Positions 1 to 64,000 of a stretch of 64,000 nucleotides of DNA are shown here, one piece after another (the stretch's first letter is position 1; every line of letters starts with the position of its first letter). The translations under genes were made by a program, and so were the position numbers. Source of the stretch: Alloiococcus otitis ATCC 51267 (GTDB lineage Bacteria > Bacillota > Bacilli > Lactobacillales > Carnobacteriaceae_A); contig NZ_JH992958.1 of assembly GCF_000315445.1 (NCBI RefSeq), positions 194,180-258,179 on the forward strand, read 5' to 3'. The notes beneath the pieces are model-generated. The model searched no databases. It had not been told where the DNA came from and worked only from the letters and a program-made list of their open reading frames with translations.

Positions 1-3000
1 TTGCCGTCGGCTCCATCTTCACCATCGTCACCGTCTTGACCGTCTTTTACGAAGGTTCGGTTGGTTTCTTCATAAGTGACTTCCCCAGTGATTGGGTTGG
101 TGAGTGGACTTTCTACGATAATCCATGAACCAGCATTACCATCACTATCAAAGCCGCTTTCCACAGTAACACGTGGAGTAAGGCCGTCTTCGCCATCTTG
201 AATAAACTCACGTTGAATTTCACTATAAACAGGTTCGTTGTTTACTGGATCTACTACAAGTTCACCAGTTGTTGGGTCGATGACTGGGTATTCCACAATC
301 ACCCATTTGCCTGAGTTATCCAAGGCATCTGATCCATCTTCAAGACGAACACGTGGTGTAAGACCATCGCGACCATTTTCACCATTTTGACCATCTGGAA
401 TGAATCGAACGTCTTCTCTGTATCTAGGTTCCCCAGTGCTAGTTCTACCAATTGGAGAATAAATGGTGATCCATAAACCTGAAACATAAGGTCCATTGTA
501 TTTTCCTGGTTCGTTAATAACTTCCAGAGCATAACTTGGATCTGCTGGTCCTTGACCTCTGGCGGTTAGAATGACTGGATTTATTCCGTCTTCACCTGGG
601 TCACCTTTGGCACCGTGGGAGACAGTTTCACGATCAAGTTCTTGACCCTCTCCATCTAGGATAACTACGTCAAAGCCTTGGGGTGTTCTATTCTCAATAA
701 CAACTTTGTGACCATCTTGGCCATCTGGAATAAATTCACTATCAATCAATTCGCCTTGGTTGCCTTCAAGATCAAGTTGATAGACAAAAACCCATGTGCC
801 TTCTCGACCTTCTACTTCACCATCTACCAAGTCGATAGTAACTGAACGGCCATCTTTACCTCTTTCACCATTTGCACCATCTGGAATAAAACGATAACTT
901 TCAATAAATTCTGGTTCGCCGGTAATAGTATAGTTACCAGTAGGGTTTTTAATGGTTACCCATGTACCAAGACGTGTGTCACCATTGTAATTGTCAGTCA
1001 AATAACTTCGAATATTATCGTCACTTGGATTTGATGGACCTTGGCCTCGGTCAGTCTCTACAACCGGAACAAGGGTCTGAGGGGTAGGAGCTGGCGGAAC
1101 AGTAAAGGTGTGTCCATCGTTATAAATAAATTCAATGCTACCGTCTGGTCTTCTAATTGAATTGACAATTCTTGGTAGGGAGTATTCGACAATTTGGTCT
1201 TCTGACTCTTGGATAACTTCACGGGAGACTTCTTGGTAGTATTGGCCGCGGATATTGACAAAATCATCTGGGGTAAAGCCAGGAATTTGGTCTGGGTTAA
1301 CGTGAACGTATAAAACTCGGACGCGTCCATTTTGACCAGGTCTAACTTCTCGAATACCTGTCCAACCGGGCCTATCTGATTCTACAAATTTAGTACCATA
1401 TCCAGTATCCTCAACGGTCATTTCAAAAAGAGGGCCTTTTTCTTCTTCTTTATCTTCGCCTCCACCTTCGATTATATTATTGCCCTCACCGGATAGGGCT
1501 TCCACAGAATATACTAGGTATGATGTATGTCCAGCCTGCTGGCCTGTCTCATAATCAACATCATTTGACTGTACTTGCATACCAAATTCACCTTGAGGCC
1601 CTAGACGATCGGGATCAAATGTTCCATGGACTACCATAATATAGGTGTCAGAGTTATTGGTTGGCGCGTCAATCCAGTAGTCTCCATCTTCTGTCGCATT
1701 ATCACTTGTTAAATAACTTTCGACATTAACTTGATCAGTAATATCCTCTGCTCCAACTGCAACTGGATCAAAAGCTCTACTTTCTGGTAATACCCTACCA
1801 TCTGACACGCGGTAAACCCGTATGTCCAATGAATCCATATTGATAGCATTCGGAGCTCCGGGTTCTGTTCCTTCCGTAGCTGTGATATAAAAAACTCTGC
1901 CTTCTGTTCCAATATAATTGTTGTCAATGTTGAAATAGGCTGTTGCTCTAAATGTATTAGTTTTATCATCGACCCAGTTTATGACAGACGATGTAGATGC
2001 TGGTCCATTTCTTCTGACGTTTTGACGATAGTCTATAAAAGTATCCTCTCTGAAAACTTCGTCACCAATTCTATAATATAAAGGATACTCCCCAGTGTTC
2101 TGTGCTTCTCCTAAATCAATCCAGTGATTTAATGTGTGAGAAAATCGGACATTCGATTTTCTATCAACATAATCTGTGAAAGTATAACGGATGATATTGT
2201 TTTCACGATCATCTTCTATATAGGCAATGATATCGCCATTTCCATCAGTAATTGTTGGTCTAGGAGTGCCATATATTTGTTCGTGTAATCTACGTTCTCT
2301 AAAAGATAAGCCTGTGCGAGCATTTACATCAACCTGACCAATGGCAATTTCTGGAGCGTAATGCAAGTCAATATAGTCTCCACTAGTAACAGTTTCAGGA
2401 ACTTGAACTGAAAGTGTGAAATAAATACTGTCACCACTAGTTGGTTGGATATAATTACCAGTCTTTTTAATTGGTATTCCCAAAAATCTAGCAACAGTGT
2501 ATGAATCAGTTGGGACTTGTAAATTACCTTCAACTATTACCTCATTACTCACATCCCGGCCACTTTGGGGAGAAAGGTTGTCATTGGCAGCACGACTTAA
2601 GGTGTTAGCTGATCGAGTTGTGCCTGCGGTAGGTTGTGGGTTGGCAGCACGGTTAGAATATTGGCTTGAACTGTCAGCAGTAGAATCTTGTAACCGGCCA
2701 TTTTCGAGCTTGTTCTCCACAAGTTTAATGGGGTTGAGTGTACCGTCTTCTTTTAGGTCAAAATCCCGTCGGTTGGTTACCCCTGCCGCGTTAATGGCTT
2801 CTAGTTGTAATCTGCCATTTGTTTGGAGAGGTTGGTTGAGCAAGAGGTGACCGTCTTGTCGGACAATATCTAATTCTTGATCGTCCAGGGTCGCTTTGAC
2901 GAAGCCATCTGTGATGATTTCAGTCAGGCTTTTACCCTCTGGGTCTATGTAGTTTCTCAAGGAGAGTTCAGGTTTAACTGACCCTTCTTCACTACTATCC

Positions 3001-3713
3001 CCCGAATGGTCAGCTGGTTTGCTTTCATCTGTTTTGTCGCCGTCTAGGTCAGGTCTTGTAACAGCTTCTTGATCCGGTTGACCTAAGTCTTCTCGATTTT
3101 GACCTTCTCTGTTATCATCTTGGTCAGTCTGGTCTTCTTCCCATTGACCGGCTTCATCAACTTGACCCTCTTGATCATTTTGGTCAGCTTGGTCTTCCTC
3201 AGGGTCATCCTCGTCTGGATCCTCGGTCAGGGTTTCTTCCAGCTCGTTTTGGTCCAGCTCGTTTTGGCTAGGTGTATGGTCTGAGTCGTCCTCAGTTTCG
3301 ATGTCTTGGCTTTCTTCTTCATGACCCTTGGCTTCTTCTGGCGCTTCCTCCGGTGATTGGCCTTCTACTTCTTGTAGAAGTTCCTGGTCGTCGTCAATGC
3401 CTTCGAGGAGTTCTTCGTCTAGATCAGGAAGTTCAGTACCGAATTTACTAGGAATTTCCCAAGTCTCCTGGTCTTCTACACCAGAACCTTCACTTAAGGC
3501 TGGGTTTTGGTCTGGGTCAAGTTCTTGACTTAGGGCCTGATTTTCGTCTGAAACTTCAGCCGCCTTAACATTGACAGCCTCCCGTCCAGCAAACAAAAAG
3601 CCTGCTGAAACAGCAACAGACGCTACCCCAATGGACAAGCGTTTGATGGAATAACGGTAGAATTTGTTCCCCATTTTCTCCCGTCTTAGTTTAAAGTTAT
3701 TTTTACCAACCAT
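1..3713 (-). CDS. YSIRK-type large surface protein, C-terminus outside window
   Basis: An open frame of about 1237 codons runs off the left edge, so the anchor region is not seen. The start ATG (3711-3713) follows an AAAGGAGAG ribosome site. Residues 21-32 carry a YSIRK-type signal (YSIKR, then G29 and S32), followed by a hydrophobic stretch and a likely cleavage near VKAAE at about 50-53. Next comes a roughly 200-residue strongly acidic, Gln/Asp/Glu-rich region, then a long beta-rich part. At nt 1200-1440 a segment (EVRPGQNGRVRVLY and later VSREVIQESEDQIVEY) resembles a degenerate G5 domain. The last ~350 residues repeat a module ending in short Gly-X-Y runs such as GERGKDG, GAKGDPGEDG and GQDGDDGEDGADG. 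In known YSIRK proteins such signals accompany sortase-anchored adhesins. Adhesin function is inference; no LPXTG is visible because the end is missing. Confidence 0.85.
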   Translation of the reverse strand, partial: MVGKNNFKLRREKMGNKFYRYSIKRLSIGVASVAVSAGFLFAGREAVNVKAAEVSDENQALSQELDPDQNPALSEGSGVEDQETWEIPSKFGTELPDLDEELLEGIDDDQELLQEVEGQSPEEAPEEAKGHEEESQDIETEDDSDHTPSQNELDQNELEETLTEDPDEDDPEEDQADQNDQEGQVDEAGQWEEDQTDQDDNREGQNREDLGQPDQEAVTRPDLDGDKTDESKPADHSGDSSEEGSVKPELSLRNYIDPEGKSLTEIITDGFVKATLDDQELDIVRQDGHLLLNQPLQTNGRLQLEAINAAGVTNRRDFDLKEDGTLNPIKLVENKLENGRLQDSTADSSSQYSNRAANPQPTAGTTRSANTLSRAANDNLSPQSGRDVSNEVIVEGNLQVPTDSYTVARFLGIPIKKTGNYIQPTSGDSIYFTLSVQVPETVTSGDYIDLHYAPEIAIGQVDVNARTGLSFRERRLHEQIYGTPRPTITDGNGDIIAYIEDDRENNIIRYTFTDYVDRKSNVRFSHTLNHWIDLGEAQNTGEYPLYYRIGDEVFREDTFIDYRQNVRRNGPASTSSVINWVDDKTNTFRATAYFNIDNNYIGTEGRVFYITATEGTEPGAPNAINMDSLDIRVYRVSDGRVLPESRAFDPVAVGAEDITDQVNVESYLTSDNATEDGDYWIDAPTNNSDTYIMVVHGTFDPDRLGPQGEFGMQVQSNDVDYETGQQAGHTSYLVYSVEALSGEGNNIIEGGGEDKEEEKGPLFEMTVEDTGYGTKFVESDRPGWTGIREVRPGQNGRVRVLYVHVNPDQIPGFTPDDFVNIRGQYYQEVSREVIQESEDQIVEYSLPRIVNSIRRPDGSIEFIYNDGHTFTVPPAPTPQTLVPVVETDRGQGPSNPSDDNIRSYLTDNYNGDTRLGTWVTIKNPTGNYTITGEPEFIESYRFIPDGANGERGKDGRSVTIDLVDGEVEGREGTWVFVYQLDLEGNQGELIDSEFIPDGQDGHKVVIENRTPQGFDVVILDGEGQELDRETVSHGAKGDPGEDGINPVILTARGQGPADPSYALEVINEPGKYNGPYVSGLWITIYSPIGRTSTGEPRYREDVRFIPDGQNGENGRDGLTPRVRLEDGSDALDNSGKWVIVEYPVIDPTTGELVVDPVNNEPVYSEIQREFIQDGEDGLTPRVTVESGFDSDGNAGSWIIVESPLTNPITGEVTYEETNRTFVKDGQDGDDGEDGADG

Positions 3714-4322
3714 TAAATCTCTCCTTTAATTTTGAGTCGTTTCATTGCGAATGATTCTAAGGACTGCTGTTTTGTTAACTTCATTAGATTTTACCCTAAT
3801 CCCCCTGTCACAAATGTTCGGAAAAAGGTTATCCAATTGTTATCCTTACTCATTATTTGATTATATGACCCTTTTCCAAACATGTAACTAGTTTCACATT
3901 ACTGGATTTATTGTATGACTAAATTAAATTTTTCTAGGCCAATAAGGTTCAATTAGTCCGATTTGATCTTCTAGCTGATATAAATAGAATTTATCAGACT
4001 AATACCCTAAAAAATCCAGTAAAATGCCACCAAGATCAACGATTTCCAATGATAAAACAAACTACGTTTTCTAATATATCATACTTATAAGAATCAATCC
4101 ATGGTAAATTCCATTCTTTTCCTAAAACTATTATTAAAAAGCTGGTATTGAGAAGGCTATGGAATAATTGATAAGGCTTACTTGACTGAAACGCTAGGCT
4201 AGCCCATCCCCACAAAATCAATAAGATTTTCTTAAAGCCATTCAATTCTGTCTAGTCCTGGTGTATGATAATGGAACGTGAGATTGTTAATTATTACACT
4301 TAATTGAGATAGGAAGGTTCTA
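3714..4322. other. 609-bp intergenic region between divergent genes
   Basis: AT-rich spacer between the surface-protein gene and the TctA operon. It must hold both promoters, but no convincing -35/-10 pair could be fixed by eye. A 69-codon frame on the minus strand (4036-4245) has a TTG start without a ribosome site and was not accepted as a gene. Confidence 0.5.
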
Positions 4323-4577
4323 ATGAAAAATCCTGATGGTAAAAAAGACCAACTCTATGAAGTCTGGGGCGATGTCATTGCCGTCAAGCCCCTCCTCTTT
4401 TCCTTGGCCTTGGCAACGGTAATGGGACTGGGCTTCTTTCTGGTCGCTCCAGCTAGTGACTCTCTCAAACTCTTGGCAGGGATCTTTGGTATCGTCCTGG
4501 CAACTGTCATCAACTCCCTCCTCTTCAAACCCAAACGGCAGATTGACCGAGTTAAGCCAGGCAAGGAGGAAGACTAG
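4323..4577 (+). CDS. Small two-helix membrane protein paired with TctA permease
   Basis: 84 residues with two predicted membrane segments (about residues 22-42 and 47-67), a charged N-terminus and a basic/acidic tail. The ATG follows AGGAAGG at the usual distance. It ends two bases before the TctA-type permease gene, whose ribosome site AAGGAGG lies inside its last codons, so the two are almost certainly one operon. Classical tripartite tricarboxylate transporters have a four-helix TctB of about 150 residues in this position; this protein is half that size and no sequence signature of TctB was recognised. A role as a small permease subunit is inference from position and topology only. Confidence 0.7.
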   Translation: MKNPDGKKDQLYEVWGDVIAVKPLLFSLALATVMGLGFFLVAPASDSLKLLAGIFGIVLATVINSLLFKPKRQIDRVKPGKEED

Positions 4578-4579
4578 CT

Positions 4580-5932
4580 ATGGACCTTGTACTTGTCGGC
4601 CAAATGCTGGCCATGGCAGTTTTCGGCGCTCTCCTTTACACCTTGCTTGGGGTCATCCCTGGTACCGATGAAACAGCTGTCCTGGCCCCGGTCACCCTGG
4701 TCTTGGCCCTGACCGGAATCCCGCCCCAAGTCCTCCTCTGCTTTTTTATCGCCGCCATTGTCTCCAAGATGATTACGGGCAATATTCCAGTCGGCGTGGT
4801 CGGCATCCCCTCAGGTGTCATGTCTGCTCCCATGATTCCAGCAGCCATGGACTTGAAACAGGAAGGTCTAACCGACACCAGCATCCGGAAAATGTCAGCT
4901 GGGTCCTTGGTGGGAACTGTTTTGGCCATCCCCCTCAGTTTTTTACTGGCCTCCTTTTTAGTCCCCTTTGGCCAAGCTATTTCAGACAATGCTACTTTGA
5001 TCTTTATGATCGGAACCCTCTTTTTGGCCCTCATGTCCAAAAACAAGGTCATGTCCCTCCTAGCCATCCTGCCCCTGTCCATCCTCTTCCAAGGGCTCAA
5101 CCAGCTCTATTGGGGCCTGGAAATTTTGCCAGAGGGGGAGGAAGTCTTTATTTCTTTCTTCCTGGCCATTACCATTGGCCCCTTGATGGTCAACCTCTTG
5201 GAACTCTTAAGTGGTGGGTCGGTTGCTGAGAAATTTAAGCGAGACACGTATCTAAAGACGACCATCAGCCAAACGGAGACCAAGTCCAGCCTCAACCCCC
5301 TTCAGATCTTGTCCAGAAGGGAATTGGCCTCCAGTGTTTTGGCCACCGTCTTAGGGGTTATCACCTTCTTCATGTCCCCCGTGGGGATGATGGTTTTTAT
5401 CGGCGAAAGCCTGGCCCAGCGCGAAAAAGACCAGCTGGACCGGTCCAAGATGACAGTCACAGTCATGAATGCCTTAAACAATGCCTCTTATATTGCCGGC
5501 ATCCTAATCCCCCTGCTGGCTATTGGGATTCCTTTAAGCGGGGTGGCGATTGGTCCGGGCAATGCCCTCTTTAACGCTCCCCCCGTCTACACCCTAGACA
5601 ACAACCTCTACCATCAGTTGACTACTGGCGAATTTGTCCTGCCGGTTGTCTTAGGGGCTGGGGTGGCTATTGCCATCACCTACTTTATTACTGTCCGCTA
5701 TGCCAAGGAAATTACCCTCTTTATTTTTTCAAAAATCCCCCATGAAGCCATATTAGGCCTCTTCCTTGCCCTTGTGGTAGTCCTGGCCTACATGGATGCT
5801 GGCTGGTTAAACGTCTTCGGTGTCTTATTGATCGCCAGCATTTCTGGAATCTTCAACCGCTGGGGCGTCAACTACGGTGTCCAATTCATGGTCCTCTATG
5901 CCTCCAGTGGCTTTATCGGCCTTTTGGTCTAG
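4580..5932 (+). CDS. TctA-family tricarboxylate-type transporter permease
   Basis: 450-residue polytopic membrane protein. The N-terminal part contains the TctA hallmark LLGVIPG followed by a Pro/Gly-rich segment with GNIPVGVVGIPSG, and a related half follows after residue ~260 (GIPLSGVAIGPGNALFNAPP), as expected for the internally duplicated TctA fold of 10-12 helices. Known family members import di- and tricarboxylates with a periplasmic/extracellular binding protein TctC and a small TctB. No TctC is present nearby; only the 84-residue membrane protein immediately upstream could act as partner. Substrate is unknown. The gene is convergent with mscL, with the 41-bp repeat array in between. 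Confidence 0.8.
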   Translation: MDLVLVGQMLAMAVFGALLYTLLGVIPGTDETAVLAPVTLVLALTGIPPQVLLCFFIAAIVSKMITGNIPVGVVGIPSGVMSAPMIPAAMDLKQEGLTDTSIRKMSAGSLVGTVLAIPLSFLLASFLVPFGQAISDNATLIFMIGTLFLALMSKNKVMSLLAILPLSILFQGLNQLYWGLEILPEGEEVFISFFLAITIGPLMVNLLELLSGGSVAEKFKRDTYLKTTISQTETKSSLNPLQILSRRELASSVLATVLGVITFFMSPVGMMVFIGESLAQREKDQLDRSKMTVTVMNALNNASYIAGILIPLLAIGIPLSGVAIGPGNALFNAPPVYTLDNNLYHQLTTGEFVLPVVLGAGVAIAITYFITVRYAKEITLFIFSKIPHEAILGLFLALVVVLAYMDAGWLNVFGVLLIASISGIFNRWGVNYGVQFMVLYASSGFIGLLV

Positions 5933-6034
5933 GGTTTAAAGAGTCAGTGGGGGTGGCAAATGATTGGCCTTCTAGCCTGGATGGTTGGACTGTAATATTT
6001 TCACTTTTTAGGGGAGGTCTGGTCCAGCTAAGAG

Positions 6035-6563
6035 GCGACAATGGCAGATGTTTGCCGGTAAACAGACGTAAGGCGACAATTCGGCTGCGGTAAAGGAGTT
6101 AGCTGGCCATAACGCGACAATTGCTGAGTAATAAAGGAGTTAGCTAACCATAACGCGACAATTGCTGAGCAATAAAGGAGTTATGAAGTCATAACGCGAC
6201 AATTGACTCGCAATAAAGAAGTTATGAAGCCATAACGCGACAATTGACTCGCAATAAAGGAGTTAGGAAGCCACAACGCGACAATCGCCCAGAAATAAAG
6301 GAGTTAGGAAGCCATAACGCGACAATTGCTGAGCAATAAAGGAGTTATGAAGCCATAACGCGACAATTGCCCTGCAATAAAGGAGTTAGGAAGCCATAAC
6401 GCGACAATCGCCCAGCAATAAAGGAGTTAGGAAGCCACAACGCGACAATCGCCCAGTAATAAAGGAGTTAGGAAGCCATAACGCGACAATTGCTGAGCAA
6501 TAAAGGAGTTATGAAGCCACAACGTGACAATTGCCCAGAAATAAAGGAGTTAGCCGGCCGGGG
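6035..6563. repeat. Array of twelve 41-bp tandem repeats with two palindromes per unit
   Basis: Units begin with GCGACAAT at 6073, 6114, 6155, 6196, 6237, 6278, 6319, 6360, 6401, 6442 and 6483, with GTGACAAT at 6524; every spacing is exactly 41 bp. A degenerate GCGACAAT at 6035 lies 38 bp before the first. The invariant core is GCGACAAT, then a variable eight or so bases, then AATAAAGGAGTTA, then a second variable block ending in CATAAC or CACAAC. The best-preserved units contain two inverted repeats: ATTGCT-G-AGCAAT and GTTATG-AAGC-CATAAC. The array fills the gap between the convergent tctA-type gene and mscL. The period is not a multiple of three and no frame stays open. Confidence 0.95.
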
Positions 6564-6666
6564 CCACTTATGATAAAAGACTTGAGTGGCAGGCCCATTT
6601 CTCTCCCAGCCCCTGCGCCAATGTCCTAGCACAAAAGTGACTACACAATAAAAGCGACCCAGATAC

Positions 6667-6704
6667 AAAAAAGGCCAGCTGAATCGTCAGCTGGCCTTTT
6701 TGTC
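6667..6704. terminator. Bidirectional intrinsic terminator
   Basis: A perfect 10-bp stem GGCCAGCTGA (6673-6682) pairs with TCAGCTGGCC (6687-6696) around an ATCG loop. A-tract on the left and T-tract on the right allow termination of both mscL (minus) and rightward transcription through the repeat array. Confidence 0.9.
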
Positions 6705-6709
6705 TGGTC

Positions 6710-7156
6710 TTATTCTTCTAATTGACCTAATTGGGCTTGGTCTGGGCTTTCCTCTTCAGGGGGATTGGCTTGGGCTTGTTTTTCTTCTTTCAAGATGGTC
6801 TTGATATCAGCCAGGAGTTCTTCAGCAGTTGGGGCAGACTCTTCTTCTTTTTCCTCTTCGTGCTTGAACTGCCGGGTGATGGTGTTGACTCCCTTGATGA
6901 TGATAAAGAGGACGATGGAGATTAGGAAAAAATTGATGATGGATTGTAAAAAGGCTCCCACTCCCAACTCGGCTGACCCAATGGAAATGGTCATGCCACT
7001 GATGTCCGAGTTACCTGAGAGAGCTGCAATAATCGGTCCAATCAGATCTTCAACGAGGGAGTTGACGATGGCGGTAAAAGCTGCCCCCATGACAACCCCA
7101 ATGGCAAGGTCTAAAACATTCCCCTGCATGATAAACTCTTTAAATTCTTTAAACAT
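6710..7156 (-). CDS. mscL: Large-conductance mechanosensitive channel MscL
   Basis: 148 residues. The start MFKEFKEF at 7156 is preferred over an upstream in-frame ATG at 7180 because AAAGGAG sits just ahead of it and it matches the family N-terminus. The first helix QGNVLDLAIGVVMGAAFTAIVNSLV holds the conserved pore-lining Gly/Ala pattern; the second helix is SIINFFLISIVLFIIIKGVNT; a charged cytoplasmic helix follows. MscL forms a homopentameric emergency valve that opens under hypo-osmotic shock. The C-terminal tail is Pro/Glu/Gln-rich and somewhat longer than in many relatives. It is monocistronic, closed by the strong hairpin at 6673-6696. Confidence 0.95.
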   Translation of the reverse strand: MFKEFKEFIMQGNVLDLAIGVVMGAAFTAIVNSLVEDLIGPIIAALSGNSDISGMTISIGSAELGVGAFLQSIINFFLISIVLFIIIKGVNTITRQFKHEEEKEEESAPTAEELLADIKTILKEEKQAQANPPEEESPDQAQLGQLEE

Positions 7157-7427
7157 GGTTGCGCTCCTTTGAATGGTCAAGTCTCATAGGTCTATTCTAG
7201 GATAAAAAACCGACCCAGGCAATGCGCTTGCCTTTGAAAAAACCTTGTTTCCAAGCCAAATGAAAAGAGAAGGGGTTAGCTTGTCTTTTGTCTGGTCTTT
7301 AAAATCGGCAGGCAGGCTCAAGCTCTTCCCCTTCCCACTTGCCTCGGTCAAGTCGGCACAGTCTAGGCAAAAGCTAATCAACTGGCAACTAAGAAGCAAG
7401 TCCCGCTTCCAAATCCAAGGACCTAAG

Positions 7428-9323
7428 CTAAGCCTGGTTCGCCTTGTGGACTTGGCCTTGTTCGACGTAAACCATGAGGATAGAAATGTCTGCTGGGTTG
7501 ACCCCGCTGATCCGGCTAGCCTGGGCAATGGTTTCCGGCCGGATAAGGTCCAGTTTTTCAATGGCTTCGGTCGCCAAACCGTTGATTTGGGTGTAGTCGA
7601 TCTGGTCTGGAATCCGCTTGTTCTCCATCCGCTTGATCTTATCCGCCTTGCGTTTGGCTTTTTCGATGTAGCCTTCATACTTGATGGAAATTTCAACCTG
7701 TTCTGCCTCGTAACGTCCCAGTTTTTCTGGAGCGGGGACAAATTCCATCAGGTCCTCGTAAGTCACATAAGGGCGTTTCAAAAAGTCATAAGCCTGCTTG
7801 CCGTCCTTGAGCTGGGGTTCGCCTTTTGCTTCCAAGTAGTCGTGGACATCGCTTGGGGTCAGTCGGGCTGACTTGAGCCGGGCCAGTTCTTTTTCCACGA
7901 TAGCTTTTTTCTCCAAGAAGCGGTCATAGCGGTCCTGGGAAATCAAGCCAAGTTCATAACCCTTTTCGGTCAAGCGGAAGTCGGCATTGTCGTGGCGGAG
8001 GAGGAGCCGGTATTCCGCCCGGGAGGTTAAGAGACGGTAGGGTTCGTTGGTTCCCTTGGTGACCAGGTCGTCGATCATGACCCCGATATAGCTTTCGTCC
8101 CGCTTCATCACAAAAGGCTCTTGGCCTCTTATCTTGCGAACAGCGTTGATGCCGGCTACAATCCCTTGACCTCCTGCTTCTTCATAGCCACTGGTCCCGT
8201 TCATTTGGCCAGCCGTAAACAGACCGTCAACGAGCTTGGTTTCCAAGGAAGGGCGGAGTTGGTGAGGGGTGACGACATCGTACTCAATGGCGTAGCCGGT
8301 CCGCATCATCTCCACGTCTTCCAAGCCGGGGATGGTCTTGAGAACTTCCAGTTGCACGTCTTCTGGCAGGGAAGAAGACAAGCCTTGGACATAGATTTCG
8401 TCGGTGTCCAGGCCTTCTGGTTCCAGGAAAATTTGGTGGCGGGGCTTGTCTGAGAACCGGACCACCTTGTCTTCAATGGAAGGGCAGTAACGGGCCCCTA
8501 CCCCGTCCACAATCCCGGTGAACATGGGGGCTCGTTCCAAGTTGTCCCGGATAATATCGTGGGAGTCAGAGTTGGTGTAGGTTAAAAAGCAAGGCTCTTG
8601 GTCTTCTAGGTAGTCTTCGTCCTTGCTTTCATAAGAAAAGTGGTTGGGGGTCTTGTGGCCTTCCTGGATTTCGGTCTCACCGTAGTGGATGGTCCGCTTG
8701 TTGATCCGCGGTGGGGTCCCTGTTTTAAACCGGTCCAGTTCAAAGCCTAGGTCCAAGAGGTTTTCAGAGAGTTTAATGGAGGCTAGGGTGTTGTTGGGGC
8801 CGGAGGAGTATTTCAAGTCGCCTACCACAATTTGCCCTCTTGAAGAGGTCCCGGCTGTTAAGACCACAGCTTGGGCAGTGTAGGAAGCACCTGAGTGGGT
8901 GACAACTCCTTTGACCACTCCGTCTTCGACAATGAGTTCGTTGACCACACTTTGTTTGAGGTCCAGGTTTTCTTGGCGCTCTAGGGTTTTTTTCATTTCA
9001 TTGGAGTAAATATGCTTGTCGGCTTGGGCTCTTAGGGCACGGACTGCTGGGCCTTTTGCGGTGTTGAGCATCCGCATTTGGATATAGGCCTTGTCGATAT
9101 TCCGCCCCATTTCCCCGCCTAAAGCGTCAATTTCTCGGACGACAATCCCCTTGGCAGGGCCACCTAAAGAGGGGTTGCAGGGCATGTGGGCCACCATGTC
9201 CAGGCTGATGGTTACCAGCAAGGTCTTAGCCCCTAAACGGGCAGCTGCCAAGGCTGCTTCTGACCCGGCATGACCTGCTCCTACTACAATGACATCGTAC
9301 GATCCAGCTTGGTATCTTTCCAT
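7428..9323 (-). CDS. mnmG: tRNA uridine-5-carboxymethylaminomethyl modification enzyme MnmG
   Basis: 631 residues from the ATG at 9323, which has AAGGAAG upstream; the frame extends a further 23 codons (to 9392) but that part is unlike the family. The dinucleotide motif GAGHAG (residues 15-20) binds FAD. Conserved blocks [25 protein letters not shown] and the C-terminal ...[32 protein letters not shown] are present. With MnmE it forms the cmnm5U/ nm5U wobble modification at U34 of tRNAs, using methylene-tetrahydrofolate. It lies downstream of mnmE with 286 bp in between, so it may be cotranscribed or have its own promoter. Confidence 0.97.
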
Positions 9324-9609
9324 CAATGACTTCCTTTCTATTTCCAGGGTCAGTCTTGTGTTTCGTTTGAAAATCTTAGGCTTGCTTGGCAAAAAATGGC
9401 TTGGAAGGAGGCCGGTCTGGCAGTCAGCTTTCTCTTGACTTAAGTAAAATCAGCTGATACTTTTGGCCTTCAGCTAAAGGGTCAGGGGCGGTTTTTCCCC
9501 AACTGAACTAGCGGAATCATATTTCTTCTGCACAGCAAGCAGGTTCAGTTTTCACCCTTCAAACCAATCTAGCTCTTTCATTTGTTTCTGCCAGGCAAGC
9601 CAGTCCAGT

Positions 9610-10998
9610 CTATTTACCCAAGCAGAACTGGCTGAATAGTTGGGTAATCAATTCATCTTGGACACTGTCGCCGGTGATTTCCCCTAAATAGTCCCAGGCC
9701 CGGGTCATGTCGACCTGGACCAGGTCAACCGGCATACCTAAGTCAATGCCTTCAATCACCTCATCCAAGGCATCAACTGCCTTGTTGAGGAGGGAAATGT
9801 GGCGGGTGTTGGAGACATAAGTAGCGTCCCGGTCCCCTGTTTGGCCGGAGAAAAAGAGGTCAGCAATCTTGTCCTCTAAGTCAGTCAAGCCTAAGTCGGT
9901 CATGGCAGACGTTGTGATAAAGTCAGCATCCGGCAGGGCCTGGCTGAGCCGGTCTAAGTCCAAGTGTTGGTCAAGGTCAGACTTGTTCAAGATGACAATC
10001 CGCTTGTGGTCTTTGGTAGCTTCAATCAAGGCCAGGTCTTCATCGGTCAAGGCTTCATGTTGGTTAAAGACCAACAAGACCAAGTCAGCATCCTGGATGG
10101 CCTTGCGGGACCGCTCGACCCCGATTCGCTCCACCTGATCTTCCGTGTCCCGAATGCCAGCTGTGTCGATCAAGCGGAGGGGGACCCCCTTGACACTGAC
10201 ATACTCTTCGACAATGTCCCGGGTGGTCCCGGCTACATCCGTCACAATAGCCTTTTCTTCCCGCAAGAGTTTGTTAAGCAGGCTGGACTTGCCCACATTG
10301 GGCCGGCCGATAATGGCAGTAGCCAGGCCTTCTCTAAGAACCTTGCCTTGTTGGGCGGTTTCCAGGAGTGCCTTGACCTGGCTTTTGACAGACTGGGCCT
10401 TTTCCAAAAGCATTTGAGAGGTCATCTCTTCCACGTCATCGTATTCTGGGTAGTCAATGTTGACTTCCACCTGGGCCAGGGTATCCAGGATTTCCTGGCG
10501 TAAGTTGCGGATCAACTTGGACAGGTCCCCGTCCATCTGGTTGACCGCCACCTGCATGGCCTTGTCCGTCTTGGCCCGGATCATGTCCATGACTGCTTCA
10601 GCTTGGGAGAGGTCGACCCGGCCGTTGAGAAAGGCCCGCTTGGTAAATTCACCCGGTTCAGCTAAGCGGGCGCCATTGTTTAACACCAGCTGGAGGACCT
10701 TGTTCACGGCTAAAATGCCCCCGTGGCTATTGATTTCCACCACGTCTTCCTTGGTATAGGTTTTGGGGGCCTTCATCAGGGTCACCATGACTTCATCCAC
10801 CACCTGGTCCGTTTTAGGGTCTACCACCCGGCCGTAGTGGATGGTGTGGCTGTCCTGGTCCGAAATTTTTTTGCTCCCCATCTGGTAAACCCGGTCTGCT
10901 ATGGCAATGGCTTCTTCACCGGAAATCCGGACGATCCCAATCCCCCCTTCACCTGGTGGGGTTGAAATAGCCGCAATGGTATCAAAATCTAAAGACAT
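9610..10998 (-). CDS. mnmE: tRNA modification GTPase MnmE (TrmE)
   Basis: 462 residues. The ATG at 10998 lies seven bases after GGAGG; a GTG codon directly before it is in frame but too close. An N-terminal folate-binding domain (about 1-120) is followed by a helical domain and an inserted G domain with GRPNVGKSS (P-loop, near residue 230), DTAGIR (switch II) and NKSD. The last residues FCLGK carry the catalytic cysteine of the C-terminal CxGK motif. It dimerises and works with MnmG on tRNA U34. In most Firmicutes the gene directly follows jag; here about 28.7 kb separate them. Confidence 0.97.
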
Positions 10999-11399
10999 CA
11001 CTTTACCTCCTCAATGCACAAGAATGCTCGTCGCCTAGGTCAATAAAAAAAGCACTTCCCACCAATAGCGACCAAATCCAGCTGGTCAAGTTTTGATAGG
11101 ACGTACTTTCACTACGTCGATCTTATTTAACTAATTCCTCAATCTCATTTCAGCAGGTATATTATATAGAAAGTTACTTGGCATTGCAAGGCTTTTGTTT
11201 TGAAAAGTAAAAACATCAGATAATCTTACAATTTTATCATATCGTTTACGTCTTTTACCTCTATTGCTTTCAGATCCTTTTAAATATATAATAAGTTTAA
11301 AATTATAAATTATTTTATTTAAATGATATAATTGATTTTATCATAAGTAAAATAATAAACAATTAATTAAAGCTGATATATACCGCAAGGGGGATTCAG
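10999..11399. other. 401-bp AT-rich spacer between divergent mnmE and ABC exporter genes
   Basis: The right two thirds are extremely AT-rich, with many TATAAT-like runs (for example around 11155-11170 and 11285-11335), so promoters for both flanking genes could lie here but none can be singled out. No ORF or structured RNA was recognised. Confidence 0.5.
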
Positions 11400-13112
11400 A
11401 TGAAAGAAAAGCTTTATAAGGAATTAGTAAAAGAGTTGTACCGAGATAATAAGTTCTATCTTCTTGGTACTCTTGCCGTGGCTTTTGGGACAGCAGCGAT
11501 CAATGTGGCCCTCTCTTGGTTACTCCAGATGGCTATTGATATTGCTACGGGAGAAGCGTCTATGACTTTTATGCAAGTCCTTTACTTGGCACTTGCCTTT
11601 ATCCTCTTAACAGTTGTTATCATGGCCCTAAATGCCTATTTTTTCCCCCGTTATATTAAAAGAGCGATGGTCAATTATAAGCAGTATTTGCTCCAAAAGC
11701 TTTTACGTAAAAACATAGCCGACTTTAGCCAACTGGGGAAATCGGTGTATTTATCCGCCCTAACCAATGATACCAAGGTCATTGAAGAGAAATACGTCCG
11801 GCAACAAATTGCCCTAATCACTGAAATCGTAACCTTCATTGGGGCTTTAGCTTTTATGCTGTACTTATCTGTATTAATGACCCTAGTCTCCATTGCTATC
11901 ACCATGATTCCTGTAATATCTTCATTAATTACGGGCTCGCGCCTAGTTAAGATTGAGCAAGTTATTTCCAAGAAAAATTCGACTTTTGTGGGCATTATTT
12001 CAGACTTTATCAATGGCTTCCCCTTGGTTAAAAACTTTAAGGCCGAAAAACAAATTGCAAAACACTTGGGTCAAAGCAATGAAAATTTAGAAGAAAACAA
12101 AAAACAATTAGAGAACAGTCGATTAACCATTAGCTTATTTAGTCAGGGGTCTGGCATTTTTACCCAGTTAGCTGTCACCATGTTTGGAGCTTATTTAGTC
12201 CTGAATGACCAAGGCTTTACAGCTGGGATGATCATTTCCTTTGTGAATTTAATGAACTTTATCATTAGCCCAGTGGTCAACCTGCCGACTATGATCTCAG
12301 AAAGAAGGGCTGCCTTAGGACTAATCAAGAAGGCTGCCTCTTTCCTCGATCCAGGGGAGGCTGACCCAGATCAACAGATGACTCCACTACCCAGCCTGGA
12401 AGAATCGATTAAACTACAATCAGTTTCCTTTGCCTATCCTGGAGGGGATACAATCCTGAAAGATCTTGACTGGGAGTTTAAAAGGGGCAAGTCCTACGCC
12501 ATCGTAGGGGCTTCTGGTTCAGGCAAATCAACCTTATTAAAATTACTGATGAAAAACCAGCAACCAGTATCTGGAAATATTTATTATGACCAAATTAACT
12601 TGAAGGATGCCAAACTAGATGCTTTATATGAAGAAGTCAGCCTGATAGACCAGGATGTTTTTATTTTTAATGCCAGCATTCTAGATAACTTGACAATGTT
12701 CCAAGACTTTGACGAGGACCAAATTCAAGAAGTGATTGACCAAGCTTCCCTCCGCAAGCTAGTTAATGATAAAGGACTCTCCTATTCCTGTGGGGAAAAT
12801 GGGGTTAACCTATCCGGCGGTGAAAAGCAACGCATTGCCATCGGAAGAGCCTTATTGAAAAATTCCTCCATTTTTTTAACAGACGAAGCCACTTCTGCCT
12901 TAGACAAGGAAACGGCTTATCAAATTACAAATGATATTTTAAACTTAAGTGAAAAAACCAAAATTATGATCACCCACTCTTTGGCTAAAGGCCTATTAGA
13001 ACAGTATGATGAAATTCTGGTCTTGAAGAATGGCAATATAGCCGAATCAGGCAGTTTTGCTGATTTAGTTGAAGCAAATGGCTACTTTAACTACCTGTAT
13101 TCCATTGCTTAA
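11400..13112 (+). CDS. ABC exporter, fused membrane and ATPase domains
   Basis: 570 residues in the TMD-NBD order of exporters. About six membrane segments lie between residues 18 and 310; the ATPase part has Walker A GASGSGKST (near 368), the signature LSGGEKQRIAIGRALL (near 470), Walker B with LTDEATSALD, and the H-loop ITHS. The ATG follows AAGGGGG. The family exports peptides, lipids or drugs as homo- or heterodimers. Another fused exporter begins 185 bp downstream on the same strand, so the two could form a heterodimer, but the gap is AT-rich and may hold a separate promoter. Substrate cannot be told from sequence. Confidence 0.88.
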   Translation: MKEKLYKELVKELYRDNKFYLLGTLAVAFGTAAINVALSWLLQMAIDIATGEASMTFMQVLYLALAFILLTVVIMALNAYFFPRYIKRAMVNYKQYLLQKLLRKNIADFSQLGKSVYLSALTNDTKVIEEKYVRQQIALITEIVTFIGALAFMLYLSVLMTLVSIAITMIPVISSLITGSRLVKIEQVISKKNSTFVGIISDFINGFPLVKNFKAEKQIAKHLGQSNENLEENKKQLENSRLTISLFSQGSGIFTQLAVTMFGAYLVLNDQGFTAGMIISFVNLMNFIISPVVNLPTMISERRAALGLIKKAASFLDPGEADPDQQMTPLPSLEESIKLQSVSFAYPGGDTILKDLDWEFKRGKSYAIVGASGSGKSTLLKLLMKNQQPVSGNIYYDQINLKDAKLDALYEEVSLIDQDVFIFNASILDNLTMFQDFDEDQIQEVIDQASLRKLVNDKGLSYSCGENGVNLSGGEKQRIAIGRALLKNSSIFLTDEATSALDKETAYQITNDILNLSEKTKIMITHSLAKGLLEQYDEILVLKNGNIAESGSFADLVEANGYFNYLYSIA

Positions 13113-13297
13113 GTTAAAATATGAGGGACCAACTTCCAAAAACAAGCAAGTAAGTTAAAAAATATTTGAATATTCTAAATAAATATAATATAATAATAAT
13201 ACAAAAATAAAAAAACGATTTTAATTTAAAACGTGATCGCTGAGAATGAGGTCGCTAACGCTTAAATTCGTCAAATTAACAAGAAAGTGGTGGACCC

Positions 13298-14905
13298 ATG
13301 TCAACTTACATAAAAGCTTATTGGAAGGAAAACCTCCTTCTTTTATTCATCATTACTGTTGGGGCTGGAGCCCAGATTTTGGCTGGTATTTTAAATGCCC
13401 GTGCCCTCAACTCCTTGATCGCCTTTAATTGGACCCAGTTCTTCTGGTCCATGCTAGCTATTGTCCTCATGCTAGGCTTGTATGTCTTGTCTCTCCTCTT
13501 CCGGATTCCCTACGAAGCCAAGGTCATCCAGCTCATGGTCACCCAGATCCGGACAGATATTACAGAAAGTTTGCAAGACCTCACCTACCAGGAATTCCAC
13601 CAACACGAAGCCTCTGCCTTTATCTCCTGGCTGAACAACGATATAACCACTATCGAATCAACTGGCTTTACCAACCTCTACGCCTGTATCACCATGATTA
13701 TCGAAGCCCTTTTTGCAACTGTTTCTCTAATCTTCTTCCACTGGGGTATTGTTCTTTTCGCCTTCGCCATTTCCCTTTTAACTTATTTCCTGCCCATGCT
13801 GGTCAAAAAACGGGTCCAAGACTCTACCCTTGAGATGACTCAGGAACAGGAAAAATTTGTCGGAACAGTGACCAGTGTCTTGCAAGGTTTTGACACCCTT
13901 TTTTCTTATAACTTGGTCTCCCGTATCAGGGACCGGGTCTACCAAGCCTCCCAAGACTTGGCCGATAAAAAAGTTGACCAGCGGAAACAATTGACCTACA
14001 GTGCCATTCTTGGGGCTTCCGGGAACCTCTTAGGCCAGAGTGGTATCTTGGTTTTAACGGGTTACCTAGCCCTCCAACAAATTGTAACGATCGGGTCCAT
14101 TAACGCCACCGAGGCCTTGAGTAATAAGATCTTTAACAGTGTGGGCAATATTACCAACACCATTTTGGAGATCAAAAGTGTTACCCCCATCTTTGAAAAA
14201 TTCCAATCCCTCAAAAACACTGACCGGCCTCAATCCCAATCTTTTGAAGTGGCCAACAACACTATCTCCCTTAACCAATTGAACTATACTTATGACCAAG
14301 GTGACCAGCTCTGGGACCAGGGTGTTTCTTATGACTTCACCCAGAATGGGAAATACGCTATCCTTGGCCCAAGTGGGAGTGGGAAAAGTACCCTCTTTAA
14401 TATCTTAAACGGCAAACTAACCGACTACCAAGGATCCTTAAGAATTTGTGGCAATGAGATCAAGGAAACTAGGGGAGAAGATATCCGGGAGGAAGTTATG
14501 TACCTAGACCAAACCCCTTATATTTTTGAAGGGACCATTTTGGATAATATTAGCCTGGGTGAGACCTTTAGTGAAGACCAAGTCTGGCAAGCCCTGGCAG
14601 AAGCCGGCCTAACAGACTATGTCAAAGGCTTGGCGAATGGCCTAGATACCCCAGTAGGCGAAGGCGGCCGGTCCCTATCCGGTGGGCAAAAGCAACGCCT
14701 GGCCTTGGCAAGGGGCTTTATCCGGCATAAAAATATTGTCTTGGTCGACGAGGGAACCTCCAGTCTGGACCAAGAAGCTGCCCTCAATATTGAAAGAAAT
14801 CTTGTCACCAACCCCCAATTAACCGTCATCATGATCACCCACAATCTGAGGTCTGAAATTGAAGCCGAACTGGATGGAGTCTTGGACCTAGCTCAGTTTA
14901 TCTAA
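13298..14905 (+). CDS. ABC exporter, fused membrane and ATPase domains
   Basis: 535 residues, TMD-NBD. Walker A GPSGSGKST near residue 357, signature LSGGQKQRLALARGF near 460, Walker B LVDEGTSSLD, H-loop ITHN. It is visibly similar to the 532-residue exporter at 18285-19883: both share the FHQ...SWL.ND segment near residue 100, a GQSGI/GQVGI..LTGYLAL helix, and QKQRL.(L/I)AR. This copy lies next to the 570-residue exporter, the other copy next to the Rgg regulator. The start has GGTGG five to six bases before the ATG. Export of a small peptide is plausible but not shown. Confidence 0.87.
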   Translation: MSTYIKAYWKENLLLLFIITVGAGAQILAGILNARALNSLIAFNWTQFFWSMLAIVLMLGLYVLSLLFRIPYEAKVIQLMVTQIRTDITESLQDLTYQEFHQHEASAFISWLNNDITTIESTGFTNLYACITMIIEALFATVSLIFFHWGIVLFAFAISLLTYFLPMLVKKRVQDSTLEMTQEQEKFVGTVTSVLQGFDTLFSYNLVSRIRDRVYQASQDLADKKVDQRKQLTYSAILGASGNLLGQSGILVLTGYLALQQIVTIGSINATEALSNKIFNSVGNITNTILEIKSVTPIFEKFQSLKNTDRPQSQSFEVANNTISLNQLNYTYDQGDQLWDQGVSYDFTQNGKYAILGPSGSGKSTLFNILNGKLTDYQGSLRICGNEIKETRGEDIREEVMYLDQTPYIFEGTILDNISLGETFSEDQVWQALAEAGLTDYVKGLANGLDTPVGEGGRSLSGGQKQRLALARGFIRHKNIVLVDEGTSSLDQEAALNIERNLVTNPQLTVIMITHNLRSEIEAELDGVLDLAQFI

Positions 14906-14906
14906 A

Positions 14907-14956
14907 GACTTGGCTAGGATGGGCTAGGCTGGACTAGCCTTGTTTAGTGCCAAGTC
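14907..14956. terminator. Nested inverted repeat after ABC exporter gene
   Basis: Outer arms GACTTGGC (14907-14914) and GCCAAGTC (14949-14956) enclose inner arms GGCTAG (14922-14927) and CTAGCC (14934-14939). It begins two bases after the stop codon. There is no proper T-tract, so it may be a weak terminator or a 3'-end stabilising structure. Confidence 0.45.
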
Positions 14957-15035
14957 AATTTGTCTAGGCCTAGGCTCGAATAAAAAGGCACCGCTTCAAA
15001 GACAAAACCATCAACCATCCTCCAGCAAACACACA

Positions 15036-15075
15036 AAAAAGCAAGCAGCTAGCTCAAGCTAACCTGCTTGCTTTT
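15036..15075. terminator. Bidirectional intrinsic terminator between convergent genes
   Basis: AAAAAGCAAGCAG (15036-15048) pairs with CTGCTTGCTTTT (15064-15075); an inner TAGCT/AGCTA adds to the stem. A- and T-tracts on both sides fit termination of the exporter (plus) and the amidohydrolase (minus). Confidence 0.85.
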
Positions 15076-15091
15076 AATCGTTTATGGTTAG

Positions 15092-16270
15092 TTAAAATTC
15101 ATCCTGGTCCAGGTAGGCCAAGGCATACTGGGCATAGAGTTCAGCACCTGTTTTTAAGGCATCCTCATCAATGTTAAAGTTCGGGTGGTGGTGAGGGTAG
15201 TTAGCACTTTTTTCTGGGTTCCGGCAGCCCACTGTCGCAAATGTACCGGGAACTTGTTGAGAGAAGTAGCCGAAGTCTTCACTGCCCATGGTTGCTGGGT
15301 TGTGGCGGAGGTTTTCTTCCCCGAAGGATTCGGTGACCACTTTTTGAGCCAGCTCGGCAGAAGCCCGGTCATTGTCGACAAACTCGACTAGGCGTTCATA
15401 TTCAACGTCTGCTTGCCCGTCCCAGGCCTGGGCGATGGCTTGGGCATACTTGCGGATTCCTTCTTCTATCTTTTCCCGGGTTGGGTTGTCAAAGACCCGG
15501 ACAGTGCCAACCAGGGTTGACTCGCCTGGGATAATGTTAAACCGGCTACCGGATTCAAATTGACCAAGGGAAACCACTGCAGGTTGGAGGGGGTTTACCG
15601 TCCGAGATACCACAGCTTGAACATTGGTAGCGAACTGGGCTCCCATGAGCAGGGCATCCTTACTGGCGTGAGGTTGGGCACCGTGGCCTCCGTCACCTTT
15701 AAACTTGACGGTAAACTTGTCCCCAGCTGCAAGGATTGGGCCCGGCTCAACTGATACCTTGTGGGTTTCGTCGGCTGACAAAATGTGGAGGCCAAAGACA
15801 TTGTCGACCCCTTCTGTAACACCCTGACCAACCACTGTCTTAGCCCCTTGACCGATCTCTTCGGCTGGTTGGAAGATAAAGCGGACGGTCCCGTGAATCA
15901 AGTCCCGGTTAGCATTCAAGGCTCTCAAGGCTAAAAAGAGCATGGAGACGTGCCCATCGTGACCACAAGCATGCATCTTCCCTTCATTTTGAGACTTGTA
16001 GTCTACATCATTGGCTTCGTTGATTGCCAAGGCATCCATATCCCCCCGCAAGAGGACAGTCTTGCCGGGATGGTCGCCTTCAATTTCAGTTACCACACCA
16101 GTCGGGTCTAAGGTTCGGTAAGGGAGGCCTAATTCTTCTAACTTGTCGACGAAAAATTGGGTCGTCTCCACTTCCTCAAATGATAATTCGGGGTGTTGGT
16201 GTAAGTAACGTCTCATCTCAACCATGTCTGCTTCATGGTCTAGGATATAATCTTTGATTGCTTGCTGCAT
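15092..16270 (-). CDS. M20-family amidohydrolase (N-acyl-amino acid / hippurate hydrolase type)
   Basis: 392 residues with the metal-site motifs of peptidase family M20D: LLRGDMDALAI, HACGHDGHVSM, FIFQPAEEIGQGA, the dimerisation-domain GAQPHASKDAL, and MGSEDFGYF. A His-rich PHHHPNFNIDEDAL closes the active site. Known relatives hydrolyse N-acetyl-amino acids, hippurate, N-acetyldiaminopimelate or indole-3-acetyl conjugates in the cytoplasm; which one applies cannot be decided here. AGAAGGTGATGG precedes the ATG. It is a single-gene unit, divergent from bioY. Confidence 0.9.
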   Translation of the reverse strand: MQQAIKDYILDHEADMVEMRRYLHQHPELSFEEVETTQFFVDKLEELGLPYRTLDPTGVVTEIEGDHPGKTVLLRGDMDALAINEANDVDYKSQNEGKMHACGHDGHVSMLFLALRALNANRDLIHGTVRFIFQPAEEIGQGAKTVVGQGVTEGVDNVFGLHILSADETHKVSVEPGPILAAGDKFTVKFKGDGGHGAQPHASKDALLMGAQFATNVQAVVSRTVNPLQPAVVSLGQFESGSRFNIIPGESTLVGTVRVFDNPTREKIEEGIRKYAQAIAQAWDGQADVEYERLVEFVDNDRASAELAQKVVTESFGEENLRHNPATMGSEDFGYFSQQVPGTFATVGCRNPEKSANYPHHHPNFNIDEDALKTGAELYAQYALAYLDQDEF

Positions 16271-16388
16271 TCCATCACCTTCTAAAGTCTAAGTTACCTT
16301 CTATTATTAAACATTTCTCACCTAATTGCAATTGATACGGGCTTAATATGAGATAAATAGATAACTTGCCATTTTTTCGCCTGATTAA

Positions 16389-16418
16389 CTGACAAAGACC
16401 CTGGAGCTAGTGTATAAT
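16389..16418 (+). promoter_or_regulatory. Probable bioY promoter
   Basis: -35 CTGACA (16389-16394) and -10 TATAAT (16413-16418), 18 bp apart, 35 bp before the start codon. No clear BirA-type inverted repeat was seen. Confidence 0.65.
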
Positions 16419-16452
16419 TTAAGAGATGATTGTAATAGAAGGAGTTGACTTC

Positions 16453-16998
16453 ATGTCTGTTCGTGACCTGACCTACATTGCCTTGTTCACAGCCCTCTTA
16501 GCAGTATCTTCCATCCTGGTGATCCCCCTCTGGCCGGTCCCGGTCACCCTCCAAGTTTTTTTCTTCCTCCTCATTCCAGCCTTGCTGGGAGCTTTAAAGG
16601 GAAGTCTAGCCATCTTGCTCTATATCGCACTGGGCTTACTGGGCCTCCCCGTCTTGGCAGGGGGGACAGGTGGTTTCCAGTCAATCTTTAGCCCTTCTTT
16701 TGGTTTTTTAATCGGTGGCCTAATCCAGGCCATCTACCTGGGGAAGAAACTCAGCGACCCCCTCGATTTTAAAGGAGTCCTCCTCCACATGGTGGTCGCC
16801 ATCTTTATCCTCTACTTGTTCGGAGTTACCCACCAGTACTTTATCATGAACCGGGTTATGATGGTGGAAATTCCCTTTGGAGCGGTCATTGTGACCAATA
16901 TCCTGACCTTCTTCCCCATCGACTTGCTCAAGGCCTTCCTAGCCACAGCCCTCTACCTCCGCCTCCGGTCCCTGGATTATTTTAAAAACCAGGCCTAA
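16453..16998 (+). CDS. bioY: Biotin transporter substrate-binding subunit BioY
   Basis: 181 residues starting at MSVRDLTY; an in-frame upstream ATG (16426) is rejected because AAGGAG (16439-16444) serves this start. Six hydrophobic segments and the family signatures PLWPVPVTLQVFFFLL, LGLLGLPVLAGGTGG and FGFLIGG are present. BioY is the S-component of the energy-coupling-factor biotin importer and normally pairs with the shared EcfA/A'/T module, which is not in this window. No biotin biosynthesis gene is nearby, consistent with a biotin auxotroph. Followed by a strong terminator at 17049-17084. Confidence 0.93.
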   Translation: MSVRDLTYIALFTALLAVSSILVIPLWPVPVTLQVFFFLLIPALLGALKGSLAILLYIALGLLGLPVLAGGTGGFQSIFSPSFGFLIGGLIQAIYLGKKLSDPLDFKGVLLHMVVAIFILYLFGVTHQYFIMNRVMMVEIPFGAVIVTNILTFFPIDLLKAFLATALYLRLRSLDYFKNQA

Positions 16999-17048
16999 AT
17001 GAGGTCAGCAAAAGCCCCCAGCTTACTTAATCTATTCAAAACAATCAG

Positions 17049-17084
17049 AAAAGCCAAACTAGGTCAAACTAGCTTGGCTTTTTT
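17049..17084. terminator. Intrinsic terminator after bioY
   Basis: AAAAGCCAA (17049-17057) pairs with TTGGCTTTT (17074-17082); inner CTAG elements extend the stem; six Ts follow the plus-strand arm. It isolates bioY from the small ORF at 17187. Confidence 0.85.
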
Positions 17085-17103
17085 GCTGTCACATATAAAC
17101 TAT

Positions 17104-17154
17104 TTTGTCACTTACGACAAATCACCCTTGGCCAAATCCGCGCCAGACTATACT
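17104..17154 (+). promoter_or_regulatory. Putative Rgg operator and promoter of the short-peptide ORF
   Basis: A perfect 6-bp inverted repeat TTTGTC-ACTTAC-GACAAA spans 17104-17121. A -10-like TATACT lies at 17149-17154 with only a poor -35 (TTGGCC, 17128-17133, spacing 15), as expected of an activated promoter. The dyad centre is about 48 bp before the likely start of transcription, a typical activator position. Assignment to the neighbouring Rgg protein is inference. Confidence 0.5.
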
Positions 17155-17186
17155 AAAGCTAGTCCAAATGAAGGGAGGTCATCCTT

Positions 17187-17246
17187 ATGGAAGTCGGGTT
17201 AACAGGCATTAAAATTGATATTGATGTTGTCATTATTAAAGATTAA
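17187..17246 (+). CDS. 19-residue SHP-like pheromone precursor candidate
   Basis: ATG (17187) to TAA (17246) encodes MEVGLTGIKIDIDVVIIKD. GGAGG (17174-17178) lies eight bases ahead, an ideal ribosome site for so small a frame. The C-terminal half is an acidic residue followed by aliphatics (DIDVVII), the pattern seen in streptococcal short hydrophobic peptides that end DIIIIVGG or similar. It lies tail-to-tail with an Rgg-family regulator, one of the known arrangements of rgg/shp pairs, and has its own dyad-plus-promoter region. Against it: it lacks the terminal Gly-Gly, has a weak hydrophobic N-terminal part, and ends in Lys-Asp. Expression and processing are unproven. Confidence 0.55.
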   Translation: MEVGLTGIKIDIDVVIIKD

Positions 17247-17351
17247 GTTTGACGGGGTCCAAAGTAGAAACCAGCCCTTGCCACCGAGAAGAAATTTTCC
17301 ATTAGTTGAAAGTCATGGTCCGGAATAAGACTAGCCCCCTGCCACAAAGAC

Positions 17352-18191
17352 TTAGCCGGAATTTTTTTCAAGAAAGGCTGCTAAACTGGCCGCCTCTTGG
17401 GTGTAGCCATTGGTCTTGAGGAAGTTTAACTGGGCCTGGCACTGGGCTAAATGGTCTGGGTCATGACCTTGCAAATAGCGGACCAGGGACTTGTAAAAGT
17501 GCATGACAACATGGTAATAGAGCTGTTCGGGACGGGTGACCAGGACTTTTTGGGTCTGGTCTAGGTAGTAGCTGGCCAGAGCCAGCTCGCCTTGGTCTAG
17601 CAAGACTTCGATAAAGTTCAGCAAGATGACACCGATGACCTCCCTCTCCCCCTTATTGTATTGGTCCAAGTTCTTGGACAAGATGGCCGAGACAAAGACC
17701 TGGTTACTCGGGATGTCATACAAGGAGACAAAATTAGCATAAATGGATAACTTATAAAGGTTCCAGTTTGGAAGGGAAAAGAGTTTTTCCTTAATCAGGT
17801 CTTTGCTGGTCTCAGAAATAGCCCGGCCTTGGTCTAAGTCATAGAGGCAACTTTCCCCTAGGGCAATTATGGTCTGGGCCTTTTCTGTATCAAGCTTGCG
17901 GTAGGCAGCCATAATTTTTTTGATCCCGGCCAGGTCTCCCTGGTAATGAAGGGTGATAAGAGCTTCCATGTCTTTTTTAAAGGAGTGGGGTGTTTGCAGG
18001 TAGTGGTTTAAAAAGTCATCTAAGGGAATGGCATGGCTGGCCAGCAGGTCAAAGAGGTCTGTGGCCGTAATCCGGTGTTGGTCTTTTTCGACCTTGGCAT
18101 AGTAGGAGGTTGACAAGACGCCAGCAGCCATCTCACTCAAGGTCAGGCCCATATTGAGCCGGTATTCTTTTAATAAATCACCAATGGTCAT
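17352..18191 (-). CDS. Rgg/GadR/MutR-family transcriptional regulator
   Basis: 279 residues. An N-terminal XRE-type helix-turn-helix (about 1-65; LKEYRLNMGLTLSEMAAGVLSTSYYAKVEK, then DLFDLLASHAIPLDDF) is followed by an all-helical region of about 200 residues typical of the tetratricopeptide-like peptide-binding domain of Rgg proteins. Known family members bind imported short peptides and control virulence, bacteriocin or transporter genes. GAAGG precedes the ATG. It is divergent from the 532-residue ABC exporter (93-bp shared promoter region) and convergent with the 19-codon peptide ORF. A peptide-responsive switch controlling the exporter and the peptide gene is the natural inference. Confidence 0.85.
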   Translation of the reverse strand: MTIGDLLKEYRLNMGLTLSEMAAGVLSTSYYAKVEKDQHRITATDLFDLLASHAIPLDDFLNHYLQTPHSFKKDMEALITLHYQGDLAGIKKIMAAYRKLDTEKAQTIIALGESCLYDLDQGRAISETSKDLIKEKLFSLPNWNLYKLSIYANFVSLYDIPSNQVFVSAILSKNLDQYNKGEREVIGVILLNFIEVLLDQGELALASYYLDQTQKVLVTRPEQLYYHVVMHFYKSLVRYLQGHDPDHLAQCQAQLNFLKTNGYTQEAASLAAFLEKNSG

Positions 18192-18232
18192 GCTGACCCC
18201 TTCTTTCTCTTAAGCCAAACTGGCCTAGTAGC

Positions 18233-18262
18233 TTGACCTTGTGATGGTAGTCAAATTATACA
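18233..18262 (+). promoter_or_regulatory. Promoter of the Rgg-linked ABC exporter
   Basis: -35 TTGACC (18233-18238) and -10 TATACA (18257-18262) with an 18-bp spacer; start codon 23 bp downstream. It lies in the 93-bp gap shared with the divergent rgg-type gene. Confidence 0.6.
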
Positions 18263-18284
18263 ATAAAAAAGTGGAGGAATAGTA

Positions 18285-19883
18285 ATGAAAGAACTAGTAA
18301 AGGAATTCAAATTTCGAAATATAGTCATTATCCTGGTCTTGGCTAGTGTCAGCTTGGCTGAAATTGCCAGTAGTTTCACCCTGTCCAGAGCTGTCAATTC
18401 CATCGTTCAACCTGACTTGACCAAGTTTGTCCAGTCCATTCTTTTAACCCTCCTTATCTTTTTTATGTACTTGACCTTCACCTACTTCAGGATCGTCTAC
18501 CAGGGGCAAACGGAAGAAAAAATGAAGGTCTCCTTAAGAGAGGGACTGGTCGACCGGCTCGTCAAAACAGACTACCAGACCTTCCACCAAAAGAAACCAG
18601 CTAGCTACTCCTCCTGGCTGATGAATGATGTCAGGCAGGTTGCCACTGACTCCATCAGCCCATTTTACGACCTCTTGGCTGGCATTATCTCCCTAGTCCT
18701 GAGCCTCCTCACCCTGCTCACCCTCCACTGGCTTTTAATCGCCTATACTCTCTTGTCCCTTGCCTTGATTTTACTCCTTCCAAGACTCTTTAAATCAACC
18801 ATTGTCCAGGAAACAATCAAGCTCAGCCAGGGCCATGAAAGTTACTTAAGTAAGGTGACTGACTTTTTAGCTGCCTATGATACTCTCTTTTCTTACCGCC
18901 AGCTCCCCTTTATGAAAGACCAACTAGCTAACCAGGCCAAGGACTTGTCCGATAAGTCCTTCCACTACACCAAAGTCATGGCTTGGGTGGCGGTGGCAGG
19001 TGGCTTGGGCAATGTCTTGGGCCAGGTAGGGATTATCGCTCTGACCGGTTACCTAGCTTTGACCGGCCAGGTGACAGTGGGGTCCATTATGGTCACCACC
19101 AGCCTGGCAGGGAACATTTTTAACAGCTCAGGTAACCTGAGCCAGATGATCTCCCGGATCCAGTCCAGCCAGCCTATTTTCGAAAAATTCCAAAGGGTCC
19201 AGGCCAGTCCCAAAAGCAAGGAGCAAACACTGACCACCCAGCCCCTCACTGGGGGCTATAGCTTGGAAAATGTTCACTTTGCCTACGCGGACAAGCAGGT
19301 AATTGATAACTTCACAATGGACTTTCACCTGGCCAAGAACTATGCCATTGTTGGGGAAAGTGGCAGTGGCAAGTCCACTCTCTTGAACCTAATTGGTGGC
19401 AGGTTAGACCACTACCAAGGCTCGATCCGACTAGCTGGCAAGGAACTTAACCAGTCTACTTACCAGGAACTCTTTGACCAGGTCCTCTATATCGACCAAA
19501 ATCCCCATATCTTTGACGGGACTATCCGGGAAAACTTGGAAATGGGCCAAACCTACTCCGATGAGGACCTTTACCAAGCCTTAGACCAAGTCCACTTGGC
19601 TGACTTGATAGCTGGGCATTCAGACGGCCTGGACTACTATATTGGTGAGGGCGGGAAAATGCTGTCCGGTGGGCAAAAGCAACGCCTGTCCATCGCCCGG
19701 TCCCTACTCAGGGACAAAAAAATCCTCCTCTTAGACGAGGTAACCTCCAGCTTAGACCAGGAAACTGCCATCAGCATCGAAAAGCTCCTCTTAAGTGACG
19801 AAGAAACCAGTGTGATCATGATCACCCACAATCTCCGGGACCAAGTGGCCGGCATGATTGACCACACCTTAGTGCTCAGCTAG
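18285..19883 (+). CDS. ABC exporter divergent from Rgg-type regulator
   Basis: 532 residues, TMD-NBD exporter. Walker A GESGSGKST near residue 356, signature LSGGQKQRLSIARSLL near 459, Walker B LLDEVTSSLD, H-loop ITHN. It is a paralogue of the 535-residue exporter at 13298. GTGGAGG precedes the ATG. The short intergenic region shared with the Rgg-type gene, which carries a good promoter, suggests regulation by that protein. Peptide export, possibly of the pheromone candidate itself, is a hypothesis; streptococcal SHPs use a different (EcsAB/PptAB-type) exporter. Ends at a bidirectional terminator shared with the aco operon. Confidence 0.87.
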   Translation: MKELVKEFKFRNIVIILVLASVSLAEIASSFTLSRAVNSIVQPDLTKFVQSILLTLLIFFMYLTFTYFRIVYQGQTEEKMKVSLREGLVDRLVKTDYQTFHQKKPASYSSWLMNDVRQVATDSISPFYDLLAGIISLVLSLLTLLTLHWLLIAYTLLSLALILLLPRLFKSTIVQETIKLSQGHESYLSKVTDFLAAYDTLFSYRQLPFMKDQLANQAKDLSDKSFHYTKVMAWVAVAGGLGNVLGQVGIIALTGYLALTGQVTVGSIMVTTSLAGNIFNSSGNLSQMISRIQSSQPIFEKFQRVQASPKSKEQTLTTQPLTGGYSLENVHFAYADKQVIDNFTMDFHLAKNYAIVGESGSGKSTLLNLIGGRLDHYQGSIRLAGKELNQSTYQELFDQVLYIDQNPHIFDGTIRENLEMGQTYSDEDLYQALDQVHLADLIAGHSDGLDYYIGEGGKMLSGGQKQRLSIARSLLRDKKILLLDEVTSSLDQETAISIEKLLLSDEETSVIMITHNLRDQVAGMIDHTLVLS

Positions 19884-19994
19884 TTGAAGCAAGGTGGCTA
19901 AGTCCCTAGAAAAAGCTAGTGGCTCCTAAGGCAAAGAGTATGAGCAGGTCTCTGCTCTTTCCCCCCAAGTCCACTTGACAAAGAACCAAAAAAC

Positions 19995-20042
19995 AAAGCC
20001 CCAGTCCAAGCGCCATGAAAGCTACTTGGATTGGGGCTTTTT
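19995..20042. terminator. Bidirectional terminator between exporter and aco operon
   Basis: AAAGCCCCAGTCCAAG (19995-20010) pairs with CTTGGATTGGGGCTTT (20025-20040) with one G-T pair; Ts follow on the plus strand and the minus strand ends in GCTTTGTTTTTT. Confidence 0.85.
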
Positions 20043-20151
20043 GCTTCTTGTTAGTATATTGATTTGTTTGCGGCAGACCTAGTTATCGATTTTTAACTTT
20101 CTAATGGCTAAATCATAGTCTTAACCTTGCTTTACTCACATAGTTTACCGG

Positions 20152-21429
20152 CTAAAGCAGTAATTCATAAGGGTTTTCCAGGTAGGAAACAATGCTAGCT
20201 AAGAACCGGGCTGCGGGTGCACCGTCAACGATTTGGTGGTCAAAGGTCAAGCTTAGGCCTAGCTGGCTGTGTCCGACAATATCTTTATCTTCGTTAAATT
20301 GCAATTCATTCCTGACTGTCCCGACCCCTAGGATACCAATTTCAGGTGTATTGATAATTGGGGTAAAGAAGTCGATTCCCTCACTGCCAATATTGGAGAT
20401 GGAGAAGGTAGACCCACCGTATAAGTCGCCAGGCAAGTTGCCCTTTCGGACCCCTTCAGACAGGTAGCGAGTTCTTTCCCCAATGGCACTTAAGGACAGG
20501 GTCTGGGCATCCTTGATCACCGGCACAGACAAGCCTTCTTCAGCATCGACAGCAATGCCTAAGTGGATTTCGTCATACTGGGTATATTCCCCATCAAAGT
20601 ACAAGCCATTCATTTCTGGGTGGTCTTTTAAGGCTAGAATAGTGGCTTTGGCAACCAGGCTAAGCAGGCTGATTTCGCCTTTGTCCAAGGAGCGACCAAT
20701 TTTGTCCTTGACATCTTGCCGCATTGCCATTAATTCGGTCACATCCGCCTTGGTATGGAGGCTTACTTGGGCTGTGGTATTTAAGGAGGTCATCATCCGG
20801 GAAGCGATGGTCTTCCGCATGCCTTCTAAACCTTGACCATATTCTGCTTGAGCGGCTGGTGTGCTAACTCCTTCCCTAGCTGGTTGGTAAGCTTCAACGT
20901 CCCGTCTGGTAATCCGTCCGTTAGCACCGGTCCCATTTATTTGAGCGATATCGTAACCTTCTTCTTGGGCTAATTTACGGGCAACCGGTGTGATAAAAAT
21001 CCGGTCTCCCCCAGAGCCAGGTGAACTTTGAGACTCACTTGCTTCTTTTCTTGACGGTTTTTGGCTGGCTTCCTGGTCAGCCTCTTTGTCAGATGCTTCT
21101 GCTTGGTCTGGGACACCAGCCTGGTCAGCTGAACCAGCTTGGCTAGCTTCCTCATCCCTTTCTTCATCGGCCTCTTCCTCAACCTCTTCACCCGGCTCAC
21201 CGACATAAGCGATGGCTTCTTTGACCGGGACTTCATCCCCGACATCAGCCGTAATTTTAATGATTGTGCCGTCTTCAGGGGCCTCCACATCTGCTGTTAG
21301 TTTTTCGGAGCTTATCACAGCAACGACATCGCCTTCACTAACTTCATCCCCTTCCTCGACCAACCATTCATCGATCAAGCCTTCCTTCATGGTTAGGCCG
21401 AGGGTAGGCATTCTAACTTCTGTAGCCAT
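20152..21429 (-). CDS. acoC: Acetoin dehydrogenase E2, dihydrolipoamide acetyltransferase
   Basis: 425 residues. An N-terminal lipoyl domain (1-78) carries the lipoylation lysine K43 in SSEKL; an acidic Gln/Ala/Glu-rich linker spans roughly 80-135; the E3-binding domain is at about 145-185 (FITPVARKLAQEEG...GRITRRDVEAY); the catalytic acetyltransferase domain ends with the HQIVDGAPAARF motif holding the catalytic His and Asp. It transfers the acetyl group to CoA. Last gene of the minus-strand operon acoL-acoA-acoB-acoC; GGGGG precedes the ATG. The neighbouring E1 alpha points to acetoin rather than pyruvate as substrate. Lipoylation probably depends on LplA (60938-61981). Confidence 0.87.
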   Translation of the reverse strand: MATEVRMPTLGLTMKEGLIDEWLVEEGDEVSEGDVVAVISSEKLTADVEAPEDGTIIKITADVGDEVPVKEAIAYVGEPGEEVEEEADEERDEEASQAGSADQAGVPDQAEASDKEADQEASQKPSRKEASESQSSPGSGGDRIFITPVARKLAQEEGYDIAQINGTGANGRITRRDVEAYQPAREGVSTPAAQAEYGQGLEGMRKTIASRMMTSLNTTAQVSLHTKADVTELMAMRQDVKDKIGRSLDKGEISLLSLVAKATILALKDHPEMNGLYFDGEYTQYDEIHLGIAVDAEEGLSVPVIKDAQTLSLSAIGERTRYLSEGVRKGNLPGDLYGGSTFSISNIGSEGIDFFTPIINTPEIGILGVGTVRNELQFNEDKDIVGHSQLGLSLTFDHQIVDGAPAARFLASIVSYLENPYELLL

Positions 21430-21441
21430 AGCTTTTCCCCC

Positions 21442-22473
21442 TTAATGTTGTCTCAAATCGTCAATTAACTCGGCACCCTCTGTGATCACCTTGTTGGTAT
21501 CTGGAATGTAGAGGGCTTCCAAGTTGCGGGCAAATGGAACGGGGGTGTTGGGCGCACAAACCGTCAACACTGGACCGTCTAGGTAGTCAAAGGCTTCCCT
21601 CATAATAACAGAGGCAATATCGGTTGCCGTATTGTTATGGGGGTTGTCTTCGTCTACCACGATCACCCGGCCAGTTTTTCGGGCTGAGGCAAGGACTGTT
21701 TCCTGGTCCCATGGGGCAACAGTGCGTAAGTCAATGATCTCAGTGGAAATCCCCTCTTCTTTCAATTCCTTAGCGGCTTCTTGGGCGACAAAAAGCATTT
21801 TACCAATCGTTACAAGGGTAAGGTCCTCCCCTTCTTCAACGACTTTGGCCTTGCCAATTTCAATGGTGTAGTAGTCATCCGGAACTTCTCCCTTAGACCC
21901 ATACAAGGTCTTATCTTCAAAGAAAAAGCAGGGATTGTCATCTTCAATACAGGCCAAAAGAAGTCCCTTAGCATCATGGGGTGTGGCTGGGACGACAATG
22001 TTCAAGCCTGGGATATTGCCCAAAATCCCATAGTAGGACCCGGAGTGCTGGGCTGAAGCCGAAACCCCTGCCCCGTGAGCGGTTCGGACGGTTATAGGAA
22101 CCTTCGCTTTCCCCCCAAACATATAGCGTAACTTGGTGGCTTGGCCGAGTATGGCATCAAGGCACCAGCCGATAAAGTCATTAAACATTAATTCGGGCAC
22201 CGGTCTAAGCCCAGTCGCCGCCATCCCAACGGCAGCCGACATGTAACCGTGTTCAGAAATGGGTGTGTCGATCACCCGGTCAGCCCCATACTTGGGTCCC
22301 AAGCCCTTGAGGACACCGAAAGATCCACCCCAGGCATCTTCATTTTTTTCTTCTAAGTGTTCAACGCCTGACCCGCCGTAAATATCTTCACCCAGCAACA
22401 AAACGGTATCATCTTTTTCCATGGCCAAGTCTAGTGCATTGTTGACTGCTTGCATAAATGTCATTTCAGTCAT
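21442..22473 (-). CDS. acoB: Acetoin dehydrogenase E1 beta subunit
   Basis: 343 residues from the ATG at 22473 (MTEMTFMQAVN); the frame is open six codons further but there the GGGAGGGG ribosome site would be inside it. Transketolase-type pyrimidine-binding domain with LLGEDIYGGSGVEHL, RVIDTPISEHG and the conserved region around FNDFIGWCLDAILGQATKLRYMFGG, then a C-terminal transketolase domain. It forms the thiamine-diphosphate-dependent alpha2beta2 E1 with AcoA. It starts 26 bp after acoA and ends 12 bp before acoC. Confidence 0.9.
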   Translation of the reverse strand: MTEMTFMQAVNNALDLAMEKDDTVLLLGEDIYGGSGVEHLEEKNEDAWGGSFGVLKGLGPKYGADRVIDTPISEHGYMSAAVGMAATGLRPVPELMFNDFIGWCLDAILGQATKLRYMFGGKAKVPITVRTAHGAGVSASAQHSGSYYGILGNIPGLNIVVPATPHDAKGLLLACIEDDNPCFFFEDKTLYGSKGEVPDDYYTIEIGKAKVVEEGEDLTLVTIGKMLFVAQEAAKELKEEGISTEIIDLRTVAPWDQETVLASARKTGRVIVVDEDNPHNNTATDIASVIMREAFDYLDGPVLTVCAPNTPVPFARNLEALYIPDTNKVITEGAELIDDLRQH

Positions 22474-22498
22474 TTTTACTACCCCTCCCAAACTGTGC

Positions 22499-23545
22499 TT
22501 AAGCTAATACGTCTTCATACAAGGCTTCTGGGTCTGGTTCTGGACTGTCTTCAGCGAATTGAACCGCTGCTTCAATATCCTTTTGCGATTCTTCCGCTAG
22601 ACTGTCTAACTCTTCTTCACTTAAAAGGTCTTCTTGCAAGATATAGTCTCTAAATTTTTCGATTGGGTCGGTGTCGGCCAATTCCTTCTCTTTGCCATCT
22701 TGTTTTTTGTACTTTTGCTCATCCCCTACATAATGGCCATAATTGCGGTAGGTGACGCACTCGATGAAGGACGGTCCCTCACCATTGCGGGCATGTTCGA
22801 TGGCTTCTTTGGCAGCCGTATAAACTTCGACCACATCCTTGCCATCGACCCGGGCGCTCGGCATATTATAAGCAATGGCCCGGTCCGCTATGGTATCGGA
22901 AGCGGAAGCATACCAGGATGGGGTGGACTGGGCAAAATAGTTGTTTTCACACACAAAGACCACAGGGGCATTCCAGATTTTAGCCATGTTCATGACTTCA
23001 TGGAAGTTACCGATATTTGAGGCCCCATCACCGAAGAAGACAACCGTTACATTATCGTTTTTCAAATACTTATTCCGCATAGCAGCTCCCAGTCCGAGAC
23101 CGAAACCACCGCCAACCATCCCGTTGGCCCCTAGCATCCCCTTGTCAATATCGGCGATGTGCATGGAGCCACCTTTGCCATTACAGAGGCCGTCTTTTTT
23201 ACCATAAATTTCTGCCATCATCTGCTTGATATCGCAACCCTTGGCAATACAGTGGCCGTGGCCCCGGTGGTTGGAAGCAATGAAGTCCCCATCGTTAAGC
23301 AGGCTGCCAACCCCAGCGGCAATGGCTTCTTCTCCCGCATACAAGTGGACAAAGCCGATGATTTCGCCTTGGAGAAAGCGGCGGTGAACCTCATCTTCAA
23401 AGTTGCGAATGTCGTTCATTTTTTTAAAGAGCCATCTTGCCTGGTCCTGGGTAAAACTGACGGTTTCTTCATCGAGCTTGACATCACTTTCAGTTATGGC
23501 ATGGGCTTGGGTCTGTCTGGCTTCTTGCTTGCTCATTTTTTCCAT
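22499..23545 (-). CDS. acoA: Acetoin dehydrogenase E1 alpha subunit
   Basis: 348 residues from the second ATG (23545), eight bases after GGAGG; the first ATG (23551) is too close to that site. The AcoA/PdhA fold is clear: GFVHLYAGEEAIAAGV, SNHRGHGHCIAKG, GKGGSMHIAD, then the thiamine-diphosphate motif GDGASNIGNFHEVMNMAKIWNAP...CENN. The GKGGSMHIADIDKGMLGANGMVGGG segment is closer to AcoA of acetoin dehydrogenases than to PdhA, which is why the operon is called aco; a pyruvate dehydrogenase role cannot be fully excluded. It lies between acoL and acoB. Confidence 0.85.
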   Translation of the reverse strand: MEKMSKQEARQTQAHAITESDVKLDEETVSFTQDQARWLFKKMNDIRNFEDEVHRRFLQGEIIGFVHLYAGEEAIAAGVGSLLNDGDFIASNHRGHGHCIAKGCDIKQMMAEIYGKKDGLCNGKGGSMHIADIDKGMLGANGMVGGGFGLGLGAAMRNKYLKNDNVTVVFFGDGASNIGNFHEVMNMAKIWNAPVVFVCENNYFAQSTPSWYASASDTIADRAIAYNMPSARVDGKDVVEVYTAAKEAIEHARNGEGPSFIECVTYRNYGHYVGDEQKYKKQDGKEKELADTDPIEKFRDYILQEDLLSEEELDSLAEESQKDIEAAVQFAEDSPEPDPEALYEDVLA

Positions 23546-23563
23546 TTTCATTTCCTCCCTAGC

Positions 23564-24910
23564 TTAATGAGTTCGGTCCATCACTATCTTCTGACTCATC
23601 TCTCCGATAACTTCTGAAAGTGTCGGGTGGGCGACAATGACATTGGCCAACTCATGAACGGTGGCTTCACTAGCCACCAGGGTCAAGAGTTGGTGGATCA
23701 TTTCACTTGCTCCTGCACCTACCACCACCCCTCCTAGTATCTCGCCAAATCGTTCATCCACTAACAATTTCACAAAGCCTTCTGTCTGACCAGAGGCTAG
23801 GGCCCGGCCATTCGAGGCAAAAGTTTGCCGGTAAAGTCGGGGCCTATAGCCTGCCTCCTGGGCTTCAGCTTCACTGAAACCAAAGCTGGCAATTTCTGGG
23901 TCAGTGTAAACACATCTTGGGATGAGTTTCTGGTTAAAGGCTTGGCTGGGCTGGCGGGTCAGGTGGTTGACCGCACACTTCCCTTCCTGACTGGCCACAT
24001 GGGCGAGCTGGGCACTGTCTACCAAGTCCCCTATGGCATAGATGTGTGCCTTACTGGTTCGGTAATAGCTGTCCACTTGAACAAACTGACCATCCCTTGT
24101 CAGGGCTAAGCCCAGGTCTTGGGCCAGGTCTAAATTAGCCTGGCGACCCGTTGCCAAGAGGACTTGGTCAAATTCATAAGACTTTGACCCTGTTTGAACC
24201 GAGTCTTTTTGGACTTCTTGAATATCTGCCTTCACTTCCAGGTCAATACCCATCTCTTCCAGCTTGGCTTTAATGATTGCTCTAGCTTCCTCATCTTCAC
24301 TCAGCAATATATCATCCGCTACTTCCAACAAGCTAACCTCGGCTCCTAGGGGTCGCATGGCAAAGTCCATCTCAACCCCTATCACACCACCTCCTATAAT
24401 GACTAAATGGTCTGGGATTTCTTTTAAATCAAAGAAACGATCGGTCGTTAAATAATCAACCCCGTCCAAGCCCTTAAGACTTGGAATAAAAGGTCTGGAT
24501 CCCGTAGCCAGTATAAGCTTTTGATAGAAAACTTCCCTATCTTCCACATAAATTTTGTCCTCCTTGACCTTGGCCTCTCCTTGGATATAGTCAATGTCAT
24601 TGGCCTTAAAAATAGAATGAATCCCATTTTGCAGGCTTTGGACCACTTGATTCTTCCGCTCATATAAGCGGTTAAAGTCGATATTTTCTAATTGAGAATT
24701 GACACCGCTTTCATTTGCTTGATAAATAGTGTTCACCCAGTGGGCATATTGCAAATAAGTCTTTGAGGGAATGCAACCCACATTTAAACAAGCCCCACCG
24801 ATCGCTTCCTTTTCGATGACAGCCACCTTCTGACCAGCCTGGGCTGCCTGCTCAGCAGCCACATAACCACCTGGACCAGCACCAATGATGACTAGATCAT
24901 ACTGTGTCAT
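23564..24910 (-). CDS. acoL: Dihydrolipoamide dehydrogenase (E3) of the aco operon
   Basis: 448 residues. FAD motif GAGPGG (10-15), redox-active disulfide GGACLNVGC (C41, C46), NAD-binding GGGVIGVEM, the second FAD motif YAIGD, and the C-terminal AHPTLSE with the catalytic His-Glu pair. There is no extra N-terminal lipoyl domain. It reoxidises the lipoyl group of AcoC and passes electrons to NAD. First gene of the operon; AGGTGG precedes the ATG. A catabolite-repression site lies about 119-132 bp upstream. Confidence 0.9.
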   Translation of the reverse strand: MTQYDLVIIGAGPGGYVAAEQAAQAGQKVAVIEKEAIGGACLNVGCIPSKTYLQYAHWVNTIYQANESGVNSQLENIDFNRLYERKNQVVQSLQNGIHSIFKANDIDYIQGEAKVKEDKIYVEDREVFYQKLILATGSRPFIPSLKGLDGVDYLTTDRFFDLKEIPDHLVIIGGGVIGVEMDFAMRPLGAEVSLLEVADDILLSEDEEARAIIKAKLEEMGIDLEVKADIQEVQKDSVQTGSKSYEFDQVLLATGRQANLDLAQDLGLALTRDGQFVQVDSYYRTSKAHIYAIGDLVDSAQLAHVASQEGKCAVNHLTRQPSQAFNQKLIPRCVYTDPEIASFGFSEAEAQEAGYRPRLYRQTFASNGRALASGQTEGFVKLLVDERFGEILGGVVVGAGASEMIHQLLTLVASEATVHELANVIVAHPTLSEVIGEMSQKIVMDRTH

Positions 24911-25027
24911 ATTTCCACCTCGCTAAATGATTGCCTTTTGCTTGGGACTGCAAGATTGGCTAGGGTCTAATTCCGCCTCCAGCATGATAGGATAAAAATT
25001 TTTTATTCAGTCATGGAGCGTGCGAAT

Positions 25028-25043
25028 TTGTATACGCTTCCAA
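25028..25043 (-). promoter_or_regulatory. cre site (CcpA operator) upstream of acoL
   Basis: On the minus strand TGGAAGCGTATACA (25042-25029), preceded by T and followed by A, fits the relaxed Gram-positive cre consensus WTGNAANCGNWNNCW at every fixed position. In Bacillus acetoin catabolism is under carbon catabolite repression, which agrees with its place ahead of this operon. Confidence 0.65.
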
Positions 25044-25261
25044 TTTTAGAAAAATTTCATTGGCTGAGTCTCCTTAGCCTATCAATTCCAAGGTCAATCG
25101 GATTTGGCATCCAGCAACTACAACTGATTATTTTTAAACGATACATAGTGGTCAAATTAAGCTTCAATAAAAGTCCGGACTCTTATTAATTTTTATTATA
25201 TCAAGCCCTTATCATATTTCAACCATAATATTCGTTCTTTAAAATAGACTTCTGAGCAAGC

Positions 25262-25297
25262 TAAAAAACCAGTCTGCTAGTAAACAAACTGATTTTT
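25262..25297 (-). terminator. Terminator-like hairpin after XRE gene
   Basis: AAAAAACCAGTCTG and CAAACTGATTTTTT form a stem with G-T pairs around an eight-base loop, with A/T tracts on both sides, about 75 bp after the minus-strand XRE gene. Confidence 0.6.
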
Positions 25298-25373
25298 TAT
25301 TAAAGCATTTTGGGAAGTTGCAAAGCTTAGAAAGACGACAGGGATCAAATGAGACCAAGGTATAACGGCTAGC

Positions 25374-25832
25374 TTATACTGGAAGCAAGGAAAGTAAAAC
25401 TTGGTAATAAAAATCATAATAAATAAAAAATGTTGCCGTATAAAACAGGCAAATCCCCAAAGTCAAGTACCGCTCGACTTTGGTCACTTTTATGAAAAAA
25501 TAAAAAATAATCAGTTCAATAAAATTAACCACGACTAATGAAGGAATAATCCAAGATAAGATTCCTGTTAGTGCAATCAGGTAAATGTAATGCGGTTGGA
25601 TACTGACTTCCTTTTGAATTTCCTCTTTACCCACTTTTGGCTTGTCATCTACAAAACATGAAAGATCACAATTAAAGGTTTTACATATAGTTAAGATATT
25701 ATAGATGTCGGGGACCGTCTTATCCCCTTCCCAATTACAAACGGTTTGCCGAGTAACATTTATTTTTTCGGCAAATTCTTTTTGTGAACACTTGTTTTGC
25801 AGTCGAATATCTTTTATTTTTTTCCCAATCAT
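25374..25832 (-). CDS. XRE-family regulator with C-terminal membrane helices
   Basis: 152 residues. Residues 1-62 form a Cro/CI helix-turn-helix (KIKDIRLQNKCSQKEFAEKINVTRQTVCNWEGDKTVPDI). The rest is hydrophobic, with about three membrane segments after residue 82 (YIYLIALTGILSWIIPSLV, VNFIELIIFYFFI, LTLGICLFYTATFFIYYDF). Such membrane-anchored XRE proteins are often found next to bacteriocin or ABC-export genes. It is AT-rich like the operon at 26248-30522, from which it diverges across 415 bp, so control of that operon is a reasonable inference. Target and signal are unknown. Confidence 0.8.
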   Translation of the reverse strand: MIGKKIKDIRLQNKCSQKEFAEKINVTRQTVCNWEGDKTVPDIYNILTICKTFNCDLSCFVDDKPKVGKEEIQKEVSIQPHYIYLIALTGILSWIIPSLVVVNFIELIIFYFFIKVTKVERYLTLGICLFYTATFFIYYDFYYQVLLSLLPV

Positions 25833-26247
25833 GGACTATCCCCCTCACTGATAAGTAACCAAATGACACCCCTTTATACCATTACCACACTCTAAAGAGT
25901 AAGGATTGGGAAGTGGAACGATGAAGTTAAAATTATATTTTTAGACTCTAGCTTTCTTGGTCAAAGACAGATGGATGGTTCCGTTTTCATTTTTTGCTGA
26001 TTAACTGGCAGTGGGCCTTATACTCATCCTAAAATCAATCGCAAAAATGCTTAAGAACCCATTTATGGCCCCTGTCAAAGAACTTTTACAAGAAGTAAAC
26101 CCTTTTTATATTGCTATCATACACTGGAATAAGCAATAATGATAGTGTCAATATTACTGATTACGAAAAAGAAGACAAAATTACGAAACATATAAATTTT
26201 ATATTGCAAACGAAATCAAATTGATCGAATCATTTGGAGGGAAAATT
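25833..26247. promoter_or_regulatory. Regulatory region of the cysteine-rich peptide operon
   Basis: Two elements are visible. An interrupted inverted repeat spans 26108-26154 (ATATTG-CTATCAT ... ATGATAG-TGT-CAATAT). Two direct repeats ATTACGAAA start at 26160 and 26180, exactly 20 bp apart, followed by AT-rich TATAAA/TATATT boxes at 26191-26207. Direct repeats two helical turns apart just ahead of a -10-like box suggest an activator site. None of this can be tied to a known family by sequence alone. Confidence 0.45.
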
Positions 26248-26502
26248 ATGAAAAAACATATCGTTACAATGTTAGCAGCATGCACATTTATGACGGTTTA
26301 CGCTACGAGTGTTGCAGCAGGATGTGGCAGCTATTACATCTATAAAACAAGTACTCCTAAATGTCGTAGCGAAAAATGCGGCATTTGGGACAGTAAAGCC
26401 TTAGTTCAATATCAATATTCTAAAAGAAAATGTGTCAAAAAGGACAATACTACTTATTGGCAATACAAGACTGATCGGGTTCATATTGATTGCGGCTGTT
26501 AA
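26248..26502 (+). CDS. Secreted six-cysteine peptide, bacteriocin-like candidate
   Basis: 84 residues from ATG 26248, with GGAGG at the right distance (an in-frame TTG at 26221 is not used). Residues 1-24 are a classic Sec signal (MKKHIVTMLAACTFMTVYATSVAA); the mature part of about 60 residues starts GCGSYY and contains six cysteines (in GCG, KCRSEKC, KCV and DCGC), enough for three disulfides, many Lys/Arg and Tyr/Trp. It has no leader of the double-glycine or lantibiotic kind. It is the first gene of an operon with a lipoprotein, two permease halves and an ATPase, the layout of secreted bacteriocin plus immunity transporter, as in lactococcin-972-type loci, although that peptide family lacks these cysteines. 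I do not recognise the family. Confidence 0.75.
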   Translation: MKKHIVTMLAACTFMTVYATSVAAGCGSYYIYKTSTPKCRSEKCGIWDSKALVQYQYSKRKCVKKDNTTYWQYKTDRVHIDCGC

Positions 26503-26572
26503 GTTTTCAGAATCCAATAGATGTTACCCAAGTCCCCCTTTATCTAAATAGACCTGTGGGTAGGTGAGAACA

Positions 26573-27508
26573 ATGAAGCAAGTTATTATAAAGTATTTTC
26601 CGCTAATATTTATCTTACTATTTCTAAGTTCATGTCGTCAGGAAATGGATGAAGAAAGCATTAATGAAGAATTTTATCAAACAGAAAAAATTGAAAATAA
26701 CGACTACCAAGTAGAGGAGGTCGATTTTAAGGCTTTAGGAATTGATCAGCTGTCCGGAATTGACTTTGATGATGAAAACCAAGAATTGTATTTAAGCAAT
26801 CGAAGCAAGGCTACTGTATCGGTTTACGATCAAGATTTAAAAGCTATTAAAACTATCCAAAATGATAGGATGGAATTCCCGAGTTTACTTTGCAAAAGCA
26901 ATGACTTTTTATACGTTTTAGATGATAACACTTCCCAAGTTTTCCAATTTACTGATTCAGCTGAATTGGTCAATATTATAAACTTACCTAGCAAAGAATC
27001 AGATTCCTATTATTTAGATATGACCGTCTGGGAAGGTAATATTTACTTAACCTTAAATACACCAAATTTTGAAGATTCCAAAATATTCAAAGTTCAGGTC
27101 AATACTGGACAAGTTCATTCCATTAAAGATAAATTTATCGGTTTTATGTATCAAGATTCAGCAAGTCTTTTATTTACAAACTCAATGGTGGCTTTTCAAG
27201 AATCAGACCAACTTGGTTTTAAAGGTGGGGAAAACCATATTTATAAACTAGAAGGGGAGAAATTGCTCAAGCAAGGTGACTTGCTTGAGGGTAGTTTCCC
27301 AGGGGATTTTCTGTTAAAGGATGATCTCTACTATGTTTATACAAGTGGTTGGTCCAGTATAGACCGATACAATAGTAATTTTGAATATCTTGATTCCATA
27401 GCTAGCTTTAATGAAAGTGATTTTGAAGCTATGTTAAAGGGTGGATCAGGTAAATACTTCATCCTGATGCCCAATGAACAAAAGTTATTTAAGGTATTGG
27501 AAAAATGA
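26573..27508 (+). CDS. Lipoprotein with beta-propeller-like repeats
   Basis: 311 residues. The start at 26573 has AGGTG six to seven bases ahead; an in-frame GTG at 26564 overlaps that site. The lipobox LSSC ends at C21 after a hydrophobic segment. The remainder is a series of short beta-rich repeats (LSGIDFDDENQELYLSNR, LLCKSNDFLYVLDDNTSQVFQF, MTVWEGNIYLTLN, FLLKDDLYYVYTSGW) resembling NHL/six-bladed propeller units. It would sit on the outer face of the membrane. Its position between the cysteine-rich peptide and the permeases suggests it binds or hands over the peptide or contributes to self-protection; that is inference. Its stop overlaps the next start (ATGA). Confidence 0.72.
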   Translation: MKQVIIKYFPLIFILLFLSSCRQEMDEESINEEFYQTEKIENNDYQVEEVDFKALGIDQLSGIDFDDENQELYLSNRSKATVSVYDQDLKAIKTIQNDRMEFPSLLCKSNDFLYVLDDNTSQVFQFTDSAELVNIINLPSKESDSYYLDMTVWEGNIYLTLNTPNFEDSKIFKVQVNTGQVHSIKDKFIGFMYQDSASLLFTNSMVAFQESDQLGFKGGENHIYKLEGEKLLKQGDLLEGSFPGDFLLKDDLYYVYTSGWSSIDRYNSNFEYLDSIASFNESDFEAMLKGGSGKYFILMPNEQKLFKVLEK

Positions 27509-28560
27509 CCCCTATCCTCTATGGCCTAGTCGTTAGAATTAGAGAAAAAAGCCACAATTACCGAGTTATACTTTTAACCGTTCTTTCAATAGCCATTTCC
27601 TTGTATTTTGTCATGATGTTTCTCAGCAAACTTGGGGAAACAAATCGTAAAATTGCTTACTATGAAAGCCACTACAACTTGTTTGACCAGATCGTTCAGC
27701 TTGATCGTATTGGAAGTTTAAAAGGAAAAAACGACAATTTTACCACTACAATCAATACAAGCGACTATATTTTATCCAACAATCAAAAGATAAAAAGCGA
27801 CCTTCTGGCTAGTGATGTTAACTATAATCAATACTACCGCCTAGATTCAGTCAGTGAAAAGCAATGGAAGGAATGCTTTGATGGAAGCCCATCTGCAATT
27901 GTTTCGCGCGAACTTGCTCGAAAGTTAAAGTTAGACATTGGTGATCGTTTTCAACTGAATAACTCTAGCTATACAGTTAAAGCGATTAGCCAAGACCCCT
28001 TTTTAGAAAAAAAGCTCCTCGTCCCAATAGACTTGTATAATAGTCAAAAAAATCATTCGGTAGATCGTATTCTAATCACTATCAAGGCTAATGAAAATCT
28101 TGATAGGATTGCTTCTAGTGACAGTATATTAGCTAGGGACTCAATGGACCAAATGATCGCTAGAGAGATTAAGAGTTTAAACCAGTTTTTGCTTTTTCTG
28201 CTTGGATTTTTTTTAGTCTTTTTTCTCATAGCTATCATTAATATTAGTCTCGTCTTGACTTCCTTGATTCATCTAGATCAAAAGAACCGAATCGTTAGAC
28301 AGGTCTGTGGCGAGTCCGATGGGCAATATATAGCTAGCACAATTGTGGAATTCACATTGATAGTATTGCTTTCTTATCATGTTGCGGTCATTTTATATTA
28401 TATCCTGCTTCCCTTGGTACCAGAATTTTTCTACTTTAGCTTAAGCTTAGAAGTTTATGTAATTGAGCTTGCCTTTGCTACCATACTAGCTTTTGTCTTG
28501 GCAGTAATCTATGCACACAAACAATGTCAAGCTAATATAGTTATTGGCTTAAGAGGGTGA
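27505..28560 (+). CDS. FtsX/MacB-like permease half, first subunit
   Basis: 351 residues with one helix near 20-42, an extracellular domain of about 170 residues, and three helices at the C-terminus (from about 228). This is the topology of MacB/FtsX-type permeases. The extracellular part includes a segment like the MacB periplasmic core (SRELARKLKLDIGDRFQLNNSSYTVKAI). It overlaps the lipoprotein gene by four bases and is followed within five bases by a second permease of the same shape, so both likely dimerise with the ATPase at 29697. Family members drive mechanotransmission across the envelope or confer peptide resistance rather than classical transport. Confidence 0.78.
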   Translation: MTPILYGLVVRIREKSHNYRVILLTVLSIAISLYFVMMFLSKLGETNRKIAYYESHYNLFDQIVQLDRIGSLKGKNDNFTTTINTSDYILSNNQKIKSDLLASDVNYNQYYRLDSVSEKQWKECFDGSPSAIVSRELARKLKLDIGDRFQLNNSSYTVKAISQDPFLEKKLLVPIDLYNSQKNHSVDRILITIKANENLDRIASSDSILARDSMDQMIAREIKSLNQFLLFLLGFFLVFFLIAIINISLVLTSLIHLDQKNRIVRQVCGESDGQYIASTIVEFTLIVLLSYHVAVILYYILLPLVPEFFYFSLSLEVYVIELAFATILAFVLAVIYAHKQCQANIVIGLRG

Positions 28561-28564
28561 CGAT

Positions 28565-29686
28565 ATGTACGATTTGTTTCATATCCAATTAAATGTTAAA
28601 AAACATTTGTTATTTTATTTCCTTTTTAGCTTAGAATTGATTCTTTGCTTTACCCTCATCTTGATCGGATTTGATGAAAACAAGGCCTATAAGGAACGCC
28701 AAGAACTTTATACCATTGAAAGCCAGAATGACTTATATAGCTTAACAGATGAAAGTCTGTTTATGACAGACTTAAGCCTCCATGACCATATCAATGACTT
28801 AAATGCTATGAATTTAATATACGGACATGTTTCTCATGGAGAATATATCAATGCTAGTGGACAAGTAGCTTCATTTAAAATTATCGAAGCGAGTGAATCG
28901 TTTTTCACAGATATATTAAAAATAAGTCCTGACAAGAATTCGGCCTATTTAAGTCAGAACTTGAACCAAAAAGTTAAGAGGAATAAAGGAATGTTAAATG
29001 ATGGGATAAGACTGGAAAATGACACTCTTGTTCTAGATAATCTTAAATTAAACCTGGAAGATTTGCCAGCCAATAAAACAAGCTATAAACAAGCCATTCC
29101 GACTAATGTCTTTGAATTCGGCGACATTCAGATAAGGGAGTCAGTCTTTGTTCTGATGCAACCAACTATTGTGGGAAAAGCAGATCAAACTTTTTTAAAA
29201 TTAAAAAATGTTCCTAATCAACCGAGTATAGAAAATAACTTAGCCGAACTTCTTAATAGAGAGGTCTATGTCACGGACTTACTAGCAGATTTTGAAAAAG
29301 GGAGCAACAGTCAAGCAGCTTTTGTACGCTTATTTGCTTGGATCTCAACAATAGCTATTCTTATTGTTATTTTTGGGACTTCCAGTATGTTCCTCATCTT
29401 TGTTAAGGAAAGAAAGGAAAAAAATAAAATTCAATATTTTTATGGAGCTTGTCTTTTTCGTTTGAGAATCCAACTTTTTCTTGAATTATTTTTTATCATG
29501 TGGGTCTCAATGATTGTCAGTCAAGTATGTGCAACCCTCTTTGAGTCGATTTTGTCTTCACCCTATTACCTTATTCGACCACAGATTAACTCTTTTATAG
29601 GATTAAGCATTTTTTGCCTGGTGGTTTCCTTCGGCATTACTATTTTTGCCAGTCGTGGCTTTGAGTGGGAAAAGATCTATTCATAG
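28565..29686 (+). CDS. FtsX/MacB-like permease half, second subunit
   Basis: 373 residues with the same plan as the gene before: N-terminal helix (about 14-35), large extracellular domain, three C-terminal helices (from about 258). The extracellular part differs strongly from its neighbour, which fits a heterodimer. GAGGGTGA at the end of the previous gene is its ribosome site. Base composition is as AT-rich as the rest of the operon. The pair replaces the single large membrane protein found in other bacteriocin-linked ABC systems. Substrate unknown. Confidence 0.76.
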   Translation: MYDLFHIQLNVKKHLLFYFLFSLELILCFTLILIGFDENKAYKERQELYTIESQNDLYSLTDESLFMTDLSLHDHINDLNAMNLIYGHVSHGEYINASGQVASFKIIEASESFFTDILKISPDKNSAYLSQNLNQKVKRNKGMLNDGIRLENDTLVLDNLKLNLEDLPANKTSYKQAIPTNVFEFGDIQIRESVFVLMQPTIVGKADQTFLKLKNVPNQPSIENNLAELLNREVYVTDLLADFEKGSNSQAAFVRLFAWISTIAILIVIFGTSSMFLIFVKERKEKNKIQYFYGACLFRLRIQLFLELFFIMWVSMIVSQVCATLFESILSSPYYLIRPQINSFIGLSIFCLVVSFGITIFASRGFEWEKIYS

Positions 29687-29696
29687 GGGGTATAAG

Positions 29697-30368
29697 ATGA
29701 AAATAGTAGAACTAAAAGGGCTAACCAAGACTGTTCAAGACGGAGAGAAGAAAATAGATGTCTTAAAAGGCGTAGATTTATCTCTAACGGATGGACAGAG
29801 CCTTGCCATAGTCGGCAAATCTGGTTCGGGCAAAACAACTCTGTTAAATATCATCTCTCTCCTGGACACAGAATATAGTGGAGAATATAACTTTTTAGGC
29901 GAAAGTCTATCCGGTAAACAAGCCAAAAAGCTATTCAAAACCAGGACTAACCATATAGCGAATATATTTCAAAATTTTCAATTAATCAATGATTTAAATG
30001 TCTTACAAAATATTGAAATGCCTTTAGGCTACAGGGGGATCAAAAAGAAGGAAAGGGAAAAGATTGCAAGTCAAGCCCTTGCTTCAGTAGGACTTGAAGG
30101 AAGAGAAGCTAGTAGGGTCACAACTTTATCCGGCGGTGAACAACAAAGGATAGCGATAGCTAGGGCCATCGCTTCCAAACCTAAACTCCTCTTAGCTGAT
30201 GAACCCACAGGAAACTTAGATGAAAGAACAGCTAAGGGGATTATTGATCTCTTATTAGAATTAAATCGTGATAGCCATATGTCAATGATCATCGTTACTC
30301 ATGATATAGATATTGCAAGTCAATGTAACAAATTATATACATTGGAAGAAGGCATCCTCTATGAATAA
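29697..30368 (+). CDS. ABC transporter ATP-binding protein (MacB/LolD-like)
   Basis: 223 residues from the ATG at 29697 with GGGGG ahead; an in-frame upstream start (29646) lies inside the permease gene. Walker A GKSGSGKTT, the signature LSGGEQQRIAIARAIA, Walker B LLADEPTGNLDE and H-loop VTHD are intact. The DEPTGNLD motif and length place it with the LolD/MacB/FtsE-type ATPases that energise four-helix permeases such as the two genes before it. The final codons overlap the start of the next small gene (ATGAATAA). Confidence 0.88.
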   Translation: MKIVELKGLTKTVQDGEKKIDVLKGVDLSLTDGQSLAIVGKSGSGKTTLLNIISLLDTEYSGEYNFLGESLSGKQAKKLFKTRTNHIANIFQNFQLINDLNVLQNIEMPLGYRGIKKKEREKIASQALASVGLEGREASRVTTLSGGEQQRIAIARAIASKPKLLLADEPTGNLDERTAKGIIDLLLELNRDSHMSMIIVTHDIDIASQCNKLYTLEEGILYE

Positions 30369-30522
30369 GCATAGAAAAGTAATTATTATTTTGCTAGTGT
30401 CCGTTATTGTAATACTTCTATCGTGGAATACTTGCCATCAATCAGATTATAAGAACCAAGTTTCATCTTTCTCACAAGTCAATATTCATTTAGTAGAAAA
30501 TAAAGAGTCAGTCCAAATCTAA
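30361..30522 (+). CDS. 53-residue single-helix membrane peptide
   Basis: MNKHRKVIIILLVSVIVILL forms a positively charged start and one membrane helix, followed by an exported tail of about 30 residues (CHQSDYKNQ... to VQI). The ATG overlaps the ATPase stop codon by eight bases (ATGAATAA), a sign of translational coupling. No homologue is recognised. Last-gene position in a bacteriocin-like operon and the small size with a helix suit an immunity or accessory peptide, but this is only inference. Confidence 0.6.
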   Translation: MNKHRKVIIILLVSVIVILLSWNTCHQSDYKNQVSSFSQVNIHLVENKESVQI

Positions 30523-30802
30523 GTGTAAATTCTACAATATAGTAACAGATATTATAAGGTGGCTTTTTTCCAGAGGGAGGCAGGTTTTAAAGGGTCAAGC
30601 TTTCCGTAAAAATGGATAATTCTGAGGTCCCCCAATTCTCATGCAGGTTCAGTAAGACCGAGCCGGCTAGCCCATTGTCGCCTTTCAGCTGCAAAACTTC
30701 CTTATTTTGATTTATTGTCCAGTTTCAACTGCAAAACTTCCCTATTTTGTTCTATTGTCAGCCAGTTTTTTCGCTTCATTCTAAAATATTTTGCAGACTT
30801 CT
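30523..30802. other. Spacer between convergent ABC operons, containing a repeat pair
   Basis: 280 bp. The right half carries the two-unit 40-bp repeat described separately. No good intrinsic terminator for the plus-strand operon was found. Confidence 0.5.
30665..30765. repeat. Two-unit 40-bp direct repeat related to the 41-bp array
   Basis: ATTGTC occurs at 30674, 30714 and 30754 (40-bp steps), with CTGCAAAACTTCC and TATTTTG conserved in both units. Read on the minus strand the first unit ends GGCGACAAT and aligns to the unit of the array at 6073-6563 over 33 bases with about 25 identities counted by eye (shared AATAA-GG-AGTT-TG-AGC and GCGACAAT). Like that array it sits between two convergent genes. 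Confidence 0.75.
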
Positions 30803-31456
30803 TTAGGTTTCTTTCATCTTCTTGTTTAAAATTACCAAGGAGAGCCAAAAGGACAGGGGAAAGAGGGCCAGGCCAAACAGTACTGCTAAGGTTACCAAAC
30901 CGGCAGTGGGCAAGCTTGCTAGTCTGATCATAAAACCAGGTCCGAGAAGGTCTAACAAAGTCGTCCCTAAAACCAGGAGGATGGCTAGGAAGATTAACAA
31001 GATGACAAAGCCATTTTCCAGGAATAGGTAAAGAAAGGGCATGGACAAGAGGATATAGGCTAGGGAGAAGACCAAGAGGACTGCAAAAATAACCAGCATT
31101 TCTAACCAGGTAAATAAACCGGCAAGGAGGTTAAAGCCGGCAAAGAGTAAAAAGAAGAAGACAATGAGTCCAAGAGAGAAAATACCGGACGATAAAAAGC
31201 GGGCTAGGACAGTCTGCCTGACTGACAAGTCGGTCGTAATATGGAGAAATTCCAAGAAACCCGATTCTTGGTCTTGGACATAGACATGGGTTTGGGTGTT
31301 CATCAAAATAAAGAGTAGGAAGATATTCAGTAAAAAGAATAGGTCGGTAAATACCAGGGCTGAGATGAGGATATAGGCCAAAATAAAAAGTAAGATCCGA
31401 CCCTGGCCCAGCTTATTTTTCATTAACAATAGGTCTTTGATAAGGAGTCCTTTCAT
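30803..31456 (-). CDS. ABC transporter membrane protein
   Basis: 217 residues with about six hydrophobic segments and no other domain; N-terminus MKGLLIKDLLLMKNKLGQGR resembles ABC-2-type permeases of the YtrC/EcsB-like kind that begin with an amphipathic KDL..MK helix. It starts 12 bp after the ATPase gene and is the last gene of a four-gene minus-strand operon (32473 to 30803). Substrate unknown; small two-component systems of this kind often protect against cell-wall-active peptides. Confidence 0.75.
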   Translation of the reverse strand: MKGLLIKDLLLMKNKLGQGRILLFILAYILISALVFTDLFFLLNIFLLFILMNTQTHVYVQDQESGFLEFLHITTDLSVRQTVLARFLSSGIFSLGLIVFFFLLFAGFNLLAGLFTWLEMLVIFAVLLVFSLAYILLSMPFLYLFLENGFVILLIFLAILLVLGTTLLDLLGPGFMIRLASLPTAGLVTLAVLFGLALFPLSFWLSLVILNKKMKET

Positions 31457-31468
31457 GTGAAACCGCCC

Positions 31469-32137
31469 TCATAAAATAGTTTTTAAATAGGCCTTTAACT
31501 CTTCCACCGTCTGAAAGTCGCTGGTCGTGCGCTTAGCCAAGATAGTCCCGGCTTTCATGACCAGCAGTTTGTCACTGATGGACAGGACATCTTCTAGGAT
31601 ATGACTGGTTAAAATGGCGACGGCTTGGCGGTCAGTGACATAATTTTGAACGACACCCAAGACTTCTTCCCGGACAAAGGGGTCAAGGTCACTGGTGATT
31701 TCATCCAAAAGCAAGTAGTCAGCTTGGTGGGAGAGGGCAAGGCTAATGTTCAATTTCTTGATCATCCCTTTGGAAAACTGTTTGAGCTTTTTCTGCCGCG
31801 GGAGGCCAAAATAGTCAAGGTAGTGGTGAAAGGTCTGGCTCTCCCAATGGTGAAAGAGGGAGGGGAAGATCTTTTGGTAGTCCGAAAGGGTCAAATCATT
31901 AAGTAACTTGTTTTGGTCAAAGACAAAGGCCAAGTCTTCCTTGGCTAAGGGGCTGACCCTACCTGAGTCTACTGGTACTTGGCCGGCCAAGACCTTTAAC
32001 AAGCTGGTCTTGCCTGATCCATTTGGGCCAATAACCCCCACAATCTCTCCCTTGGTCAGGGCAAGGTTGATATTGGAGAGCTGGAAGTCGTCATATTGTT
32101 TATAAACTGCGTCTAAAAGCTGGTTTGAATCAGTCAC
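31469..32137 (-). CDS. ABC transporter ATP-binding protein (YtrB-like)
   Basis: 222 residues with a GTG start (32137) and AAGGAAGG upstream. Walker A GPNGSGKTS, a signature written FSKGMIKKLNISLAL, Walker B YLLLDEITSDLD and a His-containing LTSHIL switch. The degenerate signature (FSKGM) is usual in YtrB/BcrA-type ATPases. It overlaps the end of the 56-residue membrane protein gene upstream. Partner permease follows directly. Confidence 0.85.
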   Translation of the reverse strand: MTDSNQLLDAVYKQYDDFQLSNINLALTKGEIVGVIGPNGSGKTSLLKVLAGQVPVDSGRVSPLAKEDLAFVFDQNKLLNDLTLSDYQKIFPSLFHHWESQTFHHYLDYFGLPRQKKLKQFSKGMIKKLNISLALSHQADYLLLDEITSDLDPFVREEVLGVVQNYVTDRQAVAILTSHILEDVLSISDKLLVMKAGTILAKRTTSDFQTVEELKAYLKTIL

Positions 32138-32300
32138 CTTTCTTTTCCTTCCTTATAAAGTATTCACTGACAATAGTGGCTCCGATCAAGATCAAGACTG
32201 AAGCTCTGACAAGCCCTTCATGGACAGGGAAAATCAAGAAGGCGAGGACGACAAGGGCCATGAAAAAGATGACAATTCTTAAGACGGTACTCTGCTTCAC
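32130..32300 (-). CDS. 56-residue two-helix membrane protein
   Basis: GTG start at 32300 behind GGGGAGGGG, stop at 32130 overlapping the GTG of the ATPase gene by eight bases. The product begins MKQSTVLRIVIFFMALVVLA, has a second helix (ASVLILIGATIVSEYF) and a basic tail RKEKKGD. No family recognised. Overlap with the ATPase and a good ribosome site support that it is translated and belongs to the transporter. Confidence 0.65.
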   Translation of the reverse strand: MKQSTVLRIVIFFMALVVLAFLIFPVHEGLVRASVLILIGATIVSEYFIRKEKKGD

Positions 32301-32326
32301 AGGCAAACACCCCTCCCCAGTTAAGA

Positions 32327-32473
32327 CTAGTTATCCCTTTCAGCCAAGGCAACTGCTAGACAAGCGAGGCCTATAGCAATATTCATAGTGGAATGAGACC
32401 CAGTGAAGGCCATGATAAAATTCAATAGAGCAACAATATACAAGCTAACAAGTAAAACTTTATTTCCTTTCAT
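32327..32473 (-). CDS. 48-residue two-helix membrane protein
   Basis: ATG at 32473 with AAGGAG ten bases ahead, stop TAG at 32327. Two hydrophobic segments (VLLVSLYIVALLNFIMAF and MNIAIGLACLAVALA) separated by GSHST, ending ERDN. It precedes the 56-residue protein by 26 bp and opens the operon. Similar size and topology to the next protein suggest a pair. Function unknown. Confidence 0.6.
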   Translation of the reverse strand: MKGNKVLLVSLYIVALLNFIMAFTGSHSTMNIAIGLACLAVALAERDN

Positions 32474-32582
32474 CCAGCCTCAGCTCCTTCGTCCTAGTCT
32501 CACTATTAAGTTAGCACAAAAATTAGCTTACTTCCATTATCTGTCTATTTGTCGGTTCATTGACTGCCTGCTTGTTTCGATT

Positions 32583-32615
32583 AAGAGACCTTCCTCAAGT
32601 TTGGGCAGGTCTCTT
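32583..32615. terminator. Hairpin after thyA
   Basis: AAGAGACC (32583-32590) and GGTCTCTT (32608-32615) form an 8-bp stem 23 bp after the thyA stop. The T-tract is poor, so terminator function is only likely. Confidence 0.45.
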
Positions 32616-32637
32616 GCATTATAAATTTTGGGCTCGA

Positions 32638-33585
32638 CTAGACCGCAATTGGGGCTTTGATGCCCTTGTGGGGGTGGTAGTTTTCCAGCTGGATATCGTC
32701 CATGTCAAAGTCAAAAATGCTGGTCTTGTCAGGGTTTAAGACCAAGCTGGGTAGAGGGCGTGGGTCTCGGCTCAGCTGGGTCTTAACCTGGTCGAAGTGG
32801 TTGCTGTAGATGTGGGCATCCCCTAAGGTATGGACAAAATCGCCAACTGCTAGGCCACACTCCTGGGCAATCAGGTGGGTTAAGAGGGCGTAGCTGGCAA
32901 TGTTAAAGGGAACGCCTAAGAAGATGTCAGCACTCCGCTGGTAGAGTTGGCAGCTCAAACGGCCCTTGTCGACATAAAACTGGAAGAGGGTGTGGCAAGG
33001 TGGCAGGGCCATCTGGTCAACTTCAGCTGGGTTCCAGGCTGAGACGATATGCCGTCTAGACTCCGGCTTAGTCTTGATACTTTCGATGACCCGGCTGATC
33101 TGGTCGACTACTTGGCCGTCAGCCCCCCGCCAAGACCGCCATTGGGCCCCGTAGACACTGCCCAGGCTGCCATACTGGTCGGCAAAGTCTGGGTCTGTTT
33201 GGACTTTTTGGGTGAACTTGTCCATTTCAGCCTGGTAGACCTGGTTAAATTCCGGGTCTACCGCAGCTCGCCGGCCAAAGTCTGTCATGTCAGGTCCAGT
33301 ATAATCGGTTGACTGGACATAATTTTCAAAGGCCCACTCATCCCAGATATGGTTGCCATGGTCTAAGAGGTATTTAATATTGGTGTCCCCTTTTAAGAAC
33401 CAAAGGAGTTCAGACTTGACTAGGCCAAAAGCCACCCGCTTGGTGGTCAAGAGGGGGAAGCCCTGGGACAGGTCAAACCGCATTTGGTGGCCAAAGATAG
33501 ACCGGACTCCTGTTTTGGTCCGGTCTCCCCGGTCACTGCCTTCTTCCATAACTTTTTGCATTAGATTTAAATATTCTGCTTCCAT
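32638..33585 (-). CDS. thyA: Thymidylate synthase ThyA
   Basis: 315 residues, the long form with an insertion of about 50 residues (around [32 protein letters not shown]) as in the Lactobacillus casei enzyme. The active-site cysteine is in [38 protein letters not shown] and the folate-binding C-terminus KAPIAV are all present. It makes dTMP from dUMP with methylene-tetrahydrofolate, giving dihydrofolate. GGGGGT lies before the ATG. dfrA, often next to thyA, is absent here. Confidence 0.97.
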
Positions 33586-33615
33586 CTGCCTACCCCCTAT
33601 TTACTGTCAATCCAT

Positions 33616-33645
33616 ACTATACCGTAAATGCCCTCATCATGCCAA
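33616..33645 (-). promoter_or_regulatory. Probable thyA promoter
   Basis: On the minus strand -35 TTGGCA (33645-33640) and -10 TATAGT (33621-33616), spacer 18 bp, about 30 bp before the start codon. Confidence 0.6.
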
Positions 33646-33682
33646 GGGGGCTGCCTAGCTAATTTCCAAACTTTTGAACCCC

Positions 33683-35338
33683 TTAGTCTATCAAGAAGGC
33701 CACTGACTCATAAGGGCCCATGGTGAAGTCTTCTTGTAAAGTTCGGTCGCCTGAATTTGAGATCAAAACTTTGGCTGATTGGTCGACCAAGTCAGGGTCT
33801 AAGCTGATGTTCGCCTGGCCTGGGTAGAAGTGGTTGAGGACCAAAAGTTTTTGCCCTTGGTAGATTCTCAAGTAGGCAAAAATTCGGTCGTGGTCCAGTT
33901 GAATTCCTTGGTAGTCGCCATGACTGATCACTTTATAGTCTTTCCGCAGGCTAATCAGTTTCTGGTAGTAGGCAAAAATTTTCTGGCTGGGGTCCGGAAC
34001 CTGGGTATTAACTTCCTTGTAGTTAGGAGCCAAGTTAAGCCAAGGCTGGCCGGTGGTAAAGCCAGCCTGGTCTCCCCCAGTCCACTGCATAGGGGTCCGG
34101 CCATTGTCCCTGGACTTGTCCTGGATAATTCCCAGGGCCTGGTCTGGGTTAAGTCCCCTATCTAAGAGGGCCTTGTAGGCATTGTGGGATTCCACGTCCT
34201 GGTAGTCGTCAATTGAGTCAAAGTTGGGATTGGTCATGCCTATTTCTTCCCCCTGGTAGATATAAGGGGTCCCCCGGAGGAGGTGGATGGTGGTCGCTAG
34301 CATGGTAGCTGTCTCATATGGGTAGTTTTTAGGGTCTCCAAACCGGCTATTGGCCCGGGGCTGGTCGTGGTTGTTCCAAAAGAGGGCATTCCAACCCCCA
34401 CCCTGGGTCAAGCCCACCTGCCAATCGTTCAGGACCCTTTTTAGCTCTTGGAAGTCAAAGTCCATCTGGGTCCACTTGTCTCCGTTTTTGTAGTCGACCT
34501 TCAAGTGGTGGAAGCTAAAGACCATGTCCAGCTCCTGGTAGTCGGGGTTGGAGTACTTAATGCTGTCTTCAATAGTGGTTGAAGACATCTCCCCGACTGT
34601 CACAAGGTCGTCACGTCGGCCAAAGCTCTCTTGGTTTAATTCTCGGATCCATTCATGGACAATGGGGGTATCCGTATATTCTTTTTTCCCCACCCCATCT
34701 TCAGCATCCTTGAGGTCAAGGTCCTTGCCAATCACATTTAAAACATCAAAGCGGAAACCCTTGACTCCCTTGTCAATCCAAAAGTTGACCACATCATAAA
34801 GGGCTTGTCGGACATTGGGATTGTGCCAGTTTAAGTCAGCCTGGCTCTTGTCATAAAGGCAGAGATAGTAATCATCACTTCCGGGAAAGGGTGCCCAGGC
34901 CGGTCCGCCAAACTTGGACTCCCAATTGGTGGGTAAGCTACCGTCTTCCTTGGCTGGACGGATGTAAAAGAAGTCTTGGTAGTAGGGGTCCCCTTCTGCT
35001 GCCTTTTGGAACCAGTCATGGTCTGTTGAAACATGGTTTAAAACCATGTCAAACATGAGGCCAATTCCCAAGTCGCCTGCTTTTAGGACCAATTCGTCCA
35101 GGTCCTGCCAGGTCCCGTAGTCAGGGTCAATGGACTTGTAGTCGGAAATATCATAGCCATTGTCTTTTTGGGGCGACTTGTAGAAGGGGTTGAGCCAAAG
35201 CAAGTCAATGCCCAGGTCAGCTAAATAGGGCAGGCGCTGGGTTACTCCCTTTAAGTCCCCCTTGCCATTTCCCGTCGTATCTTGCCAAGACTTGGGGTAG
35301 GCCTGGTAGACCACCAAATCTTCAAACGCTTTCACCAC
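33683..35338 (-). CDS. treC: Trehalose-6-phosphate hydrolase (GH13)
   Basis: 551 residues, glycoside hydrolase family 13. Conserved regions: DMVLNHVSTDH, the nucleophile Asp in GFRFDVLNVIG, acid/base Glu in TVGEMSS, and NNHDQPR with the transition-state Asp. Start GTG GTG at 35338/35335 with AAAGGA six to nine bases ahead. Cleaves imported trehalose-6-phosphate to glucose and glucose-6-phosphate. The identity rests on the adjacent trehalose-type PTS gene, 62 bp upstream in the same operon; oligo-1,6-glucosidase would otherwise be an alternative. Confidence 0.88.
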   Translation of the reverse strand: MVKAFEDLVVYQAYPKSWQDTTGNGKGDLKGVTQRLPYLADLGIDLLWLNPFYKSPQKDNGYDISDYKSIDPDYGTWQDLDELVLKAGDLGIGLMFDMVLNHVSTDHDWFQKAAEGDPYYQDFFYIRPAKEDGSLPTNWESKFGGPAWAPFPGSDDYYLCLYDKSQADLNWHNPNVRQALYDVVNFWIDKGVKGFRFDVLNVIGKDLDLKDAEDGVGKKEYTDTPIVHEWIRELNQESFGRRDDLVTVGEMSSTTIEDSIKYSNPDYQELDMVFSFHHLKVDYKNGDKWTQMDFDFQELKRVLNDWQVGLTQGGGWNALFWNNHDQPRANSRFGDPKNYPYETATMLATTIHLLRGTPYIYQGEEIGMTNPNFDSIDDYQDVESHNAYKALLDRGLNPDQALGIIQDKSRDNGRTPMQWTGGDQAGFTTGQPWLNLAPNYKEVNTQVPDPSQKIFAYYQKLISLRKDYKVISHGDYQGIQLDHDRIFAYLRIYQGQKLLVLNHFYPGQANISLDPDLVDQSAKVLISNSGDRTLQEDFTMGPYESVAFLID

Positions 35339-35400
35339 TTATCATCCTTTCTGCTAAAAAAGTCCCTGGCACAAGGCTGGACCAGAGACCGGGTATTTCC

Positions 35401-36858
35401 TTAACGACCAAGTTTTGGAATCGGGATCCCTTCAATTTTTTGCTTGGTTAAGAAACCTGTTTTTTCGAAAATATACACGCAAACAATGGGGACGACAAAG
35501 GCAATGGCCATACCAATAGCAAAAGAAACAAAGGAACCAGTGGCAGCTGATAGGATACCTGGCAGGCCACCAACACCAATTGAATTAGCTGCGGTGGAAG
35601 AGAGGACCGACCACAAGCCAGCAAAAGCCGACCCAATCATCCCAGCCACCAGTGGATAGACATACTTGATGTTGATCCCAAAGAGGGCTGGTTCGGTAAC
35701 TCCTAGGTAGGCAGAAATAGCTGCCGGCAGGGAGACAGAAGCTTCCTGCTTGTCATTACGGTTCTTGAAGTAAATGGCCAAGACTGCTGAGCCTTGAGCA
35801 ATATTGGAGAAGGCAATCATAGGCCAGAGGATGGTCTGGCCATATTCAGCCACCAATTGGAGGTCGATGGCATTGGTCATGTGGTGGAGGCCGGTAACCA
35901 CAAGTGGGGCGTACAAGCCACCAAACAGAAAACCAAAGAGCCAGTTAAGAGACCCGCTAAGACCCCACTGGACAATTTGGGCCAACCAGGTGCCCAGGGT
36001 CCAACCGATGGGCCCAATGACGGCGTGGGCAATAAAGACGGTTGGGACCAAGGCCAAGAGGGGGACAAAGATCATGGAAATAGCTTCTGGGATCACCCGT
36101 CTGAAAAAACGTTCTAAGTAGACTAGGATAAAGCCAGCCATCATAGCCGGAATAACTTGGGCTTGGTAGCCAATCTTGTCTAAGGTAAAGAAGCCAAAGT
36201 CCCAAACTTCCACCTCCCCAGCCAGGATTTCAGTTACCCCATAAGCATTTAAAAGCTGTGGGGAAACCAGGGTAATCCCTAAGACAATCCCTAAAATCTG
36301 GGTCGTCCCCATCTTCCGGGTAATAGCCCAGGTAATCCCAACTGGCAGGAAGTGGAAAATTGCTTCACCCGGTAGCCACAAGAAGTCAAATACACCGGCC
36401 CAGAACTGGGAGCTTTCAGCGATGGTTTGACCCCCCAAAAAGTCCATCTGAATTTCTCCGATAATATTGCGGAAACCTAAGATCAAACCACCAATGACGA
36501 TGGCTGGAATCAAGGGAGAGAAAATCTCTGCCAGGTTGGCCATCAATTGTTGGAGCCAGTTCATATTGGACTTCCCAGCTTGTTTGACATCATCTTTTGA
36601 GGCTTCTTCCACCCCTGAAATTTTAGCAAATTCATTGTAGAACTCAGACACATTATTACCAATAATGACCTGGAATTGGCCAGCTTGGGTAAAAGATCCC
36701 TTGACCGACTCCAGATCTTCAATTTTATCAATATCCGCCTTGTCACTGTCCACTAATACAAACCGCATCCGGGTCGCACAGTGGGTGACTGCACTAATGT
36801 TGTCACTGCCACCAATTAATTCAAGCAGAGCCTTTGCATCCTGGCTAAAATCTGCCAT
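35401..36858 (-). CDS. treP: PTS trehalose transporter EIIBC
   Basis: 485 residues. Residues 1-75 form the EIIB domain with the phosphorylation cysteine in AVTHCATRMRFVL; the EIIC part has about ten helices with the trehalose/sucrose-family segment WAGVFDFLWLPGEAIFHFLPVGI. There is no EIIA domain, so a separate glucose-type EIIA must phosphorylate it. AGGAGGGG precedes the ATG. It imports trehalose as the 6-phosphate for TreC. No treR regulator lies beside it. Confidence 0.9.
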   Translation of the reverse strand: MADFSQDAKALLELIGGSDNISAVTHCATRMRFVLVDSDKADIDKIEDLESVKGSFTQAGQFQVIIGNNVSEFYNEFAKISGVEEASKDDVKQAGKSNMNWLQQLMANLAEIFSPLIPAIVIGGLILGFRNIIGEIQMDFLGGQTIAESSQFWAGVFDFLWLPGEAIFHFLPVGITWAITRKMGTTQILGIVLGITLVSPQLLNAYGVTEILAGEVEVWDFGFFTLDKIGYQAQVIPAMMAGFILVYLERFFRRVIPEAISMIFVPLLALVPTVFIAHAVIGPIGWTLGTWLAQIVQWGLSGSLNWLFGFLFGGLYAPLVVTGLHHMTNAIDLQLVAEYGQTILWPMIAFSNIAQGSAVLAIYFKNRNDKQEASVSLPAAISAYLGVTEPALFGINIKYVYPLVAGMIGSAFAGLWSVLSSTAANSIGVGGLPGILSAATGSFVSFAIGMAIAFVVPIVCVYIFEKTGFLTKQKIEGIPIPKLGR

Positions 36859-36923
36859 TTAAACCCCTCCTATAAGCTTTCCACTGTATCTTTCTTTCTT
36901 CAGGCAACAGCCTTAGTGCCTTA

Positions 36924-36952
36924 AATATACTGAAAATGTAAGCCTTTTACAA
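36924..36952 (-). promoter_or_regulatory. treP promoter with overlapping dyad operator
   Basis: Minus-strand -35 TTGTAA (36952-36947) and -10 TATATT (36929-36924), spacer 17 bp. The perfect dyad TGTAA-N5-TTACA (36937-36951) covers the -35 box and part of the spacer, suggesting a repressor site, possibly of a TreR-like GntR protein encoded elsewhere. Confidence 0.5.
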
Positions 36953-36979
36953 GTTATATCTTATAGATTTTTGTAATAA

Positions 36980-37270
36980 CTTACTTTGAAGCTGGGCTTG
37001 GTTTTTAAGTCTATCTGGGCAGGGTTTAAGGCAAGGCTGCCGACCACTTAATCTGACTTATCTTCGGGTTTTTACAGGAGGTTAGGGAAGCTGGTTTTAG
37101 CAGGCGAGTCCTTGCATCGGTCTTGACTTTTTAGCAGGAGGTACACGAAGGCTAGCCTTACTTGCTAAGCTCTAGCAGGTGGCTTGACTTTTAGAGGGTT
37201 ACCAAAACCAGGTCAAATTGCCAAGCCCTGCATATGGCTTGACCTTTGCCGGGCAACTGGTAAGCTAAAT
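36980..37270. other. Spacer with irregular short repeats upstream of ftcD
   Basis: Imperfect repeats of GGCTTGACTTTT-like and AGCAGG-like elements (CTTGAC at 37122, 37193 and 37238) are irregularly spaced. No ORF with a ribosome site. A weak resemblance of AGGAGGTTAGGGAAGC (37076-37091) to the 41-bp repeat was noted. Confidence 0.35.
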
Positions 37271-37304
37271 GTAAAAGTCTGAACAAAGTTTAGGAGGATA
37301 CTTC

Positions 37305-38210
37305 ATGTCTCAAGTCATTGAATTGGTCCCTAATTTTAGCGAAGGGGTTAACGAAGATATCATTTCTGGCCTCGTCAGGCTTGCCCAGTCCACACCAGGA
37401 GCCAGCCTCTTGGACTACTCGGCAGATAGCAACCACAACCGGACAGTCCTCAGCTTGGTGGGTAGTCCAGAAGCGATTAAGGAAGTGGCCTTTAACCTGA
37501 TCCAATACGCCAAAAACCACATTGACCTAACCCAGCACAAGGGAGCTCACCCGCGCATGGGGGCAACCGATGTCTGTCCCTTAATCCCCCTCAAGGATAC
37601 CAGTATCGAAGAATGTGTTGACCTGGCCCAAAAAATTGCCAAACGGGTTGGAGAAGAATTAGATATTCCGATTTTCTTATATGAAGCAGCAGCCACAGCT
37701 CCCCACCGGAAAAATATTGCCAAGATTCGCAAAGGTGAGTTTGAAGGTATGGCCGATAAGATCAAAGAAGACAAGTGGCAGCCAGACTACGGCCCAGACC
37801 AAGTCCACCCAAGAGCAGGAGCAACTGCTATTGGAGCCCGCATGCCCCTAGTGGCCTTTAATGTCAACCTGGATACCGACAATATTGACCTGGCCAAGCG
37901 AATTGCCAAGATCGTCCGTGGGTCTTCTGGTGGCTTCAAGTACTGTAAGGCCATCGGGGTGATGTTAGAAGACCGGCAAGTCGCCCAAGTTTCTATGAAT
38001 ATGGTCAACTACAAAAAAACCCCTCTCTACCGGGTTTTTGAAACCATCCGTTTCGAAGCCAAGCACTACGGGGTTGGTATCCTAGGAACAGAAATTGTGG
38101 GCCTAACCCCGGCTGAGGCCCTCATTGATTCAGCGAACTATTACCTACAAACAGAAGACTTTAACCCTGATCACCAAGTTATTGAAAATCAGTTATTAAA
38201 TGACCTATAG
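37305..38210 (+). CDS. ftcD: Glutamate formimidoyltransferase FtcD
   Basis: 301 residues, only the transferase part (no cyclodeaminase domain). Family motifs LVPNFSEGVNEDII, the active-site region HKGAHPRMGATDVCPLIP, and YNVNL-like FNVNLDTDNIDLAKRIAK. TAGGAGG precedes the ATG. In histidine degradation it moves the formimino group to tetrahydrofolate; single-domain forms in organisms lacking the hut pathway can instead act on 5-formyl-tetrahydrofolate. No hut genes are in view, and folate genes (folC convergent, thyA nearby) surround it, so the folate-repair role is favoured as inference. Confidence 0.9.
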   Translation: MSQVIELVPNFSEGVNEDIISGLVRLAQSTPGASLLDYSADSNHNRTVLSLVGSPEAIKEVAFNLIQYAKNHIDLTQHKGAHPRMGATDVCPLIPLKDTSIEECVDLAQKIAKRVGEELDIPIFLYEAAATAPHRKNIAKIRKGEFEGMADKIKEDKWQPDYGPDQVHPRAGATAIGARMPLVAFNVNLDTDNIDLAKRIAKIVRGSSGGFKYCKAIGVMLEDRQVAQVSMNMVNYKKTPLYRVFETIRFEAKHYGVGILGTEIVGLTPAEALIDSANYYLQTEDFNPDHQVIENQLLNDL

Positions 38211-38283
38211 AAGGATTAATATCTAGGAGTCTAAGCGGTTCAAAGCCTTGTCAATTCTCAAAACTTGTCCACTCAATTTAACC

Positions 38284-38313
38284 AAAAAAAGCTCTCATCT
38301 CGAGAGCTTTTTT
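38284..38313. terminator. Bidirectional terminator between ftcD and folC
   Basis: Stem GCTCTC (38291-38296) / GAGAGC (38302-38307), with seven As before and six Ts after. Confidence 0.9.
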
Positions 38314-38321
38314 AATCTTAA

Positions 38322-39608
38322 TTAACCGGATGCTTCATGGTAAAGTTTTAGGAAGTCGCCAACCAAGTAGAGGGAGCCAAAGATAATGATAATTTCATCT
38401 GCTTTTGCTTGCTGGTTTATGTAGTCTAAGATGGCTTGGAGGCTGGCCACACTGGAGGCCTGATAGCCCTTGTCAGTCAAAGATTGAACGGCCTGGTCGA
38501 CATCAAAACCGCGAGTCAAATCGGGTGAAATCAAGTAAAATTTATCAGCTGTTTCCCCCAGGAGGTCAAACATTTTGGCGAAGTCTTTTTCGACCATCAT
38601 TCCGGCAAAATAGGTGATTTTTTTGCCGGGGAAAAAGTGGTCAATTGACTGTCTAAGAGCCTTGACCCCGATTTCGTTGTGGGCCCCATCAAGAACAACC
38701 ACTGGCTGGTCAGATAGCTTTTGCATCCGGCCTGGCCAGTGGGTCGTCTTCAAGCCTTCTAATATGTCTAAATCTGTCAAATCAGGGTAAGATTGTTGGA
38801 CAATCTTCAAGGCTTCATAAGCCAAGGCAGTATTTATCAGCTGGTGGTTGCCAATCATTTGAGTCTCTAAAACCAAGTCCCCACCGTATTTAAAGGACTG
38901 GTAATCAAGGGTTTGATGAACAATGTCAAACTTGTCGGGATGGACAATGGTTAAATTACTGTCCATTTCCTTGGACACCTCTTTAACAATAGCCAATAAA
39001 TGGTCGGCAAGAGGGCCCACCACCACCGGACAGTCTTTCTTAATAATCCCTGCCTTGTGCCGGGTAATTTCTTCCAGGGTATTACCCAAGACATGGGTGT
39101 GGTCATAGCCAATAGAGGTAATGACTGAGACCAGTGGGGAAGGCACCACATTGGTCGCATCGATTTTACCCCCTACACCAGTTTCTAAAACTAAAAAGTT
39201 TACCCCCGCTTGCTTAAAGTATAGGAAGGCAAGGGCAGTTAAGATTTCAAAAGAATAGTATTTTTCACCCAAGCTGTCTTCCAAGCGCTGAACGATGGGG
39301 GCAATTTGACCGGTCAAAGCCATTAAGTCTTGGTCAGATATGTAGCAGTCATTAATCCGGATCCGTTCATTGACCCGCTCCAGGTGGGGGCTGGTGTAAA
39401 GCCCTGTTTTATAACCAGCCCGGGCCAAGCTGTGGGCAATATATGCACAAGTCGTCCCCTTGCCATTGGTGCCAGCAACGTGGATGACCGGCAAGTCTGC
39501 TTCCGGATTGCCTAGCTCTTTGAGTAAAAGTCGCATCCGGTTCAAATTTTTCTTGTCTCCGGTCCCCCGGGTAGTGTTGATGAGACTGATGGTTTCTTTC
39601 CAATTCAT
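38322..39608 (-). CDS. folC: Folylpolyglutamate synthase / dihydrofolate synthase
   Basis: 428 residues from ATG 39608 with AGGAG eight bases ahead (a TTG two codons upstream is in frame). P-loop VAGTNGKGTTCAYI, ligase motif YTSPHLERVNERIRIND, VLETGVGGKIDATN, and the Mur-ligase-type C-terminal half with VVLDGAHNEIG. Adds glutamates to folates, in some organisms also making dihydrofolate. A strong terminator hairpin for the upstream jag operon sits directly before its ribosome site, leaving almost no space for a separate promoter. Confidence 0.93.
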   Translation of the reverse strand: MNWKETISLINTTRGTGDKKNLNRMRLLLKELGNPEADLPVIHVAGTNGKGTTCAYIAHSLARAGYKTGLYTSPHLERVNERIRINDCYISDQDLMALTGQIAPIVQRLEDSLGEKYYSFEILTALAFLYFKQAGVNFLVLETGVGGKIDATNVVPSPLVSVITSIGYDHTHVLGNTLEEITRHKAGIIKKDCPVVVGPLADHLLAIVKEVSKEMDSNLTIVHPDKFDIVHQTLDYQSFKYGGDLVLETQMIGNHQLINTALAYEALKIVQQSYPDLTDLDILEGLKTTHWPGRMQKLSDQPVVVLDGAHNEIGVKALRQSIDHFFPGKKITYFAGMMVEKDFAKMFDLLGETADKFYLISPDLTRGFDVDQAVQSLTDKGYQASSVASLQAILDYINQQAKADEIIIIFGSLYLVGDFLKLYHEASG

Positions 39609-39621
39609 CTGCAAAGCTCCT

Positions 39622-39652
39622 AAAAAAGCAGTTATTAGCCAATAACTGCTTT
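39622..39652 (-). terminator. Strong terminator abutting the folC ribosome site
   Basis: Minus-strand stem AGCAGTTATT (39650-39641) / AATAACTGCT (39636-39627) with a four-base loop and six Ts, followed immediately by AGGAGC, the folC ribosome site. It ends the rpmH-rnpA-yidC-jag transcript and would limit read-through into folC. Confidence 0.88.
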
Positions 39653-39675
39653 GTATTTTTTATTCTAGTCTACTC

Positions 39676-40722
39676 CTAAACCTGTTTAGGCTCCACTACT
39701 AAGTACCGGTGGGGTTCCTTGCCTTCGGAGTGGGTCTGAACCTCACTGTAGCGGCTAAGCTGGCGGTGGATCTGCTTACGTTCATGGGCCGGCATGGGTT
39801 CTAAAATAACGGACTGGTTGGTGTTGATGACCTGCTGGGCCGTTTTCTTAGCCAGGTGCTCCACTGTTCCCTTACGGCGGCTACGGTAGTTTTCGGCATC
39901 CACATGGGCGTGGAGTTTATTGTCAGCCCGCTGGTGGAGCTGGATTTGGGCCAGGGTTTGCAAGCCGTTTAAAACCTTCCCATGACGGCCGATCACCAAA
40001 CCGGCATCCTGGGTATCAATATCATACTTGATAAATTGTTGGTCCTGGATGGTTTCGATGGTGACATCATCGACCCCCATATGACCAATAATGCTAAGGA
40101 GGTAGTCTTTGACAAAGCTAATCGCCTCTTGGTCTTCCTGGTTTTCCTGGATGGGAACCTGGCTGAAGGCATCTTGGCGTGACCGGGTATTTCGCGGTCC
40201 CTTGTCTGCTTGCCCTTCCACTTGATTTTCTGAATCCTGGTCTTGGGCCTGGTTAGCTAGTGGTTTTGCTGAAGCAGGGCTGGCTTGGCCAGAAGTAGTT
40301 TGGGCTAACTGGCTTGAGTCAGCTTGGTCAGAACCTGCTTGGTCAAAGTCTGCTTCACTGGCTTGAGACTGGCTTGACTCAGCCTGGTCACCTGTGTCTT
40401 GTTCAGGGCCTTCAAGGTCAGCTTGAAACTGGCTTGAACTAGGGGCATCCTTTGTGTCACCTGCTTCCTCATCCAAGCTAGCACTGGCATCTTGGAGGGG
40501 GGAGTTTTTAGGAACCGTTTCTTCGAGGACTTGGTCAACTTGAGACTTTCCCTTGCGTTTTACTGTGACGACAGCATCCTTGGCTCCAAAGCCCAAAAAT
40601 CCTTTGGTAGCCGGAGTATTGACTTGTATCTCTGCTTCAGAACGGGTGATGCCAAGCTCTTTTAGCCCTTTTTCAATTGCTTCTTCTTCTGTCTTTGCCT
40701 GGGCAGTGTACTTCTCAATCAT
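39676..40722 (-). CDS. khpB: RNA-binding protein Jag / KhpB
   Basis: 348 residues from MIEKYTAQAK at 40722 with GGAGG ahead; an in-frame start at 40764 lacks a site. Jag-N domain 1-52 (EEAIEKGLKELGITRSEAEIQV...KGFLGFG), a linker of about 150 residues of Ser/Gln/Ala/Asp repeats (QADSSQ-like), a KH domain (DIDTQDAGLVIGRHGKVLNGLQTLAQI) and a C-terminal R3H domain (MPAHERKQIHRQLSRY...). KhpB pairs with KhpA to bind sRNAs and mRNAs and affects cell elongation in streptococci. The linker is notably long and acidic. Downstream of yidC as usual, but mnmE does not follow. Confidence 0.93.
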   Translation of the reverse strand: MIEKYTAQAKTEEEAIEKGLKELGITRSEAEIQVNTPATKGFLGFGAKDAVVTVKRKGKSQVDQVLEETVPKNSPLQDASASLDEEAGDTKDAPSSSQFQADLEGPEQDTGDQAESSQSQASEADFDQAGSDQADSSQLAQTTSGQASPASAKPLANQAQDQDSENQVEGQADKGPRNTRSRQDAFSQVPIQENQEDQEAISFVKDYLLSIIGHMGVDDVTIETIQDQQFIKYDIDTQDAGLVIGRHGKVLNGLQTLAQIQLHQRADNKLHAHVDAENYRSRRKGTVEHLAKKTAQQVINTNQSVILEPMPAHERKQIHRQLSRYSEVQTHSEGKEPHRYLVVEPKQV

Positions 40723-40827
40723 TTCATTTCCTCCATCCATCACCATATGTTGGCAATCTTTCACAAGCTTTGTCTAAGTCCTGTATACCCTTTTAGTTTA
40801 CCAAATTTTGACAAAAAGTTTAAATGT

Positions 40828-41694
40828 TTATTTTTTTACATTTCTGCCTTCTTTTTTGGCCTTGCGAATGGCTCTCTTCCGCCGCTGGGCTTTTTCTTTC
40901 TCTGCTCGCTCAGCTTCTTCCTGTTCCCGCTTCCGTTTGAAGGGGTTGTTCAAAACTAAGGTCTGGCCGACCCCAAAAATGTTGGAGACGGTGAAGTACA
41001 AAGCAAGACCACTGGAGAGGCGGAAAGTAATCAAGATAATAAAGAGGGGCATAATAAAGCTCATCACCTTACCGCCTGCTCCTTCTCGGCCGTACTGCAT
41101 CAAGAGGGAGTTGATCAAGGTAAAAAGACCGGCCAAAATTGGAAAGATGTAATAAGGGTCTGGCTCCCCTAGGTTAACCCACAGAAAAGACTCGGTTGCC
41201 AGTTGTGGAGTCCGGCTAACGGCTTGGTAGACGGCAATGAAGATGGGCATTTGAACCAGTAGGGGTAGGCAGCCCATGAGGGGGTTAACGTCATTTTCTT
41301 CATAGAGCTTTTGCTGCTCTTCTTGTAGTTTCTGCTTGGTTTCTGAATCTCGGGCTGAATACTTCTCCTGGAGGGCCTTCATTTGGGGTTGGAGGTCATT
41401 CATCTGGTTCATATTCTTGTTTTGGAGGTGGGTTAAAGGCAGGATTAAAATGCGAGAAAGAATGGTAATGACAATAATCCCAATCCCGTAGTTGCCCCCA
41501 AACAACTCTGAGACCCAAATGATAAAGCGGGAGAAGTTGTATAGGATAAATCCTTCCCAAAAACCTTCGCTATTGGGGCCAATGGGTTCTAAGTTCTGCC
41601 GGGCTTCCTGGCCACATGCAGTTAATAGGACGACCAATGACACAATAGCCAAAGTTAAGATTAATCGCTTGTGTTTCTTTAATTGGTTAATCAT
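40828..41694 (-). CDS. yidC: Membrane protein insertase YidC (lipoprotein form)
   Basis: 288 residues. A lipobox (LLTAC, Cys near residue 27) makes it a lipoprotein, as in Gram-positive YidC1/SpoIIIJ. Five membrane segments with the conserved arginine in the hydrophilic groove (ILSRILILPLT), a cytoplasmic hairpin (MKALQEKYSARDSETKQKLQEEQQKLYEENDVNPLMGCLPLLVQMPIF), and a basic tail (KKGRNVKK). It inserts proteins into the membrane alone or with Sec. It follows rnpA after 29 bp. Confidence 0.95.
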   Translation of the reverse strand: MINQLKKHKRLILTLAIVSLVVLLTACGQEARQNLEPIGPNSEGFWEGFILYNFSRFIIWVSELFGGNYGIGIIVITILSRILILPLTHLQNKNMNQMNDLQPQMKALQEKYSARDSETKQKLQEEQQKLYEENDVNPLMGCLPLLVQMPIFIAVYQAVSRTPQLATESFLWVNLGEPDPYYIFPILAGLFTLINSLLMQYGREGAGGKVMSFIMPLFIILITFRLSSGLALYFTVSNIFGVGQTLVLNNPFKRKREQEEAERAEKEKAQRRKRAIRKAKKEGRNVKK

Positions 41695-41723
41695 GCTATT
41701 CCTCTCTTTTTTATATTATAGCC

Positions 41724-42080
41724 TTATGTAGGTGAATCTTGAAGTAGATGGGCCAATTTAAAGACATGTTTTAACGACTTGATGCACTGGTCCACACTCA
41801 TGTCCTTGGCAGGCGGCCGGGCAATGACCACAAAGTCGACCGAATCCTTGATCAAGCCTGCTTGGTCTAATTCAAAGACTGCCTGACGCATCTTCCGTTT
41901 AATCCGGTTGCGAATGACAGCATTGCCAATTTTTTTCCCAACGGATACCCCCAAGCGGAAGTGGTCTTGGTCCGGCTTGGCCAAGACGTAGACAACAAAT
42001 TGACGGTTGGCGAATGACTTGCCCTTTTGGAACACCCCTTGGAAGTCTTTGTCAGACTTAACCCGGTACGCTTTTTTCAT
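41724..42080 (-). CDS. rnpA: Ribonuclease P protein component
   Basis: 118 residues, starting MKKAYRVKSDKDFQGVFQKG. The RNR motif region RLGVSVGKKIGNAVIRNRIKRKMRQAV is complete. It binds the RNase P RNA and matures tRNA 5' ends. Cotranscription with rpmH is usual, but here a terminator-like hairpin (42133-42178) lies between them. AGGAGGGCGAATC precedes the ATG. Confidence 0.96.
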   Translation of the reverse strand: MKKAYRVKSDKDFQGVFQKGKSFANRQFVVYVLAKPDQDHFRLGVSVGKKIGNAVIRNRIKRKMRQAVFELDQAGLIKDSVDFVVIARPPAKDMSVDQCIKSLKHVFKLAHLLQDSPT

Positions 42081-42132
42081 GAGATTCGCCCTCCTATCTT
42101 CTAATGCAGTCCATTGCCCAGTCTCCTAGTTT

Positions 42133-42178
42133 AAAAAAATAGGCGACCTTCATCCCATCCTTGGATGTCGTCGCCTAT
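42133..42178 (-). terminator. Terminator/attenuator between rpmH and rnpA
   Basis: Minus-strand arms ATAGGCGAC (42178-42170) and GTCGCCTAT (42147-42139) with an inner ATCC/GGAT stem, followed by seven Ts. It could lower rnpA expression relative to rpmH. Confidence 0.8.
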
Positions 42179-42213
42179 CGCAGCTTATCTTATGCTTTAA
42201 GCCAATATTCAAC

Positions 42214-42354
42214 TTAGTAGCTTAAACGTTTTCTACCCTTGCGGCGTCTGTTTTTTAAAATTTTACGGCCGTTTTTCGTACTCATGCGTTTACGGAAACC
42301 GTGATTCTTTTTCCCTTTTCGTTTTTTGGGGTTAAATGTAAGTCCTTGAGCCAT
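42214..42354 (-). CDS. rpmH: 50S ribosomal protein L34
   Basis: 46 residues. [20 protein letters not shown] is followed by [10 protein letters not shown] and a basic tail ending RKRLSY. Family length is 44-46; the N-terminus carries an extra MAQGL form compared with the common MKRTYQPNKRKR, and the usual S/T-Q-P at positions 5-7 is replaced by F-N-P. AGGAGGTG lies seven bases ahead of the ATG. First gene of the minus-strand rpmH-rnpA-yidC-khpB cluster next to oriC. Confidence 0.95.
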
Positions 42355-42479
42355 TGAAAACACCTCCTGAATCAATTTTGCTTTTAAAAAGCCTCAATCA
42401 TTTCTTATTCAATAGATAGACTGACTCTACAAGTTTATGTAATGTTTACTGGAATGTCAAGGAAATTTTACAAAAGTCA

Positions 42480-42800
42480 GGTCAAAAATTGACTCTTCTT
42501 AAACAATTTTATCCACAAGCTTGCGGAAAAAATTTTGTCGGTAAGGTCTAACCACAGGATTTTCCAGTTTTTATCCACAAGTCCTCAAGGAGGGATAGAA
42601 GTTTGTGATTAACTTTCCATTTCTGTGGATAAGACTTTATTTACTGCTATAATAAGCTTTTTAACCTCTTAATTATCCACAGTTCTTGAGGAAATCCGAA
42701 AACATTTTAGTTTATACACAGAAATTCAGATCGTGTGGATAAGTTTTTCTCCACACTTGTGACTTTCTTTATCCACTTTTTTTAAAATCTGTGGAAAACT
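42480..42800. other. oriC: oriC part 1: DnaA-box cluster upstream of dnaA
   Basis: Perfect DnaA boxes TTATCCACA at 42509, 42571 and 42673; reverse boxes TGTGGATAA at 42624 and 42734; near matches TTATACACA at 42712 and TTATCCACT at 42769; further halves (TGTGGAAAA near 42790). Position between rpmH and dnaA and this density are diagnostic of the chromosomal origin. The dnaA promoter must lie inside, so autoregulation by DnaA is likely. Confidence 0.95.
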
Positions 42801-42855
42801 CCAAGCGATCGTGGTAAAATTTGGTGTATATTATTTTTTGTCAGGAGGAAGAAGA

Positions 42856-44190
42856 TTGACCGACAAGCAAGAATTATGGTCTTTTATCCGAGACAAGTTT
42901 CAAGATTCTCTCGCCAAAATTAGCTTTGATGCCTGGATAAACTCAGCCGACTTGATCGACATCAGCCAAGACACAGTAACCATTCAAGTCCAGTCCACCT
43001 TGCACAAGGACTATTGGGAAAACAATTTAACCAATCAAACAGTCCAGTACCTCTATGAGTATTTTGGCAAGGAAATGACCCCCCGATTTGTTACCGAAGA
43101 TGAAAACCAAGCCCAAATGGACCAAAGTCAGCTTGAGAGCCAAAAGCAAGACAGCCGCCCTCCTGCCTTTAAGCCAAGCTCTTTAAATGACAAATACACC
43201 TTTGAGACTTTTGTCATAGGCAAGGGCAACCAGATGGCCCACGCCGCAGCATTAGTGGTTTCCGAAGAGCCTGGGACTATCTACAACCCCCTCTTTTTCT
43301 ACGGGGGCGTGGGTTTGGGCAAAACCCACCTCATGCATGCTATTGGCCACCAATACCTCCAGCTCAACCCCCAAGCCAATGTTAAGTATGTCACCTCAGA
43401 AAATTTTGCCAACGACTTTATTAACTCTATCCAGGACCGGACCCAGGAGAGTTTCCGCCAAGAATACCGGAATGTGGACTTGCTTTTGGTTGATGACATC
43501 CAGTTCTTTGCCGACAAGGAAGGGACCCAGGAAGAGTTTTTCCACACCTTTAACGAGCTCTATGACAAGCGTAAGCAAATTGTTTTGACTAGTGACCGCT
43601 TGCCCAACGAAATTCCCAAGCTTCAGGAACGTCTGGTCTCCCGCTTTGCCTGGGGTCTGTCTGTTGACATTACTCCCCCTGACTTGGAGACCCGGATTGC
43701 CATCTTAAGGAAGAAGGCCAATGCTGAACGACTGGAAATCCCAGACGAAACTCTTAGCTATATTGCAGGGCAAATTGACTCCAACATCAGAGAGCTGGAA
43801 GGGGCCCTGGTCCGGGTCCAGGCCTTTTCTGCCATCCAACAAAGCGATATCACCACCAGCCTGGCAGCGGACGCCTTGAAAAGTATGGTTAAAGTAGACA
43901 AGAAAGAAAACTTGTCCATCCCCACCATCCAGCAAAAGGTCTGCAAGCACTTTGGCATTACCCTGGCGGAGATGAAGGGGAAAAAACGGACCAAACACAT
44001 TGTCATTCCCCGGCAAGTAGCCATGTACCTATCCCGGGAATACACCACTAGCTCCCTGCCCAAAATCGGTAAGGAATTTGGCGGCAAGGACCATACCACT
44101 GTCATCCATGCCCACGAAAAAATTCAAAAATTGATGAAAGAAGACCCCGATCTCAAACAGGATATCGCTGACTTGGAAAAACAATTGTAG
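42856..44190 (+). CDS. dnaA: Chromosomal replication initiator DnaA
   Basis: 444 residues from a TTG at 42856, seven bases after AGGAGG (42843-42848); the longer frame from 42811 would place that site inside the gene. Domain I ([26 protein letters not shown]), a short Gln-rich domain II (about 85-110), the AAA+ domain with Walker [11 protein letters not shown] near 150, Walker [10 protein letters not shown], and domain IV with the DnaA-box signature [15 protein letters not shown]. It melts oriC and loads the helicase (DnaB, 56149). Confidence 0.98.
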
Positions 44191-44345
44191 AAGTCTTGTG
44201 GATAAGTCCTCAGCTTATCCACATACTTTGCCACACTTTATCCACATGTGGATTGGTTCAAAGGCGAACTTCAGTAAACTTTTCCCCATTATCCACAGGT
44301 CCTACTACTAATACTAATTATTTAATATATAAATGAAGACCAGGG
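44191..44345. other. oriC: oriC part 2: DnaA boxes and unwinding element with trio motif
   Basis: DnaA boxes: TGTGGATAA 44197, TTATCCACA 44215, 44238 and 44289. The last box is followed by GGTCC (44298-44302), a tract of CTA/ATA triplets (44302-44318, CTACTACTAATACTAAT) and an AT-rich run (44319-44334). Box, GC spacer, trios and AT tract in this order match the basal unwinding element known from Bacillus oriC, also between dnaA and dnaN. Confidence 0.85.
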
Positions 44346-44391
44346 GCTGGCCAGTCATTAAATGAATAAAGGCAAAGCCTAGATTCATCTA

Positions 44392-44400
44392 TGGTATACT
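44392..44400 (+). promoter_or_regulatory. Extended -10 promoter of dnaN
   Basis: TGGTATACT (TG-N-TATACT) 32 bp before the dnaN start, immediately after the origin region; no good -35, as is usual for extended -10 promoters. Confidence 0.5.
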
Positions 44401-44431
44401 TAAAAAGAAAAAGAAGTTTGGAGGGATTTTT

Positions 44432-45565
44432 TTGAAATTTTCAGTAAAACGGACGGAATTTCTAAAAGTATTAAAAAATGTGCAGATTGCAGTGTCTTCT
44501 AAAAGTACCATCGCTATCTTGACCGGGATTAAATTAGAAGCGGATAACCAGGGTTTAACCTTAACCGGATCTAACTCGGATATCTCAGTTGAAAGTTACT
44601 TATCTGTGACCGATGAAGGGGCGGATTTGGTTATTGATGAGCCGGGGCAGATTGTCTTGCAACCAGCCCGGTTATTTGCCAATATCGTCCAAAAATTACC
44701 GGACACCCACTTTAAGGTAAACGTTAGCCAAGGCCAGCAAACCCAAATCACCTCAGCTTCAGCCTCCTTTACTATCAACGGCATTGACGCCATGTCCTAC
44801 CCCCACTTGCCAGATATCGACCTGGAGGAATCCTTTACCCTGCCGGTTGACCTCTTTAAAAACATGATCAACCAGACTGTCATCGCAGTCTCCAACCATG
44901 AAAGTCGGCCCATCCTAACTGGGGTTAACCTATCTCTCAAAGAGGGCCGACTCAAGGCAGTGGCAACCGACAGCCACCGTTTGTCGCAACGGTCCATCCA
45001 ATTAGAGTCAGCGCCTGATATTTCCTTTGACATTGTGATACCAGGTAAGTCTTTGACTGAACTGACTAAGTTGATGGATGCAGATGAAGAAGTCCGGGTA
45101 GCCATCAGCGACAACCAAATCTTATTTGCCCTCTCGACCAGCCAGTTTTACTCTCGGCTCCTAGAAGGTAAGTATCCTGATACCGACCGCTTGATCCCAG
45201 GCGACACCCCAACGGAAATCACCTTGGACACCAAGGAATTACAGGGGGCTGTTGACCGGGCTTCCCTCCTCTCCCATGAAGGGAAAAACAATGTGGTCCA
45301 ACTCACAGTGACTGCTGACAAGTTGGAAATCGAAGGCCAGTCAGCTGAAGTGGGCCATGTCCAAGAAGAAATTGACTTTGGCCACTTCCAAGGCCAAGAC
45401 TTAACCATTTCTTTCAACCCAGACTACTTAAAAGAGGCCTTGGCTACCTTTGGCCAAGGAGAAATTAAGTTGAAATTAGTTTCGACCTTGCGACCCTTTG
45501 TCATCGTCCCAAGTGAGGACCAAGGAGACTTTATCCAACTTATTACTCCAATCCGAACAGCCTAA
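44432..45565 (+). CDS. dnaN: DNA polymerase III sliding clamp (beta)
   Basis: 377 residues from a TTG start with GGAGGG six bases ahead. Three clamp domains; conserved ATDSHRLSQR in the second and the C-terminal FVIVPSED...LITPIRT. It forms the ring-shaped dimer that tethers polymerase to DNA. Typical length. A strong terminator follows at 45586-45616, so yaaA-recF-gyrBA have their own promoter. Confidence 0.97.
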   Translation: MKFSVKRTEFLKVLKNVQIAVSSKSTIAILTGIKLEADNQGLTLTGSNSDISVESYLSVTDEGADLVIDEPGQIVLQPARLFANIVQKLPDTHFKVNVSQGQQTQITSASASFTINGIDAMSYPHLPDIDLEESFTLPVDLFKNMINQTVIAVSNHESRPILTGVNLSLKEGRLKAVATDSHRLSQRSIQLESAPDISFDIVIPGKSLTELTKLMDADEEVRVAISDNQILFALSTSQFYSRLLEGKYPDTDRLIPGDTPTEITLDTKELQGAVDRASLLSHEGKNNVVQLTVTADKLEIEGQSAEVGHVQEEIDFGHFQGQDLTISFNPDYLKEALATFGQGEIKLKLVSTLRPFVIVPSEDQGDFIQLITPIRTA

Positions 45566-45585
45566 GTCCATTAACCAAGCCTTCA

Positions 45586-45616
45586 GGCGGGATCTCCAAG
45601 AGATCCCGCCTTTTTT
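45586..45616 (+). terminator. dnaN terminator
   Basis: Stem GGCGGGATCTC (45586-45596) / GAGATCCCGCC (45600-45610), three-base loop, then six Ts. Confidence 0.93.
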
Positions 45617-45724
45617 ATGGTTTATTGTCCTTTTTAACCTTTGCGAGGGGTAAAAGTTAGCTAGGCGGTAAAAAGGCCAAAATGGATAAATATCGCCCCA
45701 TTTATGGCTTTTTAAGGGGAATTA

Positions 45725-45781
45725 TGGTATAATGATAAAGGATGACGAAAGTGTGGCGTGGTTTTTCCACGTCTTTATTTT
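45725..45781 (+). promoter_or_regulatory. Promoter and leader hairpin before yaaA-recF-gyrBA
   Basis: Extended -10 TGGTATAAT (45725-45733). The leader then contains CGTGG-TTTTT-CCACG (45757-45771) followed by TCTTTATTTT, a possible weak attenuator ahead of the yaaA ribosome site. Confidence 0.5.
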
Positions 45782-45806
45782 AGCCTGAATATAAGGAGTG
45801 AACCCT

Positions 45807-46040
45807 GTGGCTTTTGAGACTGTTACAATTGATGGGGACTACATAACCCTAGCCCAGCTCTTAAAATTTACCGATATTATCAGCAGTGGTGGCATGGCCA
45901 AGCCTTTTTTAGCGGAATACCAGGTCTTTTTAAATGGGGACTTGGAAGACCGACGTGGCAAGAAGGTCTATCCGGGGGACCTTGTCGAAATTCCGGCTAT
46001 CCAGGCTAGCTTTCAAATTGAGTCGACCCAGCAAGTGTGA
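45807..46040 (+). CDS. yaaA: S4-domain protein YaaA
   Basis: 77 residues from GTG 45807, eight bases after AAGGAG; an earlier GTG (45798) overlaps that site. S4-like RNA-binding fold with ITLAQLLKFTDIISSGGMAKPFL...VFLNGDLEDRRGKKVYPGDLVEI, the usual YaaA/RlbA sequence. Conserved between dnaN and recF in Firmicutes; precise role unknown, RNA binding expected. Its stop overlaps a possible recF GTG. Confidence 0.93.
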   Translation: MAFETVTIDGDYITLAQLLKFTDIISSGGMAKPFLAEYQVFLNGDLEDRRGKKVYPGDLVEIPAIQASFQIESTQQV

Positions 46041-46045
46041 TCCCG

Positions 46046-47191
46046 ATGATCTTGGAAGACCTCGAATTAAAGGGCTTTCGCAACTACCAGGAGGCCAACT
46101 TGCAGTTTTCCCCCGGGGTTAATGTCTTCCTTGGTGCAAATGCCCAAGGGAAAACCAATCTTTTGGAAAGCATCTATTTCCTGGGACTGGCCCGGAGCCA
46201 CCGGACGGCCAAGGACAAGGAATTAATCAAGTGGGATGAAGCCTTTACCCGGGTCAAGGGCTTGGTCCGGACAAGCCACAACTCTTATCCCTTAGAGATT
46301 TCGGTGTCCAAAACAGGTAAACAGGCCAAAATGAACCACCTGGACCAAAACAAGTTAAGTCACTACATTGGGAACTTGAATATTATCCTTTTTGCGCCGG
46401 AAGACTTGGAACTGGTCAAGGGACCTCCTGCTACAAGGCGGCGGTTTATTGACATTGAATTGGGTCAGATGAACCCCATCTACCTCCACCAAGTCGTTGA
46501 ATACCAAAGGATCCTCAAGCAGCGCAACCAATACTTGAAACTGTCTAACCAGCCTAAAAAATTTGACCAGCTTTACCTGGAAATTTTGACGGACCAATTG
46601 GCCCAGGCAGGCAGTCAAGTGATTTATGACCGCCAGCAATTTTCCAAGGACCTGGAGGCCTTGGCCCAGCCCATCCAGGCCAATATTTCCCAAGCTAAGG
46701 AAGAGTTGAAAATCCAGTATGAAACTAGCGTCCAAGATGACAATCTGAGTCAAAAGGAGTCCATCTACTCTAATCTTTTAGACTTGTATGACCAAAACCA
46801 GGACAAGGAATTCCGCCGGCAGACCACGGTGGTAGGCCCCCACCGAGATGATTTAGCCTTTTACGTCAATGGACACAATGTCCAAACTTATGGGTCCCAG
46901 GGCCAGCAGCGGACCACTAGCTTGTCGGTCAAATTGGCCGAGATTGACTTGATGAAGGACAAAACCTCAGAATACCCTGTCTTGCTTTTAGACGATGTTC
47001 TTAGCGAATTGGACGACAATCGTCAAACCCATTTGCTCAAAACCATTGAAAATAAAGTCCAAGTTTTTTTAACAACAACCAGTCTAGAAGGTGTCAAAAT
47101 TGAACTTTTAAACCAACCTGAAATTTACTTTGTGTCCAGCGGTCAAGTGACTGTTGACAGTGACCGTGGACAGAACAAGAGAAGCGATTGA
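46046..47191 (+). CDS. recF: DNA repair protein RecF
   Basis: 381 residues from ATG 46046 (MILEDLELKGFRNY), which matches the family N-terminus; a GTG three codons earlier (46037) overlaps the yaaA stop and is an alternative since neither has a clear ribosome site. Walker A GANAQGKTNLLE, signature region QGQQRTTSLSVKLAEI and Walker B VLLLDDVLSELD. It helps load RecA at gaps with RecO and RecR. Translational coupling to yaaA is likely. Confidence 0.95.
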   Translation: MILEDLELKGFRNYQEANLQFSPGVNVFLGANAQGKTNLLESIYFLGLARSHRTAKDKELIKWDEAFTRVKGLVRTSHNSYPLEISVSKTGKQAKMNHLDQNKLSHYIGNLNIILFAPEDLELVKGPPATRRRFIDIELGQMNPIYLHQVVEYQRILKQRNQYLKLSNQPKKFDQLYLEILTDQLAQAGSQVIYDRQQFSKDLEALAQPIQANISQAKEELKIQYETSVQDDNLSQKESIYSNLLDLYDQNQDKEFRRQTTVVGPHRDDLAFYVNGHNVQTYGSQGQQRTTSLSVKLAEIDLMKDKTSEYPVLLLDDVLSELDDNRQTHLLKTIENKVQVFLTTTSLEGVKIELLNQPEIYFVSSGQVTVDSDRGQNKRSD

Positions 47192-47226
47192 CACTAGTGT
47201 CCAGGCAGACCATAGAAGGAGTGTGA

Positions 47227-49182
<1,956 letters not shown>

Positions 49183-49216
49183 CCTTGTCCAAAGCTGTTA
49201 AAGGAGGAAATTGTTT

Positions 49217-51685
49217 TTGGAAGAGAGAGATAGCCGTTTAGAACAGATTAAGCTGTCCAAGGAGATGAAAAACTCATTCTTAGACTATGCCATGAGTGTC
49301 ATCGTCTCCCGGGCCCTACCCGATGTCCGGGACGGCTTGAAGCCGGTTCACCGAAGAATCCTGTACGGAATGAATGAACTGGGCTTAACCCCGGACAAGT
49401 CTTATAAAAAGTCTGCCCGTATTGTAGGGGATGTTATGGGGAAATACCACCCCCACGGTGACACTGCTATTTATGACTCCATGGTCAGAATGGCCCAGGA
49501 CTTTTCTTACCGAGTTCCCTTAGTGGACGGCCATGGGAACTTTGGCTCCGTTGATGGAGACGGAGCTGCTGCCATGCGGTATACCGAAGCCCGGATGTCC
49601 AAGATGGCCTTGGAACTCCTGCGAGACATCAACAAGGATACCATTGACTACCACGATAACTATGATGGGACTGAGTCGGAACCCGATATCCTTCCTGCCC
49701 GCTTCCCCAACCTCTTAGTCAACGGGGCTTCGGGGATTGCTGTTGGGATGGCAACCAATATCCCACCCCACAATCTTAAGGAAGTCATTGATGCCTGCGT
49801 CCTCTTGATGGAAAATGAGGATGTGACTGTGGCTGACCTTATGGAAGTCTTACCAGGACCTGACTTTCCGACTGGGGCTTCCCTTATTGGTGTTTCTGGC
49901 GTCCGCAAGGCTTATGAGACCGGTCGTGGGTCCATTAAATTACGGGCCAAGTCCCGGATCGATGTCGACCAAAAAGGTAAGGAAAGAATTATTATCGACG
50001 AAATTCCTTACATGGTCAACAAGGCCAAATTGGTCGAAAAGATTGCGGAACTGGCTCGAGACAAGAAAATTGAGGGCATTACCGATTTAAATGATGAATC
50101 CGACCGGGAAGGCTTGCGGATTGTGATCGATGTGCGACGGGATACTTCTGCTGGTATATTACTTAACAAGCTTTACAAGATGACTCAATTGCAGGTTTCT
50201 TTTGGCTTTAACATGCTGGCTATCGTCGATGGGGTCCCCAAAACCTTGGGACTCAAAGACATCCTGACCCACTACTTAGACCACCAAAAAACGGTTATCC
50301 GCAGGCGGACAGAGTTTGCCAAGAACAAGGCTGAATCGCGGGCCCACATCTTAGAAGGGCTTCGGACTGCCTTAGACCATATCGATGCCATTATTACCAT
50401 TATCCGTCAGTCCCAGCGGGCTGAAGAGGCCAAAAGCCAATTGATGGCTTCCTATGACCTGTCTGACCGGCAAGCCCAGGCTATTTTGGACATGCGGATG
50501 GTACGGTTGACTGGTTTGGAAAGAGAGAAAATTGAAGATGAATACGCCGAACTCTTAGAAAAAATCGAGGACTTGCGTGATATCTTGGCCCGGCCAGAAC
50601 GGATCAAGCAAATTATCAAAGAAGAAATGATCGAAATTGCTGAAAAACACGGCCAAGACCGCCTAACCGATATCCGGGTCGGGGAAGAGTTGAGTATTGA
50701 AGATGAAGACCTGATCGAAGAAGAAGATATCATCATTACCCTGTCCCGAAAAGGCTATATCAAGCGGATGCCGGCTGGAGAATTCAAGGCCCAAAACAGA
50801 GGTGGCCGCGGGGTTAAAGGAATGACCACCAATGATGGGGACTTTGTCGAACAGCTGACTTTCTGTTCTAGCCATGACCAAATCCTCTTCTTTACCAACC
50901 AAGGCAAGGTTTACAAGATCAAGGCCTACGAAATTCCTGAATATGGCCGCAATGCCAAGGGAATTCCTGCCATCAACTTCTTAAATATTGATAAAGATGA
51001 ATACATCCAAGCCATGGTCAACTTGAGTGACCAGGCTGACGATCAAGACCAATTCTTCTTTGCGACAAGGTTTGGCCGGGTTAAGCGGACAGCCCAGGCT
51101 GAATTTCAAAATATCAGAAGTAGCGGGCTCAATGCGATCAAGCTGAATGAAGGCGATGAATTGGTTAACGTGGTCCCAACCCATAATGACCAGGCCATTA
51201 TCCTGGCCAGCCAGCAAGGTTATGCAGTCTACTTCGATGAAAAAGATATCCGCAGCATGGGTCGAGGGGCTGCTGGCGTCCGTGGCATCCGTTTAGGTGA
51301 TGACGACAGAGTGGTTGCCATGGAAGTATTAGAGCCGGGCCAAGATGTATTGGTTATTAGCGAAAAAGGTTACGGTAAACGGACCTCTCAAGAGGAATAC
51401 ACCCTCCACAAACGAGGAGGCAAGGGGGTTAAAACCCTTCATATTACTGATAAGAATGGTCCCTTGGTGGGGCTAAAAACGGTGTCGGGTGGTGAAGACG
51501 TCATGATTGTTACCGACCAAGGTATCATGATCCGGATTGAAGCCGACAGTATCTCCCAAACCTCCCGCCTCACTCAAGGAGTTCGTTTAATCCGACTTGA
51601 AGAAGATAGCCGTGTGTCAACGGTAGCCCTCATTGACATTGATCCAGAGCTTGATGGTCAATTTGACCAAACTAATGGGGAGTAA
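49217..51685 (+). CDS. gyrA: DNA gyrase subunit A
   Basis: 822 residues from TTG 49217, nine bases after AGGAGG; a TTG two codons earlier (49211) is only three bases from that site. Winged-helix region with the quinolone-resistance segment [19 protein letters not shown] (Thr where E. coli has Ser83, Asp at the 87 equivalent), catalytic Tyr in [10 protein letters not shown], and a C-terminal beta-pinwheel with six repeats including the GyrA box [11 protein letters not shown]. Typical length. Followed by a terminator at 51721. Confidence 0.98.
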
Positions 51686-51720
51686 GCTTAAACCCTAGTA
51701 TTCGAAAAGATTATTTACCG

Positions 51721-51757
51721 AGCTGTCAAACTTTTACTAGAGGTTTGACAGCTTTTT
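51721..51757 (+). terminator. gyrA terminator
   Basis: AGCTGTCAAAC (51721-51731) pairs with GTTTGACAGCT (51743-51753), followed by Ts. Confidence 0.9.
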
Positions 51758-51989
51758 GACTAGGCTTACCAAGAATCAGGCTGGTGATAAGCCAGTCAAA
51801 AACGGTCAAAAACAGTTAATATTTAGACTGCACTGGACAATACCTGGACAGACCATTCTGTAAAAGTCCTTGTATGACGCCATTCTATCTGTCTAATTAT
51901 TACCAAAATTGTTAAAACTAGTCATATTTTGTCAAAACGAGCTTTAGTTGCTTAATTAGCCTTAAAAACGAGAAAATGGCAAAAAAGTT

Positions 51990-52080
51990 TTGAATCCAGA
52001 CTAGTCCTGTGGTATAATCTTCTGAGTGAGTAATAAAATTAAACATTACTCTCCTTGCTCAATCCAATGAATTGAGCCAA
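51990..52080 (+). promoter_or_regulatory. rpsF promoter and leader
   Basis: -35 TTGAAT (51990-51995), 17-bp spacer, -10 TATAAT (52013-52018). The leader contains a 7-bp hairpin GCTCAAT (52057-52063) / ATTGAGC (52071-52077) just before the rpsF ribosome site; Firmicute rpsF leaders often bind the S6:S18 complex for feedback control, but the CCG-bulge signature was not clearly seen here. The 51758-51989 stretch holds nothing else recognisable. Confidence 0.65.
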
Positions 52081-52105
52081 AAGACCAAAAGGAGGTGTCA
52101 GTCAA

Positions 52106-52408
52106 ATGAATCAGACAGCAAAATATGAAATTCTATATATTATTCGTCCTGACCTAGATGAAGATAGTAAAAAGGCCTTAATTGACCGTTATAACACTAT
52201 CTTGTCAGACAATGGAGCTGAAATTTCTGAATCTAAAGACTGGGCTAAGCGCCGTTTTGCATATGAAATCCAAGGTTACAAAGAAGGAACTTACCACTTG
52301 GTAACCTTCACTACTGACCAAGTCGATGCAATTAACGAGTTTGAACGCCTAGTCCGCATCAATGATGATGTATTACGTCACATGGTTGTCCGTCTAGATA
52401 CAAAATAA
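52106..52408 (+). CDS. rpsF: 30S ribosomal protein S6
   Basis: 100 residues. [24 protein letters not shown] starts the ferredoxin-like fold; [21 protein letters not shown] and [12 protein letters not shown] complete it. AGGAGGTG precedes the ATG. It binds with S18 to 16S rRNA, and both genes flank ssb here as in most Firmicutes. Confidence 0.97.
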
Positions 52409-52409
52409 T

Positions 52410-52425
52410 TGTTTCACGTGGAACA
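52410..52425. promoter_or_regulatory. parS: parS site 1 (Spo0J/ParB binding)
   Basis: TGTTTCACGTGGAACA is the exact reverse complement of the Bacillus parS sequence TGTTCCACGTGAAACA. It lies right after the rpsF stop, in the 43-bp gap before ssb, about 8-10 kb from the origin. Confidence 0.93.
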
Positions 52426-52451
52426 ATTATCCCTAGAGAGGAGTAAGTGGA

Positions 52452-53003
52452 TTGATCAATAATGTTACTTTAGTTGGAAGATTAACCCGTGATGCTGAAC
52501 TCAGATATACAGGTAACGGGACAGCAGTGACATCTTTTACCATTGCTGCAGACCGCCCCTTTAAAAATAGCCAGGGAAACCGGGACGCAGACTTTATTAA
52601 CTGTGTTGCTTGGCGTAGGACTGCCGAAACTGTCGCCAGTTTTACGAAAAAAGGTTCCTTGGTAGGGGTTGTTGGTCGGATCCAGACCCGTAATTATGAA
52701 AATAATGAAGGGCGGACGGTTTACGTTACTGAAGTAGTTGTTGAAAGCTTCCAAATGTTGGAGCCGAAATCAGTTACTGATAGCCGTCGTTCCCAAAGCG
52801 ACCAAACTGGGGGCAACTACCAAGGTCAAAATCAATCTTTCAACACTCAAAACTCTAATGCCTTCAATCAAAATCAGGGACAAAACAACAATTCATTTGG
52901 TCAAGGCGACAATCCATTTGACCAAAATGATTCCCAAGATGAAGATCCCTTTGAAGCTGATGATGATTCAATCCATATTAGTGACGACGATTTACCTTTT
53001 TAA
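52452..53003 (+). CDS. ssb: Single-stranded DNA-binding protein
   Basis: 183 residues with a TTG start after AGAGGAG. OB fold at 1-106 ([36 protein letters not shown]... [49 protein letters not shown]), a Gln/Asn-rich disordered linker, and the acidic interaction tip ending DDDLPF. Protects single-stranded DNA and recruits partners through the tip. Confidence 0.97.
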
Positions 53004-53038
53004 GATTTGATTCAAGCTAAGAAAAGGAGGCGGATAAA

Positions 53039-53275
53039 ATGGCTGGACGTCGCGGAGGAAGAAGACGTAGAAAAGTTGACTTTTTTGCTGCTAACCACAT
53101 TGACTACATCGACTACAAAGATGTAGACCTACTCAAACGTTTCATTTCAGAACGAGGAAAAATCTTACCTCGTCGAGTTACTGGAACTTACGCAAAAAAC
53201 CAACGTAAATTAACGAAAGCAATTAAACGTGCACGTTTTATGGGCTTACTGCCTTACGTTGCGGAAGACAACTAG
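53039..53275 (+). CDS. rpsR: 30S ribosomal protein S18
   Basis: 78 residues: basic start [16 protein letters not shown], then [52 protein letters not shown]. It lacks the zinc-binding cysteines present in some S18 paralogues. AGGAGGCG precedes the ATG. Last gene of rpsF-ssb-rpsR. Confidence 0.97.
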
Positions 53276-53315
53276 TCTTTCCGACTTAAGTGCATTGACG
53301 TTTAATAAAAGCAAT

Positions 53316-53352
53316 AGACTGCCAAGACTTATGAGGTTTGGCAGTCTTTTTT
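53316..53352 (+). terminator. rpsR terminator
   Basis: AGACTGCCAA (53316-53325) pairs with TTGGCAGTCT (53338-53347), followed by six Ts. Confidence 0.9.
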
Positions 53353-53507
53353 ATAGTTAATGCTTGGACTAGCGAGAGGTCCGAAAGATGGGGTGAAAGC
53401 AGTCAGACTCTAGCTTTTACCGGCCTGAGACTAGCCTCAAATTCCTAGCTTGTTTGGCCCATCCATGTTAAAATGGAATAGTTAAAAGCTAAATTAAAGG
53501 AGTACAT

Positions 53508-55508
53508 ATGGAAAATTCTAACCACAGCGACCGAATGCCGGTTTTATTCGGCTCAAAATCGTTAAAAACAATTATTACGATTACTTTCGTCGCGCATATT
53601 ATCTTAACCTTACTAAGCTTCCTTGGGAGTGTTTGGCAAGGTCTTATAATGGTGGTCGTCTTTTTAATTGCCTGGGGTTTTGGTTTCCGTTTTGTTGACC
53701 AATATCACGAAGAACTAGACGAGTACATTATGAACCTGTCCTTCCGCATCAAACGGGGGGAGCAAGAAGCCATTATCAAAATGCCCATGGGGATTATCCT
53801 TTACAATGATGACCTTGAAATTGAGTGGATCAACCCCTATATGCAAAACTATGTCAATGATGTCGATAACTTGATTGGCAAGTCCATTGGGGTGGTACAT
53901 GAATCCATCTTGGATAAGATTGTGTCAGACAAGGAATTAGACCAGTATGGTTTGATCGATTGGGGCGAAAAAACCTACCATTATGAGATCCAAAAAGGCT
54001 TGAAGGCCGTTTACCTCTTGGACGTAACCGAATACGTTGCCGTCAAGAAGGAATATGAACACTACAAGCCGGTTATAGGCTGGCTCTTCTTGGACAACTA
54101 TGATGAAGCTGTGAAAGACCTGGATGACCGGGAAGTCTCGGCCTTGGATAGTTTGCTAACGACTTACTTGTCTCGTTGGGCTAAAAACAATGGTATTTTT
54201 TACAAAAAAACATCCAGCGACCGCTTTTTGATTATCCTAAGCTACAGTGAGTTGAAAGAGGTCGAAGAAAACAAATTTAACATCATCGACTACATCCGAG
54301 AAAGAACCTCTAAGCGGAATGTGCCGCTAACCATTTCCATTGGGATGGCTTACGGGGAAGAGTCCTTTAACAACCTGGCTGACCTGGCCCAGAAAAACCT
54401 TGACCTTGCCCTGGGCCGGGGTGGGGACCAAGCTGTTGTCAAAGAAGTGGGTTATGAACCCCGTTACTACGGTGGTAAAACCAACCCAACTGAGAAACGG
54501 ACCCGGGTTCGGTCACGGATGATTTCCCAAGCCTTGCAAGAATTGATCATCGAAGCCAATAGCGTCTATATAATGGGCCATGCCAACCCTGATATGGATG
54601 CCATCGGGTCTTCCTTTGGGATCGCCCGGATTGCCATGATGTTGGAACAAGAAGCCCAAGTGGTCATTAACCCCAATGACCTGGCCAATGATGTGCAAAA
54701 ACTAATCAAGGAAACGGAAAAATACTCAGAAACCTATGATAATATTGTGACACCCAAAGAAGCAGCTGAGCGGATCACGGAAGAAGATATTGTCATCTTA
54801 GTGGACCATCACAAGCCAACTTTATCCATTGCACCGGAATTATTGAATAAGACCAAGCGGAATGTGGTGATCGACCACCACCGCCGTGGGGAAGAATTTA
54901 CCGAAAACCCTCTCTTGGTTTACATCGAACCCTATGCTTCTTCCACTGCTGAATTGATCACTGAATTCTTTGAATATGTCCCAGTGGAAGGCAACCCCAT
55001 CAACAAGATTGAAGCGACTGCCCTCCTGGGTGGGATTATCGTTGACACCAACAACTTCAGCCTCCGGACTGGGTCCAGAACCTTTAACTCCGCTTCCTAT
55101 CTCCAGTCAGTTGGGGCTAATATTACCTTGATCCAAAGACTCTTGAAAGAAGACAAGGAAACTTACCTGGAACGCAGTGAACTCTTTAAGACCATTGAAT
55201 TTGCCAAGCATGGTTGTGCTATTGCGGTTGGTAGCGATGACCAGATTCACCATCCGGTTACGGCAGCCCAGACGGCGGATGAAATGTTGAATATGACTGA
55301 CGTGGAAGCTTCCTTTGTGATTACCAAGCGGGCAGAAAACACAGTCGGCATCTCAGCAAGAAGTTTGGGTAAAATCAATGTTCAACTTATAATGGAAGAA
55401 ATGGGTGGTGGTGGACACCTATCCAATGCGGCCACCCAAATCGATAGCCAAACCATCCAAGAAGTCAAAGACAACCTGATCGATATTATTAATTCCTTAG
55501 ATGATTAA
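53508..55508 (+). CDS. gdpP: Cyclic-di-AMP phosphodiesterase GdpP
   Basis: 666 residues. Two N-terminal helices (about 22-55), a PAS-like domain, a degenerate GGDEF domain (no intact GGDEF), then a DHH-DHHA1 phosphodiesterase with GHANPDMDAIGSS near 352, ILVDHHKPT, VVIDHHRRGEE and the C-terminal GGGGHLSNAAT. AAAGGAG precedes the ATG. It hydrolyses c-di-AMP to pApA and so tunes osmolyte uptake and beta-lactam tolerance. Conserved upstream of rplI-dnaB in Firmicutes. Confidence 0.95.
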   Translation: MENSNHSDRMPVLFGSKSLKTIITITFVAHIILTLLSFLGSVWQGLIMVVVFLIAWGFGFRFVDQYHEELDEYIMNLSFRIKRGEQEAIIKMPMGIILYNDDLEIEWINPYMQNYVNDVDNLIGKSIGVVHESILDKIVSDKELDQYGLIDWGEKTYHYEIQKGLKAVYLLDVTEYVAVKKEYEHYKPVIGWLFLDNYDEAVKDLDDREVSALDSLLTTYLSRWAKNNGIFYKKTSSDRFLIILSYSELKEVEENKFNIIDYIRERTSKRNVPLTISIGMAYGEESFNNLADLAQKNLDLALGRGGDQAVVKEVGYEPRYYGGKTNPTEKRTRVRSRMISQALQELIIEANSVYIMGHANPDMDAIGSSFGIARIAMMLEQEAQVVINPNDLANDVQKLIKETEKYSETYDNIVTPKEAAERITEEDIVILVDHHKPTLSIAPELLNKTKRNVVIDHHRRGEEFTENPLLVYIEPYASSTAELITEFFEYVPVEGNPINKIEATALLGGIIVDTNNFSLRTGSRTFNSASYLQSVGANITLIQRLLKEDKETYLERSELFKTIEFAKHGCAIAVGSDDQIHHPVTAAQTADEMLNMTDVEASFVITKRAENTVGISARSLGKINVQLIMEEMGGGGHLSNAATQIDSQTIQEVKDNLIDIINSLDD

Positions 55509-55565
55509 GGCTGGGTCTCTAGAAGAGTCAGGCCCTGCTTGAATAGACAAGAGGAGGATTTGCTC

Positions 55566-56012
55566 ATGGAAGTTATTTTACTAGAAGATGTCAAAGGTAC
55601 CGGCAAAAAAGGTGAAATTCAAAATGTCTCGGACGGTTATGCAAGGAACTTTTTGATCAAAAAGGGCTTGGCCAAAGAAGCAACATCTGGTGCTAAAAAA
55701 CAATTGAAGGCCCAGAAAAAAGCCCGTCAGCGGGAAGAAAAAGAAGCTTATGAAGAGGCCAAGAAGGAAAAAGAAATCCTAGAAAACAATCCGATAGAAA
55801 TAGAAGAAAAAGCTGCTGAAGATGGTCGGCTCTTTGGGTCTATTACCACCAAGCAAATTGCCGAACATGTCCATGACCAATTAGGGATCGAATTGGATAA
55901 ACGTAAGATCAACCAAAAAGTTCAAATGCGGTCCATTGGTAGCCAAGAAGTGGAAGTGAAGCTCCACAAAGATGTTACAGCAAGCTTAATGGTCCGGGTG
56001 AATGCCAAGTAA
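55566..56012 (+). CDS. rplI: 50S ribosomal protein L9
   Basis: 148 residues from [17 protein letters not shown] at 55566 with GAGGAGG ahead; an in-frame upstream start (55539) is not family-like. N-terminal domain, long charged central helix, and C-terminal domain ([27 protein letters not shown]). Typical length. Confidence 0.96.
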
Positions 56013-56040
56013 GTTTTGGCTGACTTGGTGATAGATTGAG

Positions 56041-56073
56041 AGGCTGAAGCAAGCAAGATTGTTTCAGCCTTTT
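56041..56073 (+). terminator. rplI terminator
   Basis: AGGCTGAA (56041-56048) pairs with TTCAGCCT (56063-56070), followed by Ts; it lies just before parS site 2. Confidence 0.7.
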
Positions 56074-56090
56074 AAGATAGCAAAAATAAA

Positions 56091-56106
56091 TGTTTCACGT
56101 GGAACA
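56091..56106. promoter_or_regulatory. parS: parS site 2 (Spo0J/ParB binding)
   Basis: TGTTTCACGTGGAACA, identical in sequence and orientation to the site at 52410, between rplI and dnaB. Confidence 0.93.
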
Positions 56107-56148
56107 TTTGAGATCGTTTCTTGAAAAAACCAGGAAAGGAAGAAGACC

Positions 56149-57531
56149 TTGGCAACAAATATTCATGAAGACCGCCTGCCACCACAAAATATTGAAGCGG
56201 AGCAATCTGTCTTAGGGTCCGTCCTCTTAAATGCGGAAGCCTTGGTGGCGGCCATGGAATATGTGGATGAAGATGATTTTTACCGGCGGGCCCATCAGTT
56301 AATTTTTAAGGCCATGATAGACCTCTATGAAGACAACCAAGCCATTGATGTCATTACCATCAGAGACAAGCTTGAAGCCAATGGTCAGCTGGAAGATATC
56401 GGGGGTGCCTCTTACCTAGCTGAGATTGCTGGGGTCACCCCAACCGCAGCTAATGTTTCCTACTATGCTAAGATTGTGGAAGACCGGTCCCTTTTGCGAA
56501 ACTTGATTGCGACGGCTAATGAGATTGCCCAGTCTGGTTATGAGGACCATGACGATGTACCGGAAGTTTTGAACAAGGCTGAGCAGAAGATCTTACAAGT
56601 TTCTGAAAATCGGAACCGGACCGGCTTTGCCAGTATTTCTGAAATCCTCCACCAAACCATCGAGCACATTGATGAACTCCACCAAAGGGATGAGGAGATC
56701 ACTGGGATTTCCACCGGCTACCCCTACCTGGACAGGATGACTTCGGGCCTCCATGAAGATGAGTTGGTCATTGTCGCAGCCAGACCGGGTGTAGGGAAAA
56801 CGGCCTTTGCCTTGAATGTTGCCCAAAATATTGGAACAGCCACCGATGAAACCATTGCGATTTTTTCCCTAGAGATGGGGGCTGAACAGTTGGTCAACCG
56901 GATGTTATGTGCTGAAGGCAGTATTGATGCCACTAACCTCCGCAATGGCAAGTTAACGCCGGAAGAATATGACCGTTTGTTTGTGGCCATGGGGAGCTTG
57001 TCTGAAGCTGATATCTATATTGATGACACTCCCGGCATCCGGACAGCTGAAATCCGGGCCAAGTGCCGCCGCCTGGTCCAAGAGAAGGGAAGCCTGGGCT
57101 TGATCGTCATTGACTACCTGCAATTGATTGAGGGAGCCTCCAACTATGAATCCAGACAGCAGCAGGTGTCTGATATTTCCCGGCAGCTGAAGAAGCTTTC
57201 TAAGGAACTTTCTGTCCCTGTGATTGCCCTGTCGCAACTGTCCCGGAGTGTGGAACAGAGACAGGACAAGCGGCCCATCCTCAGTGACTTGCGGGAGTCA
57301 GGGTCGATTGAACAGGATGCCGATATTGTGGCCTTCCTTTACCGGGAGGACTACTACCAAAATGAAGAAGATATCGATGAGGACTTTGTCGATAATAGCG
57401 TGGAAGTCATTATCGAAAAAAACCGGTCAGGAGCCCGGGGAACAGTTAAGTTGAACTTTAAGAAGGAGTTCAATAAGTTTACCTCGATTTCTTACCGGTC
57501 TGAAGACGAAGCCCCAGCCAACTTTGCCTAA
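56149..57531 (+). CDS. dnaB: Replicative DNA helicase DnaB
   Basis: 460 residues from a TTG with GGAAAGGAAG ahead. N-terminal collar (PPQNIEAEQSVLGSVLLN), RecA-like domain with Walker A ARPGVGKTAFALN near 211, FSLEMGAEQLVNRML, Walker B GLIVIDYLQLI, and VIALSQLSRSVEQRQDKRPILSDLRESGSIEQDADIV. It is the hexameric fork helicase (called DnaC in Bacillus). Followed by a strong terminator. Confidence 0.97.
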   Translation: MATNIHEDRLPPQNIEAEQSVLGSVLLNAEALVAAMEYVDEDDFYRRAHQLIFKAMIDLYEDNQAIDVITIRDKLEANGQLEDIGGASYLAEIAGVTPTAANVSYYAKIVEDRSLLRNLIATANEIAQSGYEDHDDVPEVLNKAEQKILQVSENRNRTGFASISEILHQTIEHIDELHQRDEEITGISTGYPYLDRMTSGLHEDELVIVAARPGVGKTAFALNVAQNIGTATDETIAIFSLEMGAEQLVNRMLCAEGSIDATNLRNGKLTPEEYDRLFVAMGSLSEADIYIDDTPGIRTAEIRAKCRRLVQEKGSLGLIVIDYLQLIEGASNYESRQQQVSDISRQLKKLSKELSVPVIALSQLSRSVEQRQDKRPILSDLRESGSIEQDADIVAFLYREDYYQNEEDIDEDFVDNSVEVIIEKNRSGARGTVKLNFKKEFNKFTSISYRSEDEAPANFA

Positions 57532-57590
57532 TTTTTAGGACCAGGGCTGGTTGATAGCTTGAGACAAAATTGTGGGCTAAGCTAGCCTAT

Positions 57591-57626
57591 GACCCTGGTG
57601 AGATTTTCACCAGGGTCTTTTTTTTA
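57591..57626 (+). terminator. dnaB terminator
   Basis: GACCCTGGTGA (57591-57601) pairs with TCACCAGGGTC (57607-57617), then nine Ts. Confidence 0.93.
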
Positions 57627-57967
57627 TCAGTAAGGGTGTTGTCGGCGACCATGCCAGTATTTTTCCTAGGCTAAGTTAGGAATTTGATCAAAGGCTAGCT
57701 AACATTTTTTGACCTCGCCGAAGCTAGGCATTTGGCCGGAAAGCTAGCCAAATTGTTTGGTTTGAAAGCTAGATCTTTAAAAAATAACATTTGTCATATT
57801 ATAATCTTTTTTAAGTTAAAATAAATACAAAATTGTGCTTCAAAGCCTGGTTTTAGGGATGATTTAGCACAGTTTGACCCCAATATTGTGATTTTCATTG
57901 CAATTACTCCTAAAAGTGACTATCCTAAACCATAGATTTCATTAACCGAATTCTAGGAGGAAAAGTA
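57627..57967 (+). promoter_or_regulatory. Upstream region of metQ-like gene
   Basis: A GCTAG-rich stretch (57660-57780) is followed by a -10-like TATAAT at 57800-57805 about 160 bp before the gene. The leader contains an inverted repeat TGTGCT (57834-57839) / AGCACA (57866-57871). No SAM-riboswitch or T-box core was recognised. Confidence 0.4.
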
Positions 57968-58972
57968 ATGAAAAGGTTAAAATTTGTTACTCTAGCAGCT
58001 GCATCCTTGACTTTGGTCGCCTGTGGTAATGGGGACCAGGAAGCAGACCAAGCTGAGCCTGCTGAAACAGAAGAAGCTGAAACTGGATCAGAAGCAGAAG
58101 ACACCAGCCAAGATACTGGTGAAGAAGCAGAAGATTCAGCTGAAGTCGATTCTGAAGCAGACCAAGAAGAGGGTGACCAGGACTCAGCTGAGGCCCAAAA
58201 TGTCACAGTTGGTGTCGTCACCGACCGGGCTGCTGAAATTTGGGGCGATGTGTCCGACCGCTTGGAAGAGAAAGAAAATATCACCATCGAACCCGTTGTC
58301 TTGTCTGACTTTAGACAGCCAAACGAAGCGGTTTCCAATGGTGAATTAGATGCCAATGCCTACCAATATATCCCCTTCTTGTATGAATACAATACAGCTG
58401 AGGGTGAGAACTTAAGACCGATTGGCTACTTGAGTGTCGAGCCTATTGGTATCTGGGCGGTTGATGGCATTGAAACCGTTGATGATGTGCCAGAAGGAGC
58501 CCAAGTTTCCATCTATAACGACCCAACCAACCTGGGCAACTCCTTAACCCACTTGGAAAAAGCTGGCCTCATCACTTTAGATGAAGATGCTGGCCCAACT
58601 CCTACCCAGGATGACATTGTTGACAACCCATTGAACCTAGAATTTGTTGAGTTGGAAGCTGGACAAATTCCGCGTTCCTTGGGGGATTCTGAATTAGTGG
58701 TTGTCGGAGCTACCATGGCTGCCGAAAGTGGTATGGACCTAGACAACAACTTCTACTTTGAAGATACCTCCAACACTTCCAAATGGTTCAGATTAAACTT
58801 TGTTGTTCCTGAAGATAAGGTTGACGATGAAGTCTTGAACAAGGTTTTGGATGAATACCAAAGCCAAGAAACCCTAGATTACGCCAATGAAACAGGCGAA
58901 GGTTTCTATGCTGGTTGGGAAAATGATGACAATCCAAACGAGGACTACGAAGAATACGCTGACCAACAATAA
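57968..58972 (+). CDS. metQ: NlpA/MetQ-type substrate-binding lipoprotein
   Basis: 334 residues. Lipobox LVAC (Cys near 19), then about 55 residues rich in Asp, Glu and Ala, then the binding domain: VGVVTDRAAEIWGDVSDRL, ANAYQYIPFLYEYN, GIWAVDGIETVDDVPEGAQVSIYNDPTNLGNSL, PRSLGDSELVVVGATMA. These match the MetQ/NlpA fold that binds methionine or related ligands for MetNI. TAGGAGG precedes the ATG. No metN or metI is adjacent, so the partner is elsewhere. The long acidic linker is unusual for the family and resembles the surface protein's N-terminal region in composition. Confidence 0.87.
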   Translation: MKRLKFVTLAAASLTLVACGNGDQEADQAEPAETEEAETGSEAEDTSQDTGEEAEDSAEVDSEADQEEGDQDSAEAQNVTVGVVTDRAAEIWGDVSDRLEEKENITIEPVVLSDFRQPNEAVSNGELDANAYQYIPFLYEYNTAEGENLRPIGYLSVEPIGIWAVDGIETVDDVPEGAQVSIYNDPTNLGNSLTHLEKAGLITLDEDAGPTPTQDDIVDNPLNLEFVELEAGQIPRSLGDSELVVVGATMAAESGMDLDNNFYFEDTSNTSKWFRLNFVVPEDKVDDEVLNKVLDEYQSQETLDYANETGEGFYAGWENDDNPNEDYEEYADQQ

Positions 58973-58986
58973 ACCCTAAATTTAAA

Positions 58987-59058
58987 TGTGTGTGATTTAA
59001 AACTCTTCATGACAATCTGTGTGTGATTGATTTTATATTTTTCTTATATGTGTGTGAT
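58987..59058. repeat. Three 10-bp direct repeats at 31-bp spacing
   Basis: TGTGTGTGAT at 58987, 59018 and 59049; both steps are exactly 31 bp (about three helical turns). They lie after metQ and just before the convergent terminator at 59063. Confidence 0.85.
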
Positions 59059-59060
59059 GA

Positions 59061-59094
59061 AAACGCAGGTGGCCTACCCTCCACCTGCGTTTTT
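59061..59094. terminator. Bidirectional terminator between metQ and oxidoreductase gene
   Basis: ACGCAGGTGG (59063-59072) / CCACCTGCGT (59081-59090), As before, Ts after. Confidence 0.9.
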
Positions 59095-59099
59095 GTGCT

Positions 59100-60320
59100 T
59101 TATTTAAATTCTTTAAAGTAGGAAGTTGAATCCTGGTCGGCCAAGTCCCGGAGTTGGTCCCGGCCTTCTTGGGGGATGGATTCTCCGATATCCATCAGTT
59201 CCATAATGTCTTGGAAGGCCCCTTTTGGAATAGCCAGGTCAGCCAGGTCCTGGGCTTTAACTCCTAAATCAATATCTTGGGCCCGTCCCTCCTGGAGTTT
59301 TAGGACAAAGTCCGGTTCGGTGACAAAGGCGGAAGACATGCCCACCAAATCAGCATGTTTTAGGGCTTGTCGGGCCTTGTCTGGGCTGTTAATGCTACCA
59401 GTCGCAATAATGGGTAGCCGGCCCTTAAAGTGGTCGTAAACTACTTTATTGACCAACTGGCCCTGGTGGTCTTTAGCCCGGACCTTGTTGAGGTAGATAT
59501 GTTTGCCCCAGGAAGCGATGGCATAGTAGTGGAGGTCGGCTACTTCCAGTAGGCGGTCCACATATCCATTGAATTCATCGACCGTATAGCCAACTTGAGA
59601 CCCCCGTGTTTCTTCTGGGGTTCCCCGGAAACCTAGGATAAAGTCCTGGGGTGCCAAGTCATCAATAACCTTTTGGATGGCTTGGCTGACCTCCACCCCG
59701 AACCGGGACCGGTTGTCTAGGTTTTGAGGGCCGTATTCATCCGATCTTTGGTTGGAGAAGGGGGAGAAAAATTGTTGGGGCAAAAGACGCTGGGCGTTAG
59801 AGATTTCTACCCCGTCAAAGCCAGCTTCAATGGCCCGTCTGGTAGCTTGGGCGTATTGGTCGATGACATGGTTGATTTTGCGCTTGGACATGGGGATGAC
59901 ATCATGTTCGATTGGTGTATGGAGGTGGAGAGAGCTGGGCCCGTAAACGGCCCCGTAGTCTTGGAGGGCGATCTTGGCAAAGCGGCCATTGTGGACCAGT
60001 TGCAAAATAGCCTTGGCCCCGTCTTTTTTCATGGCCTGGGCTAGCTGGCTCAAGCCTGGAATAAAGGCATCATCACGGACACTGGGCCCGTATTTGAACA
60101 ATTGGCCGTAGTCTTCAATATAAGCAGCCGTGGTCACCTGGAGGGGGGCTGACTTGCTCCTTCGGGCGGCATAGGCAGTCTCCTCTTCGGTGACAAAACC
60201 TTCCCGGGTGGAAGCATTGGTGGTAATGGGGTTGAGGGTAAAGCGGTTGGCCAACTGGACTCCATTGGCTAAGCGAAAAGGTTCTAACAAGTCTTGGTAT
60301 TGATCGTTTGAATCCGACAT
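59100..60320 (-). CDS. Old Yellow Enzyme-type NADH:flavin oxidoreductase
   Basis: 406 residues, a TIM-barrel FMN enzyme. NGVQLANRFTLNPITTNAS at the start, AILQLVHNGRFA, FDGVEISNAQRLLPQQFFSPFSNQRSDEYG in place of the canonical HGAHGYL segment, and GSINSPDKARQAL plus VGMSSAFVTEPD for phosphate binding. The change from HGAHGYL to SNAQRLL near the active site is typical of a subfamily found beside GcvH-like and lipoate-ligase genes in Firmicutes. Substrate unknown. It is divergent from the GcvH-like gene with 157 bp between. Confidence 0.88.
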   Translation of the reverse strand: MSDSNDQYQDLLEPFRLANGVQLANRFTLNPITTNASTREGFVTEEETAYAARRSKSAPLQVTTAAYIEDYGQLFKYGPSVRDDAFIPGLSQLAQAMKKDGAKAILQLVHNGRFAKIALQDYGAVYGPSSLHLHTPIEHDVIPMSKRKINHVIDQYAQATRRAIEAGFDGVEISNAQRLLPQQFFSPFSNQRSDEYGPQNLDNRSRFGVEVSQAIQKVIDDLAPQDFILGFRGTPEETRGSQVGYTVDEFNGYVDRLLEVADLHYYAIASWGKHIYLNKVRAKDHQGQLVNKVVYDHFKGRLPIIATGSINSPDKARQALKHADLVGMSSAFVTEPDFVLKLQEGRAQDIDLGVKAQDLADLAIPKGAFQDIMELMDIGESIPQEGRDQLRDLADQDSTSYFKEFK

Positions 60321-60438
60321 GGTTGATTCCTCCTATTTTTAATCAAGTTCACTATAACACAATTTTTTAACTGACAAGAGAGTTTGGACTGACTAGTCTA
60401 TAAAAGCAGTGATGCTTTGTAATAAACCAGTAATTTGT

Positions 60439-60444
60439 TATAAT
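60439..60444 (+). promoter_or_regulatory. -10 element of the GcvH-like gene
   Basis: TATAAT 34 bp before the start; a poor -35 TTTGTA lies 17 bp upstream (60416-60421). The ribosome site is AAAGGAG. Confidence 0.5.
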
Positions 60445-60477
60445 GAGTTCGATTATTAAAGGAAAAGGAGTTAGAGA

Positions 60478-60810
60478 ATGACTAAGCGAAAAAATGAATT
60501 GTTTGTAGACAAACAAGGTGACGAATACGTTATTAGTATGACACCTGAGATGCAAGATGACGTTGGGACTGTTGGTTTTGTCGAATTTGTCGACAAGGAT
60601 GACATCAAAGAAGGCGACACCCTAGCTAACATTGAAGCTTCTAAAACAGTCTTAGACGTTTTAAGTCCACTTGCTGGTAGAATTGTTGCCCGCCATGAAG
60701 AAGCCGAAAAAAATCCAGAACTATTGAACTCTTCTAAACAAGAAGAAAGCTGGATTGTCCGCTTGGGTGAGGTTTCGGAAGAAGAATATAACAAACTAGA
60801 AGACGCATAA
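60478..60810 (+). CDS. GcvH-like lipoyl carrier protein
   Basis: 110 residues, shorter than true GcvH (about 125-130). Lipoyl fold with VGFVEFVDKDDIKEGDTLANIEASKTVLDVLSPLAGRIVARHEEAEKNPELLNSSKQEESWIVRL; K56 in EASK is the expected lipoylation site. No glycine-cleavage P or T protein is nearby. Such GcvH-L proteins occur with LplA2, sirtuins, macrodomain proteins and an Old Yellow Enzyme in operons for redox-responsive ADP-ribosylation, or serve as relay for lipoate. Here it lies with a divergent flavin oxidoreductase and a downstream LplA. Confidence 0.88.
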   Translation: MTKRKNELFVDKQGDEYVISMTPEMQDDVGTVGFVEFVDKDDIKEGDTLANIEASKTVLDVLSPLAGRIVARHEEAEKNPELLNSSKQEESWIVRLGEVSEEEYNKLEDA

Positions 60811-60828
60811 AGTCTTGTCTTGACCTCG

Positions 60829-60854
60829 TAACCCGGCCTTGGCCGGGTTATTTT
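60829..60854 (+). terminator. Terminator between gcvH-like and lplA
   Basis: TAACCCGGCC (60829-60838) / GGCCGGGTTA (60841-60850), two-base loop, then four Ts. Confidence 0.75.
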
Positions 60855-60937
60855 ACATAAAAGGCCCCCAAACTAGTAGCGGACTCGGATGACCTTGGGG
60901 CTTGCCTCGGAAAGAAGATAGCTTAGGAGGACTTGCC

Positions 60938-61981
60938 ATGTATTTAATTGAACCTATACGAGACGGCCAGTGGGTTTATGACTTAGGTACCATCCTCTCC
61001 CTCCATGCCTACGTGCGGGATGAAATTTTTTTAGATGATGATATCATCATCCCCTACCTGGTCAACCCTGCAGTCCAAATTGGTCTTAACCAAAATGCTT
61101 ACGAAGAAGTTAACCTCCCCTACTTAGAAGAACAGGGCCTTGACCTGGTCCGCCGGGAAACGGGCGGGGGGACGGTCTACTTGGATGACCGGAATATGAG
61201 TTACTGCTTTTTTATCCGGACCGACAAGCCCAATGATGTTTTTGGGAATTTTAAACTCATCTATGACCCCATTGTCAAGGTCTTGAAAAAGATGGGGGTC
61301 CAGGCTTTGGACCAGGAAGGGCGGAACGATTTAACTCTGGATGGTAAGAAGGTGTCTGGGGCGGCCATGACCGTGGTGAATGGCCGGATCTATGCAGGCT
61401 ATTCCCTCTTGTTAGACCCCGACTATGAAGTGATGGACACCGTTCTCAGACCCAACAGTAAGAAAATCAAGTCCCACGGGGTCAAGTCAGTCCGGTCTCG
61501 GATTGGGAGTCTGCGTCAGGCTCTGGCGCCAGAATACCAGGACATCTCGGTTTGGGACTTCTCAGACAAGGTCTTACAGGAACTCTTAGGAATCAGTGAC
61601 TTAAACCAGGCTAAGCGGTACACCTTAACAGAGGATGACTGGGCTGGGATCGACCAGATTGCCCGGGATCGCTACAATAACTGGGACTGGACTTATGGCC
61701 ACTTTGGCGACTTTGACTACCAGGTGGATGAACGCTTCGAAGGGGTGGGCACCCTCCATGTTGGCCTGAAAATCAAGGATGCCACCATTGACCATATCCA
61801 AATTACCGGAGACTTCTTTAGTGTCAAAAACCGGACAGAGCTAGAAGATCGGCTCCAAGGTGTCCGCTTAGATAGAAAGGCCCTGGAAGAAGCCTTGTCG
61901 GATATGGACCTAGCTAGTTATATTAACAAGATGGACCAAGACCAATTTATCAATTTCATTTTGGAAATCCCGACTTCTTAA
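60938..61981 (+). CDS. lplA: Lipoate-protein ligase A
   Basis: 347 residues from MYLIEPIRDGQ at 60938 with AGGAGG ahead; the frame is open from 60902 but without a site. N-terminal catalytic domain with RRETGGGTVYLDDRNMSYCFF, GRNDLTLDGKKVSGAAM (the lysine that contacts lipoyl-AMP) and a C-terminal accessory domain. It activates lipoate with ATP and attaches it to carrier lysines. Candidate acceptors in the window are AcoC K43 and the GcvH-like K56. A perfect 16-bp hairpin follows the stop. Confidence 0.93.
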   Translation: MYLIEPIRDGQWVYDLGTILSLHAYVRDEIFLDDDIIIPYLVNPAVQIGLNQNAYEEVNLPYLEEQGLDLVRRETGGGTVYLDDRNMSYCFFIRTDKPNDVFGNFKLIYDPIVKVLKKMGVQALDQEGRNDLTLDGKKVSGAAMTVVNGRIYAGYSLLLDPDYEVMDTVLRPNSKKIKSHGVKSVRSRIGSLRQALAPEYQDISVWDFSDKVLQELLGISDLNQAKRYTLTEDDWAGIDQIARDRYNNWDWTYGHFGDFDYQVDERFEGVGTLHVGLKIKDATIDHIQITGDFFSVKNRTELEDRLQGVRLDRKALEEALSDMDLASYINKMDQDQFINFILEIPTS

Positions 61982-61991
61982 GATTGTAAAG

Positions 61992-62026
61992 GCCAGCAAG
62001 CAGGAGGTCTCCTCCTGCTTGCTGGC
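61992..62026 (+). terminator. 16-bp perfect hairpin after lplA
   Basis: The 16 bases 61992-62007 pair perfectly with 62011-62026 around a TCT loop. No T-tract follows, so it may be an mRNA end-protecting structure or a weak terminator. Confidence 0.6.
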
Positions 62027-62211
62027 TCTTGTGAAGGAGAAGCCCCTGTATCGCTTGGTATAAGCGGATATTTATTAATTTATTCACAAATAAAGAATAT
62101 AGAAGTATTTAAATTAAAAAGTCTTTGTAAAGGTGGTAATATAACCACATTTCAAGTTTTGTTCTCACCCGAATTCATCAAAAATTGATGGTCAAATAAG
62201 GTATATTGTGA

Positions 62212-62314
62212 TATAATTCATAATGTAAGGGGTAAGCCTTTTCCAAGCTAGAAGTCAGAGTGGGACTTACCCCTTAAGAAAAAAATCGACCATTATACAG
62301 GAGGAGAGTGTCTT
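62212..62314 (+). promoter_or_regulatory. Promoter and leader stem-loop of the double dehydrogenase gene
   Basis: -10 TATAAT (62212-62217). The leader then contains an 11-bp perfect inverted repeat TAAGGGGTAAG (62226-62236) / CTTACCCCTTA (62266-62276) with a 29-base loop, followed by the ribosome site GGAGGAGAG near 62300. Confidence 0.6.
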
Positions 62315-64000
62315 ATGATTAAAAATGTTGTTGTTGCTGGAGGAGGCGTCCTCGGATCACAAATTGCCCTACAAACAGCAGTTAGTGGTTTTAAAGTAAC
62401 AGTTTATGACATATCTGAAGATAGCTTGCAAGCTTCCAAAGAAAAAATGGAAGGCTTTATCCCTCGTTACCAAGAAGAATCCAAGAAAGACTTTGGCCGC
62501 CAAGCATTAGACCAAGCACTAGCGGACATTATCTTTACCACCGACTTGAAAGAAGCGGCCCAGGATGCTGACTTGGTTGTAGAATCAATCCCTGAAAACT
62601 TTGACATCAAGCATGAATTCTATGAAGAATTATCTAATCTTGCTCAAGAGGACACCATTTTTGCAACGAATACTTCTTCCTTCCTCCCATCTGATTTAAA
62701 AGAGTTTACTGGACGACCAGATCGTTTTGTGGCTCTTCACTTTGCCAACGAAATCTGGAAACGTAACCTAGCCGAAGTCATGCGTACGGATGACACTGAC
62801 AATGATGTCTATGAAACAATCAAACAATTTGCCCGAGATATCGGCATGGTTCCAATCGAGTTGAACTTCGAAAAAGCTGGTTATATTTTAAACTCTTTGC
62901 TCATTCCATTATTGAATGCTGCCAAAGAGCTATTAGGTAAAGGTATTGCTAAGCCGGAAGTTATCGATAAAACTTGGATGAAGGCTGGACGTTTGGCAAG
63001 TGGTCCTTTCGGCATCATTGATATGATCGGTTTAGGAACTGAGCTAGAAATTACGAAATCGCAATACGAAGAAAGCCATGAAGAATGGCAAAAAAATTAC
63101 CTGGATGTAATTGAAGAAAAAGTTCAAAGAGGTGAAACCGGTAAAGATAGCGGTAAAGGATTTTACGAGTATCCAAATCCTGCCTTTGAAGCAGAAAACT
63201 TCTTTGACAATCCAGCAGAAATTAAAGACTTAAAACATGACTTTAAAAAAATCATGATTGCTGGTGCTGGTGTTTTAGGTTCTCAAATTGCTTACTTGAC
63301 TGCTGCAGCTGGTTTTGATGCCATCTTATACGATATTAGTGATGAAGCCCTTGAAAGTGGGAAAGAAAAATTACAGTCAATCGTTCACCAATACTCAGAG
63401 GACATGGATGTTCCTGAAGATCAAGCGGTTAAGTACTTGGACCGAATCAGTTTAACTAGTGATATCAAAGAAGCTGCTGACGATGTCGACTTAGTTATTG
63501 AAGCTGTATCAGAAAATCCTGAAATCAAACGGTCCTTCTATGGTGACTTGGCAGATGTTCTCCCAGAAAAAGCTTATATCGCTACCAACACCTCTACCCT
63601 CTTGCCAAGTGATTTAGAAGATATGACAGACCGACCAGAAAAATTTGCTGCCCTTCACTTTGCTAACCGGATTTGGAAACAAAATACTGGTGAGGTCATG
63701 CCAGGATCTAAGACAAGTGATGACTTCTTTGATAAATTACAAGCATTTTCTAGAGATATCCAATTAATGGTCCTACCCCTTCGAAAAGAAAAAGATGGCT
63801 ATATCCTAAACTCCATCTTAATCCCCCACTTAGTGAGTGCCTTAGACCTCTTAGCTTCAGGGGCTGCTGATGTGGAGACCATTGATAAAACTTGGATGAT
63901 ATTCAAATATGGTGATGAATCAAAAGCTGGTCCATTCTCTCAAATAGACCGAATTGGTTTAGAAACAATGAAAAATATCGTCGAAATCCGAAAAGATAAA
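62315..64000 (+). CDS. Tandem double 3-hydroxyacyl-CoA dehydrogenase-like protein, truncated at window end
   Basis: 562 codons are visible and the frame is open at the right edge. Residues 1-305 and from about 312 on are two copies of the same fold, fused in frame. Each has a Rossmann start (VVVAGGGVLGSQIAL, IMIAGAGVLGSQIAY), DLVVESIPEN / DLVIEAVSEN, ATNTSSFLPSDL / ATNTSTLLPSDL, ALHFANEIWKRN / ALHFANRIWKQN, and GYILNSLLIP / GYILNSILIP. The HFxN-with-downstream-E pattern replaces the canonical HFFNPVPVM of fatty-acid enzymes, so the substrate may not be a fatty acyl-CoA. Neighbours are lplA upstream; no thiolase or hydratase is visible. Confidence 0.85.
   Translation, partial: MIKNVVVAGGGVLGSQIALQTAVSGFKVTVYDISEDSLQASKEKMEGFIPRYQEESKKDFGRQALDQALADIIFTTDLKEAAQDADLVVESIPENFDIKHEFYEELSNLAQEDTIFATNTSSFLPSDLKEFTGRPDRFVALHFANEIWKRNLAEVMRTDDTDNDVYETIKQFARDIGMVPIELNFEKAGYILNSLLIPLLNAAKELLGKGIAKPEVIDKTWMKAGRLASGPFGIIDMIGLGTELEITKSQYEESHEEWQKNYLDVIEEKVQRGETGKDSGKGFYEYPNPAFEAENFFDNPAEIKDLKHDFKKIMIAGAGVLGSQIAYLTAAAGFDAILYDISDEALESGKEKLQSIVHQYSEDMDVPEDQAVKYLDRISLTSDIKEAADDVDLVIEAVSENPEIKRSFYGDLADVLPEKAYIATNTSTLLPSDLEDMTDRPEKFAALHFANRIWKQNTGEVMPGSKTSDDFFDKLQAFSRDIQLMVLPLRKEKDGYILNSILIPHLVSALDLLASGAADVETIDKTWMIFKYGDESKAGPFSQIDRIGLETMKNIVEIRKDK

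Follow-up and report, generated by a model that had tools for sequence, protein, structure and literature searches.

A small open reading frame facing an rgg gene in Alloiococcus otitis: a candidate gene for a leaderless peptide under Rgg control

Regulators of the Rgg/SHP type are described as concentrated in streptococci, with the SHP gene either divergent from rgg (groups I and II) or convergent with and overlapping it (group III) (PMC13361665). SHP precursors carry basic residues at the N-terminus followed by a hydrophobic region, likely a PptAB signal (PMC10075063); maturation usually occurs before D/E, and a C-terminal Gly or a central acidic residue is often present (PMC12445099). The leaderless communication peptides (LCPs) were reported to be mostly 8-10 residues long and highly hydrophobic (Aggarwal et al. 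2023, PMC10518010), and their genes are characterized as generally divergent from the receptor gene (PMC13361665). The LCP study also reports a screen of 975 receptors for neighbouring small ORFs, and the induction of a nearby ABC transporter by a synthetic LCP in L. reuteri (PMC10518010).

We analysed a 64,000-nucleotide stretch (hereafter the window) of a 1.8-Mb genome assigned to Alloiococcus otitis; a published 16S primer for Alloiococcus otitidis matched this genome twice and none of 26 other family genomes. In the window, an Rgg regulator of 279 amino acids is encoded at 17352-18191 on the minus strand (Pfam Rgg_C 7.9e-20; TIGR01716 2.8e-20). The protein possesses both the N-terminal HTH and the Rgg C-terminal repeat domain of RRNPPA-type Rgg regulators. 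As an earlier sequence-only reading of this DNA had stated, the regulator gene diverges from an ABC exporter gene, located at 18285-19883 on the plus strand; the product is a half-transporter of 532 amino acids, in which Pfam detected membrane and ATPase domains and no peptidase domain. On the other side of rgg, a small ORF of 19 codons (MEVGLTGIKIDIDVVIIKD) lies on the plus strand at 17187-17246, from the ATG at 17187 to the stop codon ending at 17246, and is arranged tail-to-tail with rgg at a distance of 105 nt. The ribosome site that had been called ideal, as well as this orientation, could be read directly, since the Shine-Dalgarno (SD) sequence GGAGGT is positioned at 17174-17179 on the plus strand, 7 nt before the ATG. 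The strong terminator said to separate the ORF from bioY was also borne out. The inverted repeat 17046-17062/17069-17085 forms a rho-independent hairpin followed by a T-run (about 17049-17085, plus strand), and the RNA fold of 17040-17090 had an energy of -21.4 kcal/mol (z -5.5).

The window contains two further ABC exporter genes, at 11400-13112 and 13298-14905, the latter encoding a protein 37% identical to the exporter beside rgg. Modified-peptide enzymes were sought in the window and rejected, as Pfam analysis of six proteins returned three ABC exporters, an M20 peptidase, BioY and the Rgg. A defence system was also rejected after PADLOC analysis, in which the exporters matched ATPase models and the Rgg weakly matched two HTH models.

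The frequency of such an ORF by chance was estimated from 20,000 dinucleotide shuffles of the 267-bp gap. ATG ORFs 10-60 codons long and preceded by an SD of at least 6 were present in 2.2% of the shuffled gaps, and in 0.24% when an acid-aliphatic heptamer, a criterion defined after the fact, was added. The 2.2% value means that the small ORF by itself is merely suggestive, and it favours the explanation that the ORF occurs by chance, or that the region gives a non-coding transcript facing rgg. The non-coding reading was rejected, as no Rfam family exceeded the cut-off (two sub-threshold hits) and the fold of the ORF was not unusual (z 0.23).

The predicted structure of the Rgg (pLDDT 91.7, pTM 0.70) matched Rgg3 bound to SHP3 with a Z of 21.6 (2.6 Å over 204 residues) and RopB with a Z of 18.8 (6.1 Å over 217 residues). 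The closeness of the model to SHP receptors, the small SD-bearing ORF beside rgg and the existence of convergent SHPs in group III (PMC13361665) are all features shared with Rgg/SHP systems, and would agree with a canonical Rgg/SHP pair. The peptide itself does not agree with this assignment. It starts with MEVGLTGIKI, containing one acidic residue and one lysine, with neither a basic N-terminus nor a hydrophobic leader, and no basic-hydrophobic propeptide is encoded by the window ORF or by its counterparts in two related genomes, G180 and G318 (described below). Aspartates are present in the window peptide, but no D/E mature start is conserved across the counterparts, and a C-terminal Gly is absent in all three. 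The group III genes overlap rgg according to PMC13361665, whereas the window ORF, convergent as well, stops short of it. The acidic-aliphatic C-terminus, regarded in the sequence-only reading as the hallmark of an SHP, had to be given up, as the end is not conserved and the G180 and G318 peptides terminate with KIKIKP and lack aspartate. The proposed SHP-type pair outside the streptococci was therefore retained in part: a small gene is paired with an Rgg under an operator-like dyad, but its SHP type was not supported, and a canonical Rgg/SHP pair is very unlikely here.

The locus was also compared with LCP/RopB systems, with which it shares an Rgg-family receptor, a leaderless short peptide, a palindromic site (predicted here) upstream of the peptide promoter and an ABC transporter, the last as in the L. 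reuteri locus where the synthetic LCP acted on its neighbour (PMC10518010). In contrast to the mostly 8-10 hydrophobic residues and divergent genes given for LCPs in PMC10518010 and PMC13361665, the window peptide consists of 19 residues with alternating polar and hydrophobic positions, six of them charged (E, K, D, D, K, D), and its gene is convergent. The structural match was lower to RopB than to Rgg3, while the clan is not settled by these scores. An LCP of the RopB clan is a highly improbable identity for the peptide. Among the papers returned by literature searches, none dealt with Rgg-linked alternating peptides; loci of the window type may already be among the 975 receptors of the LCP study (PMC10518010).

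A quick tree was constructed from 87 Rgg proteins without RopB, with SH-aLRT as the only support and a long branch for the window Rgg. The window Rgg was placed in a group of 74 proteins (98% SH-aLRT) apart from the 13 others; this group comprised proteins of Aerococcaceae, Carnobacteriaceae, Enterococcaceae and Lactobacillus plus a few others. Within it, the window Rgg paired with that of Allofustis (support 84), not with that of G180.

The perfect dyad TTTGTC-N6-GACAAA (TTTGTCACTTACGACAAA, 17104-17121), 83 nt before the start codon, and the TATACT box (17149-17154, plus strand), both pointed out by the sequence-only reading, were read directly in the DNA. The dyad had been named before an operator matrix was built. 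The matrix, an 18-bp palindrome, was fitted without a starting consensus and with the window excluded, using the 150 bp before each rgg scoring more than 60 bits (79 regions, 62 after removal of near-copies) at 76 loci collected with a five-homologue rgg profile and at others from a further search. The consensus learned upstream of the 62 homologous rgg genes was AaTGTCATATATGACAtT; a site scoring at least 10 was present in 35 of the 62 training regions, and in 31 of these it starts 23-63 bp upstream of rgg. Under this independent matrix, the dyad at 17104 scored 7.1 and ranked 5 of 63,983 window positions, supporting its designation as a predicted Rgg operator. A weak operator-like site (GCTGTCACATATAAACTA, 17085-17102, PWM score 1.1) is located 102 nt before the start codon, 19 bp or about two turns further out than the dyad. 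The exact dyad occurs in two copies in the 1.8-Mb genome, the other of which (C3:53286) lies inside a coding ORF. When one mismatch at most was allowed, 15 genome sites were found for the pattern versus 4 for the reversed one, and because of this genome-wide enrichment the dyad would not carry much weight by itself. The TATACT box, which aligns with TAGAAT in both G180 and G318, was not listed by a sigma-70 scan. A -10 box of this kind without a good -35 fits an activator-dependent promoter.

A search for the dyad near the exporter, suggested along with the original reading, did not find an operator. Between rgg and the exporter gene of the window, the highest score was 2.6 versus 7.1 for the dyad, and the dyad was discarded as an exporter operator. 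The corresponding gaps of G180 and G318 also contained no operator (best scores of -1.6 and 2.3), and operators were present in those of Abiotrophia (22.1), Allofustis (21.3) and Vagococcus acidifermentans (13.7). When homologue regions were compared, an operator was present in 8 of the 10 with a tiny ORF downstream of rgg and in 13 of the 36 without one (p 0.028), so that the two elements were only loosely linked across homologues. The genome has a second rgg (L119 948-3549, G000:C4) that also diverges from an ABC exporter gene; neither an operator scoring above 7 nearby nor a strong-SD ATG tiny ORF behind it was found.

Of 395 genomes of the order searched, 20 including the window's own gave an rgg match at E 1e-22 or better, and the two best matches besides the window's own came from G180 and G318, which belong to one Aerococcaceae-like genus. 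In both genomes, as in the window, rgg is divergent from an exporter gene of the same type, and a tiny ORF with a strong SD lies tail-to-tail with rgg (MEVEVTVTVKIKIKP in G180 and MSIEVSFSIKIKIKP in G318). Multiple alignment placed the G180 element CTTACGACA, the -10 box and the start codon in register with the window, and the window operator was aligned with this element and with CACTTGCGACAA in G318. A CGACA shared by all three units precedes the start codon by 72 nt in the window, 76 nt in G180 and 74 nt in G318. The operator sites were located at -102 (score 1.1) and -83 (7.1) in the window, at -106 (15.5) in G180, and at -105 (6.7) and -85 (3.9) in G318, the weak window site at -102 being the positional equivalent of the distal sites at -106 and -105.

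Several DNA comparisons connected the window unit with that of G180. The start of the window ORF agrees with that of the G180 ORF at 15 of the first 18 bases. This was the top value among the 1,959 ATGs of the window, and none of 39,134 control ATGs from other, partly overlapping loci reached it (best 14); the number for G318 against the window ORF was 8. The G180 unit used as an nhmmer query against the 64 kb detected 17086-17221 at E 0.0063 (13.1 bits) with the next match at E 47, and against 1.2 Mb of other loci it detected G318 at 1.7e-7 and otherwise nothing above 10.3 bits. Local alignment of the window unit with G180 was equalled by none of 1,000 shuffles (z 6.3). The reciprocal nhmmer search with the window unit gave no match at E 50 over all loci, and the window was not found with the G318 unit, whether queried by itself or combined with the G180 unit into a single profile. 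When the sequences were aligned at the start codon and compared without gaps, p was <0.05 in one of six tests (G318, -85 to -40, p 0.0038), local alignments of the window unit to G318, two Abiotrophia genomes, Allofustis and Vagococcus were no better than shuffles, and a 400-nt chunk of the window (53001-53400) reached a raw local score of 90.1 against the G180 unit, versus 88.8 for the window unit. Owing to the failed reciprocal, G318 and ungapped comparisons, the DNA kinship rests mainly on G180 together with the shared layout.

The G180 and G318 ORFs differ at 12 of 48 bases, with rgg being 65% identical, and the amino acid replacements (V/I, T/S, V/F, T/S, V/I and E/S) keep the alternation of polar and hydrophobic residues. 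The last 21 nt to the stop are identical in the two ORFs, and beyond the stop the identity drops to 8/15 and then 14/30. The tail pattern of the two peptides was found in exactly 2 of 76 family genomes, which are the 2 of the 4 genus members having this rgg at E 1e-20. The G180 locus (L152 4948-6752) carries two tandem rgg copies (67% identical) along with one exporter and one tiny ORF. While the failure of the reciprocal search adds to the shuffling result in favour of a chance ORF, the 15/18 start-region match to G180, the rank of the operator among window positions and the codon-wise conservative change between G180 and G318 stand against it, making chance or a non-coding transcript a very unlikely explanation. 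Judged from the sequences compared here, the 19-codon ORF is very likely a gene.

The earlier proposal asked for conservation of the small ORF beside this regulator in related genomes. In relatives outside the genus the outcome was mixed, with tiny peptide ORFs present in Isobaculum, G180 and G318 as well as in two genomes of Abiotrophia. In the latter two, a GTG ORF convergent with rgg ends with KLELEIG, and its SD is weakened in one of them; since the surrounding bases are conserved as well, the conservation of KLELEIG is of little weight. Isobaculum carries MLEIFWEIKVVIKG, which is located on the same strand as rgg and preceded by a strong SD. No tiny ORF was seen beside the rgg of Allofustis, V. 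acidifermentans and G201; in V. acidifermentans, an operator and an SD are present and the usual start codon is absent by reading. The lack of a tiny ORF in Allofustis, whose Rgg pairs with that of the window, counts against the interpretation of the ORF as an Rgg-controlled peptide gene, as do its lack in V. acidifermentans and G201 and the missing operator between rgg and the exporter gene of the window. An exporter of the window's family is located beside rgg in Allofustis, Abiotrophia, V. acidifermentans (as a short ORF), Isobaculum, where it is on the same strand as rgg, G180, G318 and G201.

Tiny peptides with alternating polar and hydrophobic residues were recognized in relatives, such as MEVEVTVTVKIKIKP, MKIRVKLELEIG and HIKIDIKW. 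An alternation score of at least 6 was obtained for 13 of 23 peptides linked to rgg; among other SD ORFs the count was 10 of 178, and among 9,889 ATG ORFs the share was 5.4%. The score was defined after the peptides had been seen, and the 23 were listed by hand with other short ORFs left out. In addition, A. defectiva (L044 6987-7013) has a strong operator and an SD before a GTG ORF, MSYQGDRI, convergent with rgg; G230, the other Abiotrophia genome, did not show this ORF. The E. faecalis plasmid LR962349.1 (L159 5963-6864), which also has predicted narAB, carries a relative of rgg (32%) that is immediately preceded by a strong operator and has an MFS gene diverging from it; no tiny ORF was found downstream of rgg on this plasmid, the one examined of five E. 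faecalis plasmids with an rgg relative.

In loci L043-L118, from Lactobacillus and other genera, ATG ORFs were counted that are 7-45 codons long and have an SD of at least 5. The 22.4 kb downstream of homologous rgg genes contained 25 tiny ORFs on the rgg strand and 2 on the other, and the 86.2 kb downstream of other genes contained 12 and 12, corresponding to an 8-fold higher density behind rgg (25/22.4 kb vs 12/86.2 kb). The ORFs behind rgg were distributed over 12 of 64 regions, with two or more in 6. Five tiny ORFs passed the filter in L050, where reading gave a run of about seven, and L070 shows four. At L050 5831-6400, L070 5123-5450, L065 6980-7640 and L134 of Lactobacillus, the stretch behind rgg holds about four to seven tiny ORFs that are unlike one another, and a strong SD precedes many of them. 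Peptides with [H/R]IGP[PA] recur in L050, L065, L066/L144, L070/L124 and L134, including a HIGP[PA]P..IGTW-like form; the exact HIGPPP pattern was present in 2 of 61 Lactobacillus genomes, so this variant is rare. In a plasmid search with an array, the matched pieces covered 12%, and no annotated gene was located under the 11 matches listed. The L050 and L075 records, labelled Helicobacteraceae and Faecalicatena, contain a Lactobacillus-type rgg in the tree and are possibly misassigned contigs or a recent transfer. Behind the rgg of L. taiwanensis (L076 6973-8894) lie the tiny ORF MEDILFKLLTI, a 92-codon ORF that matched no Pfam family and an ABC exporter of the window's family.

These Lactobacillus loci (L050, L065, L066, L070, L134 and others) are similar to the window in the broad rgg clade, in the strong-SD tiny ORFs, in several alternating peptides and in the operator that most of the tiny-ORF loci (8 of 10) have downstream of rgg. 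They differ from the window in that the tiny ORFs are on the rgg strand, that several unlike peptides are encoded per run, and that the gene diverging from rgg encodes not an ABC exporter but an MFS transporter (4 of 4 tested: L050, L070, L076 and L079). The presence of several unlike tiny ORFs per rgg, more than one ligand needs, points to the main rival interpretation, in which the window peptide is an Rgg-controlled exported product (a leaderless antimicrobial or a modified-peptide precursor) pumped out by the neighbouring exporter, with a different molecule serving as the Rgg ligand. In the window, G180 and G318, however, a single strong-SD tiny ORF is present with no modifying-enzyme gene seen beside it, and it is the tiny ORF that carries the operator, which an autoinduced signal would lead one to expect. 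An ORF suspected by eye of encoding an ATP-grasp-like modifying enzyme (L076 7016-7294) was rejected, showing no Pfam match at E 0.01. We consider an exported product distinct from the ligand unlikely, and far less so than the SHP, LCP and chance interpretations.

It is likely that the tiny gene beside rgg makes a signal or a product under Rgg control. As to which, we favour, on balance, the interpretation that the ORF is a gene translated into a leaderless peptide of 19 residues and directly controlled by the adjacent Rgg, and that the peptide is probably the ligand of this Rgg. The control by Rgg is suggested by the Rgg being of the peptide-receptor type, the palindrome of homologue type just upstream of the promoter, the -10 box without a good -35, and the corresponding unit beside a related rgg in another family. 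Rgg would bind the predicted operator at 17104-17121 and activate the promoter lacking a good -35, the operator and the gene being the steps to which sequence comparison lends support. Export of the peptide might proceed through the adjacent ABC exporter or through EcsAB/PptAB. The peptide would then re-enter the cell via an oligopeptide permease and bind Rgg, and the resulting complex would switch on the peptide promoter, closing a positive loop whose reach may include the exporter. The genome encodes an EcsB homologue, which we take to belong to the PptB family, and five oligopeptide-binding-protein matches above the cut-off; as such proteins are common, they show only that routes for export and import exist. 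From the alternation of polar and hydrophobic residues, an extended strand is suggested as the form in which the peptide acts.

The window peptide is best read as a leaderless peptide of a little-described type, which would work like an LCP or SHP but does not fit the definition of either. We tentatively raise the idea, to which we give somewhat less than an even chance, of a third kind of Rgg-linked peptide besides SHPs and LCPs, leaderless, about 12-19 residues long and with alternating polar and hydrophobic residues (often V/I). It would occur in Alloiococcus, Abiotrophia, the Aerococcaceae-like genus of G180 and G318, Isobaculum, and Lactobacillus as runs of tiny ORFs, and its members may serve as ligands of strand-like form or make up an exported agent of several peptides. 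Filters of the SHP type or based on hydrophobicity would probably miss such peptides, and the signature described here could reveal peptide partners of orphan Rgg regulators in Aerococcaceae, Carnobacteriaceae and Lactobacillus.
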